Assembly (NCBI GenBank): GCA_028287235.1
Contig: JAQBQB010000010.1
Coordinates: forward strand, 62,001-126,000
Direction: 5' to 3'
DNA: 64,000 nucleotides
DNA from: Gemmatimonadota bacterium
Lineage (GTDB): Bacteria; Gemmatimonadota; Gemmatimonadetes; Gemmatimonadales; Gemmatimonadaceae
This document shows, one piece after another, positions 1-64,000 of the stretch. The position numbers were made by a program, and so were the translations under genes. A model generated the notes under the pieces. The model saw nothing but the letters and a program-made list of their open reading frames with translations, was not told where the DNA came from and made no database searches. Positions within the stretch are counted from its first letter, which is position 1. Every line of letters begins with the position of its first letter.

Positions 1-1174
1 CGATAGCCACGAAAGGTGTACACGGAGTAGCCGGCGAGACTCGCGGCAATTCCAACCGCGACCACGGCGCGCGTGATCCGCGAGCCGCTCGACGCCGGAC
101 GCCAGTCGCGCAGCTCGAGCGCGCCGAGCACGGCGAGCATCACGATGAGCGGCCAGATGCCCCAGATGAATCGCGCCGGTGTGAAGGGCCAGAGCAGCAC
201 GATGCCGACGTAAGCGACGAGGAACAGTGCCGTCACCAGGGCCGTGCGGCGCAGGCGCACGAGTCCCGCGCACAACACGCCGACGACGAGCAGCGTGACC
301 GCCCAGCGCGTGGCCGAGGGCAGACCGGCTGTCGACATGCTCATGATGGTGCCGAGCAGCTCGAGACCCGTACGTTCGACCGTGCGCGCACCGAGCGCGA
401 GTCCGCCGGACTGAACGCCGCGCGCCAGCCAACCGCCGTACGATTCGTATGCGCCGCGCATGACCAGCGGCACCGCGTCGCGATGGAGAACTTTCCACAC
501 TTGCCAGGGCGCCACGACGGCGAGCGCCGTGGGCACGAACGCGGCAAGCGCGCGCCGCCGCCGCCGAAGGAGCAGCGCAACGGCCACGGCAAGCGAGAAC
601 GCGACGCCGTGCGTGCGTACGAGAATCAGGGCACCGGCGAGCGCGCCGAGGGCGATCACGGTGATCGCGTTCTCTTCCCCGTCCGCCACTCGTTCGGCCA
701 AGAGCAGCGAGGGGATGAGCAGCGCGAGGAACAGCATCTCCGACATCACCAGGGTGCTCAACACGAGGGTCGGCACGGAGAGGCATCCCGCGATGGCCAG
801 CGCGCAGGCGCCGAACGCCGGCAGGTTGAGCCGGCGGTAGGCGAAGAACACGATCCCCACCGCCACGGCCGTGAGCAAACAGGCATTCAAACCCTTGAAT
901 GCGAGCACATTCCCAGGGAACACGGGAAACAGCCGCCAGATCAGGGAGAGGAGCGCCGGATAGCCGGGTGGAAAGTGCGTGGCTGCCGGCGTGCCGGGCA
1001 GGTGCAGCCAGCTGTATCCATGTCCGGTCGCCAGCGACTTCGCGAGCACGACGTACATGCCGTCGTCGAACACCACGCCCGCGGGGAGCGTGTCGATCGA
1101 CGAGATTGCCACCGGAAGCACGACGACGGCCGCGAGCGCCGCCGCGGATCCGATGCGCGACGGCGGCGCGTCGA

Positions 1175-1178
<4 letters not shown>
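1..1178 (-). CDS. GT39-like polytopic membrane glycosyltransferase, 3' end cut by window edge
   Basis: About 392 residues are visible; the stop codon lies beyond base 1. The start is GTG at 1178, overlapping the TGA of the upstream response regulator (GTGA), so translation is probably coupled. The protein opens with a hydrophobic segment, then an acidic loop with FDDGMYVVLAKSLATGHGY and a later HFPPGYPALL motif. These are typical of family 39 (ArnT/PMT-like) lipid-phosphosugar transferases, where the first-loop acidic residues are catalytic. Many further membrane segments follow, broken by an Arg-rich cytoplasmic loop. Expected role: moving a sugar from a polyprenyl carrier to an acceptor on the outer face of the inner membrane; donor and acceptor cannot be told. 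It is the last visible gene of a kinase-regulator operon. A non-catalytic polytopic protein of this superfamily remains possible. Confidence 0.72.
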
Positions 1179-2544
<1,366 letters not shown>

Positions 2545-2548
<4 letters not shown>

Positions 2549-4242
2549 GTGAGACTCCTGGCTTGTGTCTGCGAGCAGGGCAGAATGACGGTGAAGCGCG
2601 TGCCGCGCGCGCCGCTGTCGACGAACACGAGGCCGCGATGCGCTTCGATCGCGCGATGGACGACGGCGAGCCCCAGCCCGCTGCCGTTGGCCTTCGTCGT
2701 GAAAAAGGGATCGAACATGCGGTCGCGGATCTCCGTCGGAATGCCGGAGCCGCAATCGCTCACCCGCAACGAGACCGACTCGCCGTGGAAGGAGACGCCG
2801 ATCGGCAGCGGCTCGAACGTTCCGCGCGTTGCCTCGATGCGCACCTCGCTCTGTGCGGGCGCCGCCTGCACGGCGTTGAGCACGAGGTTGAACACCGCAC
2901 GGTGCAGCAGGTCTTCGTCGCCCTCGAGCGCTACGATCTCCCCTTCCGGCACGACACAGGTGACGCGCACCGCCGCATCGCGGTCGGGGTGCGCCGCCGC
3001 GAGACCCGCGGCGCCGCGCGCCACGGCGCCGAGGTCGAGCGACTCCGTGCGCGTCACGCGCACGCGCGCGAAGTCGAGGAACTCGGACAAGAGCCGCGAC
3101 AGGCGATCCGACTCGCGCATCACGAGCGCGCTGAGCGTTTGCTGATCGCTCGACACGGCCGGCATACGCGAGATCTGCTCGACCGCGCTGCGGATGGACG
3201 CGAGCGGGTTCTTGATCTCGTGCGCGAGCGACGCGCTCAGCTCCGCGATTCCCTCGAGCCGCTCGGCGCGGAGGCGCAGCAGATCCATGCGCTTCTGGTC
3301 GGAGATGTCCTGGAAGATGGCCGTGGCCGTGCGGCCGGTGCCCGTATCGTCATGTTCCGTATAGGTCGTCGTCACGCCCACGGGGAAGCGCTTGGCGACC
3401 GTGGAGACGATGCCCTCGCCGCGTGTGGTGCGCATCTTCGACTGCGCGGCGCGCTGCACGGCGTCGGCGAGCTCCGGCGCGGCGGCGCCGATCGCGGCGA
3501 GGATCGGCTCCCCGATGCGATCGACGAGATCGATGCCGAGCAGGTGCTCGGCCATGGGGTTCGCGTAGAGCAGCCGCCCTTCGACGTTCACCGTGACCAC
3601 GCCGCTGCGGATGTTCCGGAGGATGTCCTCGGCTTGGAGCCGCGATTGCTCGAGCGCCGTGACGAGGAGGTCCTTCCCTTCGCCGCTCCGCCGCAACCCG
3701 ACGCTCAGGTAGCGAATGCCGAGGGCGACGAGCGCGATGATGCTGAGTTGGATCCAGACGCCGGGCTCGACGAGCGACGGCCGGAAGAAGAGCACGACGT
3801 CGCTGAAGTAGAGCACGATGCCAAGGGCGGCGATGAGTAGGCCGCCCCCCGCGGGGACGAGCAGCGATGCCGTGGCGATGACGAGGATGTAGAGCGGCGA
3901 GAAGGGCGAGTTGCTGCCGTTCGTCACGTGGATGACGGCCGTGACGAGCAGGAGGTCGAAGATCGCCTGCAGGTACAGGAAGGTGGCTCCGAGCCGTTTC
4001 CGATATATTTCCGCGTAGCCGGCGGAGACCACGGTGACGACGGTGGAGAGCGCGAAGGCGAGCGACGCGATGAGCGTCTGCGTCGAGTCCACGGCGGTCC
4101 AGCGCGCGACCGCGGTAATGAAGATCGCGCTGGCGAGGCAGAGACGGCCGATGAAGACCCATCGGAGGAGGCGCCGAGGGTCGAGAATTGCTTGGAGTGC
4201 CGGTTTGAGTGCCGGGTCGGAGCTTCGGGGCGTTATTCGCAC
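2545..4242 (-). CDS. Membrane PAS histidine kinase (PilS/NtrB-like)
   Basis: 565 residues from a GTG start at 4242; no clear Shine-Dalgarno is seen, so the start is less certain than the rest. About six hydrophobic segments (roughly 28-190) anchor it in the inner membrane without a large periplasmic domain, as in PilS. A PAS domain follows (about 205-310), then HisKA with the phospho-acceptor His in SLAHEIKNPLASIRS, and an HATPase domain with N-box NLVLNAVQAA, DCGSGIP and GSGLGLAVVHR. It sits first in a three-gene operon and ends inside the GTG of its cognate sigma54 activator. The PilS resemblance rests on topology only; no pilus genes lie in the window. The sensed signal is unknown. Confidence 0.92.
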
Positions 4243-4382
4243 AAAGGTTGGTATCGCAAACTGCGAGAGATTTCTGGGTTCAGAAACCGTTGCATTCTGC
4301 TAGACCAAAGTTGGACGATCCCGACGGATGCCGGGTTACAGCCGGGCGGGCGGGCGACCACTCACTCTTCTATAGAGCAAGC

Positions 4383-4814
4383 ATGGACGATTCGACGATC
4401 CTGAACGTGGGTCCCGGGCTCGGGATCCCGCGCGCTGAGATTCAGTATCGGGCGACGAAGTCGAGTGGCCCGGGCGGCCAGCACGTCAACACGTCATCCA
4501 CGCGGATCGAGCTGCTGTGGGACCTCGCTCGTTCGACGGCCGTGACCGAGGAGCAGCGCGAGCGGATTCGGACGAAGCTGGCGGCGCGGCTCGACTCGGA
4601 GGGAATGGTTCGGATCGTGGCGAGTGACCGGCGGAGCCAGGGGCAGAACAAGGCGAGTGCCGACGAGCGGCTCGCGGCGCTCGTCAAGCATGCGCTGCAC
4701 ATTCCAAAGAAGCGGCGGCCGACGAAGCCCACCAAGGCGGCCAAGGAACGGCGGCTTACCGAGAAAAAACACCAGGCAGACAAGAAGCGGACGCGCCGTC
4801 CCGACATCGATTAG
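4383..4814 (+). CDS. arfB: Peptidyl-tRNA hydrolase ArfB-type stalled-ribosome rescue factor
   Basis: 143 residues, the usual size of ArfB/YaeJ. The release-factor catalytic motif is intact in SSGPGGQHVNT (GGQ at about residue 29), and the stop-codon-recognition domains of RF1/RF2 are absent. The C-terminal third is a Lys/Arg-rich tail (KKRRPTKPTKAAKERR and onward), which in this family enters the empty mRNA channel of a stalled ribosome. It hydrolyses peptidyl-tRNA on ribosomes lacking a stop codon. The ATG at 4383 is chosen because it gives the family length; the frame is open further upstream (to 4209) but that part has no family resemblance. The gene is monocistronic and divergent from the histidine kinase operon. 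Confidence 0.92.
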   Translation: MDDSTILNVGPGLGIPRAEIQYRATKSSGPGGQHVNTSSTRIELLWDLARSTAVTEEQRERIRTKLAARLDSEGMVRIVASDRRSQGQNKASADERLAALVKHALHIPKKRRPTKPTKAAKERRLTEKKHQADKKRTRRPDID

Positions 4815-5111
4815 GGCCGGTCAGCAATGCGCTAGCGGCCGGTTGGTCCCCCATGCATGCTCAGCCGCTTGACAGGCGTATCCAATCGTGCCCAAACTGT
4901 GGTACGATTTGGACCTGGGACGTGACCAAGACGTCCCTTCCCGCAGTTGAGAGAGCGAACCGCTGGCGCTCACGCCGCGTTCGTTCCGCTTAGCCCCCAC
5001 CTCGTCGCACTGCTGGTTTACCCACATTTTTTCGCGCACCACGTTCGGCCGCGTTGGTGCGCAAAGCGGGGCGTTTGCCCCGAGTTCCCCCAGCCCCATG
5101 GAGGCTGCACG
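4815..5111. other. Leader region before the SusC/SusD operon
   Basis: About 300 bases without a convincing gene. A TTGACA hexamer lies at 4869-4874 and TACGAT at 4903-4908, but they are 28 bases apart, too far for one sigma70 promoter, so I do not call a promoter. GGAGG at 5100-5104 is the ribosome binding site for susC. Short open frames on both strands look like chance. The long leader leaves room for regulation, but I see no recognisable riboswitch. Confidence 0.5.
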
Positions 5112-8100
5112 ATGATATCAATCAGGCCACGAAACCTCGTCTCGAGCGCGCTGTCTGTTGCGCTTCTGACGTTGACTGCGGCGGTTGCCGCTGCTCAAGG
5201 CACACTTACCGGTACCGTAACCGCCGCTGGCGGCGCGCCATTGCAGGAAGCGCGCGTCATTGTCGTCGGCACCAGTTTGTTCGCCATCACCGGGCCGGAC
5301 GGCAAGTACACCGTTCGCCGCGTTCCGGCCGGCACTGCCGAAATCCGAATGATCCGGGTCGGCTATCAGGAGCAGAAGAAGGCCGTCCGCATCCTCGACG
5401 GCCAGAATGCTACGCTCGACGCCGTCATGGCCACCACCGTCATCCAGCTCCAGGAAGTCGTCACGACGGCGACCGGCGAGCAGCGCCGAGTGGAAATCGG
5501 CAATAGCGTGGAAAACCTGTCGGTCTCCAAGATCACGGAGACTGAGCCGATCCGAAACCTGTCCGACGTGCTCAACTCGCGCGTTCCGGGCGTCATGGTG
5601 CAGGGCGGCGGGCAGACGGGCTCCGGCCAGCGAATTCGTATTCGCGGCGTGAGCAGCGTCAGCTTGGCGAACGATCCGATCTACATCATCGACGGCATCC
5701 GCATGACGTCGAACAACGGCTCGGCCACGTTCGGCAATGGCGGCAGCAACTTCAGCCGCGTTGGCGACATTGACCCGCAGCAGATCGAGAACATCGAGAT
5801 CGTGAAGGGACCGTCGGCCGCAACGCTGTACGGCACCGACGCCGCGAACGGCGTCATCGTGATCACGACCAAGAAGGGTCGCGCGGGCGCCGCGCGCTGG
5901 ACCGTGTACGCTGAAGGCGGCGTCCTCGACGACCGCAACAAGTACCCGACCAACTACACCCTCGCCGGCCACACGCCGACGGGAACGCTGTTGCTCACTG
6001 CCGGCGCCTGTCCCCTGCCGTCTGTCGCGGCCGGAACGTGCATCAAGGACAGCCTGCGCACGTACAGCCCGATCCTCGATCCGAACGCGACGCCCATTGG
6101 ACTCGGCAATCGCAACTCCGCCGGCGTTCAGGTCAGCGGTGGAACCGACGTGATCCGCTACTTCTTGTCGGCGGGCCGCGACAACGAGGTCGGCGTGTTC
6201 AAGCTCCCCGACTTCGAGAAGGCGCGGTACGACTCGTTGGGAATCACGCCCCATCCGTGGACCACGAGCCCGAACGCCCGCTTGCTGAACAGCTTCCGCG
6301 GAAACGTTTCCTCGCAGATCAACGACAAGCTCGACGCCGCGATCAATTTCGGCTACAGCACCGTGGACCTGCGTACCAGCAATGAATCGAACAACACGGT
6401 CGGTATCGGCTCGCAGGCGTTTGGCGGACCGGGCTACGTGGACAACGGCTCGATCAGCATCGTCGGGACGCCGCTTCACGGTTACCGTGCCTGGACGCCG
6501 GCGTACACCTGGGAAGAAAAGATTTCCCAGAATGTCAACCGAGCCATCCTCAGCTCGAACCTGAACTGGCGCCCGCTGAGCTGGTTGCAGACGCGCGCGA
6601 ACGTCGGTACGGACTTCACGGACCGCGTCGACTACAACCTCGTCATGAACAGCGAGGGCGCGCCGATCACGAACACCTACCGTGATGGATTTGCCGGAAA
6701 CGGCCGTACGAACCTCACGACGATCACGGCCGACCTCGGCGCCACGGCGAACTACAATCCGGCGCGCTACACCTGGTTGAACTTCAAGACCACGCTTGGC
6801 ACCCAGTACAACAATTTCCGCCAGGATCAGAACTCCGCCACCGGCACCACGCTTCCGCCGGGCGCGCAGACGGCCAGCGCCGGTGCGACGCCGGGGGCGT
6901 CTGAATCCACGACGTTGACCAAGACCGTCGGGTTGTTCGTCGAGGAAGTCGCCGGCATTCGCGATCGCCTCTACATCACCGCCGCGGTTCGCACCGACCA
7001 GAACAGCGCGTTCGGCACGAACTTCCAGCGCGTGTACTATCCGAAGGTGAGCGTCTCGTGGGTGATGTCGGACGAGTCGTTCTTCCCGCACTCGGGGCTG
7101 TTCAACCAGATCAGCAGCTTCCGTCCGCGCGCCGCGTACGGTTCGTCCGGCGTGCAGCCGGGCTCGAACACGGCGAATCAGACGTTCGCGACGCAGTCGG
7201 CGAGCATCAAGGGCACGGACCTCCCGTCGGAAGTTTACGCCACGGTTGGCAATGCCTCGCTCAAGCCCGAGCGGTCGACGGAATTTGAAAGCGGGTTCGA
7301 TTCACGCCTGTTCGGCAACCGCATTCAGTTCGACTTCACGTACTACAACAAGACGACCCACGACGCGTTGATCGCGGCGATCGTTGCCCCGTCCGTGGGC
7401 ATCACCGCCACGACGCAGCAGCAGAATCTTGGATCGATCAAGAACTCGGGCGTCGAGATCACGTTGGGCGGCCAGCTCCTCGACCGCCGGCAGATCGGCC
7501 TCGATTTCCAGATCTCGTCCTCGTTGCAGACGAACAAGGTCGCGAGTCTCGGCGGCACGCAGCGTCAGGTTGGCACCACCAACTGGGTCGCTGAGGGTTA
7601 CCCGATCCGCGGTCTCTTTGCCCGTCCGATTCTCTGGTACAAGGACCGCAACGGCGACGGCATCATCACGTACAACGCCGACAGCTCGAAGTCCGAAGTC
7701 TACGTGGGCAACGACACCATCTTCCGCGGCTACGCCGAGCCCCGCTACCTGACGTCGCTCACGTCGGGCATCGACCTCTTCAACCGCAAGCTCCGCATCC
7801 AGAACCTGTTCGACTGGCGCAGCGGCAACCTGTGGTACAACAACACCGAGCGCATTCGCTGCGTGAGCCGTCAGAATTGCAACGGCTTGAACAACCCGAA
7901 CGCATCGCTGCAGGAACAGGCCATGGTCGTGGCCACGCTCAACGATCCTTCGCACACGCTCGACGGCTTCCTCCAGCCGGGCGCGTTCGTGAAGTGGCGT
8001 GAGCTGTCGGCGACGCTCCAGCTGCCCGAAGTGTTCGCCACCAAGCTGCGCGCGCGCAACGCGAACCTCGTGTTCTCGGCGCGCAACCTGAAGAAGTGGA

Positions 8101-8237
8101 CGAAATACCGCGGTACGGATCCGGAGAGCGATTTCGCGGTCGGTGAAGGTGTCGGCGGAGCGAGCGACTCGCCGTCGGAGTTCCAGACCTTCGCGCAGCC
8201 GACGTACTTTGTGTTCCGTTTGAACTTTGGTTTCTAA
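5112..8237 (+). CDS. SusC/RagA-family TonB-dependent outer-membrane transporter
   Basis: 1041 residues. The ATG at 5112 is set by GGAGG seven bases upstream and by the signal peptide it creates (hydrophobic to about residue 30, ending AVAAAQG). Next comes a carboxypeptidase-regulatory-like beta domain (about 31-115), the SusC/RagA hallmark, then the TonB plug with LSDVLNSRVPGVMV, RIRIRGVSSVS, YIIDGIRM and the KGPSAATLYG segment. A 22-strand barrel makes up the rest and ends in an aromatic residue (FRLNFGF). It should import an oligomeric substrate across the outer membrane using TonB energy. The SusD-like lipoprotein begins 18 bases later, so the two form the usual bed-lid complex. No glycan or peptide hydrolase is in the same operon, so the substrate is unknown. 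Confidence 0.95.
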   Translation: MISIRPRNLVSSALSVALLTLTAAVAAAQGTLTGTVTAAGGAPLQEARVIVVGTSLFAITGPDGKYTVRRVPAGTAEIRMIRVGYQEQKKAVRILDGQNATLDAVMATTVIQLQEVVTTATGEQRRVEIGNSVENLSVSKITETEPIRNLSDVLNSRVPGVMVQGGGQTGSGQRIRIRGVSSVSLANDPIYIIDGIRMTSNNGSATFGNGGSNFSRVGDIDPQQIENIEIVKGPSAATLYGTDAANGVIVITTKKGRAGAARWTVYAEGGVLDDRNKYPTNYTLAGHTPTGTLLLTAGACPLPSVAAGTCIKDSLRTYSPILDPNATPIGLGNRNSAGVQVSGGTDVIRYFLSAGRDNEVGVFKLPDFEKARYDSLGITPHPWTTSPNARLLNSFRGNVSSQINDKLDAAINFGYSTVDLRTSNESNNTVGIGSQAFGGPGYVDNGSISIVGTPLHGYRAWTPAYTWEEKISQNVNRAILSSNLNWRPLSWLQTRANVGTDFTDRVDYNLVMNSEGAPITNTYRDGFAGNGRTNLTTITADLGATANYNPARYTWLNFKTTLGTQYNNFRQDQNSATGTTLPPGAQTASAGATPGASESTTLTKTVGLFVEEVAGIRDRLYITAAVRTDQNSAFGTNFQRVYYPKVSVSWVMSDESFFPHSGLFNQISSFRPRAAYGSSGVQPGSNTANQTFATQSASIKGTDLPSEVYATVGNASLKPERSTEFESGFDSRLFGNRIQFDFTYYNKTTHDALIAAIVAPSVGITATTQQQNLGSIKNSGVEITLGGQLLDRRQIGLDFQISSSLQTNKVASLGGTQRQVGTTNWVAEGYPIRGLFARPILWYKDRNGDGIITYNADSSKSEVYVGNDTIFRGYAEPRYLTSLTSGIDLFNRKLRIQNLFDWRSGNLWYNNTERIRCVSRQNCNGLNNPNASLQEQAMVVATLNDPSHTLDGFLQPGAFVKWRELSATLQLPEVFATKLRARNANLVFSARNLKKWTKYRGTDPESDFAVGEGVGGASDSPSEFQTFAQPTYFVFRLNFGF

Positions 8238-8255
8238 ACACTCGACCATCTTATC

Positions 8256-9671
8256 ATGAGACATTTCTTAAAAAATGGCCGAGCCGTCGTCGTGACGGTC
8301 ACCGTGGCAGGTGCGGTGGCCATCGGCGCCTGCAGCTCGCTCAAGAACGATCTGCTCGAGGCACCCGACCCGGACATCATCGATCCGTCGAGCGTGCAGT
8401 CCGCCGCCGGCGCCAACGCCGTACGCGTTGGCGCGCTGGCGCGCCTTCGGTCCGCGACGGTCACGTCCGGCAACAACGGAACCGACGGCACGTGGCTCCT
8501 CGGAGGACTGCTGACCGACGAGTGGTCCACGTCGTCGACCTTCGTGCAGAACGACGAGGTGGACGAGCGCCAGATCTCGACGAGCAATTCGTCGGTCGAC
8601 GCATCCCTCCGCTTGCTTTATCGCGTACCGACGGCCGCCAATCAGGCGATCGCGTTGTTGACCAAGTACAAGCCGGCGCCGTCGTCCGACATCGCCGAGA
8701 TGTACTTCGTTCGCGGCGTTGCGCAGCTGCAGCTGGCGAGCGACTTCTGCAACGGTATCCCGCTCACCGACGCGGCGAGCATTCCCGTCGTGCTCGGCGC
8801 GCCGCTGACGGTGGATCAGGTGTTCGCGGTGGCCGTGGCGAGCTTCGATAGCGCCCGCGCTCTGAGCTCGGCCACCGATGCTGCGTCGGTGGCGATCAAC
8901 CGCGCCGCGTCGATCGGCAAGGCGCGCGCGTTGCTCGGGTTGAACCAGATCGCGGCTGCTGCGACGGCCGTCACCGGTGTCCCGACGACGTTTACCTACG
9001 ACGTCTCGTCGTCGCTGCTCAGCGGCAGCAACAACGGAATCTGGTCGGAAGCGGCAAGCCAGCGCCGCTATACGATCGGCGACAGCCTCGAGGGGAACGA
9101 CCACAAGATCCTCGTGAAAAACGCGATCCCGTTCTTTTCCGCCAAGGATCCGCGGCTGCCGGCGACGTATTCCGTCAGTGCCAAGGGCGATACCACCAAG
9201 TCGCAGGACGGCCTGACCTTCTCCCGCACGACGCCGCTTTACGGACAGACCACGACCATCGCGGTCGTGAATGGCATCGATGCCCGACTGGTCGAAGCCG
9301 AAGCGGCACTTCGCGCCAATAACCCGGCGGGGATGATCACCATCCTCAACGCGTTGCGGGCGACCCCGCTGACGATCGGCACAATTACCACGTCTCCGGC
9401 AGCTCTTCCGCCGCTCGTGGATCCGGTCAATGCGGATGCCCGCATCAACCTGCTGTTCCGTGAAAAGGCCTTCTGGACGTTCAGCCGCGGTGAGCGTCTG
9501 GGCGACCTCCGTCGCCTCGTTCGCCAGTACGGACGCACGGTCGACCAGGTCTTCCCGGTCGGGACCCACTACCGTGGCACGACGTACGGTCCGGACGTCA
9601 ATCTCCCCATCACCACGGGCGAGAGCAACGGCAACCCGAACTTCACCGCCTGCCTCGATCGGAAGCCCTGA
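8256..9671 (+). CDS. SusD/RagB-like substrate-binding outer-membrane lipoprotein
   Basis: 471 residues. The N terminus is a lipoprotein signal (MRHFLKNGRAVVVTVTVAGA then IGAC), so the mature protein starts at a lipidated Cys near residue 26. The body is mostly helical and TPR-like, with SusD-type segments such as NQAIALLTKYK, EMYFVRGVAQLQLASDFCNGIP and, near the end, INLLFREKAFWTFSRGERLGDLRRLVRQYG, where the family has its conserved REKAFW/RxGDLxR region. It should cap the SusC channel and bind ligand at the cell surface. It is co-transcribed with the transporter upstream; a strong hairpin follows its stop. Confidence 0.93.
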   Translation: MRHFLKNGRAVVVTVTVAGAVAIGACSSLKNDLLEAPDPDIIDPSSVQSAAGANAVRVGALARLRSATVTSGNNGTDGTWLLGGLLTDEWSTSSTFVQNDEVDERQISTSNSSVDASLRLLYRVPTAANQAIALLTKYKPAPSSDIAEMYFVRGVAQLQLASDFCNGIPLTDAASIPVVLGAPLTVDQVFAVAVASFDSARALSSATDAASVAINRAASIGKARALLGLNQIAAAATAVTGVPTTFTYDVSSSLLSGSNNGIWSEAASQRRYTIGDSLEGNDHKILVKNAIPFFSAKDPRLPATYSVSAKGDTTKSQDGLTFSRTTPLYGQTTTIAVVNGIDARLVEAEAALRANNPAGMITILNALRATPLTIGTITTSPAALPPLVDPVNADARINLLFREKAFWTFSRGERLGDLRRLVRQYGRTVDQVFPVGTHYRGTTYGPDVNLPITTGESNGNPNFTACLDRKP

Positions 9672-9703
9672 CCGAGTAGGTGATTTGTTCGGTGGTTCGT
9701 AGT

Positions 9704-9738
9704 GAAAGAGGGAGACGGCTCAGCCGTCTCCCTCTTTC
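9704..9738. terminator. Bidirectional hairpin terminator between susD and the TPR gene
   Basis: A perfect 16-base-pair stem (GAAAGAGGGAGACGGC at 9704-9719 with its complement at 9723-9738) closes on a 3-base loop. The right arm ends CTCTTTC, giving a modest U-run for the plus transcript. The stop codon of the convergent minus-strand gene lies at 9720-9722, that is, exactly the loop, so the terminator's left half as read from the minus strand is coding sequence. Confidence 0.85.
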
Positions 9739-10406
9739 GTTATGTGTGCCGGCTTGAGCGCAGCGATCGCGCCGCGAGCATGGTCGGCCGCAACGCTCCC
9801 TGGGTACTTCTCGATCATGCGCCGCAGCTCGACCAGCGCGCGCCCAGGCTCGTTCAGCGGTCCATTGAGCAGGTCGATCAGCCGGTTCGCCGCGTAGATG
9901 TCCTCCCCCGTCGAGACGCCGGGGATTCGCTGCACCTGGCGAAAGAGCTCCGCCGCGCGCACCGGGTTGCCCTTGTCGCGCGCGTAGAGCTCGGCCGCCT
10001 TGATGCGCGCGTCGGCGGCGTCAGGCTTCTCGGCGATCACCGCCTCGAACGATTCGAGCGCTTCGTCGAGCTTTCCCTGCATCACGAGCGCCTGCTGGTA
10101 GGAGTACTGCTCCTTATAGGGTGTGCTGCTGCCGTCGACCATGAGGTGCTTGTAGGCGTTGCCGGCAGCGTTCGAGATGAGCGTGGTGACGACGACCACG
10201 GCGAGCCCGAACAGCGCCGACACGATCAGAATGCTGATCACCCCGACGAGGGAGGCGCGCACACGCCCCGCCGCCAGAAGGATCGCGCCGCCGGTGATGG
10301 AGATGCCGAACACCATCAGCCCGTAGGAATAGGCGCGCACCATGTCGCCCGCGTCGGGCCCGTAACGGTCGAACAGCGTGGGCTTGTACTCGGGCCTCTC
10401 CCTCAT
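9720..10406 (-). CDS. Membrane-anchored TPR protein of unknown function
   Basis: 228 residues from ATG 10406, chosen because GGAGG (10417-10421) sits ten bases upstream; a longer open frame reaching 10598 has no support. Two hydrophobic segments occur at about 30-52 and 58-85. The remainder, on one side of the membrane, is made of TPR-like helix pairs (QGKLDEALESFEAVIAEKPDAADARIKAAELY and the repeats after it). TPR folds mediate protein contacts; no enzyme motif is visible. A plausible promoter lies about 65 bases upstream. The coding sequence runs into the loop of the terminator shared with susD. Similar tetratricopeptide membrane proteins are often left unnamed, and I cannot assign a pathway. 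Confidence 0.8.
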   Translation of the reverse strand: MRERPEYKPTLFDRYGPDAGDMVRAYSYGLMVFGISITGGAILLAAGRVRASLVGVISILIVSALFGLAVVVVTTLISNAAGNAYKHLMVDGSSTPYKEQYSYQQALVMQGKLDEALESFEAVIAEKPDAADARIKAAELYARDKGNPVRAAELFRQVQRIPGVSTGEDIYAANRLIDLLNGPLNEPGRALVELRRMIEKYPGSVAADHARGAIAALKPAHITKEGDG

Positions 10407-10805
10407 GACGCGAATGCCTCCAAATCCCGTTGGGACGAATCGGCGCAAACTTCTGACTGCCCGCGCGTGTTGATTATCCGAGTTCGGGCGCCGACCGCAA
10501 GCTCCGACTCGGGGAACATGGGCGCTTGGGTGTCCTTGTAGGTGAAAGGCGCAGATAGGCCTCGAGTGAAACAATGCGCTGACCGGACCCATCAGCACCT
10601 TGACTCCGCCGGGGGGTAGCGTAGTGCTTCAATCAGGGGAAAAACCGGGAGTAGGTCGCGATTGGAGTGCGGCGCTTTCGGTGAAGTTCACCGGCGGAAA
10701 AGGTAGGGCACGCGCCTTGCCCGCCTGGGCAGGAACCGGCCCCCGAGCATCAGCCGCTCGGAGTACGGAAAGACTCTTTGCTGCGGCTCGTCCGCGGGGC
10801 TTTCG
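10407..10805. other. Divergent intergenic region
   Basis: About 400 bases between the divergent TPR gene and the large metallopeptidase gene. It holds the candidate minus-strand promoter at 10473-10500 and a weak plus-strand pair (TTGACT at 10600 and TAGTGC at 10622, 16 apart). I see no credible gene or structured RNA; the open frames here are short and antisense to nothing recognisable. Confidence 0.5.
10473..10500 (-). promoter_or_regulatory. Candidate sigma70 promoter for the TPR gene
   Basis: On the minus strand TTGCGG (10500-10495) is followed after 16 bases by GATAAT (10478-10473). It lies about 65 bases before the TPR gene start. Match to consensus is fair, not proof. Confidence 0.4.
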
Positions 10806-13800
10806 ATGACCCGACTTCCATTGCGCTGGGCGTGTGCGCTCGCACCGCTCCTGGCGCTCGTTGTGTCCGTTCCGGCAGGCGCTCAGGGCTACTTCGGGCG
10901 GAACAAGGTCCAGTACGAGACCTTTCCCTGGAAGATCCTTAAGTCCGAGCACTTCGACAATTTCTTCTATCCCGCCGAATCGCTGATCGTGAGCGACGCC
11001 GGACGCATGGCCGAGCGCTGGTACGCGCGGCACTCCGACACGTTCCGTCACGCGTTCGATCGCAAGTCCCTGGTCTTCTACGCCGACCATCCCGACTTCG
11101 AGCAGACGAACGTGATCAGCGAGCAGCTCGAGGAAGGTACGGGCGGCGTCACGGAATCGAACCGCACGCGCGTGATCATGCCGTTCACCGGCATCTACGC
11201 CGACAATGACCACGTGCTCGGCCACGAGCTGGTGCACGTCTTCCAATACAACATCGCCGAAGGCACGCCCGGCGGCGGGTTGATGCGGCTCGACGCGCTT
11301 CCGCTCTTCCTCATCGAAGGCATGGCCGAGTACTTCTCGCTTGGCCGCGAGGATCCGCTCACCGCGATGTGGATGCGCGACGCGGTGATGCGCAACAAGT
11401 TCCCCACGATCAAGCAGCTCAACACCGACCCGCGCTTCTTCCCGTACCGCTACGGCCAGGCGCTCTGGGCGTACGTGGGCGGACGCTGGGGCGATCGCGC
11501 GATCGTCGACGTCTATCGCACCGCCCTGCGCCTCGGCTGGGACAACGCGCTCGTGCGCGTGCTCGGCGAGAACTCCGACTCGTTGTCGAAGGACTGGGCC
11601 GCGGCCAACCGGCAGATGTACCTGCCGCAGATTGCCGGCCGCACCCATCCCGACAGCACCGGCGCCAGGCTGATCCCGCTCCAGCGCAGCGGCGACTACA
11701 ACCTCGCGCCCACGCTGAGTCCCGACGGCAAGCTGTTCGCCTTCTTCTCGAGCCGCAGCCTGTTCAGCATCGACCTGTTCGTGGGCGACGCGGTGACGGG
11801 CAAGATCATCAAGAAGCTGGGCGGTCCGTCGAGCGATCCGCACTTCGACGCGATCAGCTTCATCAACTCGGCGGGCGACTGGTCGCCGAACAGCGACAAG
11901 TTCGCGTTCATCGTGTACGCCGAGGGCAACAACGAGATCGCGATCCTCGACACCAAGTCGACGAACGTCGAGCGGCGCATCAAGCTGCCCGGCATCGGCG
12001 CGGTGAGCCACGTGTCCTGGTCGCCCGACGGCCGTACGCTCGCCTTCTCCGGCCAGGCCGGCGGCGTGAGCGATCTCTATCTGCTCGACCTGCAGGCGGG
12101 AACGATCCGCCAGCTGACCAACGACCGCTACGCCGACATCCAGCCCACTTGGTCGCCCGACGGCAAGACGCTCGCGTTCTCCACCGACCGCGGGCCGCAG
12201 ACCGACTTCAACAAACTCGTATTCTCGCCGCTCCAGCTCGCGACGTACGACATCGCGTCGGGGCGCATCAGCGTCTTCTCGCCGTTCGCGCACGGCAAGC
12301 ACATCAACCCGCAGTTCTCGCCCGACGGGCGCGACCTGTTCTTCGTGTCGGACCAGGACGGCATCGCCGACATCTATCGCCTCAACCTCGCGACCGCGCA
12401 GGTTTTCCGGATCACGAGCGTCGCGACCGGCGTGAGCGGCATCACGACGGTGTCGCCGGCGATCTCGGTGGCGCGCAAGACCGGCCGCATGCTTTTCACC
12501 ACATTCTACGACCAGGGCAACGAGATTCGCGGGTTCGACGCGGCGCAGACCGTCGGCACGCCCGTGACCCCGGCGCTGGTGGCCGAGGGCGCCCAGCTTC
12601 CGCCGCCGACCGTGACGAGGAGTCTCGTCAACGGCTATCTCGCCGACGCGACGACCGGCTTGCCGCCGGCAGCCGACTTCGCCGTGGTGCCCTACAAGCC
12701 GGCGTTCTCACTCGACGCGATCAGCCAGCCGCAGATCGGCGCGTCGGTGGGCGGACCGCTCGGACCGGGCGCGGTGGGCGGCGTCGCGATGATCTTCGGC
12801 GATCAGCTCAGCGACCGCCAGATCTACGCGTCGATCCAAGCCAACGGCACCGTGAAGGACATCGGCGGTGCCGTGCAGTACTACAACTTCAAGAACCGGT
12901 GGAACTACGGCTACGGCCTGGAGCACGTGCCGTATCTGACGGGCGGCGTGTTCCTGCGCGACACGACCGTGAACTCCGGCGGCGGCAACGTCGCGGCGCT
13001 CTCGGTGAACCAGGTCATCCAGCGCATCTACTTCGACAACGCCTCGATCAACACCCAGTATCCGTTCTCGTCCACCCGCCGGCTCGAGCTTTCGGCGAAC
13101 ATCACGCATCTCGGGTTCGACACGCAGATCATTCGCGACCTGTACATCGGCAACTCGCTCGTCGACGAGAACGTGTCGTCGCAGCAGTCGGCGTACAAGC
13201 CGGTGTGGTACGCGGGGCCGTCGATCGCGCTCGTGGGCGACAACTCGTTCGCGGCGTTCACGTCGCCGGTGGAGGGCGAGCGGTATCGCCTGCAGTACTC
13301 GCCGACCGTCGGCTCGGTCTCGTATCAGCTCGCGACCGCCGACTATCGCAAGTACCTGTTCTTCCGGCCGTTCACGCTGGCGTTCCGCGGCATGTCGATC
13401 GGCCGCTACGGAAAGGGCGCGGAGGACGTCAACTCGTCGTATCCGATCTACCTCGGCGAGGAGTCGTTGATTCGCGGCTACGGCTACGGGTCGTTCGGCA
13501 GCGACGAGTGCGTGTCCAATGGCACCACCGCGGCCGACCAGAGCCGCTGTCCGGCCTTCGAGCGATTGTTCGGGAGCAAGGTGGCGGTCATCAACACCGA
13601 GTTCAGAATTCCGTTGTTCGGCACGGAGGGGTTCGGCCTGTTGAACTTCCCGTATCTGCCCACGGAAGTATCGCCGTTCTTCGACGCCGGCGTGTCGTAT
13701 ACGAATTCACAGAATCCTGATTTCCGGCTCACGCGATCGGCGAACGACATTCCGGCGAAGTGCGCGGCGATCTCGAGCGACCCGGTATTGCAGCAGCAGC

Positions 13801-13964
13801 AGGCGTACTACCCGTGCGCCGATCGCATTCCGGTGTTCAGCGCCGGCGTGTCGATGCGCTTCAACCTCATGGGCTACGCGATACTCGAGGCATACGCGGC
13901 GCATCCGTTCCAGCGGCCGAAGAAGAATTGGGTGTGGGGCTTCCAGTTGGCGCCGGGCTGGTAG
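10806..13964 (+). CDS. Secreted gluzincin-like metallopeptidase with PD40 propeller and C-terminal outer-membrane barrel
   Basis: 1052 residues. A cleavable signal peptide ends near VPAGAQG (residue 27). A peptidase-MA-like domain follows with zinc motif HELVH at about 140-144 and the third-ligand region LIEGMAEYFS about 30 residues later, the gluzincin pattern. From about 285 to 600 there are repeated PD40/TolB-type blades (LSPDGKLFAFFSSR, SWSPDGRTLAFSG, TWSPDGKTLAFST, QFSPDGRDLFFVS). The last 330 residues look like a membrane beta-barrel: alternating strands, an RGYGYGSFG segment like that in the Omp85/D15 surface-antigen family, and a final Trp. I infer an outer-membrane-anchored peptidase whose propeller and catalytic domain face the periplasm or the outside. 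Substrate unknown. The next gene converges with one base between stops. Confidence 0.85.
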   Translation: MTRLPLRWACALAPLLALVVSVPAGAQGYFGRNKVQYETFPWKILKSEHFDNFFYPAESLIVSDAGRMAERWYARHSDTFRHAFDRKSLVFYADHPDFEQTNVISEQLEEGTGGVTESNRTRVIMPFTGIYADNDHVLGHELVHVFQYNIAEGTPGGGLMRLDALPLFLIEGMAEYFSLGREDPLTAMWMRDAVMRNKFPTIKQLNTDPRFFPYRYGQALWAYVGGRWGDRAIVDVYRTALRLGWDNALVRVLGENSDSLSKDWAAANRQMYLPQIAGRTHPDSTGARLIPLQRSGDYNLAPTLSPDGKLFAFFSSRSLFSIDLFVGDAVTGKIIKKLGGPSSDPHFDAISFINSAGDWSPNSDKFAFIVYAEGNNEIAILDTKSTNVERRIKLPGIGAVSHVSWSPDGRTLAFSGQAGGVSDLYLLDLQAGTIRQLTNDRYADIQPTWSPDGKTLAFSTDRGPQTDFNKLVFSPLQLATYDIASGRISVFSPFAHGKHINPQFSPDGRDLFFVSDQDGIADIYRLNLATAQVFRITSVATGVSGITTVSPAISVARKTGRMLFTTFYDQGNEIRGFDAAQTVGTPVTPALVAEGAQLPPPTVTRSLVNGYLADATTGLPPAADFAVVPYKPAFSLDAISQPQIGASVGGPLGPGAVGGVAMIFGDQLSDRQIYASIQANGTVKDIGGAVQYYNFKNRWNYGYGLEHVPYLTGGVFLRDTTVNSGGGNVAALSVNQVIQRIYFDNASINTQYPFSSTRRLELSANITHLGFDTQIIRDLYIGNSLVDENVSSQQSAYKPVWYAGPSIALVGDNSFAAFTSPVEGERYRLQYSPTVGSVSYQLATADYRKYLFFRPFTLAFRGMSIGRYGKGAEDVNSSYPIYLGEESLIRGYGYGSFGSDECVSNGTTAADQSRCPAFERLFGSKVAVINTEFRIPLFGTEGFGLLNFPYLPTEVSPFFDAGVSYTNSQNPDFRLTRSANDIPAKCAAISSDPVLQQQQAYYPCADRIPVFSAGVSMRFNLMGYAILEAYAAHPFQRPKKNWVWGFQLAPGW

Positions 13965-13965
13965 G

Positions 13966-16251
13966 CTACCACGCGTACAGCGCCCGGTACATGTCCGCGT
14001 TTCGCTGCACGATCCGCACGTAGTCCCGCGTCTCGGTGAACGGCACGCGCTCGGCGAACAGTTCGGGGTCGTCCATCCCGGCCTTGTTGGCCCAGCGCGT
14101 GACGCGTGAGCCGCCGGCGTTGTAGGCGGCGAGGACGCGCGGGAGCGGGCCGTATTGCTTCATGTACGTCGCGAGATGCGCGGTGCCGAGTTGGAGGTTC
14201 GCGTCGGGATCGGTGAGGAGCGCCGGATACCACACGGGGTAGTTGAGCCCCCGCGCGATCTCTTCGCCGACGGCCGGGAGCACCTGCATGAGACCGCGCG
14301 CGTTCGCGACCGACACAGCGCGCGCGTTGAAGTTGGATTCCTGACGAATCAGGCCGGCGACGAGCGCCGGATCGAGGTCGCGCGCCTTTGCGTCGCGCGC
14401 AAGCTCGTCGCGGTCGAGCAACGGAAAGAGCAGACGATAGGTGCGGCCGTCGCGCTGTCCCACGTCGATCAGTTTCTGCGCGAGACGGATGGTCCGCGAC
14501 GGCTGGCCGCGCTCGAGGAACGCATGCGCCGTCGAGACGAGGAGGTCGGGCGACGCCGGCGCGGCCGCTTCGAGCGCGTCGTACTCGAACTTCGCCTCGG
14601 TATCCATTCCGAGGCGCTCGAGGAGCGCTGCGCGCGCCATCGCGCTGTCGACCGACGCGAAGTGCGGGAAAGAGTCGGCGCGGGCCAGCGGTGTCCACGT
14701 TTTCTCGCCCAGCCGTTTGGCGCTCACGGATGCGTAGTACGACGAGGGCTGTTGCGCGACGACGTCGCGCCAGCGCGTGTGTGCCAACGCCTGGTCGCCC
14801 GCCGCGGCCCAAGCACGGCCGCTCCAGTAGCGCGCGGCGTTCGCCTCGTCGGACTTGGGGCTGAGCGTGAACAGCGAGTCGAGCTCCGCGGCCGCCGTCT
14901 TCGCATCGCCACCGACCAAGGTGATGATCGCCGCGTTGAAGCGCGCGTCAGCCGCACGCGCGCTCGTCGGATAGCTCTTGTACAACTGCTTATAGAGGGT
15001 GCGCGCCTGCGCGTCGTTTGCGTCGTCGGTGGAGAGATCGGCGAGGAGGTAGAGGGCCGAGCTCGCGGCGGTCGTGTCGGCGGGGAACTTGGCGACGACG
15101 TCGCGCAGCGCGGCTCGGGCCGCGTCGCCCGTCCCCGAGGTCAACAACATCCGCGCGCGCTGATAGCCCGCCTGCGCGGCGAGCGGACCTTGCACGGCGT
15201 CGAAGTGCGCCATGGCATCGCGGGTGCGGCTGGCGCGAACCAGCAGTTGGGCGTACTGCAGTTGATCGTTCGGCGAAACGAGGCCTGGCTGCGTCAGCGC
15301 ACGCTCGAACGCCACGATGGCGCGGGCTTGCGGGCCTGGCGCAGCGATGCCGCGCGCGATGATCAGCTCTTCCGCGGGCGTGAGACGGGTGAACGCCTTG
15401 TCGATCACGTCCGCCGCGCTCTTCGCGTCGGCGGTTCCGTTGTGGCCGCGGATGTACGTGAGCAGCTCGGTCTTGATCGCGTCGCGCGTCGCGCTGTCTG
15501 GGGCCACCGACAGCCGCAGCCGCAGGGCGGTGACCGTCGCGCCGAGCGCCGCATACCGCTGCGCGGCGCCGAGTGCGTCCGCGAAGCGCTCGCGGGCCTG
15601 CGCGTCGGTCCATGCGACGCGTGACCGAGCCGGCGCCAGCGCGATCGCGGCCAGCGTCTTTGCGCGCTTCGCCGAGTCGCTCTGATTGCCCGCCACGCGC
15701 AGCGAGAGCCAGTCGCGAATGGGGCGCAGCGACTCACCGGCACGGCCGTACGTGGCGGCGGCGCTGTCGAACATGTTGTTCCGCTCGAGCGCGCGCGCGA
15801 GGAATACCAGCCGCGCGGCCCGCGTCTCGGGACTCTTCGCGGCGCGGAGTGCGGCGCTCGCCTGCGTGAGGGCCGCCGTATCCGCCCCGCGCTCCAGCGC
15901 CGACCGCGTAAGCAGCTCGCGCCCTTCCCCGTCGAACTGCGAGTCGAGCCACGGCTCCTTCGCGAGCAGCTTGTCGACCTCCGCCCAACCGCCCCACCCT
16001 GCCGCCGCGCGCGCGCCGACGAGGATCGCCGACGGCGTGCGCTTCTGCGGATCGCGGAGCACCGGGGCGACGAGCTGTGTCGCGCGCCACGGGTGGCCCT
16101 GATCGATTGCCGATTGGGCGTCTTTGAGATCATCGGTCAAGACGATTCTTGGGAGCTCGCCGGCCGAAGGAATCTCACCGGCCGCGCTCGCTTCGTGCGA
16201 ACTGTTGCAACCGACGGACAGAGCGATCAGGACGAGGGCTGGGAGCTTCAT
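13966..16251 (-). CDS. Soluble lytic transglycosylase-like lipoprotein (Slt70 architecture)
   Basis: 761 residues. The N-terminal signal ends LSVGCNSS, a probable lipobox, so it is likely membrane-anchored in the periplasm. About 550 residues of TPR-like helical repeats form the superhelical domain typical of Slt70. The SLT catalytic domain covers the last 150 residues: catalytic Glu in LIRQESNFNARAVS, then ANARGLMQVLP, NLQLGTAHLATYM and VLAAYNAGGSRV, the three conserved SLT motifs. It cleaves the MurNAc-GlcNAc bond of peptidoglycan to 1,6-anhydro products. The stop lies one base from the convergent metallopeptidase gene. Confidence 0.93.
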   Translation of the reverse strand: MKLPALVLIALSVGCNSSHEASAAGEIPSAGELPRIVLTDDLKDAQSAIDQGHPWRATQLVAPVLRDPQKRTPSAILVGARAAAGWGGWAEVDKLLAKEPWLDSQFDGEGRELLTRSALERGADTAALTQASAALRAAKSPETRAARLVFLARALERNNMFDSAAATYGRAGESLRPIRDWLSLRVAGNQSDSAKRAKTLAAIALAPARSRVAWTDAQARERFADALGAAQRYAALGATVTALRLRLSVAPDSATRDAIKTELLTYIRGHNGTADAKSAADVIDKAFTRLTPAEELIIARGIAAPGPQARAIVAFERALTQPGLVSPNDQLQYAQLLVRASRTRDAMAHFDAVQGPLAAQAGYQRARMLLTSGTGDAARAALRDVVAKFPADTTAASSALYLLADLSTDDANDAQARTLYKQLYKSYPTSARAADARFNAAIITLVGGDAKTAAAELDSLFTLSPKSDEANAARYWSGRAWAAAGDQALAHTRWRDVVAQQPSSYYASVSAKRLGEKTWTPLARADSFPHFASVDSAMARAALLERLGMDTEAKFEYDALEAAAPASPDLLVSTAHAFLERGQPSRTIRLAQKLIDVGQRDGRTYRLLFPLLDRDELARDAKARDLDPALVAGLIRQESNFNARAVSVANARGLMQVLPAVGEEIARGLNYPVWYPALLTDPDANLQLGTAHLATYMKQYGPLPRVLAAYNAGGSRVTRWANKAGMDDPELFAERVPFTETRDYVRIVQRNADMYRALYAW

Positions 16252-16334
16252 ACAGGATCAGCTTTCAGGATTCGTACCGTTTGCGGAAAGGCTGGCTATA
16301 ATCCTACTGGCGCACCGAGCGCCCGTTCCAAAGA

Positions 16335-16364
16335 AAAATTCCCGGCTCTTGGGCCGGGAATTTT
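16335..16364 (-). terminator. Rho-independent terminator after the S9 peptidase gene
   Basis: A 12-base-pair stem (AAAATTCCCGGC and complement) closes on a six-base loop; on the minus strand the right arm runs into a T-run (AATTTTTCTTT). It lies about 40 bases past the S9 peptidase stop. A hairpin with the same core stands at 30804-30834. Confidence 0.85.
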
Positions 16365-16403
16365 CTATGTGACGGAATCATCCCGTTGTAGTGGCCAGTC
16401 GAG

Positions 16404-18713
16404 CTAGCGAGAGTTGCTCGTCGTCGCAGCCGTTGCCCCGGCCGGCTTGTCGATCAGCCAAAAATGAAACCACTGTCGCAGTCTGCTCAATCGGTCAACC
16501 AATAACCACGGCTCGCCAGTTCGAGAAAGATCGTGATTCGACCGAGGGTAGCGCACGAACTCCGCCGGGACTCCCTGCTTCTTCAAAGCCATGAACCACA
16601 GCTCGGCATTGCCGATCGGAGTCCGGAAATCTTCCTCGCTCTGCACGAGCAGCGTGGGAGTTTTCACCTTTTTCACATAGCGGATCGGTGAGAGCGTGTC
16701 GTACATAATCTGGTTCTCCCACGGCTTGCCGAAGAACTCCCCTTCGGTGAGCCCCTGCGCATCCGACGCGCCGTACCAAAAAGTCCATTCGCTGATCATG
16801 CGGTCGGTCTCCGCCGCCTTGAAGCGATTGGTCTTCGTCGTCACCCATGCCGTCATGAAGCCGCCGTACGAGCCGCCGGTTACGCCCATCTTCGTCGAGT
16901 CGACGTCGGCGCGTTTCGCGGCGATGTCGGTCGCCTTCATGATGTCGTCGAAGTCCTTGCCGCCCCAGTCGCCACGGCTCGCGTACGTGAACTCGGTGTT
17001 CGTGCCGCTCGAGCCGCGCGGGTTCGTGAACAACACCCACATGCCCGCGCCGGCGATGCTCTGGAACTCGTCGAACCAACCCTCGTTGTAGTCGGAGTGC
17101 GGGCCGCCGTGGATGTAGAGCACGAGCGGATATTTCTTCGAGGCGTCGTAGCCGTACGGCTTCATGAGCCAGCCTTCGACTTCCATGTTGCCGACCGACT
17201 TGTACTTGAACTCCTCGGCGTCGGACCATGCGACGTCGGCGTTCACCTTGTCGTTGAACGACGTGAGCTTGCGCTCGCCCGTGCCGTCGGCGTTGGCGAC
17301 GAACAGCTCGGTGGGATGCGTCATGTCCGTCGCGACGAACACCACGTGCGACTGCGACGCGTCGAACGTCGCATTGTTCACCACGCGGCGTCCGCCGAGC
17401 AGCGTTGTGATTTTCTTCGTCGCGGGATCGATCGCGTAGAGACCGCGCGCGCCGCCGGTCGACGTCTGCATCGCGATCGAGCCGTTCTTGAGCCACTGGA
17501 TCGTGCCGGGCTCGTACTGCCACGTGCCGAGAATGTCCTGCGGCTTGCCGCCGCCGGCGCTCACGACGAAGAGGCGTTGGTTCTTGAAACGGCCAGGTTG
17601 TCCGACGAACGCGATCTGCCGGCTGTCGGGCGACCAGACCACCTGCGCCTCGCTGCCGGCGTACTCGATCTTTCGCGGCGTGCACTCGGCGCTCTGCGCT
17701 TCGCAGCCGGCAACTGGAAGGATGAAGATCTCGGTGTCGTTGCGGAGCATCTCGTCGCGCTTCCGATCGGGCGCGAGCTTGGCGACCGAATCTCGCTCGG
17801 CGGTCACCACCGAATCGGCGCGCAGAGTGGCGTCGGCGACGAAGGCGATCCACTTGCCATCGGGCGACACGGAGACGTCGCGATGCGAGTACTTGGTGTT
17901 CGTGAGCTGCTTCCGCGGCGAGCCGTCGCGCTCGAGATAGATCTGCGCGGGCACCGGCTGTTGCGGCGCGCGCGGCGCGGTCGACGGCCCGGGGAGCATG
18001 CCCTGCCCGTTCGCCTTGTACACCATCTGTGTGATCTGCTTGCCGTCGAAGCGAGCGGGGTTCTCGGGCTTGGTGATCGCGTCGTACGGAGGACGCGCCA
18101 TGGGCAGCATGTGGCCGAACGGGTCGTTGGCGTTGGTGGCCGACGAGTCACTCTCGCCCGGTGCGCCACCCCGTCCACCGCGCGCACCACCGCCGCCCCC
18201 ACGCCCGCCACGACCACCCGACGCGCTGTCGCCGGTCGTGATCGAGAAGCTCTTGTCGGCCGGCTGCGATCCCTGCTGGAAGCGCGGTGCGCGATCGGGC
18301 TGGAACGCTTCGCCCGACGGCATGTCCATACGGAGCGCCCAATTCGTTCCGCGCCCTCCGGCTCGCTGCGAGGTGAAGTACAGCGTCTTGCCGTCGTCCG
18401 CGAAGCGCGGCGCGCTGCTCTCGAATCCGGGAGACGTGTAGCGCACGGGCTCACCGCCCTGCGTGTTCACCACCCACACCTCGGAGTGGCGCTTGTTCTC
18501 GGATTCGCGAACGGTGGTCACCGTGAACGCGACCTTGTTGCCGTCGGGCGAGAGTGCCGGCGCGCCGACCGTGGTGACCTTGTACCAGTCGGCGGGCGTG
18601 AATGCGTGGCGGGCCGGCGCCGTCTGCTGCGCGCCGACGATGCCGAGCGGCAGGAGCAGGCCCGCGCCGCGCAGGAGAATGGGCACGAACGCACCGGTGG
18701 ATTGCAATCGCAT
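16404..18713 (-). CDS. S9-family serine peptidase (acylaminoacyl/prolyl oligopeptidase type)
   Basis: 769 residues from ATG 18713, preferred because GGAGC lies just upstream and it gives a clean signal peptide ending GIVGAQQ. A PD40 beta-propeller spans about 40-510 (ALSPDGNKVAFTV, SVSPDGKWIAFVA, VWSPDSRQIAFVG). The alpha/beta-hydrolase domain follows, with nucleophile Ser in GGSYGG (about 613), Asp in EEDFRTP (about 694) and His in RSNHDLS (about 725). It should be exported and cut short peptides near their N termini or at proline. A Gly/Arg/Ser-rich low-complexity insert (about 155-190) interrupts the propeller and is unusual for the family. A terminator follows the gene. Confidence 0.93.
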   Translation of the reverse strand: MRLQSTGAFVPILLRGAGLLLPLGIVGAQQTAPARHAFTPADWYKVTTVGAPALSPDGNKVAFTVTTVRESENKRHSEVWVVNTQGGEPVRYTSPGFESSAPRFADDGKTLYFTSQRAGGRGTNWALRMDMPSGEAFQPDRAPRFQQGSQPADKSFSITTGDSASGGRGGRGGGGGARGGRGGAPGESDSSATNANDPFGHMLPMARPPYDAITKPENPARFDGKQITQMVYKANGQGMLPGPSTAPRAPQQPVPAQIYLERDGSPRKQLTNTKYSHRDVSVSPDGKWIAFVADATLRADSVVTAERDSVAKLAPDRKRDEMLRNDTEIFILPVAGCEAQSAECTPRKIEYAGSEAQVVWSPDSRQIAFVGQPGRFKNQRLFVVSAGGGKPQDILGTWQYEPGTIQWLKNGSIAMQTSTGGARGLYAIDPATKKITTLLGGRRVVNNATFDASQSHVVFVATDMTHPTELFVANADGTGERKLTSFNDKVNADVAWSDAEEFKYKSVGNMEVEGWLMKPYGYDASKKYPLVLYIHGGPHSDYNEGWFDEFQSIAGAGMWVLFTNPRGSSGTNTEFTYASRGDWGGKDFDDIMKATDIAAKRADVDSTKMGVTGGSYGGFMTAWVTTKTNRFKAAETDRMISEWTFWYGASDAQGLTEGEFFGKPWENQIMYDTLSPIRYVKKVKTPTLLVQSEEDFRTPIGNAELWFMALKKQGVPAEFVRYPRSNHDLSRTGEPWLLVDRLSRLRQWFHFWLIDKPAGATAATTSNSR

Positions 18714-18767
18714 CGGAAGCTCCGAATTGGTGGAATGGAGGGGGGTGGGGCGTGCCACCCTTACAGA

Positions 18768-20066
18768 TTAACGCACTGCGGCGACAGACGTTGGCGTGGG
18801 CAGGCTCACCCTCTCGCCGGCACGGAGGTCGCCCTTTCGGCGGCTTTTCTCGGCGTACATGGCGCGATCGGCGCGCTCGATCGCGTCCGACAGCTCCTCC
18901 GAGCTGGCGTAGTCGGCGGCGCCGAGGCTCACGCGAAGCCGAATGCGCTCGGCGACGCCCGTGTCGATGTCGCCCGCGCTCTCGACGGCGAGCTGGAGCC
19001 GCGTCAGGACGTCCGACGCGTGGGCCGACGGCACCACGAGGAGAAACTCGTCGCCGCCCCAGCGATAGAGCTTGTCATACGAGCGAAGCGTGACCCGCAA
19101 CGCCTCGGCGCAGCGACGCAGCGTCTGGTCGCCGACGGAGTGGCCGAAGCGGTCGTTGACGAGCTTCAGGTCGTCGACGTCGGCGACGACCACCGTGCCG
19201 AACGTGGCGCGCGCCATCTCGAGTCCCACGCCCTCGGAAAAGGCGCGACGATTCAATGAGTCGGTAAGCGAATCGTACAGCGCGGCACGGCGCAGTTGAT
19301 CATGGGTCACGCGCAGCTCCGCCTGCGCGTCGTCCACCTCGCGCTTCGCGTCCTCCATGAGCACGAGCACCATGGCGTAGCCGAGCAGCACGTTCAGCGC
19401 GAGATCGAAGTACGAGTTGAGGCCCACCAGGGTGCGCGCCGCATCGGCCAACGACCCGGGCACGGTCTGGATCGCGACGGCGAAGCTGCCGGCGTAGCAA
19501 AGCCAGAGGATGGCCAGCAGCGCGAAGCACGCGCCGGCCGCCGTGCTGCCCGTGGTGCGTCGCGAGCGAGGCAGCCAGAGGAGCGCGGAGGCGCAGTAGC
19601 CGAGCGCTGGAACCGCGATGGCGCTCTGCCAGATGACCATCTCGTTGAGGCCGTGCCGCGACGCGGCGGTCGACACGAGCGCGAACGCGACCGCCGCGCC
19701 CCAGAGCTTTCTGGTGGCGACGAAGCCCGCCGTGGTGCCGGCGACGTACATGAGCGTGCCGCGCACGAAGAAGATGAAGCCGAGGCCTTTGCTCGTCTGG
19801 TAGATCAGATAGAGCACTCGGACGAGCGGATGCTGTTCGCCGAGCGGAGAGCCGGTGAGGCCCGGGAGCAGCATGTACCGCACGACGAGCGCGAGGATCG
19901 CGACGGCGAGCGCGCCCCAGGCCGCGACCCAGGCCGTGAAGTACGCGCGGCGCAGCACGAACCGGCGGAGCATGAGGAACAATCCGATGAGCATCACCGC
20001 GCCGCCGAGCTGCACGAGGACGCCGAGGAACGACAGCACCGGAAAGGTTTGCGCGGGAGGCTGCAT
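18768..20066 (-). CDS. Membrane diguanylate cyclase (GGDEF)
   Basis: 432 residues from ATG 20066. About seven to eight hydrophobic helices occupy residues 10-245; no known ligand-binding fold is obvious in them. A short coiled linker (MEDAKREVDDAQAELRVTHDQL) leads to a GGDEF domain with DSLTDSLNRRAF, the metal-binding DVDDLKLVND segment and an intact active-site motif in YRWGGDEFLLV (about residue 337). It should make cyclic di-GMP from two GTP in response to an unknown membrane signal. No inhibitory RxxD five residues before GGDEF is evident. A longer reading to 21005 belongs to the neighbouring gene in another frame. No good ribosome binding site is visible. Confidence 0.9.
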   Translation of the reverse strand: MQPPAQTFPVLSFLGVLVQLGGAVMLIGLFLMLRRFVLRRAYFTAWVAAWGALAVAILALVVRYMLLPGLTGSPLGEQHPLVRVLYLIYQTSKGLGFIFFVRGTLMYVAGTTAGFVATRKLWGAAVAFALVSTAASRHGLNEMVIWQSAIAVPALGYCASALLWLPRSRRTTGSTAAGACFALLAILWLCYAGSFAVAIQTVPGSLADAARTLVGLNSYFDLALNVLLGYAMVLVLMEDAKREVDDAQAELRVTHDQLRRAALYDSLTDSLNRRAFSEGVGLEMARATFGTVVVADVDDLKLVNDRFGHSVGDQTLRRCAEALRVTLRSYDKLYRWGGDEFLLVVPSAHASDVLTRLQLAVESAGDIDTGVAERIRLRVSLGAADYASSEELSDAIERADRAMYAEKSRRKGDLRAGERVSLPTPTSVAAVR

Positions 20067-20197
20067 GCGACACCGGCGCCGGTCTGCGGGAAACCGAGTG
20101 GAGACGAGGAGGGGCGCCCAAACTTGCGCCCGTGCGGTCCCGCCGTCCAGACTGAAGATGGAGATCCGAAAGGAAGGTCCCCATGCATGGCACGCAG

Positions 20198-20998
20198 TCA
20201 GGGCACGCGACGCGTGCTCCGCGGCGGAAGCGAACGAAGAATCGCCGCGTAGGCGCCGGGCCGTCCGATCGACGTCAGGTAGTCGTCGAGCGCCGCGGCG
20301 CTCTCCGCGAGCGCGTCGTCGCGTCCCTCGAGCGCCGCCACCGTGAACAGTGTATGCGCGATCAGCATGTCGCCTGCCGCTCCGTCGCGACGGAGCACGA
20401 CGCCCGCGAGAAAATAGTCGTCGCCGGTCGTGAGCTCGTCGCGCCGGATCATGGCGACGACGCGATCGCGCCCGCTCTGGTGCGCGCCAGCCATTCGGCG
20501 AAGCTCCGCTGTTACGGGCGACGGCCCCGTGAGCGCCAGCGCGCGCGGGCAGTCGATCACGAGAGTCGTCACGATGGCGCCACGCGGCGCCGGCGATTCG
20601 AGCCAGAGCAGCATGTTGGTCAGCGGCTGGCGTTGGAGCGTTCCCGATCGGTGCGCCGCGCCGTACTGCGCGAATCGATCCAGCTTGGCGCGCGGCGGGA
20701 GACAGAAGCGCCGGCGAATCGCGTCGGTCATCGGATCGTCGACGACGCGTCGCGGGCCGCCGAATTTCATGCCGAAGAGCTGGGGGCGTCCGACGGCGGC
20801 GAGATATTCGTCGAGCGCAACGGCGCTCGCCCAGCGGGCATCGCGATTGCCGTCGAGCGCGGCGACCGTGAGTCGCGCATACGCAGCGAGCGTATCCTCG
20901 GGCACCTGCGCCGCGGCGACGCGCGCTTCGCAGGCGACGAGCGCGAGCGCGGCGATCCACACGCCCGAACGTGCGCACACTTGACAGAAAGTTGGCAT
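20198..20998 (-). CDS. Secreted protein of unknown function with an internal duplication
   Basis: 266 residues; the N terminus is a signal peptide (hydrophobic to about 30, VAAAQV). Two segments resemble each other: about 42-80 (LTVAALDGNRDARWASAVAL then DEYLAAVGRPQLFG) and about 217-255 (FTVAALEGRDDALAESAAAL then DDYLTSIGRPGAYA). The pattern A-A-L-[DE]-G...A..LD[ED]YL..[IV]GRP recalls an uncharacterised family common in Acidobacteria and Gemmatimonadota; I know no function for it. The gene is divergent from the BlaI regulator, and a perfect palindrome lies 11 bases before its start and overlaps its AGGAG ribosome binding site, so BlaI control is plausible. Confidence 0.78.
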   Translation of the reverse strand: MPTFCQVCARSGVWIAALALVACEARVAAAQVPEDTLAAYARLTVAALDGNRDARWASAVALDEYLAAVGRPQLFGMKFGGPRRVVDDPMTDAIRRRFCLPPRAKLDRFAQYGAAHRSGTLQRQPLTNMLLWLESPAPRGAIVTTLVIDCPRALALTGPSPVTAELRRMAGAHQSGRDRVVAMIRRDELTTGDDYFLAGVVLRRDGAAGDMLIAHTLFTVAALEGRDDALAESAAALDDYLTSIGRPGAYAAILRSLPPRSTRRVP

Positions 20999-21008
20999 GA
21001 TGCAATTA

Positions 21009-21028
21009 TCTCCTATAACAATAGGAGA
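21009..21028. promoter_or_regulatory. Perfect palindrome, candidate BlaI operator
   Basis: TCTCCTAT, four bases AACA, then ATAGGAGA: an 8+8 inverted repeat in the 110-base region between the divergent unknown gene and the BlaI-family regulator. BlaI/MecI repressors bind such dyads as dimers. A related half-site (CTAGGAGG) overlaps the ribosome binding site of the regulator gene at about 21097-21104. Assignment to BlaI is inference from position. Confidence 0.6.
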
Positions 21029-21108
21029 CGCAACGATGCGTGCTTTCGTTGATTCTACCCGTATCTCGCTTCACGTCACCTATTTCTACCGCACGACTAG
21101 GAGGTAGG

Positions 21109-21483
21109 ATGCCGCCGACGTTTACCGACCGCGAGCTCGACCTGATGGCTATCCTCTGGGAGCGCGGGCCGTCGACCGTCGCGGAAGTACGTGCGCGACT
21201 GAGCGACGACCTCGCCCACAACACGGTGCTCACCGTGCTCACGGTGCTGGAAAACAAGGGCTACGTCGCGCATACCGAAGAGGGCAAGTCGCACCGGTTC
21301 CGGGCCCTCGTCAAGCGAGACGTCGCGGGCGCCACGGCCGCGTCGCGCGTTGTCGAGAAGTTGTTCGGCGGATCCACCGAGCGGTTGCTCACGCATCTCG
21401 TCACGGAGCGCAGCGTCACCGCCGCCGAGCTGCGGCGCCTCCGCCGGTTGCTCGACGAAAAGCTTCGCGAGGTCGACAAATGA
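21109..21483 (+). CDS. BlaI/MecI/CopY-family transcriptional repressor
   Basis: 124 residues, the family's normal size, from ATG 21109 with AGGAGG immediately upstream; the open frame extends to 21040 but without support. A winged-helix domain fills the N-terminal two thirds (FTDRELDLMAILWERGPSTV, HNTVLTVLTVLENKGYV), and a helical dimerisation tail follows (LRRLRRLLDEKL). In the family the repressor is cleaved when the linked M56 metallopeptidase senses its signal. Here the M56 gene overlaps its stop as ATGA, and a serine hydrolase follows, forming the classic three-gene set. The repressor probably controls its own operon and perhaps the divergent gene. Confidence 0.95.
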   Translation: MPPTFTDRELDLMAILWERGPSTVAEVRARLSDDLAHNTVLTVLTVLENKGYVAHTEEGKSHRFRALVKRDVAGATAASRVVEKLFGGSTERLLTHLVTERSVTAAELRRLRRLLDEKLREVDK

Positions 21484-23318
21484 TCGCCGCCTGGATGCTC
21501 TACTGCGCGCTCTGCGCGCTCGGTCTCTCCGTAGGCGCGGTGCTCGCCGAGCGCGCGCTGCTCGCCGGACGTGCACCGGTACGCCTGGTTTGGATCGTCG
21601 CCGTCGCACTCTCACTGATCGTTCCCGCCGTCGCATTCCGTTTCGCGCCTCGCGCCGTGGCCGCCGACCGTACCGCGGCTGTTGCCGCCGGTACCGTGCC
21701 CGATCAATCGCTCGAGAATGCAGCCGCCGCGCCGGCGCCGATTGTCGGAACGCCACACGCCTCATCGCCCGCTCGTGATTGGCGCACAACGCTCGCGCGC
21801 TCCGACGCACCGCTCGCGATCGTGTGGATCGCGCTCTCGCTCGCGGTCGCGCTCAACTTCTTCGCCGGCATCGCCGCCCTTCACTGGATGCGCCGCGGAT
21901 GGGAGCGGCGCACGGTGCTCGATGTTGCCGTGTTCGTCTCCGATCGTACGGGGCCAGCCGTCGTCGGCGCGGTGTCGCCCGTGATCGTGTTGCCCGAATG
22001 GACGCTCGCGCTGGAACCGGAGCAGCTCACCCTCATGTTGCGGCACGAGCAGGAGCACCAGCGCGCCGGCGACGGACAGCTCCTGGCCGTCGCGCAGCTC
22101 GCGCTCATCGTGATGCCGTGGAACCTTGCGCTGTGGTGGCAGGTCGTCCGGTTGCGCGTCGCCGTGGAGATGGACTGCGACGCCCGCGTGCTGCGCGACG
22201 CCAACGCGCGATCGTACGGCGACCTGTTGCTCGAAGTCGCCCGTCCGCGCCGCGGACCACGGCTGATGGGTGCGACCGCGTTCGCCGAGCGCGCGACGCA
22301 GCTCGAGCGGCGCATTCGCGTGCTGGGGCGTCACCGCACCGGGACGCCGCGCGTCGCGCGCGTCGCGGCAGCGTGCGTCGGAATTCTGGCGTTGACCGCG
22401 GCGCGCCTCGCGCCGCATCCTGCGGTTCCGTCGCGCGCCGCGGCACCGTTCGCGACGTTTGCCGCTCGTGTGCCGGCGCTGCCGGTACAGGTAGAAACAC
22501 AGGCGGAGCCGCAGGTTGACACCGCGGTGCCGAAGCCGATCGCGATGCAGCCGCGCGCCGAGGCTCCGCTGCAGCCCGCGACTGTGCGTTGTGACGGCTC
22601 TGGAAGCGGACAGGATTCCGCGCTGGTCGCCACCGTCTTCCGGCAGCTCTTCGACGGGGTCTCGCTCACGATAGGGCAGCGTGCGAGCGCGTGCGATATC
22701 CTCGTGGCGTTGGCGCGAGAACAGGTCGCCGAGGATTCGGCTGCGGCGGTGACAGTTCCGCTCAGTCAAGGAGGCAGAGCGCTGATTCAGGCGCGACGCA
22801 ATCTCTCGATGCGGGCTCTGCTCACGAACGATGCGGATCGCGCCACGCTCGACGCGCGGCTGGCGCAGACACCCGGCGGACGCGGCAGATCGGGCGGACC
22901 GCTGCCCGATGCGCTGGGCGGTGGCCGGCGCGGGCGCGGTGCGCTGTTCGACACGCTGGTGGTGGTTGCAGGAGGTGGACGCAGCGCATCACTGCCGTCC
23001 GACCCACCGGTGGCCCGCTCGCTCAACTCCCTGACGACGATGATGGGACGGCAGATAGCCGGCATCACTTTCGATCGCTTGTTCGAGGGGATCGCACTGA
23101 CGCCTGATCAAGATGCGCTCGCGCATGATCTGATCGATCGGGCGCAACAGCAGACGCAAGCGCTCCTTCCCCCGCGCCCCGTCGTTCGGCTCCGCGTGAA
23201 CCCGGTCACCGGCATGGTGACAGTGCGAGCCTCGGACGACGCCGCGCTGCTCGCCCTGCTCTCCAACGACGCCGACCGGGCAACGCTGCGCTCGCGCATC
23301 ATGCGCATTCCAGAATGA
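21480..23318 (+). CDS. BlaR1-like M56 membrane metallopeptidase with a non-penicillin-binding C terminus
   Basis: 612 residues, start ATG 21480 overlapping the repressor stop. Transmembrane segments lie at about 1-25, 35-58 and 112-135, with another near 365-385. The zinc protease motif HEQEH (about 189-193, in LMLRHEQEHQRAGD) marks the M56 family. The C-terminal 240 residues lack the SxxK/KTG sensor motifs of BlaR1. Instead two similar segments occur: FRQLFDGVSLTIGQRASACD (about 390) and FDRLFEGIALTPDQDALAHD (about 530), each followed by a segment ending in LLxNDADRATLxxR. They resemble the LTxxQ motif of Spy/CpxP-type proteins. I infer a sensor that responds to something other than beta-lactam and then cuts the repressor. 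Confidence 0.88.
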   Translation: MIAAWMLYCALCALGLSVGAVLAERALLAGRAPVRLVWIVAVALSLIVPAVAFRFAPRAVAADRTAAVAAGTVPDQSLENAAAAPAPIVGTPHASSPARDWRTTLARSDAPLAIVWIALSLAVALNFFAGIAALHWMRRGWERRTVLDVAVFVSDRTGPAVVGAVSPVIVLPEWTLALEPEQLTLMLRHEQEHQRAGDGQLLAVAQLALIVMPWNLALWWQVVRLRVAVEMDCDARVLRDANARSYGDLLLEVARPRRGPRLMGATAFAERATQLERRIRVLGRHRTGTPRVARVAAACVGILALTAARLAPHPAVPSRAAAPFATFAARVPALPVQVETQAEPQVDTAVPKPIAMQPRAEAPLQPATVRCDGSGSGQDSALVATVFRQLFDGVSLTIGQRASACDILVALAREQVAEDSAAAVTVPLSQGGRALIQARRNLSMRALLTNDADRATLDARLAQTPGGRGRSGGPLPDALGGGRRGRGALFDTLVVVAGGGRSASLPSDPPVARSLNSLTTMMGRQIAGITFDRLFEGIALTPDQDALAHDLIDRAQQQTQALLPPRPVVRLRVNPVTGMVTVRASDDAALLALLSNDADRATLRSRIMRIPE

Positions 23319-23341
23319 CGTCTTCACTGCGAGGTACGCCG

Positions 23342-25120
23342 ATGAACCGCACCGCTCTCATTTTGTGCACGGCGCTGCTGGCGATGTCGCCGGCGGCGAG
23401 CGCGCGCGCACAGATTCCCGACACGCCGGCCGGTCGCCAGTTCACGGCGTGGCGCAAAGCGCAGGACAGCGGCGATCGCGCCGCGATTCAGCAGTTCATC
23501 GACGCGAGCATGCCGTTTGGGCGCGTCGAGCAGGAGCTGAACATGGGAAAGCAGTCGGGTGGTTACGACGTGAAGAAGGTTGAATCATCCAGCGACGCCG
23601 AGCTCGTGGTGTTGGCCCAGGAGCGCGGACCGGCCCAGCAGTTCGCGAGAATCACGGTGACGGTCGCTCCGGCCGAGCCGCATCAGATTTCGGGAATTCA
23701 ATTGCAAGTCGTGCAGCCGCCCGCGGAGCTCGCACCGCCAAAATTGACGGTGGCCCAGCTCGACGCGGCGCGAGCGGCCGCGCCCTATCGTCAGTTCTCA
23801 GCGTGGCTCGAGGCCTTCAACTCCGGTGACCGCGAGCGCGTTCACCGATTCCTGGATGCGAGCTACCCCACCGCGAACCTCGATGCACAGATGGGCCTCC
23901 GCGAGCGCACCGGCGGCCTCGAGCTGCGTGCGCTGGAACGGGCCACCGCGACCGCCATCGTAGGCATCGTAGAGCAACGCCAAGGCGACCAATTCGCCCG
24001 CTTCGTGGTCGTGATCGATTCGGCCGAGCCACACCTGGTCACGCGGCTCAATATCAGCGCCATTCCCCGTCCGGCGGAATCTCCCCCGCCGCACTTGAGC
24101 GAGGCAGAGGTCATCACCCAGCTGCGCGCCAAGCTCGAGAAAGATGCGGCAGCCGACCGCTTCGCCGGCACGGTGGTCCTGAGCCGCATCGGCGGTGGAA
24201 AAAATCAAGTGTTGTTCAGCGAGGCATACGGTTTGGCCGATCGCGAACACAAGGTCCCGAACACGATCGATACGCGCTTTCGCATCGGATCGATGAACAA
24301 GATGTTCACAGCAGTGTCCATTCTTCAGTTGGTGCAGGCGGGCAAGATCAAGCTCACCGACCCGGTCGGGAAATACATCACCGATTATCCGAACCGCGAC
24401 GTCGCGGCCAAGGTCACGATCCACCAGCTCCTCACGCATACCGGCGGCACGGGAGACATCTTCGGCCCGGATTACGCCGCTCACCGGCTCGAGCTGCGCA
24501 CGCTCGACGATTACGTGAGACTGTACGGTGCGCGCGCGCCCGCCTACGAACCGGGCAGCCGGTGGGTGTACAGCAACTACGGCATGCTGCTGTTGGGCGT
24601 CGTGATCGAGCGCGTGAGCGGCCAGAGCTACTACGACTACGTCGCCGATCACATCTACCGGCCGGCCGGAATGACCCGGAGCGGCTCGGAGCCGGAAGAC
24701 GTCGCGGTCGAGGGCCGCTCGGTGGGCTACATGCAGCCGCGGGGAGGCAGTGGCTGGACGACGAATGTCGGCACGCTGCCCTATCGCGGCACGTCGGCCG
24801 GCGGCGGCTACTCGACCGTGGGCGACCTGATGAAGTTCGCCGGCGCACTCATGGGACACGTGCTCTTGAATTCCGAGAATACCAATTTGCTCATCACCGG
24901 AAAGGTGAACTCCGGAGGCGGCGGGATGTACGCCTACGGATTCGAAGATGGGCGCACGGACGGCGTCGGAGCGGTGGGCCACAGCGGCGGCGCGCCAGGC
25001 ATGAACGGCGATCTGCGGATCTATCCGAAGTCGGGCTACGTGGTGGCGGTGCTCTCGAACCTCGATCCGCCGGCGGCGAGTCAGGTGTCGGCGTTCCTCG
25101 ATCTGCGATTGCCCCGCTAG
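23342..25120 (+). CDS. Secreted class C beta-lactamase-family serine hydrolase with tandem N-terminal domains
   Basis: 592 residues from ATG 23342 (GAGG upstream; signal peptide ends ASARAQ); an ATG at 23315 would overlap the previous stop but adds an unhelpful leader. Two related domains of about 105 residues come first (31-128 and 149-246), each starting RQF[TS]AW and containing SGDR, DAS and QFAR; they look like a tandem duplication. The catalytic domain (about 265-592) has SxxK as S317-M-N-K320, YSN at 410-412 and HSG at 547-549 in place of KTG. HSG is usual for esterases and D-aminopeptidases of this family, so true beta-lactamase activity is doubtful. It ends the BlaI operon; a strong hairpin follows. 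Confidence 0.92.
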   Translation: MNRTALILCTALLAMSPAASARAQIPDTPAGRQFTAWRKAQDSGDRAAIQQFIDASMPFGRVEQELNMGKQSGGYDVKKVESSSDAELVVLAQERGPAQQFARITVTVAPAEPHQISGIQLQVVQPPAELAPPKLTVAQLDAARAAAPYRQFSAWLEAFNSGDRERVHRFLDASYPTANLDAQMGLRERTGGLELRALERATATAIVGIVEQRQGDQFARFVVVIDSAEPHLVTRLNISAIPRPAESPPPHLSEAEVITQLRAKLEKDAAADRFAGTVVLSRIGGGKNQVLFSEAYGLADREHKVPNTIDTRFRIGSMNKMFTAVSILQLVQAGKIKLTDPVGKYITDYPNRDVAAKVTIHQLLTHTGGTGDIFGPDYAAHRLELRTLDDYVRLYGARAPAYEPGSRWVYSNYGMLLLGVVIERVSGQSYYDYVADHIYRPAGMTRSGSEPEDVAVEGRSVGYMQPRGGSGWTTNVGTLPYRGTSAGGGYSTVGDLMKFAGALMGHVLLNSENTNLLITGKVNSGGGGMYAYGFEDGRTDGVGAVGHSGGAPGMNGDLRIYPKSGYVVAVLSNLDPPAASQVSAFLDLRLPR

Positions 25121-25137
25121 CACGGGGGCGCCAAAAA

Positions 25138-25177
25138 GAAACAACGGTCCGAAGCCGAAGCTTCGAACCGTTGTTTC
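25138..25177. terminator. Bidirectional hairpin terminator
   Basis: An 11-base-pair stem, one mismatch, six more pairs and a CGAA tetraloop lie between the convergent serine hydrolase and Spy-like genes. Read on the minus strand it ends GTTTCTTTTT, a good U-tract for the Spy-like gene; on the plus strand the tract is weaker. Confidence 0.85.
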
Positions 25178-25253
25178 ATCGCCGGGAGAAGGAGTCGTGC
25201 CCACCCGCACGCCTGGGCTTCTCGAACGGCGGCCCCACTGGACCGAACAGCGC

Positions 25254-25679
25254 TTAGAACGTGGAACCGGGACGGCCACCCTTGGCCTTGCGCTGCGCCA
25301 CACGCTGCTGGAACTGCGCAACGTTCGCGTCGAACTTCGCCTGATTCGCCGAAGACAGCGCGTTGCGAAGATCGGTGCGCTCCGCCGTCATCAACTGCTT
25401 CGCCTGCTCGCGCGTCGCGTCGGACTTCGGCTGCGCGCGGAGTGCCTTCATTTGCGGAGCGTACTTCTCGTGCACGCTCTTGACGTTCGCCTTCTCGGCC
25501 GCGCTCAAGGAAATACCCTTCATGAGCTGCGAGCCGCGCTTGTTGCCCCACTCACCCTTCGCGTGCTGGCCTTCGGCCTGCGCCTGCGGAACCGTGGTCT
25601 GCGGCGCCTGCGCCGACGCAACCATGGCAGAACCGAACAGGAGCATTCCAGCGGCTAGCGCGGAGCGAATATGCGTCAT
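25254..25679 (-). CDS. Small secreted Spy/CpxP-like (LTxxQ-type) protein
   Basis: 141 residues; signal peptide ends MVASAQA (about 24), and GGAGG stands ahead of ATG 25679. The mature part is charged and helical. LMKGISLSAAEKANVKSVHE (about 52-71) matches the LTxxQ-type motif, with S-A-A-E instead of T-x-x-Q, and a second helix pair follows (LMTAERTDLRNALSSANQAKF). Spy and CpxP are periplasmic chaperone or stress-sensor proteins that form cradle dimers. The same motif type appears in the C terminus of the BlaR1-like protein 2 kb away, which may mean a shared stress theme. Function inferred from motif only. Confidence 0.7.
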   Translation of the reverse strand: MTHIRSALAAGMLLFGSAMVASAQAPQTTVPQAQAEGQHAKGEWGNKRGSQLMKGISLSAAEKANVKSVHEKYAPQMKALRAQPKSDATREQAKQLMTAERTDLRNALSSANQAKFDANVAQFQQRVAQRKAKGGRPGSTF

Positions 25680-25839
25680 GGTGAATCCTCCACCAGTTAT
25701 TGGAACGGCGCGTCATTGCGCCTCACACTGGTAGACGGATGGATGCTGTGGGTGTTAAGAGGCGCTCGCTTCTCTCTCCGTCCGAGCGGCGGCTGGGGCC
25801 GCCTGTCCGACGCTCAGATAGCCAGCCTCGCACACGCAC

Positions 25840-26238
25840 TCAGCTTCCAACGAACGCCACCGCGCTGATCTCCACCAGAATCCCCCGCAACTCGGCCCCC
25901 AGCGCCGTGCGCGTCGGAAACGGCTGCGGCATCAACTCCCGGTACGCCGCGTTGAACCGGCCCCAATCGTCGATGTCGGCCAGGTAGACGATCACCGAGA
26001 CCACGTCCGACAGCGTGGCGCCCGCCGCCTCCAGCGCGCGCTTGACGTTGGCGATCACCTGCGCCGTCTGCGCCTCGATGTCGTCGCCCACCAGCACGCC
26101 GGTGACCGGATCGCGCGGCACCTGGCCCGAGACGAAGACGAAACCCCCGGCACGCGCCGCCGGAGAATAGGCGCCGGCCGGAGGCGGAACGTCCGGACCG
26201 AGTCGTACCGGTTGCCACTGGCGCTCGCGTTGTGTCAT
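25840..26238 (-). CDS. RidA (YjgF/YER057c/UK114) family enamine/imine deaminase
   Basis: 132 residues, the family length, covering the whole fold: PPAGAYSPAARAGGFVFVSGQVPRD at the N terminus, QTAQVIANVKRALEAAGATL in the first helix and FPTRTALGAEL near the end, where the Arg lies at the carboxylate-binding position. RidA hydrolyses reactive 2-aminoacrylate-type enamines released by PLP enzymes. GGAGACG precedes ATG 26238. The divergent neighbour, 35 bases away, is a PLP-dependent D-amino-acid enzyme, which fits this clean-up role. Subfamily members vary in substrate, so the precise reaction is uncertain. Confidence 0.92.
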   Translation of the reverse strand: MTQRERQWQPVRLGPDVPPPAGAYSPAARAGGFVFVSGQVPRDPVTGVLVGDDIEAQTAQVIANVKRALEAAGATLSDVVSVIVYLADIDDWGRFNAAYRELMPQPFPTRTALGAELRGILVEISAVAFVGS

Positions 26239-26273
26239 TTATCGTCTCCACTGAATGAGGATCAAACCCGAGA

Positions 26274-27386
26274 ATGTCGCTCACGACCGCTGAACTCGAA
26301 ACGCCGGTCCCCGTCGTGGACCTGGATCGGCTCGCCCGTAATCTCGACCGGGCGGCCGCATATGCAACCGCGCACCAGCTCGCGCTTCGCCCGCACATCA
26401 AGACGCACAAGTCCCCGCGCATCGGCAGCGAGCAACTGCGCCGCGGCGCGATCGGCCTCACCTGCGCCACGCCGTTCGAGGCGGAGGTGATGAGCGAGGT
26501 GTGCGACGACATCCTCGTGGCCTATCCTCCGGTCGGCGGCTTGCGCGCGGCGCGGCTCGCCGCGCTGCCGGAAACGGTGAGGCTCACCGTTGCCCTCGAC
26601 TCCCTCGCCGCCGTCGAGACGCTCGCCATCGCGGCGCGCGAGGCCGACCGCGCGATTGGCGTGTACGTGGAGCTCGACCTGGGAATGCACCGCGTGGGCG
26701 TGCCCGTGATCGACGACGCGATCGCACTCGCCCAAGCGGTATGCGCGCGCTCGCCGCTCACGTTCGAGGGAATCGCGTTCTACCCGGGCCACGTGCGAGA
26801 GCCGGTCGGCCAGCAGTCGGTGAAGCTCGAGGAGCTCGACGCCGCGCTCGGCGCGGCGCTACAGGCCTTCGAGCGCGCGGGACTGCGTCCGTCCGCGGTG
26901 AGCGGCGGATCGACGCCCACGCTTTGGAACACGCACGAGGTCACGGGTGTCACGGAGTTCCGGCCGGGAACGTACGTCTACAACGACCGAACCACCGCGG
27001 CGATCGGCGCTTGCGAGTGGGACGACTGCGCGCTCACGGTGCTCGCGACGGTCGTCAGCACGGCCGTGCCGGGTCAGGCCGTGATCGACGCCGGCACCAA
27101 GGCGCTCGGCCGCGAGCCGATGCGCGGCACCGACAGCGCCGACGGATTCGGCTGCGTCCTCGGACAGCCCGACGTCGTCGTGAAAAGCATGTCCGAGGAA
27201 CACGGCATTCTCGATCTCTCGACGACGTCGTGGCGGCCCGTGGTGGGAGAACGGGTGCGCGTCATTCCCAACCACGTGTGCATCGTGGTGCACCTGAACG
27301 ACGTGATCGCCGGGGTGCGCGGCGACGCCGTGGAGACGAGCTGGCCCGTGAGCGCGCGAGGGCGGGGGTACACGCTTCCAGTTTGA
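26274..27386 (+). CDS. D-threonine aldolase / D-serine dehydratase-like PLP enzyme
   Basis: 370 residues. An alanine-racemase-type N-terminal barrel begins LETPVPVVDLDRLARNL, with the PLP lysine at K43 in RPHIKTHKS, the signature of this family. SGGSTPTLW and RPGTYVYND lie in the phosphate-binding and barrel-closing parts. The C-terminal beta domain has the His-x-Cys metal pair (H334, C336 in IPNHVCIVVH) found in DSD1-type D-serine dehydratases and D-threonine aldolases. It should break down a D-beta-hydroxy amino acid to an aldehyde or a keto acid. A dehydratase reaction would yield the enamine handled by the divergent RidA gene, which favours dehydratase, but the sequence alone does not decide. 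Confidence 0.88.
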   Translation: MSLTTAELETPVPVVDLDRLARNLDRAAAYATAHQLALRPHIKTHKSPRIGSEQLRRGAIGLTCATPFEAEVMSEVCDDILVAYPPVGGLRAARLAALPETVRLTVALDSLAAVETLAIAAREADRAIGVYVELDLGMHRVGVPVIDDAIALAQAVCARSPLTFEGIAFYPGHVREPVGQQSVKLEELDAALGAALQAFERAGLRPSAVSGGSTPTLWNTHEVTGVTEFRPGTYVYNDRTTAAIGACEWDDCALTVLATVVSTAVPGQAVIDAGTKALGREPMRGTDSADGFGCVLGQPDVVVKSMSEEHGILDLSTTSWRPVVGERVRVIPNHVCIVVHLNDVIAGVRGDAVETSWPVSARGRGYTLPV

Positions 27387-27414
27387 GAGCAGGCCCCGTT
27401 GAGTCCCGCTCTCA
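27384..27414. terminator. Weak inverted repeat between convergent genes
   Basis: TGAGAGC (27384-27390, starting at the aldolase-like gene's stop) pairs with GCTCTCA (27408-27414) across 17 bases. It is the only dyad in the 36-base gap between the convergent genes and lacks a U-run. Confidence 0.3.
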
Positions 27415-27422
27415 GCCGGCGG

Positions 27423-28559
27423 CTAGCACTTCCCCGCCGGCTGCTTCGTATCGACATGCACCGTGGCCGACATGCCGGGCCGCAGCGGACGATCGTTGCC
27501 GAGGCCCTGCTTCACACGAACCCGAATCGGCACGCGCTGCACGACCTTCGTGAAGTTGCCGGTCGCGTTGTCGGGCGGGAGCAGCGCGAACTTGGAGCCC
27601 GTCGCGGCGCTCACGCTTTCCACGCAGCCGATCGCCGTCGCGCCGCCGTACGCGTCGACGTCGATCTCTGCCGGCTGGCCCACCTTGATGTCGCCGAGCT
27701 GCGTCTCTTTCATGTTCGCCGTCACGAACACGCCGGTGTCGGTGACGATCGTGAGCAGCGGCTGGCCGACCTGCACGAGCTGGCCCGGCTCGACCTGCTT
27801 GCGCGACACGATGCCGGGTGCGGGCGCCGGAACGCGAGTGTAGCCGAGTTGCAGCGCCGCGTTGTCGCGCGCCGCTTGGGCGCCCTGCAGACGGGCATCG
27901 GCGAGCCGAACGCCGGCCTGCGCGCTGGCGATCGTGCCGCCCGCGGCAGACGTCTGCCGCTGCAACGCGACGACGTTCGCCGACGCCGACTGCGCCGCGG
28001 CGCGTGCGGCGTCGAGCTGCATCTTCGAGATGACCTGCTTGCCCGCGAGCTCCTCCATGCGAGCGAGGTCCTGGCGTGCCTTCACTTCGTTCGCGCGGGC
28101 CGCCGCGATCTGCGCATCGAGCGATGCGCGCTGACCGGTGGCCTGCTCCACGATCGCCTGCGCCTGGCCGTTCGTACCCGCACCGCCGGCCGTCGCGCGG
28201 GCCGCGGCGAGATCGGCATCGGCTTGCGCCACGCGAACCTTGTACTCCGACGGATCGATCTGGACGAGCAGCGAATCCGCCTTCACGTGATCGTTGTCGC
28301 TGACCGTCACGTTCTGCACGTAGCCGCTCACCTTTGCGAGCACCGGAACGAGGTGGCCGTCGATCGCGGCGTCGTCGGTGGATTCGTGCGCACGGCCGTA
28401 GCTCCATTGCTTGAACGCCCAGACCGCGCCGAGCACGACGAAAAGGAGAACGATGGGAAGCACGAAGCGACGCTTGCCCCCGCCGGCCTTCGGAGCATCG
28501 GCGGTCACGGACGGAATATCGGGTGACGCGGGAGCGTCTTGCTTGATAGGTGTTGCCAT
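27423..28559 (-). CDS. EmrA/HlyD-type membrane fusion protein
   Basis: 378 residues. One transmembrane helix near the N terminus (RRFVLPIVLLFVVLGAVWAF, about 30-49) is followed by the EmrA/HlyD start of the barrel-sandwich domain (ESTDDAAIDGHLVPVLAKVSG), a long helical hairpin rich in Ala/Gln (about 95-210), the returning lipoyl half (PAPGIVSRKQVEPGQLV) and beta-barrel parts (GQPAEIDVDAYGG, LRPGMSATVHVDT). It bridges an inner-membrane exporter to the TolC-like protein encoded just upstream in the same operon. The MFS permease (EmrB) expected beside it is absent: the next gene to the left is convergent and unrelated. It must therefore pair with a permease elsewhere, or act alone in another assembly. 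Confidence 0.93.
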   Translation of the reverse strand: MATPIKQDAPASPDIPSVTADAPKAGGGKRRFVLPIVLLFVVLGAVWAFKQWSYGRAHESTDDAAIDGHLVPVLAKVSGYVQNVTVSDNDHVKADSLLVQIDPSEYKVRVAQADADLAAARATAGGAGTNGQAQAIVEQATGQRASLDAQIAAARANEVKARQDLARMEELAGKQVISKMQLDAARAAAQSASANVVALQRQTSAAGGTIASAQAGVRLADARLQGAQAARDNAALQLGYTRVPAPAPGIVSRKQVEPGQLVQVGQPLLTIVTDTGVFVTANMKETQLGDIKVGQPAEIDVDAYGGATAIGCVESVSAATGSKFALLPPDNATGNFTKVVQRVPIRVRVKQGLGNDRPLRPGMSATVHVDTKQPAGKC

Positions 28560-28588
28560 GGTCGGAACCGAGTATCGGTGATGGTTGC

Positions 28589-29962
28589 TTAGCGGAGCTG
28601 CGAGACCGTGCCTTCGGCTCGCGCGAGCGAGACGCGGGCGGCCTGATATGCGGTCAGCGCGTCGATCAATCCGGTGCGCGCGCTGTTCAACGTCGAGAGC
28701 GCGGTCACGACGTCCGCGTTGCCAGCGACACCCGCGCTAAACCGCTCGCGGGCCTGTTGCACTTCCATTTCGGCGAGACGCTGGCGCTCGCGCGCCGCAT
28801 CTACCTGCTCGCGCGCCGACGCGATGTCGAGAAATGCGCTGCGCACGTCGACCGCCACCTGCTGGCGCAGGTCGCGACGGCGAATGTCGATGTCGCGCGC
28901 CACGGCTTCCTGCTCCTGCGTTAGTCCTTCGCGCCGGCCACCTTCGAAGATGGGCCAGGTGAGCTGGACGCCGTAGGTGTAGGTGTTCAACAGGTGGTTG
29001 AGTCCCGTCCCGATTGGACCGTCGTTGCCGAACACGCCCACGGTCGGCAGACGCGTGGCGCGAATCGCCGCGAGCTGCTGCTGCGCGGCGGCGAGCTGCG
29101 CGTCGGCCGCGCGAATGTCGGGACGCGAGCGCACGGCCACGTCCACGGCGGCCACTTCGTCCGCGACCTCGGGGAGCGGCAGCGACGCCAGCGAGTCGGT
29201 CAGCTCGAGGCGCGTGTCGAGCGGCAAGTTGAGCGCGCGAAGCAAGTCGAGCCGAACACGTCCGCGATCGTTGCGCGCGGCGATGAGCTGAGCGCGCGCC
29301 GCGGCGAGCTGCGATTGCGCGCGCGTCACGTCGAGCCCAACGCCCACGCCGGCCGCAAGCTGGTCGCGTGCGATGCCGAGGAGCTCGGCGGCGATCGTCG
29401 AGTCGGCGAGCCGCGCCTGGAGCGCCGCGTCATTGCGCAGCGCGCGAACGTAGATCGACGCGGCGTTCGTCGCCGACTGCTCGGCGGCGATCGCGACGTC
29501 GGCACTGGCCGCGGTCACGCCGGCCCGCGCGGCTTTGACGCGCTCGCGCGCAGTCGGGTCGTACAGCGACTGCGTCACCTGGCCGCGGAGATCCCAGAGC
29601 TTCACCGGTCCGATGATCTGGCCGTTCGGGTCGAGCAGCGGCTTCTGGCCCGGGGCGGCCGGGAAATCGAAGCCGAAGGTCGCACTGTTGAGGGTATGGC
29701 TCGTGTAGTTCGGCGTCGCTTCGATCTGCGGCAGCAGCGCCGCACGCGACTGGCGCACGCGCGCCTGCGCTTCGTCCACGCGCGCCGTAGCGCTCTGCAC
29801 GCCGGCGGTCTGGGCCGCGGCGAGGCGAGCTGCTTCACCGAGCGACAGGCGCTGCACGGGCGGCGTCTGCCCTTCGGCCGAGCGAACGAGGAACGCGAGG
29901 AGCGCGGCGATGAGCGACAGTCCAGCGCCGACGCGGATGATCTTCGGAAAGTAGATGTTCAT
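28589..29962 (-). CDS. TolC-family outer-membrane efflux protein
   Basis: 457 residues from ATG 29962, which overlaps the TetR stop (ATGA). A signal peptide ends RSAEGQT. Two repeats of the outer-membrane-efflux fold follow, with long Ala/Gln/Arg helices (EAARLAAAQTAGVQSATARV; AQSQLAAARAQLIAARNDR; IASAREQVDAARERQRLAEM), and NYTSHTLN lies in the first strand region. It forms the trimeric outer-membrane channel of a tripartite exporter with the EmrA-like protein that starts 29 bases downstream. Transcription probably begins before the tetR gene and is repressed by its product. Confidence 0.93.
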   Translation of the reverse strand: MNIYFPKIIRVGAGLSLIAALLAFLVRSAEGQTPPVQRLSLGEAARLAAAQTAGVQSATARVDEAQARVRQSRAALLPQIEATPNYTSHTLNSATFGFDFPAAPGQKPLLDPNGQIIGPVKLWDLRGQVTQSLYDPTARERVKAARAGVTAASADVAIAAEQSATNAASIYVRALRNDAALQARLADSTIAAELLGIARDQLAAGVGVGLDVTRAQSQLAAARAQLIAARNDRGRVRLDLLRALNLPLDTRLELTDSLASLPLPEVADEVAAVDVAVRSRPDIRAADAQLAAAQQQLAAIRATRLPTVGVFGNDGPIGTGLNHLLNTYTYGVQLTWPIFEGGRREGLTQEQEAVARDIDIRRRDLRQQVAVDVRSAFLDIASAREQVDAARERQRLAEMEVQQARERFSAGVAGNADVVTALSTLNSARTGLIDALTAYQAARVSLARAEGTVSQLR

Positions 29963-30636
29963 GGCGTGCCAGTACCAAGCGCCCGCCGATTGGCGTCGCA
30001 TGGCCGGATAGCGTAAAGGTAGAACTGCATCAGCTCGTCGAGTACCTGCTCGTCGGTCTTCTTGGCGACCGACGTGAAGCATTCGCGATGCGTGCACCAC
30101 AGACCATGCATGACGAAGGGTGCCGTAAGCATGCGGGCTGCCACGGCGGGGTCGACGTCGCGAAATTCGCCGGACTTGATCCCGCGATCAATGATTCCGG
30201 TGATCAACCGATGTCCACGCGCGACGACCTCTTCGGCATAGAACCGCGCGAGGTCGGGAAAGTTGTGGATCTCGGCATGGATCAGCCGGAAGATCGGGGC
30301 AAACTGCGACGACCGGATGAATACCCAGTATCGCCGCATGAATTCCATGAGCGTCTCGGTGGCCGAGGTCGCCTTCTCGCTCACCATCCGCTCACCCTCT
30401 TCCAGCTGCGCCACCACGGTGGTGCGGACGACTTCGCGGAAGAGCTCTTCCTTGTTGGGGAAGTACAGGTAGATCGTCCCTTTCGAGAGTCCCGCCCGCT
30501 TGGCGATGTCTTCGAGCCGCGACGCACCCAGTCCTCGCTCCCCAAACACCGCGAGCGCCGCGGCCAGGATCTGGCCAGGACGCTCTTCTGGGAGGCGGCG
30601 CCAACGTGGTTCTGAGGATGGGGCTGTTTCGGACAA
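29959..30636 (-). CDS. TetR/AcrR-family repressor of the efflux operon
   Basis: 225 residues. The DNA-binding domain occupies about 18-65, with RPGQILAAALAVFGERG, then the helix-turn-helix LEDIAKRAGLSKGTIYLYFPNKEELF. The C-terminal domain is a helical ligand pocket (FMRRYWVFIRSSQFAPIFRL and later) of the AcrR C-terminal type. It is the first gene of an operon with the TolC and EmrA homologues, its stop overlapping the TolC start. A perfect 14-base palindrome about 28 bases before its start is the obvious operator, so it should repress its own operon and be released by an export substrate. Confidence 0.94.
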   Translation of the reverse strand: MSETAPSSEPRWRRLPEERPGQILAAALAVFGERGLGASRLEDIAKRAGLSKGTIYLYFPNKEELFREVVRTTVVAQLEEGERMVSEKATSATETLMEFMRRYWVFIRSSQFAPIFRLIHAEIHNFPDLARFYAEEVVARGHRLITGIIDRGIKSGEFRDVDPAVAARMLTAPFVMHGLWCTHRECFTSVAKKTDEQVLDELMQFYLYAIRPCDANRRALGTGTP

Positions 30637-30663
30637 GAAATTCTACTGATTTGAGTACAAATG

Positions 30664-30677
30664 ACTGACGCGTCAGT
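30664..30677. promoter_or_regulatory. TetR operator, perfect 14-bp palindrome
   Basis: ACTGACGCGTCAGT is a perfect dyad without spacer, placed 28-41 bases before the tetR ATG. On the minus strand an AT-rich TATATATTA stretch (30678-30686), the likely -10 region, abuts it, so a bound repressor would block the promoter. Confidence 0.8.
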
Positions 30678-30803
30678 AATATATAAGCGTCAAAGGCTCC
30701 TGCAAAGGGTTGGGGAGCAACTTTGTGGCTCGACGAGCCCGGATGGACTTTTCTTTGGAAAGGACGCTCGGGACGCCACGACTAGCATCCCGAGCTGTTC
30801 CCC

Positions 30804-30834
30804 AAAAAAATCCCGGCTCGTTGGGCCGGGAATT
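30804..30834 (-). terminator. Rho-independent terminator after the alpha/beta hydrolase
   Basis: Minus strand: TCCCGGC stem with seven-base loop and complement, then seven Ts (30810-30804). It shares the stem and most of the loop with the terminator at 16335-16364. Confidence 0.85.
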
Positions 30835-30945
30835 CTCAATGCTGGGGAGCGATCCGGCCGTTTTCGCACGATCCGCGTCATCCGCAAACAACATGACGGA
30901 ATCGTCCCGACGTATCGGCCGGCCAAGGTCAACGATCAATCGAGC

Positions 30946-31584
30946 TCACGAATCAGAAGAATCGCTTTCCTCCAGCCACTCATACGCCTTCGACACATCC
31001 GCCCGCGTCAAGGAATGTCCCCCCGGCTGCCATTCCGTTTTGACTTCTGCTCCGCACAGCTGGAAGAGCTCGGCCAACCGATACGGATGATCTCGCGGAA
31101 CGATCGGATCGTCCTCCCCTGCCCCGATGAAGATGCGTTTCCCACTGAGCGACACCGGCTTCTCGGGGACAAACGGAACCATCGGGCGGAACAGGACGGC
31201 GGCCGAGAGGGTCTCAGGCGTCGTCAGCAGGATGCTCGTGGCGATGTTGGCGCCGTTCGAGAAACCGACCGCGACGACCTTGCTCGCGTCGAAGCCATAC
31301 TTGGTCGCGGCGGCGCCGATGAACGCAACCAGATCCTTCGTGCGTGCACGCAAGTCGTCGAGATCGAACACGCCCTCGGCCAGCCGTTTGAAGAAGCGGG
31401 CGGCGCCGTTCTCGAGAACGGTTCCGCGCGGACTCAGGAGCCCGGCGTCGGGGGCGAGCATCTGGCCGAGCTGGATGAGATCGTTTTCGTCGCCGCCCGT
31501 TCCGTGCAGCAGCAATAGCGTGCGCGGATCGTCGCCTTGAGGCGGCAGGTAGCGATGGGTGTAGGTCGAGAGCGCGTCAGTCAC
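30946..31584 (-). CDS. Alpha/beta hydrolase, phospholipase/carboxylesterase family
   Basis: 212 residues, cytoplasmic (no signal peptide). Oxyanion-hole strand LLLLHGTGGDE, nucleophile elbow GFSNGA (Ser about 118), catalytic Asp in GAGEDDPIVP and His in PGGHSLT. The size and motifs match the small carboxylesterase/YpfH-like group, some members of which lie beside hydroquinone dioxygenases, though none is here. It should hydrolyse small or thio-esters; the substrate is unknown. It is divergent from hslR, the 67-base gap containing the dyad ACATTAATGT (31629-31638). A second, more distant member of the same superfamily lies on the other side of hslR. Confidence 0.88.
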   Translation of the reverse strand: MTDALSTYTHRYLPPQGDDPRTLLLLHGTGGDENDLIQLGQMLAPDAGLLSPRGTVLENGAARFFKRLAEGVFDLDDLRARTKDLVAFIGAAATKYGFDASKVVAVGFSNGANIATSILLTTPETLSAAVLFRPMVPFVPEKPVSLSGKRIFIGAGEDDPIVPRDHPYRLAELFQLCGAEVKTEWQPGGHSLTRADVSKAYEWLEESDSSDS

Positions 31585-31651
31585 GGTTGGGCACCCGCCG
31601 GCCCGGCGTTAGTGTTCACCCACATTGCACATTAATGTAGTCGAGGTCTGT

Positions 31652-32059
31652 ATGAGCAACGCCGAAGAATCCGACCGAGTTCGCCTCGACAAGTGGCTCT
31701 GGGCCGCCCGCTTTTTCAAGACGCGGTCGCTGGCCACGGAGGCGATCGCCGGCGGCAAGGTCGAGGTCAACGGAGAGCACGCCAAACCGGCCAAGGCCAT
31801 CAAGCCGGGCGACGAGATCCGGCTGCGCCTCGGGCCTTATGAGCATATTCTCATGGTACGCGCGCTCGCCGAGCGGCGCGGGTCGGCGTCGATCGCGCAG
31901 GGACTGTACGAGGAGACCGAGGCGAGCAAGCAGGCGCGCGAGAAGCTCTCTGCACAACTCAAGCTGGCGCCCGCGGCGTTCGTCTTCGAGGAGAAAGGCC
32001 GGCCGACGAAAAAGGACCGCCGCGACCTGTCCCGCTTCATCGATCGGAAGCGCCGGTAG
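31652..32059 (+). CDS. hslR: Heat shock protein 15 (S4-domain RNA-binding)
   Basis: 135 residues from ATG 31652, with GAGG upstream; an in-frame ATG at 31625 is less well placed. The S4 domain opens with VRLDKWLWAARFFKTRSLATEAI and includes GGKVEVNGEHAKPAKAIKPGD. The C terminus is basic (RPTKKDRRDLSRFIDRKRR). Hsp15 binds free 50S subunits carrying a nascent chain and helps recycle them, here complementing the rescue factor ArfB at 4.4 kb. The last 23 bases overlap the 3' end of the convergent hydrolase gene. Confidence 0.92.
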   Translation: MSNAEESDRVRLDKWLWAARFFKTRSLATEAIAGGKVEVNGEHAKPAKAIKPGDEIRLRLGPYEHILMVRALAERRGSASIAQGLYEETEASKQAREKLSAQLKLAPAAFVFEEKGRPTKKDRRDLSRFIDRKRR

Positions 32060-32795
32060 GCTCGCCCGCGTTCGCCGGCGCGCCGATCAGGCGCGGGAAC
32101 ACGTTGCGGCTGATCACATGGCCGCCGTCGAACTCGATCAGCTCGTAGGGAATCCCCGCCGCGTCGAGGCGCGCTTGCTCGGCCGAGAGCATCGCGGCGT
32201 CCACGTAGTTGTCGCGCGTGCCGACCACGAGCGTGACTCGCGCCTGGCGCAACGCCGCTGCACCGCGCGACAGATCGGTGTCGGGCGGAATGAGTCCGCC
32301 CCAGAGCACGAGCCGGTTGACCGGCGATCGCCCGTGCGTGATCCAACGCGTTGCCGTGGCCGCGCCCTGCGAGAAGCCGAGGACATTGACGGTCGCGCCA
32401 TTCACCGCCGCCTCGGCCGCGACGTCGTCGTAGAGCGCGTCGAGATACTCGACGTAGTCGGCGATCTCCGAGGCGCGATCCTCGCGCGTCATCCAGGTGG
32501 CACCCACCGGACGGTCGCGCGCCGGCTTGTCGACGCCGAGCAGATAGAAGCGGTTCAGCGCCTCGGGCGCGACGAGCAGCGTGTCGTCCGCGGCGAGGTC
32601 GCCAAAGTAGCGAATGAACTCGCCGGCGAGTTGGGCGTAGCCGTGCAGCACGAACCAGATCGTGCGCGGCACGGCGTCGCCCCCGGCCGCGGCGCCGCCG
32701 AGGGTGTAGTAGCGCGCCGTTCGCTGCACGCGCAGATGATGGGTGTGCGGCGCCCCGCCGGGTGTCTCGGACACGCTTGGAACATACTCGCGCAA
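32037..32795 (-). CDS. Alpha/beta hydrolase, phospholipase/carboxylesterase-like
   Basis: Up to 252 residues. Motifs: IWFVLHGYAQ at the oxyanion strand, nucleophile in GFSQGAATA, Asp in VVGTRDNYV and His in DGGHVIS. The start is doubtful: a TTG at 32795 abuts the terminator hairpin of the upstream gene, while an in-frame GTG at 32774 also gives a complete fold; neither has a good ribosome binding site. No signal peptide. Substrate unknown. The 3' end overlaps hslR by 23 bases in antisense. It resembles the hydrolase at 30.9 kb only in the catalytic motifs, so the two are not recent duplicates. Confidence 0.82.
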   Translation of the reverse strand: MREYVPSVSETPGGAPHTHHLRVQRTARYYTLGGAAAGGDAVPRTIWFVLHGYAQLAGEFIRYFGDLAADDTLLVAPEALNRFYLLGVDKPARDRPVGATWMTREDRASEIADYVEYLDALYDDVAAEAAVNGATVNVLGFSQGAATATRWITHGRSPVNRLVLWGGLIPPDTDLSRGAAALRQARVTLVVGTRDNYVDAAMLSAEQARLDAAGIPYELIEFDGGHVISRNVFPRLIGAPANAGEPTGASDR

Positions 32796-32824
32796 AGGGG
32801 CGCCGAGCAGGCTCGGCGCCCCTT
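32795..32824 (-). terminator. GC-rich hairpin terminator after the S41 protease
   Basis: AAGGGGCGCCGAG (32795-32807) and its complement (32812-32824) form a 13-pair stem with a four-base loop, 20 bases after the protease stop on the minus strand. The tail is short (TTTG), so efficiency is uncertain. Confidence 0.7.
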
Positions 32825-32843
32825 CAGCTGGTTTCGGCCCGCG

Positions 32844-34424
32844 CTACTTGCGCGTCGCCATCGGTGCCGCCGCTGCAAGCAGCTGCGCCTGCGTGGCGTT
32901 GTGCTCGAGCAGATCGAGCGCCTTCATCAGCTGGTGATCGTCGGAGATGGTGCGCGCCTTGGCGGCCGCGTCGCCGAAGCTCAGACGCGTTACGCGGCGC
33001 TCCAGGTCATGCGTGAGAAACACTCGCGCCGTGGAATCGAACTTGGGATCGATCTTCACGTCCGCGGCCGTGAGGCGCTTCATGACTTCCGGCGTCCAGG
33101 TGGGCGGCACCTTGAAGCCGCGCGGCACCGTGCCCTTGAGCTCCAACGAATAATCCTGAAGGACGGTGTTGACCTTCTGCAGCTTCGGCGCGATGGCGCG
33201 CAGGAAGTCGCGCTCGATGGTCGACAGCGTGTCGTCGGGCACTACCACGTCGGGGTGAATACCGCCGCCGCCGTAGACCACGCGGCCGGCGTCGGAGCTG
33301 AACTTCGGCTTGGGCGTGGTGTCGGTGCCGAGCGAATCGGGCTTCACTTCGACGAATTGGCCGTTCGGCAGCAGCTTCCGCTCGCGGTGAATCGAGCGGC
33401 CGCTCGGCGTATACCACTTGCCGGTGGTGATCTTGAGGTGGTAGCCGCCCTGCAGCTGGTAGACGGACTGGACGAGCCCCTTCCCGAACGACGTGGTGCC
33501 GATGACCAGCGCGCGGTCGTGATCCTGCAGCGCACCGGCCACGATCTCCGTGGCCGACGCCGAGCCGCCGTCGACGAGCACGACGAGCGGAATGTTGAGC
33601 GCGAGGTGCTTGCCGCTCGAGCGCAGCATCTCCGTCGCCTGGCTGCGCGACCGGACGCTGACGATCTCCTGCCCTTCGCGCAGAAAGAGACTCGACGTCT
33701 CGAGCGCCTGGTCGACGATGCCGCCGCCGTTGTCGCGCATGTCGAGCACGAGCCCCTTGGCGCCCTGCTTCACGAGACTGTCGACGGCCGACTGCACTTC
33801 TTCGGCGGCGTTCTCGTTGAACGTCTGCAGCGGCACATACCCGATGTGATCGCCGAGGAGACTGGCGTACGCCACCGCCGGCACGTGCACCACGCGCCGC
33901 GTGAACTTGAGCTTGATCGGCTCGGCCACTCCGGGCCGCGCGTACGTCACTGCGACCTGTGAGCCCGGCTCGCCGCGCAGCAGATTCGAGATCTTGTCCA
34001 ACGCGAGCACGGTGGTGCTGGTATTGTCGACGGCGATGACGTGGTCGCCCTCGCGGACGCCTGCTTCCTCAGCCGGCGTATTCGGGAAGACGCGATCGAC
34101 GACGGCGCCGCCGCTCGGGATTGGACCGAGGAGCATGCCCGTGCCGCCGTAGCGTCCACCGGTTGCCCGGTTGAAGTCCTCTGACTGTACCGGCGACAGC
34201 AGCTCGCTGTACGGATCGTTGAGCTCGTGCACCAACCCGCGCGCGGCCTTCTCGTACGCCGCGCCGTTCGGCATGGTGTCGACGTACTGGTTCTTGACCA
34301 GGGACATCACCTGGTCGAAGAGCAGCGTGCTGGCGCGAGCGGGCGGCTCCTGCAACAGGAAACCGCCCGCGACGATAGGAACGACGAGCAGCGTGGCTAC
34401 CGCCGCGGTACGAAAGCGTGGCAT
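32844..34424 (-). CDS. S41-family C-terminal processing peptidase (CtpA-like) with PDZ domain
   Basis: 526 residues. An N-terminal hydrophobic segment (TAAVATLLVVPIVAGGFLL) serves as signal or anchor. A helical tail-binding region comes next (YVDTMPNGAAYEKAARGLVHELNDPYSELL), then a PDZ domain (about 95-180: GGTGMLLGP, TPAEEAGVREGDHVIAVD). The protease core has DMRDNGGGIVDQALE, catalytic Ser in DGGSASATEIVAGAL (about 287) and Lys in TTSFGKGLVQ (about 313), the S41A dyad. It should trim or degrade envelope proteins from their C termini in the periplasm. The C-terminal 130 residues are helical and family-variable. A hairpin terminator follows. Confidence 0.94.
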   Translation of the reverse strand: MPRFRTAAVATLLVVPIVAGGFLLQEPPARASTLLFDQVMSLVKNQYVDTMPNGAAYEKAARGLVHELNDPYSELLSPVQSEDFNRATGGRYGGTGMLLGPIPSGGAVVDRVFPNTPAEEAGVREGDHVIAVDNTSTTVLALDKISNLLRGEPGSQVAVTYARPGVAEPIKLKFTRRVVHVPAVAYASLLGDHIGYVPLQTFNENAAEEVQSAVDSLVKQGAKGLVLDMRDNGGGIVDQALETSSLFLREGQEIVSVRSRSQATEMLRSSGKHLALNIPLVVLVDGGSASATEIVAGALQDHDRALVIGTTSFGKGLVQSVYQLQGGYHLKITTGKWYTPSGRSIHRERKLLPNGQFVEVKPDSLGTDTTPKPKFSSDAGRVVYGGGGIHPDVVVPDDTLSTIERDFLRAIAPKLQKVNTVLQDYSLELKGTVPRGFKVPPTWTPEVMKRLTAADVKIDPKFDSTARVFLTHDLERRVTRLSFGDAAAKARTISDDHQLMKALDLLEHNATQAQLLAAAAPMATRK

Positions 34425-34457
34425 CGATGAGTCGGAGGGAGTGCCGGAACGACGAGC

Positions 34458-34814
34458 TCAGGACGTGGGCGAGACGCGTGCGGCGCGCCCCTGTACGACG
34501 CGCTGCAACGGGCATGGCGCCTTGTGCGCCGCTTTCGCCTGCGCCGCGTCGATTGCCTGGGGAGCGCGCCCAGCGGAGTAGAGCACGCGTCCGCGCGCCG
34601 CACGCATGTCGCGGCGCTGCTGCTCGAGCAGCGGATCGAGCTTGGCCGGCGCGGCAGCATGCGGCGCGCTCGGCACGGGGAGCACTCCGCCATAGCCGGT
34701 GGCTCCGCGACGGCTCGGATCAGGGCTCCCCGTCACGCCCACGACGAGCATGACCACCGGCACCATTTGGTGCGTCGGGACTAGCTGCCAGAGGCGTTCG
34801 ATGGACCCGATCAT
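34458..34814 (-). CDS. Small hypothetical protein with one hydrophobic segment
   Basis: 118 residues from ATG 34814 (GGGAG nine bases upstream); a GTG at 34844 is an alternative. One hydrophobic stretch (MVPVVMLVVGV, about 17-27) is followed by a Pro/Ala-rich part and a charged segment (LDPLLEQQRRDMRAARGRVL). No known family recognised. It lies 33 bases ahead of the S41 protease gene on the same strand and may be co-transcribed. Coding status is supported by the start site and position only, so it could be spurious. Confidence 0.5.
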   Translation of the reverse strand: MIGSIERLWQLVPTHQMVPVVMLVVGVTGSPDPSRRGATGYGGVLPVPSAPHAAAPAKLDPLLEQQRRDMRAARGRVLYSAGRAPQAIDAAQAKAAHKAPCPLQRVVQGRAARVSPTS

Positions 34815-34967
34815 GAGCCACACTCCCCGAGAGAGGTCCTGCACCTGTAGAGACTACGTTTCGCCGACAAAAATGTCAACGAAAATACCGCTGAAAAATT
34901 AGATGAAGCGACGTCGTAACGTCATGCAGCAGCAGTTTTTACGAATCGCTAACAACTGGCCGGCCAC

Positions 34968-36257
34968 CTACTTTGCCGCGCTCAGCTTCCAGATGCCGTT
35001 GAGCATGTCCGACGCGTAGACGTTGCCATTGAAATACTGCACGCCCCAGACGTAGGGTTTGAGACCAGTCAAGCCGATGGCGAGCTCGCGGCCCATGAGA
35101 CGCAGGTCGCACCGCGTGAGATTCGCCGCCGCGTTGACGTTCTGCTGGCTCGCGGAACAGGCGGCGAGGTCGCCGCGCACGTCCAGAGTGCGGACCCCGC
35201 CGTTGTAATACGCGGCGTACAGCACACCGTTGGTTTCGTCGACCGAGAAGTTGTGCGTGCCGGCGCCCGGAACGTTGTAGAACGCCACCTCTTTCGGCGC
35301 CGTGGGGTCGGTGATGTCGATGACGTGAATGTCGCCGCTCGCGCTCGATCCGATCGAGCCCGGCCCCTCCTCGCCCACGAACGCGAAGCGCTTCGAGCCG
35401 TTCGTGTCGTGATACCACCAGATGTTGTGCACCTCGCCGCCGAGCGTATGCACGTTGCCGAGGACCCGGGGATTCTCGGGCGATGCGCCGCTACCGCAGC
35501 CACCGATGTCCCAGATGTCGACGCCGCCATTCCAAAGCGCCACGAACAACAGCCCGTCGCGCTGGTAGGTGTCGTGGACGTACGGGCTGCCGGTGATCTT
35601 CACGTACGCCTGCTTCGGCGCGCTCGGCGTGCTGAGATCGACGATGACGAGGCGAGCCGGCACGGCGTTGCCGCTCGGGTCGACGGAGAGGAACGCGTAG
35701 AGCTTGCCATTCACTCGCCCGAGCTCCGCGGTGTGCACGCCGGGATTCGTCTGATCGTTCGAGAACGCCTTGATGAACTGCGGATGCCGCGGGTCGGCGA
35801 GCGAGTAGATCGCGATCGAGCCGCCGCTGAACTCCGTCGCGACCACGAGTAGGGTTCCGTCATCGCTGACCGCCACGTCGCCCGTGGTGAATGCGCCGGC
35901 GACGATGAGCGAGTCGACGAGCAGCGGCGTGTTCCCGCTCACGTCCCAGATGTTGACCTTGTTGCCGAAGACATTGTTCTTGCGAACGTTCCACGTCGTG
36001 GTGTAGGCGATGCCGCCGCGCACGGCGATCTCCGCCGTGTAGCGATCCGCCTCCGGGCCGTTGCCGAGCACGCTCAGCGCGGCGGGAGTGGTCTGGGTCA
36101 GATTGAGCTGCGCCGGTCGCGGCCCAAGACTGATGCCCGTGCACGACGCCGGCGTCACCACCGTCGATTGATCGGGTCCGGTCGCTTTGTCGGAGCCGCA
36201 CGCGGCGAGAAGCGCGGCGGCGACGGCATACGCGCTCAGAAGCTTCACAGACTGCAT
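34968..36257 (-). CDS. LVIVD-repeat beta-propeller lipoprotein
   Basis: 429 residues with lipoprotein signal ending LLAACGS (Cys about 20). The mature chain is a propeller made of LVIVD-type repeats: KVNIWDVSGNTPLLVD, IAIYSLADPRHPQFI, LVIVDLSTPSAPKQ, VDIWDIGG, IHVIDITDPTAPKEV and TLDVRG. This repeat family is found in surface and secreted proteins of unknown role; no enzyme motif is seen. His residues are frequent in the later blades (VHDTY, VHNIWWYHD, GTHNF), which could bind metal. Its first 13 bases overlap the end of the upstream outer-membrane-like gene, so the two are co-expressed. Confidence 0.85.
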   Translation of the reverse strand: MQSVKLLSAYAVAAALLAACGSDKATGPDQSTVVTPASCTGISLGPRPAQLNLTQTTPAALSVLGNGPEADRYTAEIAVRGGIAYTTTWNVRKNNVFGNKVNIWDVSGNTPLLVDSLIVAGAFTTGDVAVSDDGTLLVVATEFSGGSIAIYSLADPRHPQFIKAFSNDQTNPGVHTAELGRVNGKLYAFLSVDPSGNAVPARLVIVDLSTPSAPKQAYVKITGSPYVHDTYQRDGLLFVALWNGGVDIWDIGGCGSGASPENPRVLGNVHTLGGEVHNIWWYHDTNGSKRFAFVGEEGPGSIGSSASGDIHVIDITDPTAPKEVAFYNVPGAGTHNFSVDETNGVLYAAYYNGGVRTLDVRGDLAACSASQQNVNAAANLTRCDLRLMGRELAIGLTGLKPYVWGVQYFNGNVYASDMLNGIWKLSAAK

Positions 36258-37558
36258 TGGCCGCTCATCGAATGGTGTGCCATGGACATAGTTTCGCCGG
36301 GCGGCATGTCGTGCGTCATCCCCGGCATCATGTCAGACTCCGGTTTGCGCGATTCGGTTCCCGACTCCATTCCCGGAGCCGCGATGCCGTAGCGGCCCAT
36401 ACGATCGTGCATCGAGCCGGCGCGAAGGCGCACGCCGGCCGAGAGCATCCACATTCGATTCGACCCGTAACGAGCCTCGGGATTGAAGATGCCCGCCGGA
36501 TTCCCCGCCGCTACGCCGATCCGCGCGATCTCGACGAACGGACGGCCGGTGACGACGCCCACCTTCGCGGCGGGCGCGGAGAGCGATACGGTGGCCGTCG
36601 TCCAGCGCGAGACGCCGAGGTTCGCGAGGTCCACCGACGGACGCGGCGTGCGAAAGGGATCGGGGAGCCGCTCCTCCTCCGGCCGATCGGTGCGCTCGAG
36701 CCGAAGCGCCGCGATCACACCGGCACGGCAGATCGCCCCCTCTCCGAGAAAGCTCGACAGCGACGTGACCCGCAGGCCTTTGTCGGATTCGTTCGTGTGC
36801 GCCCACTCGAGCAGCGCGTAGCGCGACGCCACGCCGGTCTCCCGGCTGAAGCGCGCGACGACGCTCGATTTTTGTTGATCGAGCCCGTCGCCCGTGCGAA
36901 CTTCGGGCGACTTCACATTGGCGTAGCCGCCGCTCACCTCGAGGCCGGTGAGGGGCAAGAGCGTGAGCCGCGACGACCACGAATCGCCGAAGCGGCGGAG
37001 CGACGACGACGAGCTGGGGCTGGTCGGCTCGTCGCCGTTGAAGGTCGCCGCCTCGACGAGCACGGGACCGCGGCGCACCGCGGCGACGGCCACGAGGCGC
37101 TCGAGAATCTGCGCGAGGTGATGGTTCACCGGGAACTTCTCGAATGGGCGCACCATGGGATCGTCGCTGCCGAACGGCGCGAAGCCGCGGCCCGCGAACA
37201 GCGACCCGGCGAATCCGTTTCGCACGCCGACCGCGCCGACCAACGCTTCGTGCAGATACGAGTGCGGATGCCTGCGGTCGACGTAGCCTTCACCGTACCC
37301 GCCGGTGCTAAGCTCACCGCGGCTGAGCGTGAGTCCCTCGAAGTTGAGCGTCGCGGTGGCGCGCAGCCAGCTCCACGAGGCGTGCGCCATGATCGCCGGC
37401 TGCGAGAGATAGCCCTCGGTGAGCGCCGAACCCGTCGCGGTGGGATCGGCGCGCGTGACGACGGGAATCGCCTGCACCATCGCCGACACCGTCTGTGCGC
37501 GCACGGAGTCGCGCGCGAGCAGCAGTGCCGCTACCGTCACCAGAACCCATATGCGCAT
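36245..37558 (-). CDS. Outer-membrane beta-barrel-like protein with Met/His-rich C-terminal tail
   Basis: 437 residues from ATG 37558, with GGAG six bases upstream; signal peptide ends DSVRAQT. The mature part alternates polar and hydrophobic residues with many Gly/Tyr/Arg strands (GYGEGYVDRRHPHSYLHEA, SLFAGRGFAPFGSDDPMVRP, VEIARIGVAAGNP), consistent with a barrel, but I recognise no named family. The last 40 residues are rich in Met and His (DMMPGMTHDMPPGETMSMAH and onward) with one Cys, as in periplasmic copper-handling proteins. Its ATG overlaps the MATE exporter ATG head to head, and it overlaps the LVIVD lipoprotein downstream. A role in copper or other soft-metal export is inference. 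Confidence 0.75.
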   Translation of the reverse strand: MRIWVLVTVAALLLARDSVRAQTVSAMVQAIPVVTRADPTATGSALTEGYLSQPAIMAHASWSWLRATATLNFEGLTLSRGELSTGGYGEGYVDRRHPHSYLHEALVGAVGVRNGFAGSLFAGRGFAPFGSDDPMVRPFEKFPVNHHLAQILERLVAVAAVRRGPVLVEAATFNGDEPTSPSSSSSLRRFGDSWSSRLTLLPLTGLEVSGGYANVKSPEVRTGDGLDQQKSSVVARFSRETGVASRYALLEWAHTNESDKGLRVTSLSSFLGEGAICRAGVIAALRLERTDRPEEERLPDPFRTPRPSVDLANLGVSRWTTATVSLSAPAAKVGVVTGRPFVEIARIGVAAGNPAGIFNPEARYGSNRMWMLSAGVRLRAGSMHDRMGRYGIAAPGMESGTESRKPESDMMPGMTHDMPPGETMSMAHHSMSGQCSL

Positions 37559-38924
37559 GATCTCCAAAAGTAGCGGCGGGCGCACGGAGCTGCGTGCCAC
37601 GGTCACCCTCGCGGTGCCCGTGGTGTTCGTGCAGGTCGGATTCATGGCGATGGGGTTGGTCGACACGCTCATGGTTGGACGGGTTTCGGCCACGGCGCTC
37701 GCCGCGGTGGCGCTCGGCAACCTGTACTTCTTCAACGTGGGGATCTTCGGCACGGGCACGCTGATGGCGCTCGACCCGCTGGTCGCGCAGGCCGTTGGCG
37801 CGCGCGAGACGGATGCGGTGTCGCGCGCGATGCAGCGCGGGCTCCTCCTCGCCTGCGCGTTGAGCGCAGTCGCGGCGCTACTGCTCGCGCCGGCCGCCGG
37901 CGTACTGCGTCTGGCGCATCAACCGCCGGAGATCATCGGCGACGCGGCCGGCTATCTGCGTATCTCGATCGCCGGCCTGCTCCCGTTCTTTGCCTTCGTC
38001 GTGCTGCGGCAGAGTCTCCAGGCGATGCACCACATGGCGCCGATCGTCTGGACCGTCGTCGTCGCGAACCTGACGAACGCCGCGCTGAACTGGGTATTCG
38101 TCTATGGTCATCTCGGCAGTCCCGCGCTCGGCGTGGAGGGCAGCGCGATCGCCACGGCCGTGAGCCGGTGGCTGATGACGTTCCTGCTACTCGCGCTCGC
38201 CTGGCGCGAGCTAGGGCCCAACCTTCTTCCACCGCGGCGCGACAGCTGGCAGTGGACTCCGATCGTTGGGATGTTGCGTATCGGCCTGCCGATCGGCGCG
38301 CAGATGGCCTTGGAGGCGGGCGCGTTCGGTGCGATCGGTCTCTTGATGGGAGTGATGGGCACGATCGAGATGGCGGCGCATCAAATCGCGATCACGCTCG
38401 CGTCGCTCACCTTCATGGTGCCGCTCGGCGTGGCGTCTGCCGCGGCCGTGCGCGTTGGGCATGCGATCGGCGCGGGCGACGACGCGCGCGCTAAGGACGC
38501 GGTGCGCGCCGCGTATCTCTGCGGCGTCGGCTTCATGATCCTTCCCGCCGTCGTGTTTCTCACCGCGCCGCATCTGCTCGCGGCGGGGTTCACGAACGAC
38601 ACGCGCGTGATCGCGTTCGCGTCGACGTTGATTCCCATCGCCGGCGTCTTTCAGTTGTTCGACGGCGCGCAAGCCGTTGGCGCGGGCGTGCTCCGCGGCG
38701 CGGGTGACACGACCGCGCCGCTCTACGTCATGCTCGCCGCGTACTGGGTCGTCGGCGTGCCGGTCAGCGCCTACCTCGGCTTTCACACGGCCTATGGCGC
38801 GGCCGGGCTGTGGTGGGGATTCGTCGTGTCGCTCGCCGCGGTTGCCATCTTCCTGTTTCTGCGGATCCGCGTCGTATTCGGCCGCGAGCTGCGGCGAGTA
38901 CACGTGGAGACAGCGTCGTCGTGA
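37557..38924 (+). CDS. MATE-family multidrug/cation exporter
   Basis: 455 residues from ATG 37557; another in-frame ATG at 37551 is possible. Twelve transmembrane helices in two six-helix halves: VTLAVPVVFVQVGFMAMGLV and DTLMVGRVSATALAAVALGN in helices 1-2, the mirrored segment LRIGLPIGAQMALEAGAFGA opening the second half. VGHAIGAGDD and GAGVLRGAGDT are MATE loop motifs. It should expel organic cations or drugs in exchange for protons or sodium. The start codon overlaps that of the divergent barrel protein, so its promoter must lie within the neighbour's coding sequence. No ribosome binding site is evident. Confidence 0.93.
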   Translation: MISKSSGGRTELRATVTLAVPVVFVQVGFMAMGLVDTLMVGRVSATALAAVALGNLYFFNVGIFGTGTLMALDPLVAQAVGARETDAVSRAMQRGLLLACALSAVAALLLAPAAGVLRLAHQPPEIIGDAAGYLRISIAGLLPFFAFVVLRQSLQAMHHMAPIVWTVVVANLTNAALNWVFVYGHLGSPALGVEGSAIATAVSRWLMTFLLLALAWRELGPNLLPPRRDSWQWTPIVGMLRIGLPIGAQMALEAGAFGAIGLLMGVMGTIEMAAHQIAITLASLTFMVPLGVASAAAVRVGHAIGAGDDARAKDAVRAAYLCGVGFMILPAVVFLTAPHLLAAGFTNDTRVIAFASTLIPIAGVFQLFDGAQAVGAGVLRGAGDTTAPLYVMLAAYWVVGVPVSAYLGFHTAYGAAGLWWGFVVSLAAVAIFLFLRIRVVFGRELRRVHVETASS

Positions 38925-38933
38925 CGACGTGCC

Positions 38934-39980
38934 TCACCGGGTGAACTCCATTCGCCAGATGTTCCACTCGCCAAGACTGTTGCCGCGCTGCGAGAGGAAG
39001 TAGATGCTCTTGCCGTCCGGGCCAAAGCGCGGCGCAAGATCGTGTCCGGGGTGGAACGTCAACTGTGTCTTGCTTCCGCCGTCGGCGTCCACGACGAAGA
39101 TGTCCCAGTTGGCCGGCCGGCTGTTGTCCGCCATCGAGCCGCCGGCGAACGCGATTCGTTTGCCGTCGGGCGAAAACGCCGGCTCGATGAATCCCTGATC
39201 CTTTGCCCCGGCGACGAGCGACTCCGTGCCGCTCTCGACGTCGATCACCCAGATCTCGGTGTTGCCGCTGTCGCGGCTGTTGCGCGTGATGGCGAGCTTG
39301 CGGCCGTCGGGTGAGAACGAGGGCGAATACCCTTCGGCAAGCTGCGTGAACGAATTCTTGTCGAGATCGACTTCCCAGATGTACTGTCGCGTGATGCCCA
39401 CTGGATTGCCGGGCCGCCCGTTCGAGCCCGTCGTTCCGACCGACGAACGTTCATCCTGCACGAACACCAGCTTGTGGCCCGCGGGCGAGTACGCCGGCGA
39501 CTGCGACAGTTGATCGAAGTTCGTGATCTGTCGGACCGCCGCGCCCTGATTGGCATTCACCTCGAACACGTTCCAGCGGTTGTTGCGAAAGTCGACGAAC
39601 GCCACGTGCTGTCCGTCGCTCGACATGGCGGGGTCCCAGACGTTGTCGCGGAACGTGCGCTGCGTGGTGGCGACGCCGCCCTGCGTCCCTTTGAGAAAGA
39701 CGTTCTGCTTGTCGTTCTTCTTGCCGAGGAACGCGACGACGTTGCCGTCGGGTGAGAGATCGAACCAGCGGGTGGACGGAACGTGAAGGCCGTTGTCGCC
39801 CGTGCGCCGCACGAGCGGGCCCATGGCCTGGTCGGCCTGCGCCGTGATCTGCGCGAACCGGGCGCCCGATTCTTCAGGCACCGTGTTCATGGAGTAGTTC
39901 ACGGCCGTCCCGCACGCCGGGAGGAGCGCGAACACGGAGATACACAACAGCACCCGAACCCTCTGCATCGACGTCGTCAT
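38934..39980 (-). CDS. TolB-like PD40 propeller lipoprotein
   Basis: 348 residues from ATG 39980; the signal ends LLPACGT (Cys about 23). Six propeller blades follow with the PD40 pattern: DLSPDGNVVAFLG, AMSSDGQHVAFVD, AYSPAGHKLVFVQ, SFSPDGRKLAITR, AFSPDGKRIAFAG and RFGPDGKSIYFLS. It resembles TolB's propeller but lacks TolB's N-terminal domain and sits away from tol-pal genes, so it is not the tolB orthologue. Role probably protein binding in the periplasm. It lies five bases after another lipoprotein gene on the same strand, so the two are likely an operon. A longer frame reaching 40616 shadows that upstream gene. Confidence 0.85.
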   Translation of the reverse strand: MTTSMQRVRVLLCISVFALLPACGTAVNYSMNTVPEESGARFAQITAQADQAMGPLVRRTGDNGLHVPSTRWFDLSPDGNVVAFLGKKNDKQNVFLKGTQGGVATTQRTFRDNVWDPAMSSDGQHVAFVDFRNNRWNVFEVNANQGAAVRQITNFDQLSQSPAYSPAGHKLVFVQDERSSVGTTGSNGRPGNPVGITRQYIWEVDLDKNSFTQLAEGYSPSFSPDGRKLAITRNSRDSGNTEIWVIDVESGTESLVAGAKDQGFIEPAFSPDGKRIAFAGGSMADNSRPANWDIFVVDADGGSKTQLTFHPGHDLAPRFGPDGKSIYFLSQRGNSLGEWNIWRMEFTR

Positions 39981-39985
39981 TGGCG

Positions 39986-40570
39986 TCACTTGTTCCTCGT
40001 GAGGATGAACTTGAGCGGGTCGCTCTGCTCGCCCGCGCAGTAGATGAGGCAGTCCCAGAGTCCGAACGTGCCCGTGATGTTGTCCGTGGTCAGACTGCCG
40101 TCGAATGCCGCCTTGGTCGTGAGGTTGTAGAACTGGAGGCGCGACCCGCTGATTGTGCCCTGCATGAAGAGCGGCGACGGCTCGGGCACGTAGCTGCTGG
40201 CGCCGCCGTTGCAGCTGACGACCGCGGTGGCCGCGGACTTCTGCATGCGCATCTCGATGTCGACGCCGTTCGAGGTGCCGGCTTGCTCCGTGATGATCCA
40301 GGTCACGGTCCAGTTCTGCTTCGCCACCGTCTGCCGCGAGCCGTTGCAATAGTCCGACTGCAGGTTCATGGGCACGGCGAAGGGCGTCGACCACGTGCCG
40401 GACAGCGACCGGGCCGGCGTCAGCGGGGTGACCAAGTCGCTGATGCCGCTGCACGAGCCGGTCACGAGGGGCAGCGCCGCTGCCACGGCGGCGAGAATGA
40501 CGCGCCTGAGCTGGTGCATCCGGGGTACCTGGGCAAGGGTGTACTGGCCGCCGCGTGAGATCGGCCGCAT
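39986..40570 (-). CDS. Putative lipoprotein of unknown function
   Basis: 194 residues from ATG 40570, chosen for its strong AAGGAGAG ribosome binding site; an ATG at 40519 would give a more compact lipoprotein signal (hydrophobic run then LVTGSCSG). The mature part looks beta-rich with four Cys that could pair (SDYCNGS, VVSCNGG, GLWDCLIYCAG). SGTWSTPF, QWT-type strands and GTISGSRLQF suggest a small lipocalin-like or immunoglobulin-like beta fold. I recognise no named family. It is followed after five bases by the PD40 lipoprotein and diverges from an ECF sigma factor gene 40 bases away. Confidence 0.72.
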   Translation of the reverse strand: MRPISRGGQYTLAQVPRMHQLRRVILAAVAAALPLVTGSCSGISDLVTPLTPARSLSGTWSTPFAVPMNLQSDYCNGSRQTVAKQNWTVTWIITEQAGTSNGVDIEMRMQKSAATAVVSCNGGASSYVPEPSPLFMQGTISGSRLQFYNLTTKAAFDGSLTTDNITGTFGLWDCLIYCAGEQSDPLKFILTRNK

Positions 40571-40609
40571 GTTCTCTCCTTCCTACCTTGTCGGCGACAC
40601 CCGCAAATC

Positions 40610-41182
40610 GTGACACCCCAGCTCACGACTCAGCAGCTCGAGACCCTCGCGAACGGCGTGCGGATCCTCGCGCTCCGTCGGCTCGGCGACGCCGACGCCG
40701 CCCGAGACGTCGTGCAAGAGACCATGGCGCGCCTGTTGGACGCGTTGGGGAAGGGCCAACTGCGCGACCCCGAGCGTGTTGGTGCGTTCGCCCGCGGCAT
40801 CGCGCATCACGTCATCGTGGATTACCGGCGAGCAACCGGCCGGCTGACGACGCTGCCCGACGAGCTCGCGAACGAGGCGGCGCCAAGCGCACTGGACTTG
40901 CTCGTTCGCGATGAAGAGGTGGAGCGCATGCGCGCGGCACTCGCGCGACTCTCGAGCGGCGACCGCGAGCTGTTGCACCTCGCGTTCGTCGAGAACCTCT
41001 CCCCTCGCGCCGTAGCGGCGCGAATGCGCGAGCCGGCCGAGCGCGTGCGCAAGCGCAAGTCGCGCGCGCTGGCGCGCCTGCGCGAGGTGTTCCTTGGCGC
41101 GGTCGGTCACGTTCCGGTTCGTTCCGCGACAATGGAGCACCCGCCAGTCCGTACCAAGCTGGCGCCGGCGGAGGCCGAATGA
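40610..41182 (+). CDS. ECF-type RNA polymerase sigma factor
   Basis: 190 residues from GTG 40610. Region 2 is recognisable in LGDADAARDVVQETMARLLDAL and VGAFARGIAHHVIVDYRRA; region 4 in LSSGDRELLHLAFVENLSPRAVAARM with RKRKSRALARLREVF as the -35 recognition helix. There is no region 1 or 3, as usual for ECF factors. Its stop overlaps the next start (ATGA), and that gene encodes a zinc-finger anti-sigma factor, so this factor is probably held at the membrane until released. Downstream come a CHAT protease and an amidohydrolase in the same operon. The spacer between divergent genes is only 39 bases, so its own promoter lies in or near the lipoprotein gene. Confidence 0.9.
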   Translation: MTPQLTTQQLETLANGVRILALRRLGDADAARDVVQETMARLLDALGKGQLRDPERVGAFARGIAHHVIVDYRRATGRLTTLPDELANEAAPSALDLLVRDEEVERMRAALARLSSGDRELLHLAFVENLSPRAVAARMREPAERVRKRKSRALARLREVFLGAVGHVPVRSATMEHPPVRTKLAPAEAE

Positions 41183-41916
41183 TCGAGCGCGCGCTCAGGT
41201 GCGATGAAGTCGAGGCCCATGGACTCGCGACGAAGTACGCGTCGGGACAGCTCGACGCGTCGTCGGTCGCGACATTCGAGGAGCACATGCTTCTCTGCGC
41301 CAACTGCCAGGAGTTGGTGCGCATGGCTGTCGCCATTCGGCTTGCAGAGTCGGACGCGCACGCGGTAGCGCTTCCACGTCGTCCGCGAGTTGGCATGCGC
41401 CGAGCGCTGCTCGCGTCGGCCGCGATGTTCGTCGCGGGTGCGGGAATTCTGTTCGCGCTCGATCGCGCGCACGACGCCAAGATTCGGGGGCTCGGCCTGC
41501 TCGAGAGTGCACCGGCCTACCAGGGGCTCGCCGTCCGCGCCGCGACCTCACCGTCGGACTCGGCGTTCGTCGGCGCGATGAACGACTACGCCGCCGGCCG
41601 GTACGAGAGCGCGGCCGGCCGTCTCGCGCGCCTGGTCGCGCGCGGCGACGGCGGCGCGCCGGCGAGCTTCTTTCATGGCGCGGCACTGCTCATGCTCGAC
41701 CAGGCTCCCGAGGCCCGCGACGACTTCACACACGTCATTGCCGACGGTCCCTCTCCCTACATGGCCGAAGCACACTACTATCGCGCGCTCGCGGCCTTTC
41801 GGCTCGGCGATGCCGACGCCGCGGCGGCCGATCTCCGCGCCATTCCCGATGGTGACCCAATCTCCGAGCGTGCACGTCGTCTGCTCGACCAGGCGGAGGC
41901 ACGACGTTCGCGCTGA
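41179..41916 (+). CDS. Membrane anti-sigma factor with zinc motif and periplasmic TPR domain
   Basis: 245 residues, overlapping the sigma gene by four bases. The N-terminal zinc-binding anti-sigma motif is visible as H-x3-C-x2-C in FEEHMLLCANCQE (about 36-48). One transmembrane helix follows (MRRALLASAAMFVAGAGILF, about 73-92). The rest lies outside the membrane and is TPR-like: VGAMNDYAAGRYESAAGRLARL, GAALLMLDQAPEARDDFTHV, YRALAAFRLGDADAAAADLR. It should sequester the ECF factor and sense an envelope partner through its TPR. Its stop codon is CTGA-overlapped with a possible unusual start of the CHAT protein. Confidence 0.88.
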   Translation: MIERALRCDEVEAHGLATKYASGQLDASSVATFEEHMLLCANCQELVRMAVAIRLAESDAHAVALPRRPRVGMRRALLASAAMFVAGAGILFALDRAHDAKIRGLGLLESAPAYQGLAVRAATSPSDSAFVGAMNDYAAGRYESAAGRLARLVARGDGGAPASFFHGAALLMLDQAPEARDDFTHVIADGPSPYMAEAHYYRALAAFRLGDADAAAADLRAIPDGDPISERARRLLDQAEARRSR

Positions 41917-41972
41917 TTCGGGCGCTGCTCGTCAGCGCAGGCGCAGCGGCTTTCAGCACCGGCGGCGACTCA

Positions 41973-44900
41973 GTGCTGGCGCATCGCTTGTGGCTCGCAT
42001 CGCTCGAGCGAAGCGCCATGCTCGACGAGGACAGCAGCGTCGTGCTCCTGCGCCGGGCGCGCCAGGCGGATGCCTCGTTCCTTCCTGCGGAGCTGGATCT
42101 GCTGCGCGCGACCGTGGACCGGTTCACCTTCGCGGAACGCCGCCGCGCCGCCGCAAGCGGCATTCCGGACCGCGCGCTCGCGCGCTGCCTTGCCGCGGTG
42201 GCGGTGCAGCAGCAGACGCGCCTCGTCTTCGACTCGTTGCAGGCGATCGAGCGGACGTTCGGACGGAGCCGCTGCACCGTCGCAATGATCGCGGACATCC
42301 GCGGCCGAATGCCCCCGCACGTTCGCGAGCGCCCGCTCGATTTGGCGACATGGCACGCAGCGGTCGGCGAGCTCGCGTTGTACTCGTATTCGTGGGCGAC
42401 GTACGGCGACGCGATTCGTGACGCGGGCGATACGGTGGAAGCGATCGCGGTGCTGGACCAAGGCGTGCGCGAGATCACGGAGCCGCTGAACAGACTACGT
42501 CTGTCGATCGGGCTGCTGCAACTCGTCACGGCCCACGGCGATTCAGCGCGAATGCGATCGATCCGGGGCGGCATCGACGCGATGGTCCAGCGCGACGGGC
42601 GCCCGGCGATGCGATTCAACTGGCTCACCGAGCAGATGGAGCGAGCGCCCGACTCGCGGACGCGTGATTCGCTCGCGCGACTGGCGCTTCCCATCGCCAG
42701 GCAGCACCGGGCGCGCGCCGCGCTGTTCACCTGGTTCACAAGCGACGGCGCTACGTCGCTCGATCACGGCGACATCGCCCGCGCCGTCGATGCATTGCGA
42801 AGCGCGGCGGCGCTCGCCGATACGATCGGCGGCACAGCGAGCCGCTCGCGTATGCACGCACGGCTCGGCCGCGCGCTCGTCAAGCAAGGGCGTGTCGGCG
42901 AGGGGATCGCCGAGTTGCGGCGGTCGCTCGCTCTCGCCGATCCCGGCGATCGGTATACGCTCGCCGACATCAACCACAATCTCGGGCACGCCTACGAGTC
43001 GGCCGGCGTGACGGACAGCGCGGTGCGCGCCATCGACCGCTTCGCGGCGCTCGCCGCGCCCTTTCAGGACGACGGCATCGGGATCATCAGCCTCCGCGAC
43101 GCGGGCGCGATTCGCTGGGATGCTGGGCTCCACGCGTCGGCGCGAGTCGCATTCGACCGCATGGTTCGTCTCATCGTCCGGCGACAGGCGTACTTTTTTT
43201 ACGCCGGCGAATACTACGAGCGCATCGGCGATCTCGCGCGCGCGCGCCGGTTCTACGCCCGCGTATCCGAGGCCGACTCCGAGGAAGGAGCGCGCGCGCT
43301 GGCGGGCAGCGTTCGCGTCTTCGAATCGCTGGGGCTCGCCGACAGCGCCGCTGCCCTGGCGCGGCGGCATGATCGCGCACCGAGCACCGCGGAGGAGATT
43401 CCACTGTTGCCCGCCGTGCTGGTGCGAACGGGGCGTTCGGAGCCGGGGCTCGCGGCGATGCGCAAATGGATCGCGACGCAATCGCCCCAAGGCAACGTCG
43501 AACGAACCGCGCGCGCCCGGACGCACCTCGCCGGATTACTGCTCGAGGCTGGACAATTCGGCGACGCGATCGCCGAGGCGCGCCGCGCGGCGGAAGCGGC
43601 ATCTGGCGCGAATCTCGTGGAGGCGCGGGCGCGCGCGATGTTGGTCGAAGGCACCGCGCAATTGCGCGCGCACGGCGCCGACTCCGCCGCGCGAACGCTC
43701 ATGCGTGCCGATTCATTGCTGTGCGGACGCGCCTCCACCGAGCTTGCCTTCGAGTTGAGCGACGCGCTCGGCGACGCGTTGGCCGAGCACGGACAGGTCG
43801 CCGCGGCCCTCGTGGCGTACGACCGCGCCGCGTCGATGGGCGAACGCATGCGCACGTCGTTCGACGAGGATCTCGATCAGGCGCGGGTGCACGCGGAAAA
43901 GATCGCGCCGCTCGACGGCGCGATGCGTACCCTGCTGTCCGGCAGGGATCGGCTCAACACGGAGCTGCTCACGCGTTGGTCGCAGCGCAGAAAGGAAGCG
44001 CTGTTCGCGGATGCGCGAACGCGGCGCACGGCGTCGATCGCGGAGCTGCGGCGCGGCATGGGTGCGCACGACGCGCTCGTCGATTACGTCGTGCTCGACT
44101 CGATCGTCGCCGCGATCGTCGTGACGCCGTCGCGAGCAGGCATCGTCACGCTCCCGATCACGGCGCGGCAGCTCGGCGATCGAATCGCCGCGCTACGCCG
44201 GCCCTTCTCGGCGTACAACGGACGCGTCGACGTCGCGCGCCTCTTCTTCGACACTCGCAACGCGGCGGCGCTTCACGCAGCGCTCGTCCAACCGCTCGAT
44301 TCGTTGACTCAGGGGGCCTCGCACCTGATCGTCATTCCCGACGGACCGTTGCATCTGCTGCCGTTCGACGCCCTGGTCACGAACGCCGGCGCGACGCCGG
44401 CGTTTCTCGTGGACCGGTATGAGGTCAGCTACCTGCCGTCGGCGGGATTTGCCCGTGGCTCCGACGCGGGCGGCCGGCGCCCCGGATCACTGCTGTTCGT
44501 GGGCTACGGCGTCGAGGGCGACACGACGGAGTGGACGCGCGTGGCGGCGGCGTGGCGCGGAAAATCACAACGCCTCCTCGGCAGCGGCGCGAGCGAGGAG
44601 CGGGTGACGGCGATGGCGCCGCGATTCGACATTCTTCATTTCGCCGTCCACGCGCGAGCCGACGTCACCGACCCGCTTGCGTCGCATCTGGCGCTGGCGG
44701 CAATGCCGGGGCAGGACGGATTGTTTCACGCGTCCGAGATCGAACGGGTGCAGATGAGCCCCTCCCTCGTCGTGCTCAGCGCGTGTGAAACGGACGCCGG
44801 CGCCGTGCTGCGCGGCGTGGGCGCAATGGGATTGGCGCGAGCCTTTCTCGTCGCCGGCGCGCGCGGCGTCGTGGGCACGGAGTGGAGCGTTGGACCGGCC

Positions 44901-45053
44901 GCGCTCCAGTTGATGTCGGTGTTCTACAGCAGGCTCGCCGCGGGCGACCGGCCGGCCACGGCGCTCCGGACGGCGAAGCTGGCGCTTCGACGCGATTCGC
45001 GAACCGCAAACCCGTTCTACTGGGCGCCCTTCACGCTGACGGAGGTTCGATGA
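41973..45053 (+). CDS. TPR-CHAT caspase-like peptidase
   Basis: 1026 residues from GTG 41973. About 650 residues of TPR helices come first (ADTIGGTASRSRMHARLGRA, RRSLALADPGDRYTLADINH, ARTHLAGLLLEAGQFGDAIA). The CHAT domain fills about 700-1026, with the clan CD catalytic His in HFAVHAR (H893) and Cys in LSACETDAG (C938), both intact, and MGLARAFLVAGARGVVGTEW after them. CHAT proteins are cysteine peptidases related to caspases and separase. Upstream of the GTG the frame stays open back to a CTG at 41913 that overlaps the anti-sigma stop and would add a signal-like leader (LIRALLVSAGAAAFS), so the true start and location are open. It may act on the anti-sigma factor or other envelope targets; that is inference from the operon. 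Confidence 0.9.
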   Translation: MLAHRLWLASLERSAMLDEDSSVVLLRRARQADASFLPAELDLLRATVDRFTFAERRRAAASGIPDRALARCLAAVAVQQQTRLVFDSLQAIERTFGRSRCTVAMIADIRGRMPPHVRERPLDLATWHAAVGELALYSYSWATYGDAIRDAGDTVEAIAVLDQGVREITEPLNRLRLSIGLLQLVTAHGDSARMRSIRGGIDAMVQRDGRPAMRFNWLTEQMERAPDSRTRDSLARLALPIARQHRARAALFTWFTSDGATSLDHGDIARAVDALRSAAALADTIGGTASRSRMHARLGRALVKQGRVGEGIAELRRSLALADPGDRYTLADINHNLGHAYESAGVTDSAVRAIDRFAALAAPFQDDGIGIISLRDAGAIRWDAGLHASARVAFDRMVRLIVRRQAYFFYAGEYYERIGDLARARRFYARVSEADSEEGARALAGSVRVFESLGLADSAAALARRHDRAPSTAEEIPLLPAVLVRTGRSEPGLAAMRKWIATQSPQGNVERTARARTHLAGLLLEAGQFGDAIAEARRAAEAASGANLVEARARAMLVEGTAQLRAHGADSAARTLMRADSLLCGRASTELAFELSDALGDALAEHGQVAAALVAYDRAASMGERMRTSFDEDLDQARVHAEKIAPLDGAMRTLLSGRDRLNTELLTRWSQRRKEALFADARTRRTASIAELRRGMGAHDALVDYVVLDSIVAAIVVTPSRAGIVTLPITARQLGDRIAALRRPFSAYNGRVDVARLFFDTRNAAALHAALVQPLDSLTQGASHLIVIPDGPLHLLPFDALVTNAGATPAFLVDRYEVSYLPSAGFARGSDAGGRRPGSLLFVGYGVEGDTTEWTRVAAAWRGKSQRLLGSGASEERVTAMAPRFDILHFAVHARADVTDPLASHLALAAMPGQDGLFHASEIERVQMSPSLVVLSACETDAGAVLRGVGAMGLARAFLVAGARGVVGTEWSVGPAALQLMSVFYSRLAAGDRPATALRTAKLALRRDSRTANPFYWAPFTLTEVR

Positions 45054-46414
45054 GGCGCAGCCGTTCGTTCCCGACGTCCGTACTGCTCGCGATCGTCGCG
45101 CTCACGCGCACCGCTCCGGCGCAGACGGCGCTCGCCTTCGTCCACGTGAGCGTGATCGACGGCGGGAGCGAAGCGCCTCGCACCGATCAGACGGTCGTGG
45201 TCCGCGGCACCCGCATTCTCTTCGCGGGACCCGCGCGCTCGGCGAGCATTCCCGCCGGCGCGCGAGTCATCGACGGCCGTGGAAAATTTCTCATCCCCGG
45301 CCTTTGGGACATGCACGTGCACACGTCGATCATCGGCGGGCGCGCATTGCTTGGGCTGTACGTCGCCAACGGCGTCACCGGCGTACGCGACATGGCCGGT
45401 GATTGGGCCACGCTCACCGCGTGGCGTCGCGACATCGCGCGCGGGCGGCTCGACGGGCCGCGCATCGTCGCGTCGGGCCCGTACCTCGAAGGCGGCGACG
45501 TGTCGGTGCCGCACATTGTCACGCGCACACCGGCCGAAGGACGGGCCGCCGTGGACTCGCTCGTCAAGTTGGGCGTCGACTTCGTCAAGGTGCACGGGCA
45601 GCTCACCCCGGAGACGTACTTCGCCATCGCGCGACGCGCCCGCGAACGCCGCATTCCCTTCGCCGGACATGTGTCGCGCACGGTGGGTTCAGCCGCCGCC
45701 TCCGATTCGGGACAGCACAGCATCGAGCATCTCCTCGCGATACCCGCGCCGTGCACGCCGGCCGAGTCGATCGCGCTCGCGCCGCGGTATCCAGTGCAAG
45801 GGGCACTCGGCCGTTGCTCGTCGGAGGATCTCGGGTCGCTGTACGCGCGCTTCGTGCGCAACGACACGTGGGTCACGCCGACGTTCACCGCGCAGTACGA
45901 AGTGGCGGTGTGGCCCGGCCGCTCGGTGCCCGGCGACTCACTCGCGCACTATCTGCCGGACACGCTGCGCCGGTACGTCGCTGCGCTCTTCCCGATGCCC
46001 GACAGCATTCCCCCGGACGCCGACTCGGTGGGCCGCGCGATGTTCGCGAAGCGTCTCACGCAGGTCGCGACGATGCGGCGCGCGGGCGTGCACGTCCTCA
46101 CCGGCACCGATGCTCCGCTGCGCAACAGTCCGCCCGGCTTCGGCCTCCACGAGGAATTCGCGCTCCTCGCGCAGGGTGGCCTTACGCCCTTCGAGATCCT
46201 TCGCGCCGCCACGGCGGAGCCCGCACGCTATCTCGGCATGCTCGACTCGCTGGGCACCATCACGGCCGGCAAGCTCGCCGATCTCGTCCTGCTCGACGCC
46301 AATCCACTGGCCGACATTCGCAACACCCGGCGCATTGCGGCGGTGGTCGCGAATGGAAAGCTCTATGGCGCTGCGGAGCGGAAGCGGCTCCTACTCCGGC
46401 CGCGCGAGCAGTAA
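45050..46414 (+). CDS. Secreted metal-dependent amidohydrolase
   Basis: 454 residues from ATG 45050, overlapping the CHAT stop as ATGA, with GGAGG five bases upstream. Signal peptide ends APAQTA. The TIM-barrel metal site shows as GLWDMHVHT (HxH, about 85), DFVKVHGQLT where the bridging Lys stands, GHVSR, SIEHLL and TGTDAP (Asp about 360), the usual imidazolonepropionase/prolidase-like set. GKLADLVLLDANPL closes the small beta domain. It should hydrolyse an amide or a cyclic amide, such as an X-Pro dipeptide, in the periplasm. It ends the ECF sigma operon; its 3' end overlaps the convergent kinase gene by 24 bases. Substrate unknown. Confidence 0.92.
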   Translation: MRRSRSFPTSVLLAIVALTRTAPAQTALAFVHVSVIDGGSEAPRTDQTVVVRGTRILFAGPARSASIPAGARVIDGRGKFLIPGLWDMHVHTSIIGGRALLGLYVANGVTGVRDMAGDWATLTAWRRDIARGRLDGPRIVASGPYLEGGDVSVPHIVTRTPAEGRAAVDSLVKLGVDFVKVHGQLTPETYFAIARRARERRIPFAGHVSRTVGSAAASDSGQHSIEHLLAIPAPCTPAESIALAPRYPVQGALGRCSSEDLGSLYARFVRNDTWVTPTFTAQYEVAVWPGRSVPGDSLAHYLPDTLRRYVAALFPMPDSIPPDADSVGRAMFAKRLTQVATMRRAGVHVLTGTDAPLRNSPPGFGLHEEFALLAQGGLTPFEILRAATAEPARYLGMLDSLGTITAGKLADLVLLDANPLADIRNTRRIAAVVANGKLYGAAERKRLLLRPREQ

Positions 46415-46915
46415 CGCGTCGATCGCGTCGACGGCGCGCTGAAAGCGCTCGTCCCAATCGCCGGTGATCACCGCAACCGGACTTCCGTATGCGACGACGG
46501 CCGCGCGGAACATGCCCTGCACTTCTTCACGCATGTGGCCGCGATCGCGCACGTCGTCGGCGACCCAGGGCACGTCGATCTCGCAGAGCAGATAGAGATC
46601 GGGCCGGCGCAGCGCCGCCGCTTCGGCGATCCAAGCGGGACATCTCCCGAAATAGTGATCGCAGTAGACGACGGTGCTCAATAGATCCACGTCCTGCACG
46701 ACGAGCCGCGTGGCGCGCGCGATGTGCTCGTCTTCGAGCGCCATCTGGCCGCGCGCGATGGGGCCGTGATCGGCGAAATCGATCGGCGCGCGCTTTCGCG
46801 CGGCGTACTCGCGCACGAATTCCGGCACGAGCTCGCCGCCATAGTGCGCGGCCAACCGCGCGGCCAGCGTCGTCTTGCCCGTGGACTCGGAGCCGGTGAG
46901 CACGACGCGAATCAC
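46391..46915 (-). CDS. NadR-like P-loop kinase beside a PnuC-family transporter
   Basis: 174 residues from GTG 46915, which overlaps the transporter's stop (GTGA). Walker A is VLTGSESTGKTTLA (about 5-18), matching the ribosylnicotinamide-kinase domain of NadR; PEFVREYAARK, VVQDVDLLSTVVY and LYLLCEIDVPWVADDVRDRG are further NadR features. The nucleotidyltransferase and repressor domains of full NadR are missing. In NAD salvage such a kinase traps nicotinamide riboside. Here the operon starts with a TPP riboswitch, so the substrate may instead be thiamine; that would be a new specificity. The last 24 bases overlap the convergent amidohydrolase gene. Confidence 0.88.
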   Translation of the reverse strand: MIRVVLTGSESTGKTTLAARLAAHYGGELVPEFVREYAARKRAPIDFADHGPIARGQMALEDEHIARATRLVVQDVDLLSTVVYCDHYFGRCPAWIAEAAALRRPDLYLLCEIDVPWVADDVRDRGHMREEVQGMFRAAVVAYGSPVAVITGDWDERFQRAVDAIDALLLARPE

Positions 46916-47517
46916 GCCGTCGCCTCCGTGAGCGAGCGCTTCCATGCGACGTGTCCCATCACGGCGAGCGCGAGGTAGATGGCGTAGTTCGCCGCGGTGA
47001 GATACAACCCTTTGTAGATGAACATGCCGACGTACAACACGTCGACGCCGATCCACAACGCCCAGTTCTCGAGAATCTTGCGCGTCATCATGTACTGCGC
47101 GATGAGGCTCACGGTAGTCGTCGCCGCGTCGAAGTACGGCAGCGCGACGCCCGGCAGACGCGATGTGATCTGGCCGAGAATCGCCCACACGGCCACGCCG
47201 ATTGCGCCGAGCGTGATCCATAGGCGAGGCGAGGCGCGCGACACGCGCAGCGGCGTGTGACCCTTGCCGCCGTACAGCCACTCGTACCAGCCGTAGAGCG
47301 ACAACGCGAAATAGACGGCCTGGAGTCCCATGTCGGAGTACAGGCCCGAGCGGTAGAACAGCCAGAAGTAGAGCGCGACGTTCACGAGCGCCGTCGGCCA
47401 GCTCCAGATGTTCTGGCGCACGCTCAGGAAGACGCTGACGACGCCGAAGATCACGGCGAACAGCTCGAGACAGCTCGAGCCGTGCGCGGCGAGCCAGAGA
47501 CACAATGTGTTGGGCAT
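46912..47517 (-). CDS. PnuC-family vitamin transporter, probably PnuT-type thiamine importer
   Basis: 201 residues. Seven hydrophobic helices with PnuC signatures: RQNIWSWPTALVNVALYFWL, YGWYEWLYGGK (the family's YGWW-like motif) and LENWALWIGVDVLYVGMFIY. PnuC members carry nicotinamide riboside, riboflavin (PnuX) or thiamine (PnuT) by facilitated diffusion, made one-way by phosphorylation inside. A TPP riboswitch ends seven bases before the ATG at 47517 and contains the ribosome binding site, which makes thiamine the likely substrate. The overlapping NadR-like kinase downstream would supply the trapping step. Confidence 0.9.
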   Translation of the reverse strand: MPNTLCLWLAAHGSSCLELFAVIFGVVSVFLSVRQNIWSWPTALVNVALYFWLFYRSGLYSDMGLQAVYFALSLYGWYEWLYGGKGHTPLRVSRASPRLWITLGAIGVAVWAILGQITSRLPGVALPYFDAATTTVSLIAQYMMTRKILENWALWIGVDVLYVGMFIYKGLYLTAANYAIYLALAVMGHVAWKRSLTEATA

Positions 47518-47523
47518 TTGACT

Positions 47524-47601
47524 CCCTACGCCGGTACGAACCGGATCAGGTTCTACGGGACTCTCTCAGCCTGCGCCCTCAGCGGGCAGGCACCCCGGTC
47601 A
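47524..47601 (-). promoter_or_regulatory. TPP riboswitch (THI element)
   Basis: Read on the minus strand from 47601: TGACCGGGGTGCCTGCCC, then the P3 arm GCCTGC...GCAGGC, the conserved core GGCTGAGAGAG, then GAACCTGATCCGG with its GGTTCGTACC partner and the closing CGTAGGGAG. CTGAGA and ACCTGATC are the two universally conserved parts of the thiamine pyrophosphate aptamer. The final GGGAG is also the ribosome binding site for the transporter start at 47517, so control is probably translational: TPP binding hides it. TACATT (47614-47609) eight bases before the 5' end may be the -10 box. Only 21 bases separate it from the previous stop. Confidence 0.95.
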
Positions 47602-47622
47602 GTGTTGGAATGTAATCAGTGT

Positions 47623-49374
47623 TCATCGCGACAGCGCGGCCAGCCGCTGCTCTCCGCCCTGCTTCACGCGGCGCGCCGCCGCGTCGATCGCCGCGAGCGT
47701 CTCCTTCGACGGGCCGCCGACTTCGATGTCCGTCATCGTGTGAATCGCCGCGACGTAGTAGTCGGTCCACGTCGCGAGAATGTCCCGCTCGGCGGCGAGC
47801 GTGCCGCCCGACGCCAGCGCGGCGCGACTGAGCTCGAGCTCCGTGTCGAAGCGCGCCAGCGCCGCGCGCTCCACTTCGCCAACGAGCGCGCGCGCCGTGG
47901 CTCCGTCGGCCGACGTCAACGTGAGGATCGACGCCAGCGCCGCGTTGCCGACGTTCGTCAACTCGGACTTCGACACCATTCCAATCCGATCGCCATCGGT
48001 GTGGTAGTACACGTCGGTGAAATGCCAGAAGAGCGCGCCGGGTTTCTTGAACTGCAGGAAGGGCGTGTGGTCGCTGCCACCCTCGAACGGATTCGTGCGC
48101 ACCACCCAGCCGGTGGCCGCCGCCTGATCGAGGCAGCGCGCGAGCAGATAGTCGTTGTAGTAATGCGGCACGAGCTGGTCTTTCGTGATCGGCCGGCCGC
48201 CCCACTCGCTGTGCTTCTCGTCGCCGCGCGTCCAGATCGCCGAGGGATCGGGCATCTTCTCGATCAGGAACGTGCCGCCCGTCTTCGCCGCATCCTCGCC
48301 GGTCATGTCGAGGCTCAGGCCCCAGCGCACGCCGCGCGTTCGCACCGAATCGTCGGCGAGGAAGTTGCGCGTCTGCGCGATCTCCAGCCCGAACAGCATC
48401 GTGATCGTGCGCTTGGGCCGGATCGAGCCGTTGCGCACGAGCATCGCCAGCACGCGAGCCATCTCGCTCAGGTCGCCGACTCCAGAAGCGTTGTCGTTCG
48501 CGCCCGGCTCCTGCACGTGCGCGCTCACCACATATCGCTCGGCCGGCGCCGCGCTGCCGTGCACCTCGGCGACGAGCGTCAGCTCATCGGACGGGTACAT
48601 CTTCGACGTGGTGCGAACGCGCACGCTCACAGGCCCGTTGGCCAACGCCGCACGCAGGCGAGTCACGGCATCGTTCGACATCGGAATGCCCCAGCTCCGC
48701 TTGACGCTGTCGTATGCGACGGAGCCGAATTGGATCGAATGCGTGTGGATCTCGGGCTTCGTGTACGCGGGCATGCTGTACGCCAGCACGCCGAGCGCAC
48801 CGCGTTTGACGACCGCCTCACCGAACGCGCGCCCGACGTTGCCGTCGGACAACACGATCTTGCCCGCCACCGGCGCGCGGTCGTACTCCGCGGCACTCCC
48901 CTTTCCTACGTCGACCACCGTGGCCACCACTCCCGTGTCCGGCGTCGAGAAGGAGTTGATCGCCAGCATGTTGCGGTTCGTCCCGAACTGCAGGATCGGC
49001 TCGGATTGGCCGACGATCGCGACGCTCGCGTCCACCGGCTCCCATCCCGGCGCCTTGATCGGCCGGTGCTCGATGCGGTAGGTGAGCACGTCTTTCGCCG
49101 TCGCCTTCGACGCCTCGACGTATCCGGCGTCCTTGAGCATTCCCTCAACGCGGTGGATGCTCGCGTTGAACCCCGTGTTGCCGGGCCAGCGGAAGTACTG
49201 GTCCATGAACGCGACTTGATCGTAGGCACGATCGCCGGAAAAGATGGGACGGGTGAGGTCGAAGTAATGCTGCACGGCGGGCGGGGTCGCCCGCCGCGCG
49301 GTTTGCGCGTGTGCGGCCGACGCAAACAGCGCGAGCGGAAGAGCCCATCTCGATACGGCGAACCGACCACTCAT
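47623..49374 (-). CDS. Secreted M28-family aminopeptidase-like metallopeptidase
   Basis: 583 residues from ATG 49374, overlapping the stop of the S41 gene (ATGA). Signal peptide ends SAAHAQT. A PA-type insert lies in the middle (AGKIVLSDGNVGRAFGEAVVKRGALGVLAYSM). The zinc-site regions follow the M28 order: VVSAHVQEPGANDNASGVG (His and Asp), LFGLEIAQTRNF at the Glu position, SLDMTGED (Asp) and SDHTPFLQF (His). The usual EE pair reads LEIAQ, so one acidic ligand is altered and activity should be checked. It should act on peptides in the periplasm alongside the tricorn-like protease in the same operon. The TPP riboswitch of the next operon starts 21 bases after its stop. Confidence 0.88.
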   Translation of the reverse strand: MSGRFAVSRWALPLALFASAAHAQTARRATPPAVQHYFDLTRPIFSGDRAYDQVAFMDQYFRWPGNTGFNASIHRVEGMLKDAGYVEASKATAKDVLTYRIEHRPIKAPGWEPVDASVAIVGQSEPILQFGTNRNMLAINSFSTPDTGVVATVVDVGKGSAAEYDRAPVAGKIVLSDGNVGRAFGEAVVKRGALGVLAYSMPAYTKPEIHTHSIQFGSVAYDSVKRSWGIPMSNDAVTRLRAALANGPVSVRVRTTSKMYPSDELTLVAEVHGSAAPAERYVVSAHVQEPGANDNASGVGDLSEMARVLAMLVRNGSIRPKRTITMLFGLEIAQTRNFLADDSVRTRGVRWGLSLDMTGEDAAKTGGTFLIEKMPDPSAIWTRGDEKHSEWGGRPITKDQLVPHYYNDYLLARCLDQAAATGWVVRTNPFEGGSDHTPFLQFKKPGALFWHFTDVYYHTDGDRIGMVSKSELTNVGNAALASILTLTSADGATARALVGEVERAALARFDTELELSRAALASGGTLAAERDILATWTDYYVAAIHTMTDIEVGGPSKETLAAIDAAARRVKQGGEQRLAALSR

Positions 49375-52300
49375 TGCGCCCCCGGGCGTTGAACACGCTT
49401 GAGCAGCTCCGCCACCGCGGTATCGAGCTGCGAATCTCTTCCGGTGTAGCTCTCGCCCACCGGCCGCACGACGAGCACGTCCACCGGCCGCGGATGCATC
49501 TCCATATCCTTGCCGTTCTGGTCGGTGATGCGCTCGAACGGCATCCGCAGCGTCGTCGAGCCGTCGAGCAACCCGGTCGGCGAGGTAAAGATGATCCACC
49601 CCGCGGTCGGCTCGCCGACCACGGGTCCGAGCTTGAGCGCGCGGTAACCCTCGGTGAAGTCCTCGCCGTCGGACAGCGTGTGCATGTTCGTCACGAGCAC
49701 CGTGGGCTTCTCCAGCGCTCGCTGTCCCACGGAGGTTCGGCCCGAGGACGTGCCGAAGTCGCGTCGTGTGAACTGCAGGTAGGGTTTCCTCGCCAGCACG
49801 TCGAGCGCATACGGATTGACGAAGCCGCCGTTGTTGTTGCGCACGTCGATCACGACGCCGTCCCTGGCGCGGTTTTCGGTGTCGAGATCCATGTACAGCT
49901 GCGACAGCGAGCTGGGATTCATGTCCTGAATGTGCACGTACCCAAGCCGGCCATTGCTGATCTTCGCGACGTACGCGCGCCGCGCCTCGACCCAATCGCG
50001 GTAGACGAGCCCGCGCTCCGTCGTGAGGTTTACCGGCCGAAGCGCGATCTCGCGCGCGCCGCTGCCGTCGTTGCCGCGAGTCACTGAGAGTGTGACGCGT
50101 CGGTTGACCTTGAACGCGAGCACCGAATCCAGATTCGCATGCCCGTCCATTCGCACGCCGTCGATGCTGAGCAGGCGGTCGCCCACGGCGATGCCGGAGA
50201 GCGCGGCGGGACTGAGCGTTAGCACGCTGGTCACGCGCAGCGTGCCGTCGCGCTCGTAGTCGGCTCGATCGAAGCGGAGCCCAAGGCGGCCCACGTTCTG
50301 TGTGGGGAGCGGACCGTCGACGCCCGAATGCGACGCGTTGAGCTCACCGACCATGAGCCGCATGATCCGCCGCAGCTCATCGATGTTCCGTGCCGCGGCG
50401 GCATACGGCTCGTACCGCGTCTCGACGCCCTTCCAGTCGACGCCGTTCATCTTCGCGTCGAAGAAGTTGTCGGCCAGTATACGCCACGCCTGGTGGAACA
50501 CGGCGAGCTTCTCTCGACCGAAATCGACGTCGAGCTCCACGGTCACGCCGATTGGCCGCACCGCACGCGAATCGACGTCGATCGCGTTGACGCGCCCGCC
50601 CTCGAGATAGTAGACCTCTTTGCCGTCTGGCGTGAACTGTACGCGGGCCTTGGAGCCCGGCGTCGACGTCAACTGCCGCGCGACCGCTTGCTGCGGCAAC
50701 GACTCGTCGAGGGAATAGCTGTAGAGGTTGTACTGACCGGCCGCGGCGGCGACGAACACCGCCGTCTTGCCGTCGGGGCTCACGATCGCCGCACGAGCGT
50801 CCATGCCGATGGGCAGCATCGTGATCCGTCGGCGGATACCGTCGAAGACGATGGCCGATCCAGCACGAGTCGTCGCGCGCGCGGAGTCGGTGCGAATCGT
50901 GGCGCTGTCGCGCTGCGGGGGACCCTGGCGCGGCGCTGGATCGACCGGCGTGCCCGGGCGACCCGGCTGCTGAAACAAGTCGCGAAACTGATCCTCGCGG
51001 AAGCGTGGCGTACGCGGCACGAGGTCGACGCGCGCGATCTGCGCCTCCTCCGTGCGCTGGCCGGTGTCGAACAGCAGGTACGTGCCGTCCGAGCTCCAGG
51101 CAACCGACCCGCCGCTCAGGTTCGAGAGGAAGCTCACCGGGCGAGCCGGTCCGCCGTCGACCGACACGACATGAGGATTCTGATATCCTCCCGCCGTGCT
51201 CGACAGATACGCGATCCATCGTCCGTTCGGCGACCAGGCGACGGCGCGATCGGGCAATTGCGGGGGCCGATCCAGCTCGCCGGTGGCGAGCAGCCGGTCC
51301 TGCTTCGTCGCGACGTCCAGCACGCGCAGCTCCTTGGCGCCGCGCTCGAACGCGATCGACCTTCCATCGGGCGACCACACCGGCGACACGTCGTTCGCCG
51401 GACCGTCGGTGAGCTTGATCTCGGCGCGCGTGCCGAAGTCGTACAGGTAGAGATGGGTCGTACCGTCCCGCGCCGAGCTGTAGACGAGCCGCCGGCTGTC
51501 CGGCGCCCACGACAGCTCGGCCTCGAGCTCGGGCGTCGTCGTGATCCGCTCGGCGTCGCCTCCGCTCCTCGCCGACGCGGCGAACACGTCGCCGTGCGCG
51601 GTGAACGCGATCTTCTTCCCGTCGGGCGCGAGCGCCAGCCACTGGAAGCCCGACGTGAGCGTTTGATGCTCCACGCCCGTGGCCGCGCTCGCGCCGCGCA
51701 GCGTGATCGGGACCGCCGCGACCTTGCCGCTCGCGACGTCCAGCGACGAGATGCCGAAGTCGCGCTCGAAGACGATCGTCTTTCCATCGGCCGAGATGGT
51801 CGGCCAGATCACGCGTCCGTTCTTGAATGACGTGAGCGCTCGCTCGTCGGCTCCGCCAATCGACTGCCCCCACACGTTCTCCGAGCCGTTCCGGTCGGAC
51901 ACGTAGTAGAGCGTCTTGCCGTCGCCGCTCCACATGGGCCACGCGTGGCGCGCCGCGTCCTTCGTTACGGCCTCGTACCGCGGCGTCGCGCCGCCGAAAT
52001 GCGCGAGCCAGATCTGGCTCTCGTCCAGGTGGCTGTGGCCATTGCGCCACCACTGACTCGCCGTCGTTCCCGTAGCCGTGAACGCGATGGTGTTGGGATC
52101 GGCCGGCGACGGCGCGCTCCAGTACTCCTGCGTGAATTGGTCGGCGCTCACGGCCATGGGCGTGCCGCCCTGTGCGCTCACGCGGTAGACGTCGTTCATC
52201 CCGTTCACGTCCTTCGAGCCGGACGAGAAGTAGATCCATCGTCCGTCGTGCGACCACGCGTCGAGCTGTTCGCTCACGTCGTCGAACGTGATGCGCTGAA

Positions 52301-52652
52301 GCTCGCCGCTGGCGAGCGTGAGCACATAGATGTCGCCGTTGCCGGTGCGGGTCGACATGAAGGCGAGGCGCGTTCCATCGGGCGAGTAGAGCGGACGCGA
52401 ATCGTACGCGGCGTTCGACACGAGCAGCCGTGCTTCACCGCCCGCGGCCGGCACCGTCCAGATGTCGCCGCCGGAGACGAACGCGATCTCGCGATGGTCG
52501 GGCGAGATGGCGGGCTCGGAGAGCGCGGCGCGCGCCGGCACGGGCGCATGCATGGCGTGAGAAGCATGCGTAGCAGGCGAAGCGGGAGCGGAGGGCGCGG
52601 CGGCAAGCACGGCCGCGGCAATGAGCGCTCCGGTGCGGGATGTGACGATCAC
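49371..52652 (-). CDS. Tricorn-like S41 protease with PD40 propeller and PDZ domain
   Basis: 1093 residues from GTG 52652, selected because GGAG lies five bases upstream and a signal peptide follows (TGALIAAAVLAAAPSAPASP). About 40-620 hold PD40 blades (AISPDHREIAFVSGGDIWTV, YSPDGTRLAFMST, SWAPDSRRLVYSS, VWSPDGRSIAFERG). A C1-like helical region (FHQAWRILADNFFDAKMNGV), a PDZ domain (about 800-880: LSPAALSGIAVGDRLLSIDG) and the S41 core come next, with GYVHIQDMNPS, VIDVRNNNGGFV and the catalytic Ser in MHTLSDGEDF (about 993). This is the order of archaeal tricorn protease and its bacterial relatives. It makes short peptides that the M28 enzyme downstream could trim. Confidence 0.93.
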   Translation of the reverse strand: MIVTSRTGALIAAAVLAAAPSAPASPATHASHAMHAPVPARAALSEPAISPDHREIAFVSGGDIWTVPAAGGEARLLVSNAAYDSRPLYSPDGTRLAFMSTRTGNGDIYVLTLASGELQRITFDDVSEQLDAWSHDGRWIYFSSGSKDVNGMNDVYRVSAQGGTPMAVSADQFTQEYWSAPSPADPNTIAFTATGTTASQWWRNGHSHLDESQIWLAHFGGATPRYEAVTKDAARHAWPMWSGDGKTLYYVSDRNGSENVWGQSIGGADERALTSFKNGRVIWPTISADGKTIVFERDFGISSLDVASGKVAAVPITLRGASAATGVEHQTLTSGFQWLALAPDGKKIAFTAHGDVFAASARSGGDAERITTTPELEAELSWAPDSRRLVYSSARDGTTHLYLYDFGTRAEIKLTDGPANDVSPVWSPDGRSIAFERGAKELRVLDVATKQDRLLATGELDRPPQLPDRAVAWSPNGRWIAYLSSTAGGYQNPHVVSVDGGPARPVSFLSNLSGGSVAWSSDGTYLLFDTGQRTEEAQIARVDLVPRTPRFREDQFRDLFQQPGRPGTPVDPAPRQGPPQRDSATIRTDSARATTRAGSAIVFDGIRRRITMLPIGMDARAAIVSPDGKTAVFVAAAAGQYNLYSYSLDESLPQQAVARQLTSTPGSKARVQFTPDGKEVYYLEGGRVNAIDVDSRAVRPIGVTVELDVDFGREKLAVFHQAWRILADNFFDAKMNGVDWKGVETRYEPYAAAARNIDELRRIMRLMVGELNASHSGVDGPLPTQNVGRLGLRFDRADYERDGTLRVTSVLTLSPAALSGIAVGDRLLSIDGVRMDGHANLDSVLAFKVNRRVTLSVTRGNDGSGAREIALRPVNLTTERGLVYRDWVEARRAYVAKISNGRLGYVHIQDMNPSSLSQLYMDLDTENRARDGVVIDVRNNNGGFVNPYALDVLARKPYLQFTRRDFGTSSGRTSVGQRALEKPTVLVTNMHTLSDGEDFTEGYRALKLGPVVGEPTAGWIIFTSPTGLLDGSTTLRMPFERITDQNGKDMEMHPRPVDVLVVRPVGESYTGRDSQLDTAVAELLKRVQRPGAQ

Positions 52653-52726
52653 GACGGCTCCGGAAGGGTGGGACGGCGCGAGGCCGTACCGCGTGAATCT
52701 GGCGGCCGTGCTAGCTTGAATCAACT

Positions 52727-53713
52727 ATGCAACTTGTTGAAATCGACCCGGTTGCGCCCGACCCGGCGGTGATCGACCGCGCCGCTGCGCTCCTGCGCGC
52801 CGGGCGGCTCGTCGCCTTCCCCACCGAGACGGTCTACGGGCTCGGCGCAAACGCGCTCGACAGCGCGGCCGTCGACCGGATCTACACCGCCAAGGGCCGT
52901 CCCGCGTACAATCCGCTCATCGTACACGTCGCCAACGCGGCCCGCGCGCTCGACGTCGTTCGCGAATGGACAGCGACCGCGGACGCACTTGCCTCCGCGT
53001 TCTGGCCCGGCCCGCTCACGCTCGTGCTGCGCAAGCGTGACGAGATTCCGGACGGGGTCACTGCCGGCTTGTCGTCGGTCGCGGTGCGCGTGCCGCGCCA
53101 TGCGGTTGCGCAGGCGCTGCTCGAGGCATCGAATCTTCCGATCGCGGCGCCGAGCGCCAACCGGTCGATGATGTTGTCGCCGACGACGGGCGTACATGTC
53201 GCGAGCTCACTGGGCGACGTCGTGGATCTCATTCTCGACGCCGGCCCGACGGTCGTCGGCATCGAGTCCACGGTGCTCGACCTCACGACGGCGACACCGA
53301 CGCTGCTCCGTCCAGGCTCGATCTCCGTGCCGGAGATCGAGGCGGTGATCGGTGCCATCGCGATCGCGACGAGCGCGAAATCAGGCGTGGGACGCGCATC
53401 GCCCGGGATGATGGACCGTCACTACTCGCCGCGCGCGCGACTGCTGCTCGTCGACGCCGCCGACGTTGCGGCGACGCTCGACCACGAGCGCGGCGGCGGC
53501 CGACGAGTCGGTGCGCTCGTTGTGGCCTCGTTACTCCAGGATGCCGGTGTCACTCGGATGCCGCGCGACGCCGCCGGCTACGCAGCGCAGATCTACAACG
53601 TGCTCCACGCGCTCGACAATGCCGGCTACGACGTGATCGTCGTCGAGCGCGTTCCCGATGGCGCGGAATGGCTCGGCGTGCGCGACCGGTTGGAGCGCGC
53701 GGCGCGGAGCTGA
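52727..53713 (+). CDS. tsaC: Threonylcarbamoyl-AMP synthase (Sua5-type TsaC)
   Basis: 328 residues. The YrdC domain (about 1-200) has RLVAFPTETVYGLGANA, the substrate-binding KGRPAYNPLIVHV, FWPGPLTLVL, VAVRVPRH and PSANRS. The linker SPGMMDRHYSPRA and a C-terminal Rossmann-like domain make it the two-domain Sua5 form rather than short TsaC. It joins threonine, bicarbonate and ATP to L-threonylcarbamoyl-AMP, the first step of tRNA t6A37 modification, and is expected to be essential. Divergent from the tricorn-like gene; it converges with the permease-peptidase gene five bases after its stop. Confidence 0.96.
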   Translation: MQLVEIDPVAPDPAVIDRAAALLRAGRLVAFPTETVYGLGANALDSAAVDRIYTAKGRPAYNPLIVHVANAARALDVVREWTATADALASAFWPGPLTLVLRKRDEIPDGVTAGLSSVAVRVPRHAVAQALLEASNLPIAAPSANRSMMLSPTTGVHVASSLGDVVDLILDAGPTVVGIESTVLDLTTATPTLLRPGSISVPEIEAVIGAIAIATSAKSGVGRASPGMMDRHYSPRARLLLVDAADVAATLDHERGGGRRVGALVVASLLQDAGVTRMPRDAAGYAAQIYNVLHALDNAGYDVIVVERVPDGAEWLGVRDRLERAARS

Positions 53714-53718
53714 CCCGG

Positions 53719-56700
53719 TCAAGGTTTCTTGACCGCCACCGCCCGCGTCCGATCGCGCACACCCACCGTGTTGTCGCTCGTGATCCGGTCGATCAGCTTG
53801 TGCAGCGGATCGATCCCGGCGCGATACGGCACCGCGTCCACGACCACGCTGATCTTCTGCGCCCCCGACCGAATGCGGTGCTTCTGCAAGTAAATCGGAA
53901 TGCCGACCTTGTCGTCGATCTTCGGATCCGGCTTCGATGGCGCCTTGGCGAACAGGCCGATGTCGATCCAGTCGTCCATCGGACGCTCGGCCTCCTTGCC
54001 GAGACTGTCGGCGTGCACCTTCTTCGCGTTCACGTAGAGGTCGACCGCGAGCTTCCCGCCCGGCGCCGCGGTGGCGATCACGGAATCGGTCTTCAGCTCG
54101 TAGAGCGTGATGTTCTCGAACAGGTCCGAGATCAGATATTTCAACGAGTCGGGCGTCGCCGCGCGCAGTGAGTCGACGAGCTGGAGCGACGTGGGATACG
54201 GCGGTCCCTTGAACTTGGTGGCGTCGAGGAACCCGCGCACCGCGCGATTCAACCGCTCCTCACCGAGATAGTCGCGCAGGCTGTACATCACCAACGAGCC
54301 TTTGTTGTAGTGGATGTACGGCTGGTTCTCCACGAGCTCGAGAGGCATCTCTTTCCGCCGCTCCGTGCTGCGGCCAATGAGATAGCTGTCCAGTTCATGC
54401 TCGAGAAACCTCCGCATGTTCGCCGGCCCGAACTCCTTCTCCATCACCATCAAGGCCGAGTACTGCGCCATCGTCTCGGACAGGACCGTCGAGCCCTGCG
54501 CGTCGGCGCCGATCACCTGGTGCGCCCACCACTGGTGCGCCACTTCGTGCGCCGTCACGTACAGCACGTAATCCAGGTCGTCGGGCTTGTCGAGGCGGGC
54601 GATGAACCCGATCGACTCCGAGAAGGGAATCGTGTTCGGCAGCGACTGCGCGAACGTCGCGTAGCGCGGGAACTCCACGATGCGCAGTTGATGATACTGA
54701 TATGGACCGAAGTTCGCCGTATAGTAGTCGAGCGACTTCTTCACGCCCGCGATCATCCGGTCGATGTTGTAGCCGTGCGCGGGGTGGTAGTCGATCTCGA
54801 TGTCGACGTCCTTCCATTTGTCCTGCTTCACCGCGTACTTCGCCGACTGGAAGGCCCACAGGTTGAGAATGGGCGCGTCCATCTTGTAGTGGAAATACCG
54901 GCGGCCATTTTCCGTCCACTCGCGCTGCAGGTAGCCCGACGTGATCGCCAGCTGGTCGGGATCGGTGCTCACCGTGGCGTCGTAGGTCAGCCAGTCCGCG
55001 TCGTGGCTGATGTAGTTCGACGCCCAGGTGGACGTATCCGTCGGCGGGCGCATGCGCGGCTTGGGCGGGAGCTTCTCCTTCTTGCGCGCATCCTCGTTCT
55101 GCAGCTCGGCGCGCGCATTGTAGCCGACGCCCGGCATGAACTGCACATTCTCGAGGAAGGTGCCATTGGCGGCGACCGCGTTGTCGCTGATCTCGTTCGG
55201 AAAGCCGTGGGTGATGCGCCCGAGCGTGAAGCGCATGAACATCGTATCGCCGGGAGCCAGCGGCCGCTCGAGGCGATGGATGTAGAACTGCCGCGGCCGG
55301 TCGGCCATCACCTGCCGCGACGGGCGGTCGAAATCCAGCCGGCGAACCTCGAGATCCTCGTCGATGTCGAGATACAACGAGTCGATCGGCACCGTGGTCT
55401 TGTTGCGGAGCACGTACTGCCCCGTGATCACGGCGTCGCGCTTCGAGGGATAGAGATCCACCTGCACGGTGATCCCCGTGATCCGCGGCTGTGCCGCCCG
55501 CTCGTATTTCTTGTACAATCGCTCCCGCTCGGCGCGCAGGTGCCGCTGCGTCTTGCTCGAGCGGTACGTATTTAGAATGTTGGTATTATAGAATAGGAAT
55601 GCGCCGACGGCGAGAAACGCGAGAGCGCCTCCGGTGGCGAAGCCGCGCGGCGTGCCGTGAAACCGTGCTCCGGCCAGCCGCGACCGCGCGCCAAACCCGG
55701 CCTCCTCGCCGCGCACCCAGAACACGTTGGCCAGGACGAGCAGCAGCAGCGCGAAGGACGCCCAGTAGAGCTTCCACCAGAAGAACGGCCACGGGTACGG
55801 CCCCCACCCGTTCATGTCCGAGTACGACGAGCCGGCGTCCGAACCGTACTGCGCCAAGTTGTGCTCGAACACGTTCGAGAGCAGCCCGATCCCCAGGTAG
55901 AACAGGATGACGAGCAAGTGGCCCAGATACTTGTGGTTCACCAGCACGTGAATCGACATCGCCAGCGCGGCGATCAGCAGGTAGTCCACGAACCGGACAC
56001 CCACCAGCGCCTGCAGATACAACGGAATCTCGAACCGGTAGTAGCCGTGGATCGCCTGCGTCACGATACCGGCCACCATCGTTACGCCAAGCAGCGCGAG
56101 GATGACGCTCGCCAGCGCCGCGAACTTCGCGAGGAAAGTCACCGAGTTGGCGATCGGCGTCGCGTCGTAGATCTGGTTGAGCTTCACGTCGCGCTCCGAC
56201 CAGATGAGCTCACCCGAGTAGAAGGCGATGATGACGACGATGAACACCCCGAACGATCCGCTCAGGAGGCTCTCCATCTGGTACGTCACCGGCCAGGTCG
56301 TCGTGCCGAACAGCTTTCCCGCCGCCCGCGCCGCCACGATCAGATACAGCAATCCGCCGCCGACGATCGCGCCGAAGTACCGGCTGCGCACGATCCGCCA
56401 GAACGACCGACTGAACACCGAGCGGAATTGAATCCATCGTGCAGCGGCGTCGAAGCGCTGCGTCACCGCGGGCAGCGCGGCGGTGCGCACCGGCGCGAGA
56501 AGCGGTTCGGCCACCGGGTGGTCCACGGCGAGCGGCGCGTCAGACGGCGCCGTTGCGGCTGTTTCCGCCGAGCGGCCGTCGCTCAACGCGTGTGAGAACT
56601 GGAAACGCGCGAACGCGATTGCAAGAATCGCCAGCGCCACGGCGAACCAGAGCAACCGGTTCTCGAGCAGCACCCCCGTCATCGGCACGAGCCGCGCGTT

Positions 56701-57408
56701 CTTCTCGGCGATCGACCAGTACTGAGTCAACGCCGCCTGCGCGCGCAGCCCGAACGGATCGACGAGACCGGCGAGCCTCTTGTTGTCGATGTCGGTGAAC
56801 ACCGTGCCGGCGATCAGATAGCCGATCAACAGGATCGCGCCGCCCACGTAGTTCGGCAGCATCTGTCGCGTCAACGACACCAGCGCGAAGAAGATCGCCG
56901 TCGTCAGCACCAGGTTCGGCAGCACCACGGCGAGATACGGCTGGATGTACGACATCGCCTGAAACGGCGCGAGCTTGTCGGCGTGCATCCAGGGCGTGAA
57001 CGTCGCGATCAGCGCGCCGAGGCCGACGCCGGTCATCACGATCGCGTTCACCACCAGCGTCCCGGCGAACCGCCCGCCGAGGAACGCGGTCTTGCTCACC
57101 GGCGTGGTGTAGAACAGCGGCGTCGTGTTCGCCTCGTAGTCCTTGTACAGCGCATTTCCCGCCAGCGCCGCCGTCACCGAGACGCCGAGCAGCGACAGCA
57201 CGGGCAGCAGCGACGCGAGCGCGAAGGGCGCATTCGCCATCACCTTGCCGCCCGCCCCCAGTGTCGCGACGATCGAATCGAACGCGCCGCCCACGATGAG
57301 CATGAAGAAGAACGCGATCGCGAAAAAGATCCCGAAGTACACCCAGGTCGAGATGCGCCGCAGGTAATACCGAATCTCCCAGCGCAGAATGGCGAGGAAC
57401 GCCGTCAT
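53719..57408 (-). CDS. ABC-2 permease fused to an M1-family aminopeptidase domain
   Basis: 1229 residues. Residues 1-600 hold about twelve transmembrane helices in ABC-2 style, in two sets (FLAILRWEIRYYLRRISTWV at the start; WIQFRSVFSRSFWRIVRSRY reopening the second). The region 660-1229 lies outside the membrane and is an M1 gluzincin: HEVAHQWWAH (about 950) with the third zinc ligand in LSETMAQYSALMV 18 residues on, and a catalytic-Tyr region near YIHYNKGSLVMYSLRDYLGE. The GxMEN motif of classic M1 enzymes is not evident. The gene overlaps the ATPase gene stop (ATGA), so ATPase and fusion form one exporter. I infer that it exports a peptide and trims it; the cargo is unknown. Confidence 0.92.
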   Translation of the reverse strand: MTAFLAILRWEIRYYLRRISTWVYFGIFFAIAFFFMLIVGGAFDSIVATLGAGGKVMANAPFALASLLPVLSLLGVSVTAALAGNALYKDYEANTTPLFYTTPVSKTAFLGGRFAGTLVVNAIVMTGVGLGALIATFTPWMHADKLAPFQAMSYIQPYLAVVLPNLVLTTAIFFALVSLTRQMLPNYVGGAILLIGYLIAGTVFTDIDNKRLAGLVDPFGLRAQAALTQYWSIAEKNARLVPMTGVLLENRLLWFAVALAILAIAFARFQFSHALSDGRSAETAATAPSDAPLAVDHPVAEPLLAPVRTAALPAVTQRFDAAARWIQFRSVFSRSFWRIVRSRYFGAIVGGGLLYLIVAARAAGKLFGTTTWPVTYQMESLLSGSFGVFIVVIIAFYSGELIWSERDVKLNQIYDATPIANSVTFLAKFAALASVILALLGVTMVAGIVTQAIHGYYRFEIPLYLQALVGVRFVDYLLIAALAMSIHVLVNHKYLGHLLVILFYLGIGLLSNVFEHNLAQYGSDAGSSYSDMNGWGPYPWPFFWWKLYWASFALLLLVLANVFWVRGEEAGFGARSRLAGARFHGTPRGFATGGALAFLAVGAFLFYNTNILNTYRSSKTQRHLRAERERLYKKYERAAQPRITGITVQVDLYPSKRDAVITGQYVLRNKTTVPIDSLYLDIDEDLEVRRLDFDRPSRQVMADRPRQFYIHRLERPLAPGDTMFMRFTLGRITHGFPNEISDNAVAANGTFLENVQFMPGVGYNARAELQNEDARKKEKLPPKPRMRPPTDTSTWASNYISHDADWLTYDATVSTDPDQLAITSGYLQREWTENGRRYFHYKMDAPILNLWAFQSAKYAVKQDKWKDVDIEIDYHPAHGYNIDRMIAGVKKSLDYYTANFGPYQYHQLRIVEFPRYATFAQSLPNTIPFSESIGFIARLDKPDDLDYVLYVTAHEVAHQWWAHQVIGADAQGSTVLSETMAQYSALMVMEKEFGPANMRRFLEHELDSYLIGRSTERRKEMPLELVENQPYIHYNKGSLVMYSLRDYLGEERLNRAVRGFLDATKFKGPPYPTSLQLVDSLRAATPDSLKYLISDLFENITLYELKTDSVIATAAPGGKLAVDLYVNAKKVHADSLGKEAERPMDDWIDIGLFAKAPSKPDPKIDDKVGIPIYLQKHRIRSGAQKISVVVDAVPYRAGIDPLHKLIDRITSDNTVGVRDRTRAVAVKKP

Positions 57409-58310
57409 ACGATCGCCGGCGGCCCGCCTTGGGCGACAGCGGCGGGCTGGCGCAACGCCGCGAAGTACACGTCCTCGAGCGTGGCCTGCACCGGCTCGAA
57501 ATCGTGCGCCGGCGGGTCGTCAGCCAGCACGCGAACGATCGTGCGGCCGGCAGACAGCTTGGTCGAGATCACCGGGAAATCGCGCTGATACTCCGGCAGC
57601 TCGGCGCGGTCCACCGCGCGCATCCAGATCTTGCCGCGCACCGCCTCGATCGACGCCATCGGCTCGCCCTCCAACCGAATCTCCCCCCGGTCGATGATCG
57701 CCATGCGCGAGCAGAGATCGCTCACGTCGTCCACGATGTGCGTCGACAGGATCACCACGCTGTTCTCGCCCAGCTCGGAGAGCAAGTTGAGGAAGCGCAC
57801 GCGCTCGGCCGGATCGAGTCCCGCCGTGGGTTCGTCGACGATGATGAGCCCGGGATTCCCGAGCAGCGCCACGGCGATGCCGAACCGTTGCCGCATGCCG
57901 CCCGAGTAGCTGCCGAGATGCTTCCGCCGCGCGCCCTCGAGATTCGTCTGCTCGAACAGCGCGTCGACGATGCGTTTCCGCTCCGCGCGGTCCACGATGC
58001 CCTTGAGCACCGCAAAATGATCGAGCAGGTCTTCTGCCGTGACCTTCGGGTACAGCCCGAATTCCTGCGGCAGGTAGCCGAGCGTTCGGCGCACCGACTC
58101 CTTGTCCCGCAGCACGTCGATGTCGCCGAGGCTGACGGACCCTCTGTCCGCCTCCTGGAGCGTCGCGAGAATGCGCATCAGAGTGGACTTCCCCGCCCCG
58201 TTCGGTCCGAGCAGCCCGAACATGCCGGGCGGGATCGTCAGCGAGACGTCGTTCAGCGCGCGCGTACCATTGCCGTACGTCTTGGACAGGTGCTCGATGC
58301 GCAGAACCAT
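57405..58310 (-). CDS. ABC transporter ATP-binding protein
   Basis: 301 residues. Walker A GLLGPNGAGKSTLM (about 33-46), Q-loop LGYLPQEFGLYP, signature YSGGMRQR, Walker B LIIVDEPTAGLD and switch His in ILSTHIVDD are all intact, as in DRA-type exporter ATPases. A C-terminal extension of about 80 residues (RTIVRVLADDPPAHDFEPVQ, TLEDVYFAALRQ) is typical of the CcmA/NatA group. It drives the permease-peptidase encoded directly after it with a 4-base overlap. Confidence 0.95.
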   Translation of the reverse strand: MVLRIEHLSKTYGNGTRALNDVSLTIPPGMFGLLGPNGAGKSTLMRILATLQEADRGSVSLGDIDVLRDKESVRRTLGYLPQEFGLYPKVTAEDLLDHFAVLKGIVDRAERKRIVDALFEQTNLEGARRKHLGSYSGGMRQRFGIAVALLGNPGLIIVDEPTAGLDPAERVRFLNLLSELGENSVVILSTHIVDDVSDLCSRMAIIDRGEIRLEGEPMASIEAVRGKIWMRAVDRAELPEYQRDFPVISTKLSAGRTIVRVLADDPPAHDFEPVQATLEDVYFAALRQPAAVAQGGPPAIV

Positions 58311-58330
58311 GAGTCCTCTCTAAAGGAGTA

Positions 58331-59395
58331 TCACCACACCCCGGAGAATGCGGCGAGCAAGAACGTGCTGGGCCGGACCGAGCTGATGTTCGGGAAGGTC
58401 TGTCGAATCACGTTCAGGGCGAACTTGGTCGACGCACCGTCGACCAGGTAACTCCCTCCCACGACGATCTGGCGCTCGAACGCATCGTTGCCCGAGGATT
58501 CGTGCGTCCGATCACGATCCCACGAATCGTAGCGCGCCGCAAGCTGCAGCCGGGTCGTGGGCCGAACGGCGCCGAGCCCGTACCAACCGAAGCGATGGAG
58601 CAGTCCGTCGCGTGCCGACATCGCCTCGGTGCGCAGCGTGAGCCAGTTGTCGCGGTACTGAATGTCCGCGCCACCGCGCTCGCGGTGCTGGGTGACCGAC
58701 CCGCCCTCGTACGCCCCCGTTCCGCCAACCTGGATGTTCGGTAGGAGGCTTGGGTGAACGACGAGCCGTCCGACCACCGCTTTCTGGTCATTGGCGTCGG
58801 TCGTGCCCTGGTCGTCGCCCGTCTCGTTGAACACGCCAACGTGGTATTCGAGCTGCGACGTCGCGCGACCGTTGATCGACGCTCCGATGTCGCGCACGTC
58901 GCCCAGGCCCACGGCGCGCGACCGCTCGGCGCTGATGTTCGAGCGCTCGATGGTCTCGATCTGCGACAGCGGAATGCCTCCCTCGAGTCCGAGGGGCAGA
59001 ATCTGCTGCCCAACGTCGACGTTCAGATCTTGATTGAACGTATAGGTAATCGCCGCGTCCTGGAGGATTCGCGATTTCTGATCGATCGCCGCGTCGGACA
59101 GGGCGAGCGAGTCCGTCTTCGTCGCCACGGTTTTGGTGATCGTCAGCACCTTGGCGGCGTCGAATCCAAGCCGCCAGCGCGTGTGCGGCGACAGCTCGCC
59201 GGTGAACTTGAAATCGGCCTTCCGCAGCCGGAATCCGTCCTTCGTCGTGGGATCACCCGTGCGGTAGTGCACCTCGACGAACCCATGCAGCTCGACGGGT
59301 GGAAGCGCGATGACCCGCGCTGAATCCTGCGCCGCGAGCGGTGACAGAATCGCCGAGGCGATCAAGAGCGCCGTCGTGGCGCGACAGATTGACAT
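58331..59395 (-). CDS. Phosphate-selective porin (OprP/OprO)-like outer-membrane protein
   Basis: 354 residues with a signal peptide ending LSPLAAQDS. VELHGFVEVHYRTGD and GFRLRKADFKFTGELSPHTRWRLGFD match the opening strands of the OprO/OprP family; VDVGQQILPLGLEGG and SNISAERSRAVGLGDVRDIG fit the next strands. The barrel ends in a C-terminal aromatic (FSGVW), the outer-membrane insertion signal. It may pass anions such as phosphate, but basic constriction residues cannot be placed without a structure. It precedes the ABC gene by 20 bases on the same strand and may be part of that operon. Confidence 0.85.
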   Translation of the reverse strand: MSICRATTALLIASAILSPLAAQDSARVIALPPVELHGFVEVHYRTGDPTTKDGFRLRKADFKFTGELSPHTRWRLGFDAAKVLTITKTVATKTDSLALSDAAIDQKSRILQDAAITYTFNQDLNVDVGQQILPLGLEGGIPLSQIETIERSNISAERSRAVGLGDVRDIGASINGRATSQLEYHVGVFNETGDDQGTTDANDQKAVVGRLVVHPSLLPNIQVGGTGAYEGGSVTQHRERGGADIQYRDNWLTLRTEAMSARDGLLHRFGWYGLGAVRPTTRLQLAARYDSWDRDRTHESSGNDAFERQIVVGGSYLVDGASTKFALNVIRQTFPNISSVRPSTFLLAAFSGVW

Positions 59396-59477
59396 TGGGA
59401 GGGGACGAAAAATGCCCGGCGAAGGGAGGGGTCGGCGGGCGGCGCGGGTCAGCGTACGGTGAGGCGGTGGGGCGCGC

Positions 59478-59699
59478 TCACGTCTTGTGTCTGAAGATGA
59501 TGCGCCCGCGCGTCAGGTCATATGGCGAGACTTCGATCGTCACGCGGTCCCCTTGCAGGACGCGAATACGAAAGCGCCGCATGTTGCCGCCGAGCGTCGC
59601 GAGCACGTTGTGTCCATTGGTCAACTGCACACGGAACGTTGCGTTCGGCAACACCTCCGTGACCTGTCCTTCCAGCTGAATCGGTTCTTCCTTGGCCAT
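59478..59699 (-). CDS. infA: Translation initiation factor IF-1
   Basis: 73 residues, the normal length. The whole OB fold is present: [60 protein letters not shown] and RHKT. It binds the ribosomal A site during initiation with IF-2 and IF-3 and is essential. The gene stands alone, not in a ribosomal-protein cluster, and has a good candidate promoter 36 bases before its start. The next gene downstream, the porin, begins about 80 bases on. Confidence 0.98.
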
Positions 59700-59734
59700 G
59701 AACCCTCAGATAAAGATCAAATTGGGCGAACAGA

Positions 59735-59763
59735 AGTATAGGCAGGCGGTTCGCGCACGGTAA
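59735..59763 (-). promoter_or_regulatory. Candidate sigma70 promoter for infA
   Basis: Minus strand: TTACCG (59763-59758), 17 bases, TATACT (59740-59735), 36 bases before the infA ATG. The -10 box matches consensus at five of six positions and the spacing is ideal. Confidence 0.55.
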
Positions 59764-59791
59764 GGAGAGGCAATCGCCGGGCATGCCGAGC

Positions 59792-59824
59792 AAAGAAAAG
59801 CCCCCGGCCAACCGCGCCGGGAGC
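59792..59824 (-). terminator. Rho-independent terminator after the glycine-zipper lipoprotein
   Basis: Minus strand: GGCTCCCGGC, a short loop, GCCGGGGGC, then TTTTCTTT. It lies 20 bases past the lipoprotein stop and just upstream of the infA promoter. Confidence 0.85.
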
Positions 59825-59844
59825 CTTGCCTATCGACGAACGCC

Positions 59845-60342
59845 TTACGGCTTCTTTGTCTTGTCCACGTTGTTGCCGACCACCCCGCCGAGAATGCCGC
59901 CCACGGCCGCGCCGATCAACCCGCCCTTCACCTTGTTCTTGCTCGAGATCGCGCCAATCACCGCTCCGGCACCCGCGCCGATCGCCGCATCACGCTGCGT
60001 GTGCTTGACCACCGTGCCGCCGCTGCTCGTCGACGCGACGGAACCGCCGCTCGATCCGTTGCTCGAACCGGCGGAGCTACCGGAGCTGCTGTGATGCACG
60101 GGCGCGCGGTGCACCGGCGCCGTTGCAGTTCTCGTGACCGGCGCTGCCGGCGTGGCCGACAACGCGTTGGCCTTGGCCCGCTCGGCCGCCGAGATGCTGT
60201 CGAGCGGCTGATACCCGCGCTGCTGCGCGGCGAGCGAGAGATCGGTGTTCAGGGCGGAATCGGCCGGACGGCCGTTGCTGCGGCTACATGCGGCGCCCGA
60301 CACTACCAGGGCAATCGCGATCGCGGACTTCATCTTATTCAT
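59845..60342 (-). CDS. Glycine-zipper (YMGG-like) lipoprotein
   Basis: 165 residues from ATG 60342, with AGGAGG five bases upstream; an ATG further up at 60366 is less suited. The lipoprotein signal ends VSGAACSR (Cys about 19). A Ser/Gly/Thr-rich low-complexity linker (about 90-115) precedes a glycine-zipper segment of two membrane-like helices: DAAIGAGAGAVIGAISSKNK and GGLIGAAVGGILGGVVGNNV. Such zippers insert in membranes or oligomerise, as in the SlyB and YMGG families. Function unknown; an envelope role is likely. A terminator follows. Confidence 0.85.
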   Translation of the reverse strand: MNKMKSAIAIALVVSGAACSRSNGRPADSALNTDLSLAAQQRGYQPLDSISAAERAKANALSATPAAPVTRTATAPVHRAPVHHSSSGSSAGSSNGSSGGSVASTSSGGTVVKHTQRDAAIGAGAGAVIGAISSKNKVKGGLIGAAVGGILGGVVGNNVDKTKKP

Positions 60343-60399
60343 TTTGCCTCCTGCGGCTATGCACATACAGAAGGCAGAGGTCGTGCCACGGCGGCAAAC

Positions 60400-62087
<1,688 letters not shown>

Positions 62088-62091
<4 letters not shown>

Positions 62092-63632
62092 GACGCTTCG
62101 TTATCCCCCACCGCGGCGACGGAGCGCGGGGATCCGGAAAGGATTCCAACCACGTCGGTGAAGGGCGACTCGATGTGCATGCCGTCGCCGTCGATCCGGT
62201 ACTCGCGCAGCTCGGTGTCGTGCGGCGAGCCGCGCATCTTGAGCACGTTGATGCTCCGCCGCATCCGGCCCGGCGTTTCGACGTAGCGCAGCAGGATGAT
62301 CGAGTCGGTCAGCGTGGAGATGTGCTTTTCGGTGATCGAGTTGCCGCCGAGCAGCGAGGGCGTCGTGGACGTGAACAGGGTCGTGATCTGCTTCTGCTTC
62401 AGCGACGACGTGAGGCTGATCACGAATTCGCGAAAGCTCCGCAGCGTGAACACGCGCTCGAGGGCCGAGAGGCTGTCGACGGCGATTCGCGTCGGCTGGA
62501 ATTCGTCGATCAGGTCTCGCATGCGAACCAAGTGGTCCTCCATCGGCATGGCGTGCGGATACTGGTTGGCGACGCGAAGCCGTCCCTGTCGTTCCGCTTT
62601 TTCAAAGTCCATGCCCCAAGCCGCGGCGTTGCGAAACAGCTGATCGCGGCTCTCCTCGAAGGCGAAGAGCAGGCCGCGCTCCTTCGGTCGGAATCCGCCG
62701 CTCAAGAACTGCGTCGTCAACAGGGTCTTGCCCGTTCCCGTCGCGCCGGACACGAGGACGATCGAGTCGCGGAAAAATCCGCCGCGGCACATCTGGTCCA
62801 GCTCCGCGTTCCCCGAGGTCACGCGCACGGAGCTCGACTCCTGCGTGAGCTGCTGGGCCGTGAGCGGAATGACGATGATGCCGCGCTCCATCACGGTGAA
62901 CGGCACCTCGCCCCGCTCGTGCGTCGCGCCGCGGAACTTGAGAATCTCGAGCGTCCGGCGGCGGCGCTCGTCGAGCAGGATGTTCCGCAGAATCACCACG
63001 TTGTCGGCGACGAACTCCTCGATGCCGAACTGCGTGATCGCGCCGTAGTCCTCCGTGCGCTCCGCCGTGAACACCACCGTGGCGCCCATCTTCTTGAGCG
63101 TGGTCGTGATGCGGAACAGCTCCGAGCGAATGAGCGCGCGGTCGGCGAACTGCACGAACAGGGCGTTGAGCGAGTCGAGGGTGACCCGGCGTGCATTCGT
63201 GCGCCGCACGGCGTGCTCGATCCGCGACAACAGGCCGCCCAGATCGAACTCGCCGACGATCGGAGTGGGTCCGGACGAATCGGGAGACACGTCGACGAAC
63301 GCCCACTTGTTCTCACGCTCCCACCGGTCGATGTCCCAACCGAAGGCGCGCATGTTCGTGCGAATGTCGGCCGGCGAGTCTTCGAAGGTGACGAACACGC
63401 CGCCTTCGTTGAAGTTCTGGATGCCCGCGGCGAGGAAGTGGCTCACGAACACCGTCTTGGCGCTGCCCGCCGTGCCGGCGACCAACGTTGCGCGGCTCTC
63501 GGGCAGCCCGCCCTCGGCGACGAAGTCGAAGCCCGGGATGCCCGTCGCGACCTTGTCGATCGCGCCGGCGCGCGTGCGCTCCTGCATCCGGCGATTCTGA
63601 TGAGATGATTTCACACGTTTGCGTGCTGCCAT
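62088..63632 (-). CDS. kaiC: Circadian clock ATPase/kinase KaiC homologue
   Basis: 514 residues, two RecA-like KaiC domains. CI (about 20-260) has an atypical P-loop, GTAGSAKT (53-60), with Ala where the last Gly normally stands, and FED at 83-85 instead of the catalytic Glu pair. CII (about 265-500) has a standard GATGTGKT (296-303) and FEES (Glu pair 326-327). The phosphorylation-site block is conserved as SITEKHIST: T434, S439 and T440 fall at the positions of T426, S431 and T432 of the cyanobacterial protein. So CII autokinase activity is likely, while CI ATPase may be altered. It follows kaiB by three bases and overlaps the histidine kinase. No kaiA is present. Confidence 0.95.
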
Positions 63633-63635
63633 GCG

Positions 63636-63914
63636 TTAGCGCTCGCCGCCGGAGGTGAGAGAGAGTGCCATGAGCACTTGGTCGAGATCGATCAAATCGC
63701 CCGTGACGCGGCGCGGCGCGCCGGGCGAACGCTTGATCAACGTCGGCGTGGTGAGAATGCGCTCCGTCTCCGCGGCTTGCGGATCGTCGCGCACGTCGAC
63801 GATCTCCAGCTCGTATCGTCCGTCCAGACGCTCGTCGCCCAGCCGCCGCAGATTCGCGATGGCGCGCTGCGAGCGAAACGTGTCGCCGGCTATGAAGAGA
63901 GTGAGATGGACCAC
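63636..63914 (-). CDS. kaiB: KaiB-like thioredoxin-fold protein
   Basis: 92 residues, GTG start at 63914. LTLFIAGDTFRSQRAIANLR opens the fold, followed by YELEIVDVRDDPQAAETERI, then LTTPTLIKRSPGAPRRVTGD and the C-terminal helix LDQVLMAL. This is the KaiB pattern (L-x-V-x-D...P..A, ATPTLIK...P..R..GDL). In cyanobacteria KaiB switches fold to bind phosphorylated KaiC. The N-terminal start is uncertain as no ribosome binding site is seen; the shorter length is normal for non-cyanobacterial KaiB. First gene of the kaiB-kaiC-kinase operon, divergent from the riboswitch at the right edge. Confidence 0.92.
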   Translation of the reverse strand: MVHLTLFIAGDTFRSQRAIANLRRLGDERLDGRYELEIVDVRDDPQAAETERILTTPTLIKRSPGAPRRVTGDLIDLDQVLMALSLTSGGER

Positions 63915-63982
63915 GCCGTTGGGTAATTAGTGTTGCGCCCGCTTCCTGTTGCGTTCATCCAACACCCGCTAGCTTTCGCCGT

Positions 63983-64000
63983 TGACCGGGGTGCCTGCCC
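63983..64000 (+). promoter_or_regulatory. 5' end of a second TPP riboswitch, cut by window edge
   Basis: TGACCGGGGTGCCTGCCC at 63983-64000 is identical over all 18 bases to the 5' end of the complete TPP riboswitch at 47601-47584 (minus strand). TAGCTT at 63970-63975, seven bases before it, parallels the TACATT spaced identically before the first one and may be the -10 box. The conserved core lies beyond the window, so this is a partial call. It implies a thiamine-regulated gene to the right, divergent from kaiB. Confidence 0.75.

Follow-up and report, generated by a model that had tools for sequence, protein, structure and literature searches.

A TPP riboswitch in front of a PnuC-NadR-type gene pair

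What is the substrate of a PnuC-family transporter and a NadR-type kinase, a pair usually named as nicotinamide riboside (NR) salvage, when the genes that encode them stand behind a TPP riboswitch? The question is raised by a locus in the window, by which we mean the whole 64,000-nucleotide stretch of DNA that was analysed. Reasoning from sequence, we propose, with a probability of roughly 0.85, that the riboswitch-controlled pair serves the uptake and trapping of thiamine in a predicted thiamine auxotroph, in which the kinase would produce thiamine monophosphate (ThMP) and ThiL would convert this into TPP. The riboswitch, the pnuC-family gene and the kinase gene all lie on the minus strand, and the relevant features are as follows:

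47506..47607, minus strand: TPP riboswitch aptamer, its 3' strand including the pnuT Shine-Dalgarno (RF00059; sequence read directly)
46912..47517, minus strand: PnuC-family transporter, predicted thiamine transporter PnuT, 201 aa (PF04973, TIGR01528, 4qtn)
46391..46915, minus strand: NadR-type P-loop kinase, predicted thiamine kinase, 174 aa (PF13521, AF2 model, context)
63977..64000, plus strand: start of a second TPP riboswitch, the rest of which runs to 64078, past the window (RF00059, 74.6 bits)

Scanning the window against Rfam with cmscan gave a single match, the TPP aptamer RF00059 at 47607-47506 of the minus strand, which is found at full length (model positions 1-105 of 105) with 71.2 bits (E 5.2e-12; gathering score 54.3 bits). 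Toward its 3' end the aptamer reads GUAGGGAGUCAA and continues into the ATG of the pnuC-family gene at 47517, and the Shine-Dalgarno of this gene is located inside that same part, four bases 5' of the ATG (...CGUAGGGAGUCAAAUG). The original prediction of a complete aptamer that reaches the ribosome binding site of a PnuC-family gene is thereby borne out. Binding of TPP to the aptamer should hide the Shine-Dalgarno of pnuT and switch its translation off. The peptidase-like gene upstream has its stop 15 nt before the aptamer, which makes a translational switch within a longer transcript plausible.

The kinase starts with a GTG (46915) that shares a 4-nt overlap, GTGA, with the stop of the pnuC-family gene, and a GGAGG lies 7 nt 5' of this start; judging from this layout, the kinase is translationally coupled to pnuT. 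That a PnuC-family gene overlaps a NadR-type kinase gene was thus correctly foreseen, and both assignments are backed by profile matches (PF04973 and PF13521). The layout described earlier also holds, to which we add the minus strand and the GTG start of the kinase, as well as the second TPP riboswitch at the right end, which had gone unmentioned. The 3' ends of the kinase gene and of an amidohydrolase-like gene that converges on it overlap by 24 nt (46391-46414).

Exactly two TPP riboswitches (RF00059) are present in the whole genome of 5.73 Mb. The second one, at C23:125977-126078 (window 63977-64078), extends past the right end of the window; the gene behind it encodes a TonB-dependent receptor (L003:8073-10184; PF00593/PF07715), which we predict to be an outer-membrane thiamine receptor. 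Because the genome has only these two riboswitches, and the same grouping of genes recurs across phyla, a chance grouping can be excluded.

Thiamine pathway of the source organism

Profile searches of the genome, which is Gemmatimonadota-like, revealed ThiL (235 bits, cut-off 184) and no ThiC, no ThiE/TenI and no TPK domain (ThiN/Tnr3), the latter with positive control genomes; for ThiK the one hit was a 22-bit fragment, where the cut-off is 299. Of the thiN, thiL and tnr genes for which a search elsewhere in the genome had been suggested as a check of the original prediction, thiL was found and a TPK was not. With ThiL present and ThiC, ThiE, TPK and ThiK missing, the conversion of thiamine into TPP needs either an unrecognised thiamine kinase that feeds ThiL, or import of ThMP. 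We predict the source organism to be a thiamine auxotroph.

The proposed mechanism would then run as follows. When TPP is low, the aptamer would open and leave the ribosome binding site of pnuT free, so that PnuT and the kinase are made. Thiamine would pass the outer membrane through the TonB receptor under the other TPP riboswitch and diffuse through the inner membrane by way of PnuT, upon which the NadR-type kinase would trap it by phosphorylation to ThMP. Addition of a second phosphate by ThiL would yield TPP and close the switch. Trapping would be needed because PnuT is reported to be a facilitated-diffusion carrier, as stated in the title of a 2018 paper (cited in PMC7749635 and PMC7221760).

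The transporter and the kinase

The transporter matches PF04973 over the entire profile (193 bits, positions 1-175 of 175), scores above the cut-off of TIGR01528, which carries the NCBIfam name of NR transporter PnuC, and is matched to the PnuC structure 4qtn (E 4e-9). It is the only PnuC of the genome, and it is linked to a TPP riboswitch and thiamine genes both in the window and at the loci of relatives, the context by which a PnuT is recognised; we therefore name it as the predicted thiamine carrier PnuT. In its last Trp-rich helix, the pocket motif reads WxxWxxxD, as it does in most TPP-linked carriers, against WxxWxxxN in the PnuC of E. coli and N. mucosa. This N-to-D change is suggestive, not diagnostic, as the D form is also found in the NadR-linked carrier of Aureispira, and the N form in one TPP-linked carrier.

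The kinase is the only NadR-type kinase of the genome. It matches PF13521 (AAA_28) with 121 bits and, of the NadR models, only the kinase part, reaching 88.9 bits on TIGR01526 where the cut-off is 341; neither an NMN adenylyltransferase (NMNAT) domain nor a DNA-binding domain was found on it. Likewise, it has no match to the ThiK model TIGR02721 or to the TPK domain PF04263. In VIA-align its AF2 model (pLDDT 95.7) gave a Z of 23.1 to 8X7F, with an rmsd of 1.9 over 173 residues, and a Z of 20.8 to 1LW7, and by sequence and structure alike its closest solved relatives are the kinase domains of NadR. With these domains (1LW7, 8X7F, 6GYE) it has the P-loop fold, Walker A, E33/R36, D76, W118 and R124 in common (residues are numbered as in P0001; subtract one for the position in the 174-aa protein). 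Unlike NadR, however, it stands alone, and it carries S81, Y85, H88-Y89, D125 and F137 where the NadR of E. coli and H. influenzae has T81, F85, K/Q-Y at 88-89, S125 and L137; the NR-kinase active-site residues T81, F85 and S125 are thus not present in the window kinase. The near-invariant DTD motif is DVD in this protein (residue 77).

In a tree of 116 kinases, the thiamine-linked ones, Hymenobacter excepted, form one clade of 87 with a support of 99/95, apart from NadR. The exact combination of E33, R36, D76, D78, S81, Y85, H88, Y89, Y109, D125 and F137 occurs in 71 rows. S81, Y85 and D125 are all found in the window kinase, and most of the clade has them too, unchanged or with a few substitutions. 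Another set, V81, W85 and E125, is mostly common to the stand-alone kinases of riboswitch-less Bacteroidota loci and the NMNAT-kinase fusion of Aureispira (L186). Position 81 aligns with Thr311, and D76 with Asp306, of H. influenzae NadR, for which a docking study lists Thr311 among the pocket residues and proposes Asp306 as catalytic base (PMC13256911). The thiamine-linked kinases look like a specificity class of their own.

Relatives within Gemmatimonadota

The kinase was found in 82 of the 298 genomes sampled from this phylum, and in the 83 kinase loci that were read, the PnuC-kinase pair is almost always kept. Many of them have, next to the pair, a TonB receptor homologous to the TPP-riboswitched one, either divergent (e.g. 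L013, L024, L030), convergent (L093, L094, L098, L037, L074), or within a single operon in the order riboswitch, TonB receptor, PnuC, kinase (L103, L106). In many relatives the pair itself has no adjacent riboswitch. When the riboswitch lies elsewhere, it still precedes a TonB homologue in 23 of the 29 riboswitch loci that were fetched, where the pair is unlinked, and 22 of these 23 are in genomes that bear the kinase. At three loci (L082, L083, L057), a TPP-riboswitched TonB receptor adjoins the kinase, and no PnuC was found in the locus.

Presence of the kinase tracks the loss of ThiC and ThiE. Both ThiC and ThiE/TenI are absent from 44 of 59 kinase-bearing genomes, versus 2 of 21 kinase-less ones (Fisher p 2e-7, uncorrected for kinship); G135, which carries only a 32% identical paralogue, was counted as kinase-less in this test. 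In agreement with this, a published study reports a much lower prevalence of thiamine synthesis in Gemmatimonadales (PMC10469786). ThiL was matched in all 80 Gemmatimonadota-group genomes, and TPK in none of the 80. Since relatives without the kinase also have no TPK, the lack of TPK is by itself no distinguishing mark inside the phylum.

An apparent counterexample is G145, which has a TPP-riboswitched TonB receptor and a divergent PnuC, but no kinase (L227). ThiE is present in this genome, and genes for TenA and ThiM are located around a second TPP riboswitch (L229). It may be that this bacterium rebuilds thiamine from cleaved precursors, and needs no thiamine kinase.

Relatives beyond the phylum

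When 84,980 species genomes were scanned, the best 80 of at least 548 relatives were taken, and 42 of these 80 loci showed the TPP pattern, including 8 of Hymenobacter that we did not count. Hymenobacter was dropped as TPP-linked because the kinase is followed by the riboswitch and receptor only after about 2-4 kb, in some loci beyond other genes, and furthermore because its kinase has the V81/W85/E125 signature. In this genus (L177:5887-7434, plus strand, and others), the NadR-type kinase is fused to a C-terminal aldose-1-epimerase-like domain and adjoins PnuC.

The operon of riboswitch, TonB receptor, PnuC and kinase is Rfam-confirmed in at least 12 loci, mostly of Acidobacteriota (L135, L138, L140, L142, L144, L146, which is labelled Methylococcaceae, L149, L154, L156, L158, L163 and L176), and L155 shows it by pattern only. 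In the gammaproteobacterial loci that were read (L165, L182) there is no PnuC, and the kinase is located directly before a TPP riboswitch. This riboswitch is followed by ThiB in both (373-375 bits against a cut-off of 317), and in L182 ThiP comes next (422 bits against 395), components of a thiamine ABC transporter that is unrelated to PnuT; three other gammaproteobacterial loci (L170, L189, L195) have the same kinase-riboswitch layout by the position of the riboswitch. That the kinase stays with thiamine transport even when the transporter is swapped is, in our view, the strongest single argument for thiamine as its substrate. All 44 further carriers beyond the phylum that were tested have no TPK and do have a ThiL match, 42 of them over the cut-off.

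Six Bacteroidota loci (L168, L169, L171, L173, L174, L194) have a PnuC and a NadR-type kinase with V81/W85/E125, and no riboswitch; these are probable NR salvage pairs. Three loci of Desulfovibrionaceae (L151, L153, L166), also without riboswitch, combine a PnuC with a kinase of near-thiamine-type signature that has N78, and in L153 and L166 the pair sits amid repeated tRNA genes.

Taken together, we consider it likely that this branch of the NadR family, with its S81-Y85-H88-Y89-D125-F137 signature, is a widespread thiamine kinase, which would replace ThiK and TPK in bacteria that are thiamine auxotrophs or depend on salvage among the Gemmatimonadota, the Acidobacteriota and some of the gammaproteobacteria, with either PnuT or ThiB-ThiP as its partner.

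Alternative explanations

Could the pair nevertheless be an ordinary NR salvage pair of PnuC and a NadR-type NR kinase, with a TPP riboswitch that is there fortuitously? The nearest solved structures are NadR kinase domains from a parent family of NR kinases, the transporter scores above the cut-off for NR transporter PnuC, and the wider family includes true NMNAT-kinase fusions that adjoin PnuC, as in the Aureispira locus. However, it would then have to be explained why TPP riboswitches, TonB receptors and ThiB-ThiP are recurrently linked to this kinase in several phyla, and why it tracks thiamine auxotrophy. Moreover, the window kinase has no NMNAT domain, and its S81/Y85/D125 differs both from the T/F/S of NadR and from the V/W/E of the NMNAT fusion, which makes NR salvage very unlikely. 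Alternatively, PnuT might import HMP or hydroxyethylthiazole, and the kinase might act on this thiamine precursor. TPP riboswitches do control precursor salvage genes as well, and in a kinase-less relative TenA and ThiM genes are located near a second TPP riboswitch. Yet the window genome and 43 other kinase-bearing genomes have neither ThiE nor ThiC, so that phosphorylated precursors would be useless to them, there being no ThiE to couple these and no ThiC. We consider a precursor kinase extremely unlikely. Of the three substrates originally put forward for the kinase, thiamine is thus the one favoured by pathway gaps, recurring neighbours and pocket signature, as a predicted activity, and HMP and the thiazole are disfavoured because ThiE is absent.

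With thiamine as the preferred substrate, the product has still to be considered. The kinase occupies the place of tnr3 in the OMthi-pnuT-tnr3 cassette (PMC5613172), which would suit an enzyme of the Tnr3/ThiN kind, a thiamine pyrophosphokinase with TPP as its immediate product. This is highly improbable in light of the retention of ThiL in all 80 Gemmatimonadota-group genomes and its match in all 44 carriers of the other loci, and of a fold that is of the monophosphate-forming nucleoside kinase type. Strict auxotrophs among them keep ThiL while having no other known source of ThMP, which favours a monophosphate product. Lastly, PnuT might import ThMP for ThiL to finish, leaving some other role to the kinase, or another phosphotransferase might be the thiamine kinase. 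Low-scoring phosphotransferases of the ThiK (APH) superfamily do exist in these genomes, and given their presence such an enzyme is conceivable. The conserved partner in operons with PnuT, the TonB receptor and ThiB-ThiP is, however, the NadR-type kinase and none of those proteins, and the vitamins that the PnuC family is known to carry are unphosphorylated; we give this explanation only a very slim chance.

Relation to known systems, and implications

The proposed system, in which the kinase acts as a thiamine kinase, resembles the OMthi-pnuT-tnr3 operon of Bacteroidetes in its TPP riboswitches, TonB receptor, PnuT and (predicted) thiamine-phosphorylating enzyme. That operon is sometimes split, with the riboswitch duplicated (PMC5613172), much like the window genome with its two riboswitches and its receptor apart from the pair. 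In contrast, a NadR-type P-loop kinase stands in for TPK, and the second phosphate has to come from ThiL; with receptor and predicted PnuT present and TPK absent from the genome, the system falls outside OMthi-pnuT-tnr3 proper. The likeness of the transporter to PnuT of Shewanella woodyi and Bacteroides, which share the PnuC family, the TPP riboswitch and an adjoining trapping enzyme, is one of family and context. As for E. coli ThiK, the predicted reaction is the same, from thiamine to ThMP upstream of ThiL, while the enzymes differ: ThiK is an aminoglycoside-phosphotransferase-type enzyme, and the window enzyme a P-loop kinase of the NadR type. The element that appears to be new is this NadR-type kinase in place of TPK; in a literature search that covered mostly open-access papers, no report of a NadR-like thiamine kinase was found.

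Under standard reconstruction these bacteria seem unable to use thiamine, and their ThiL is without a known feeding enzyme. If our reading is true, this gap would be closed across many genomes from groups that are abundant in soil and freshwater, and the pair's customary annotation as nicotinamide riboside salvage would be corrected. The signature provides a short list of residues for testing. Furthermore, the pair would present a clean case of a transporter and a kinase that changed substrate together, from vitamin B3 to vitamin B1.
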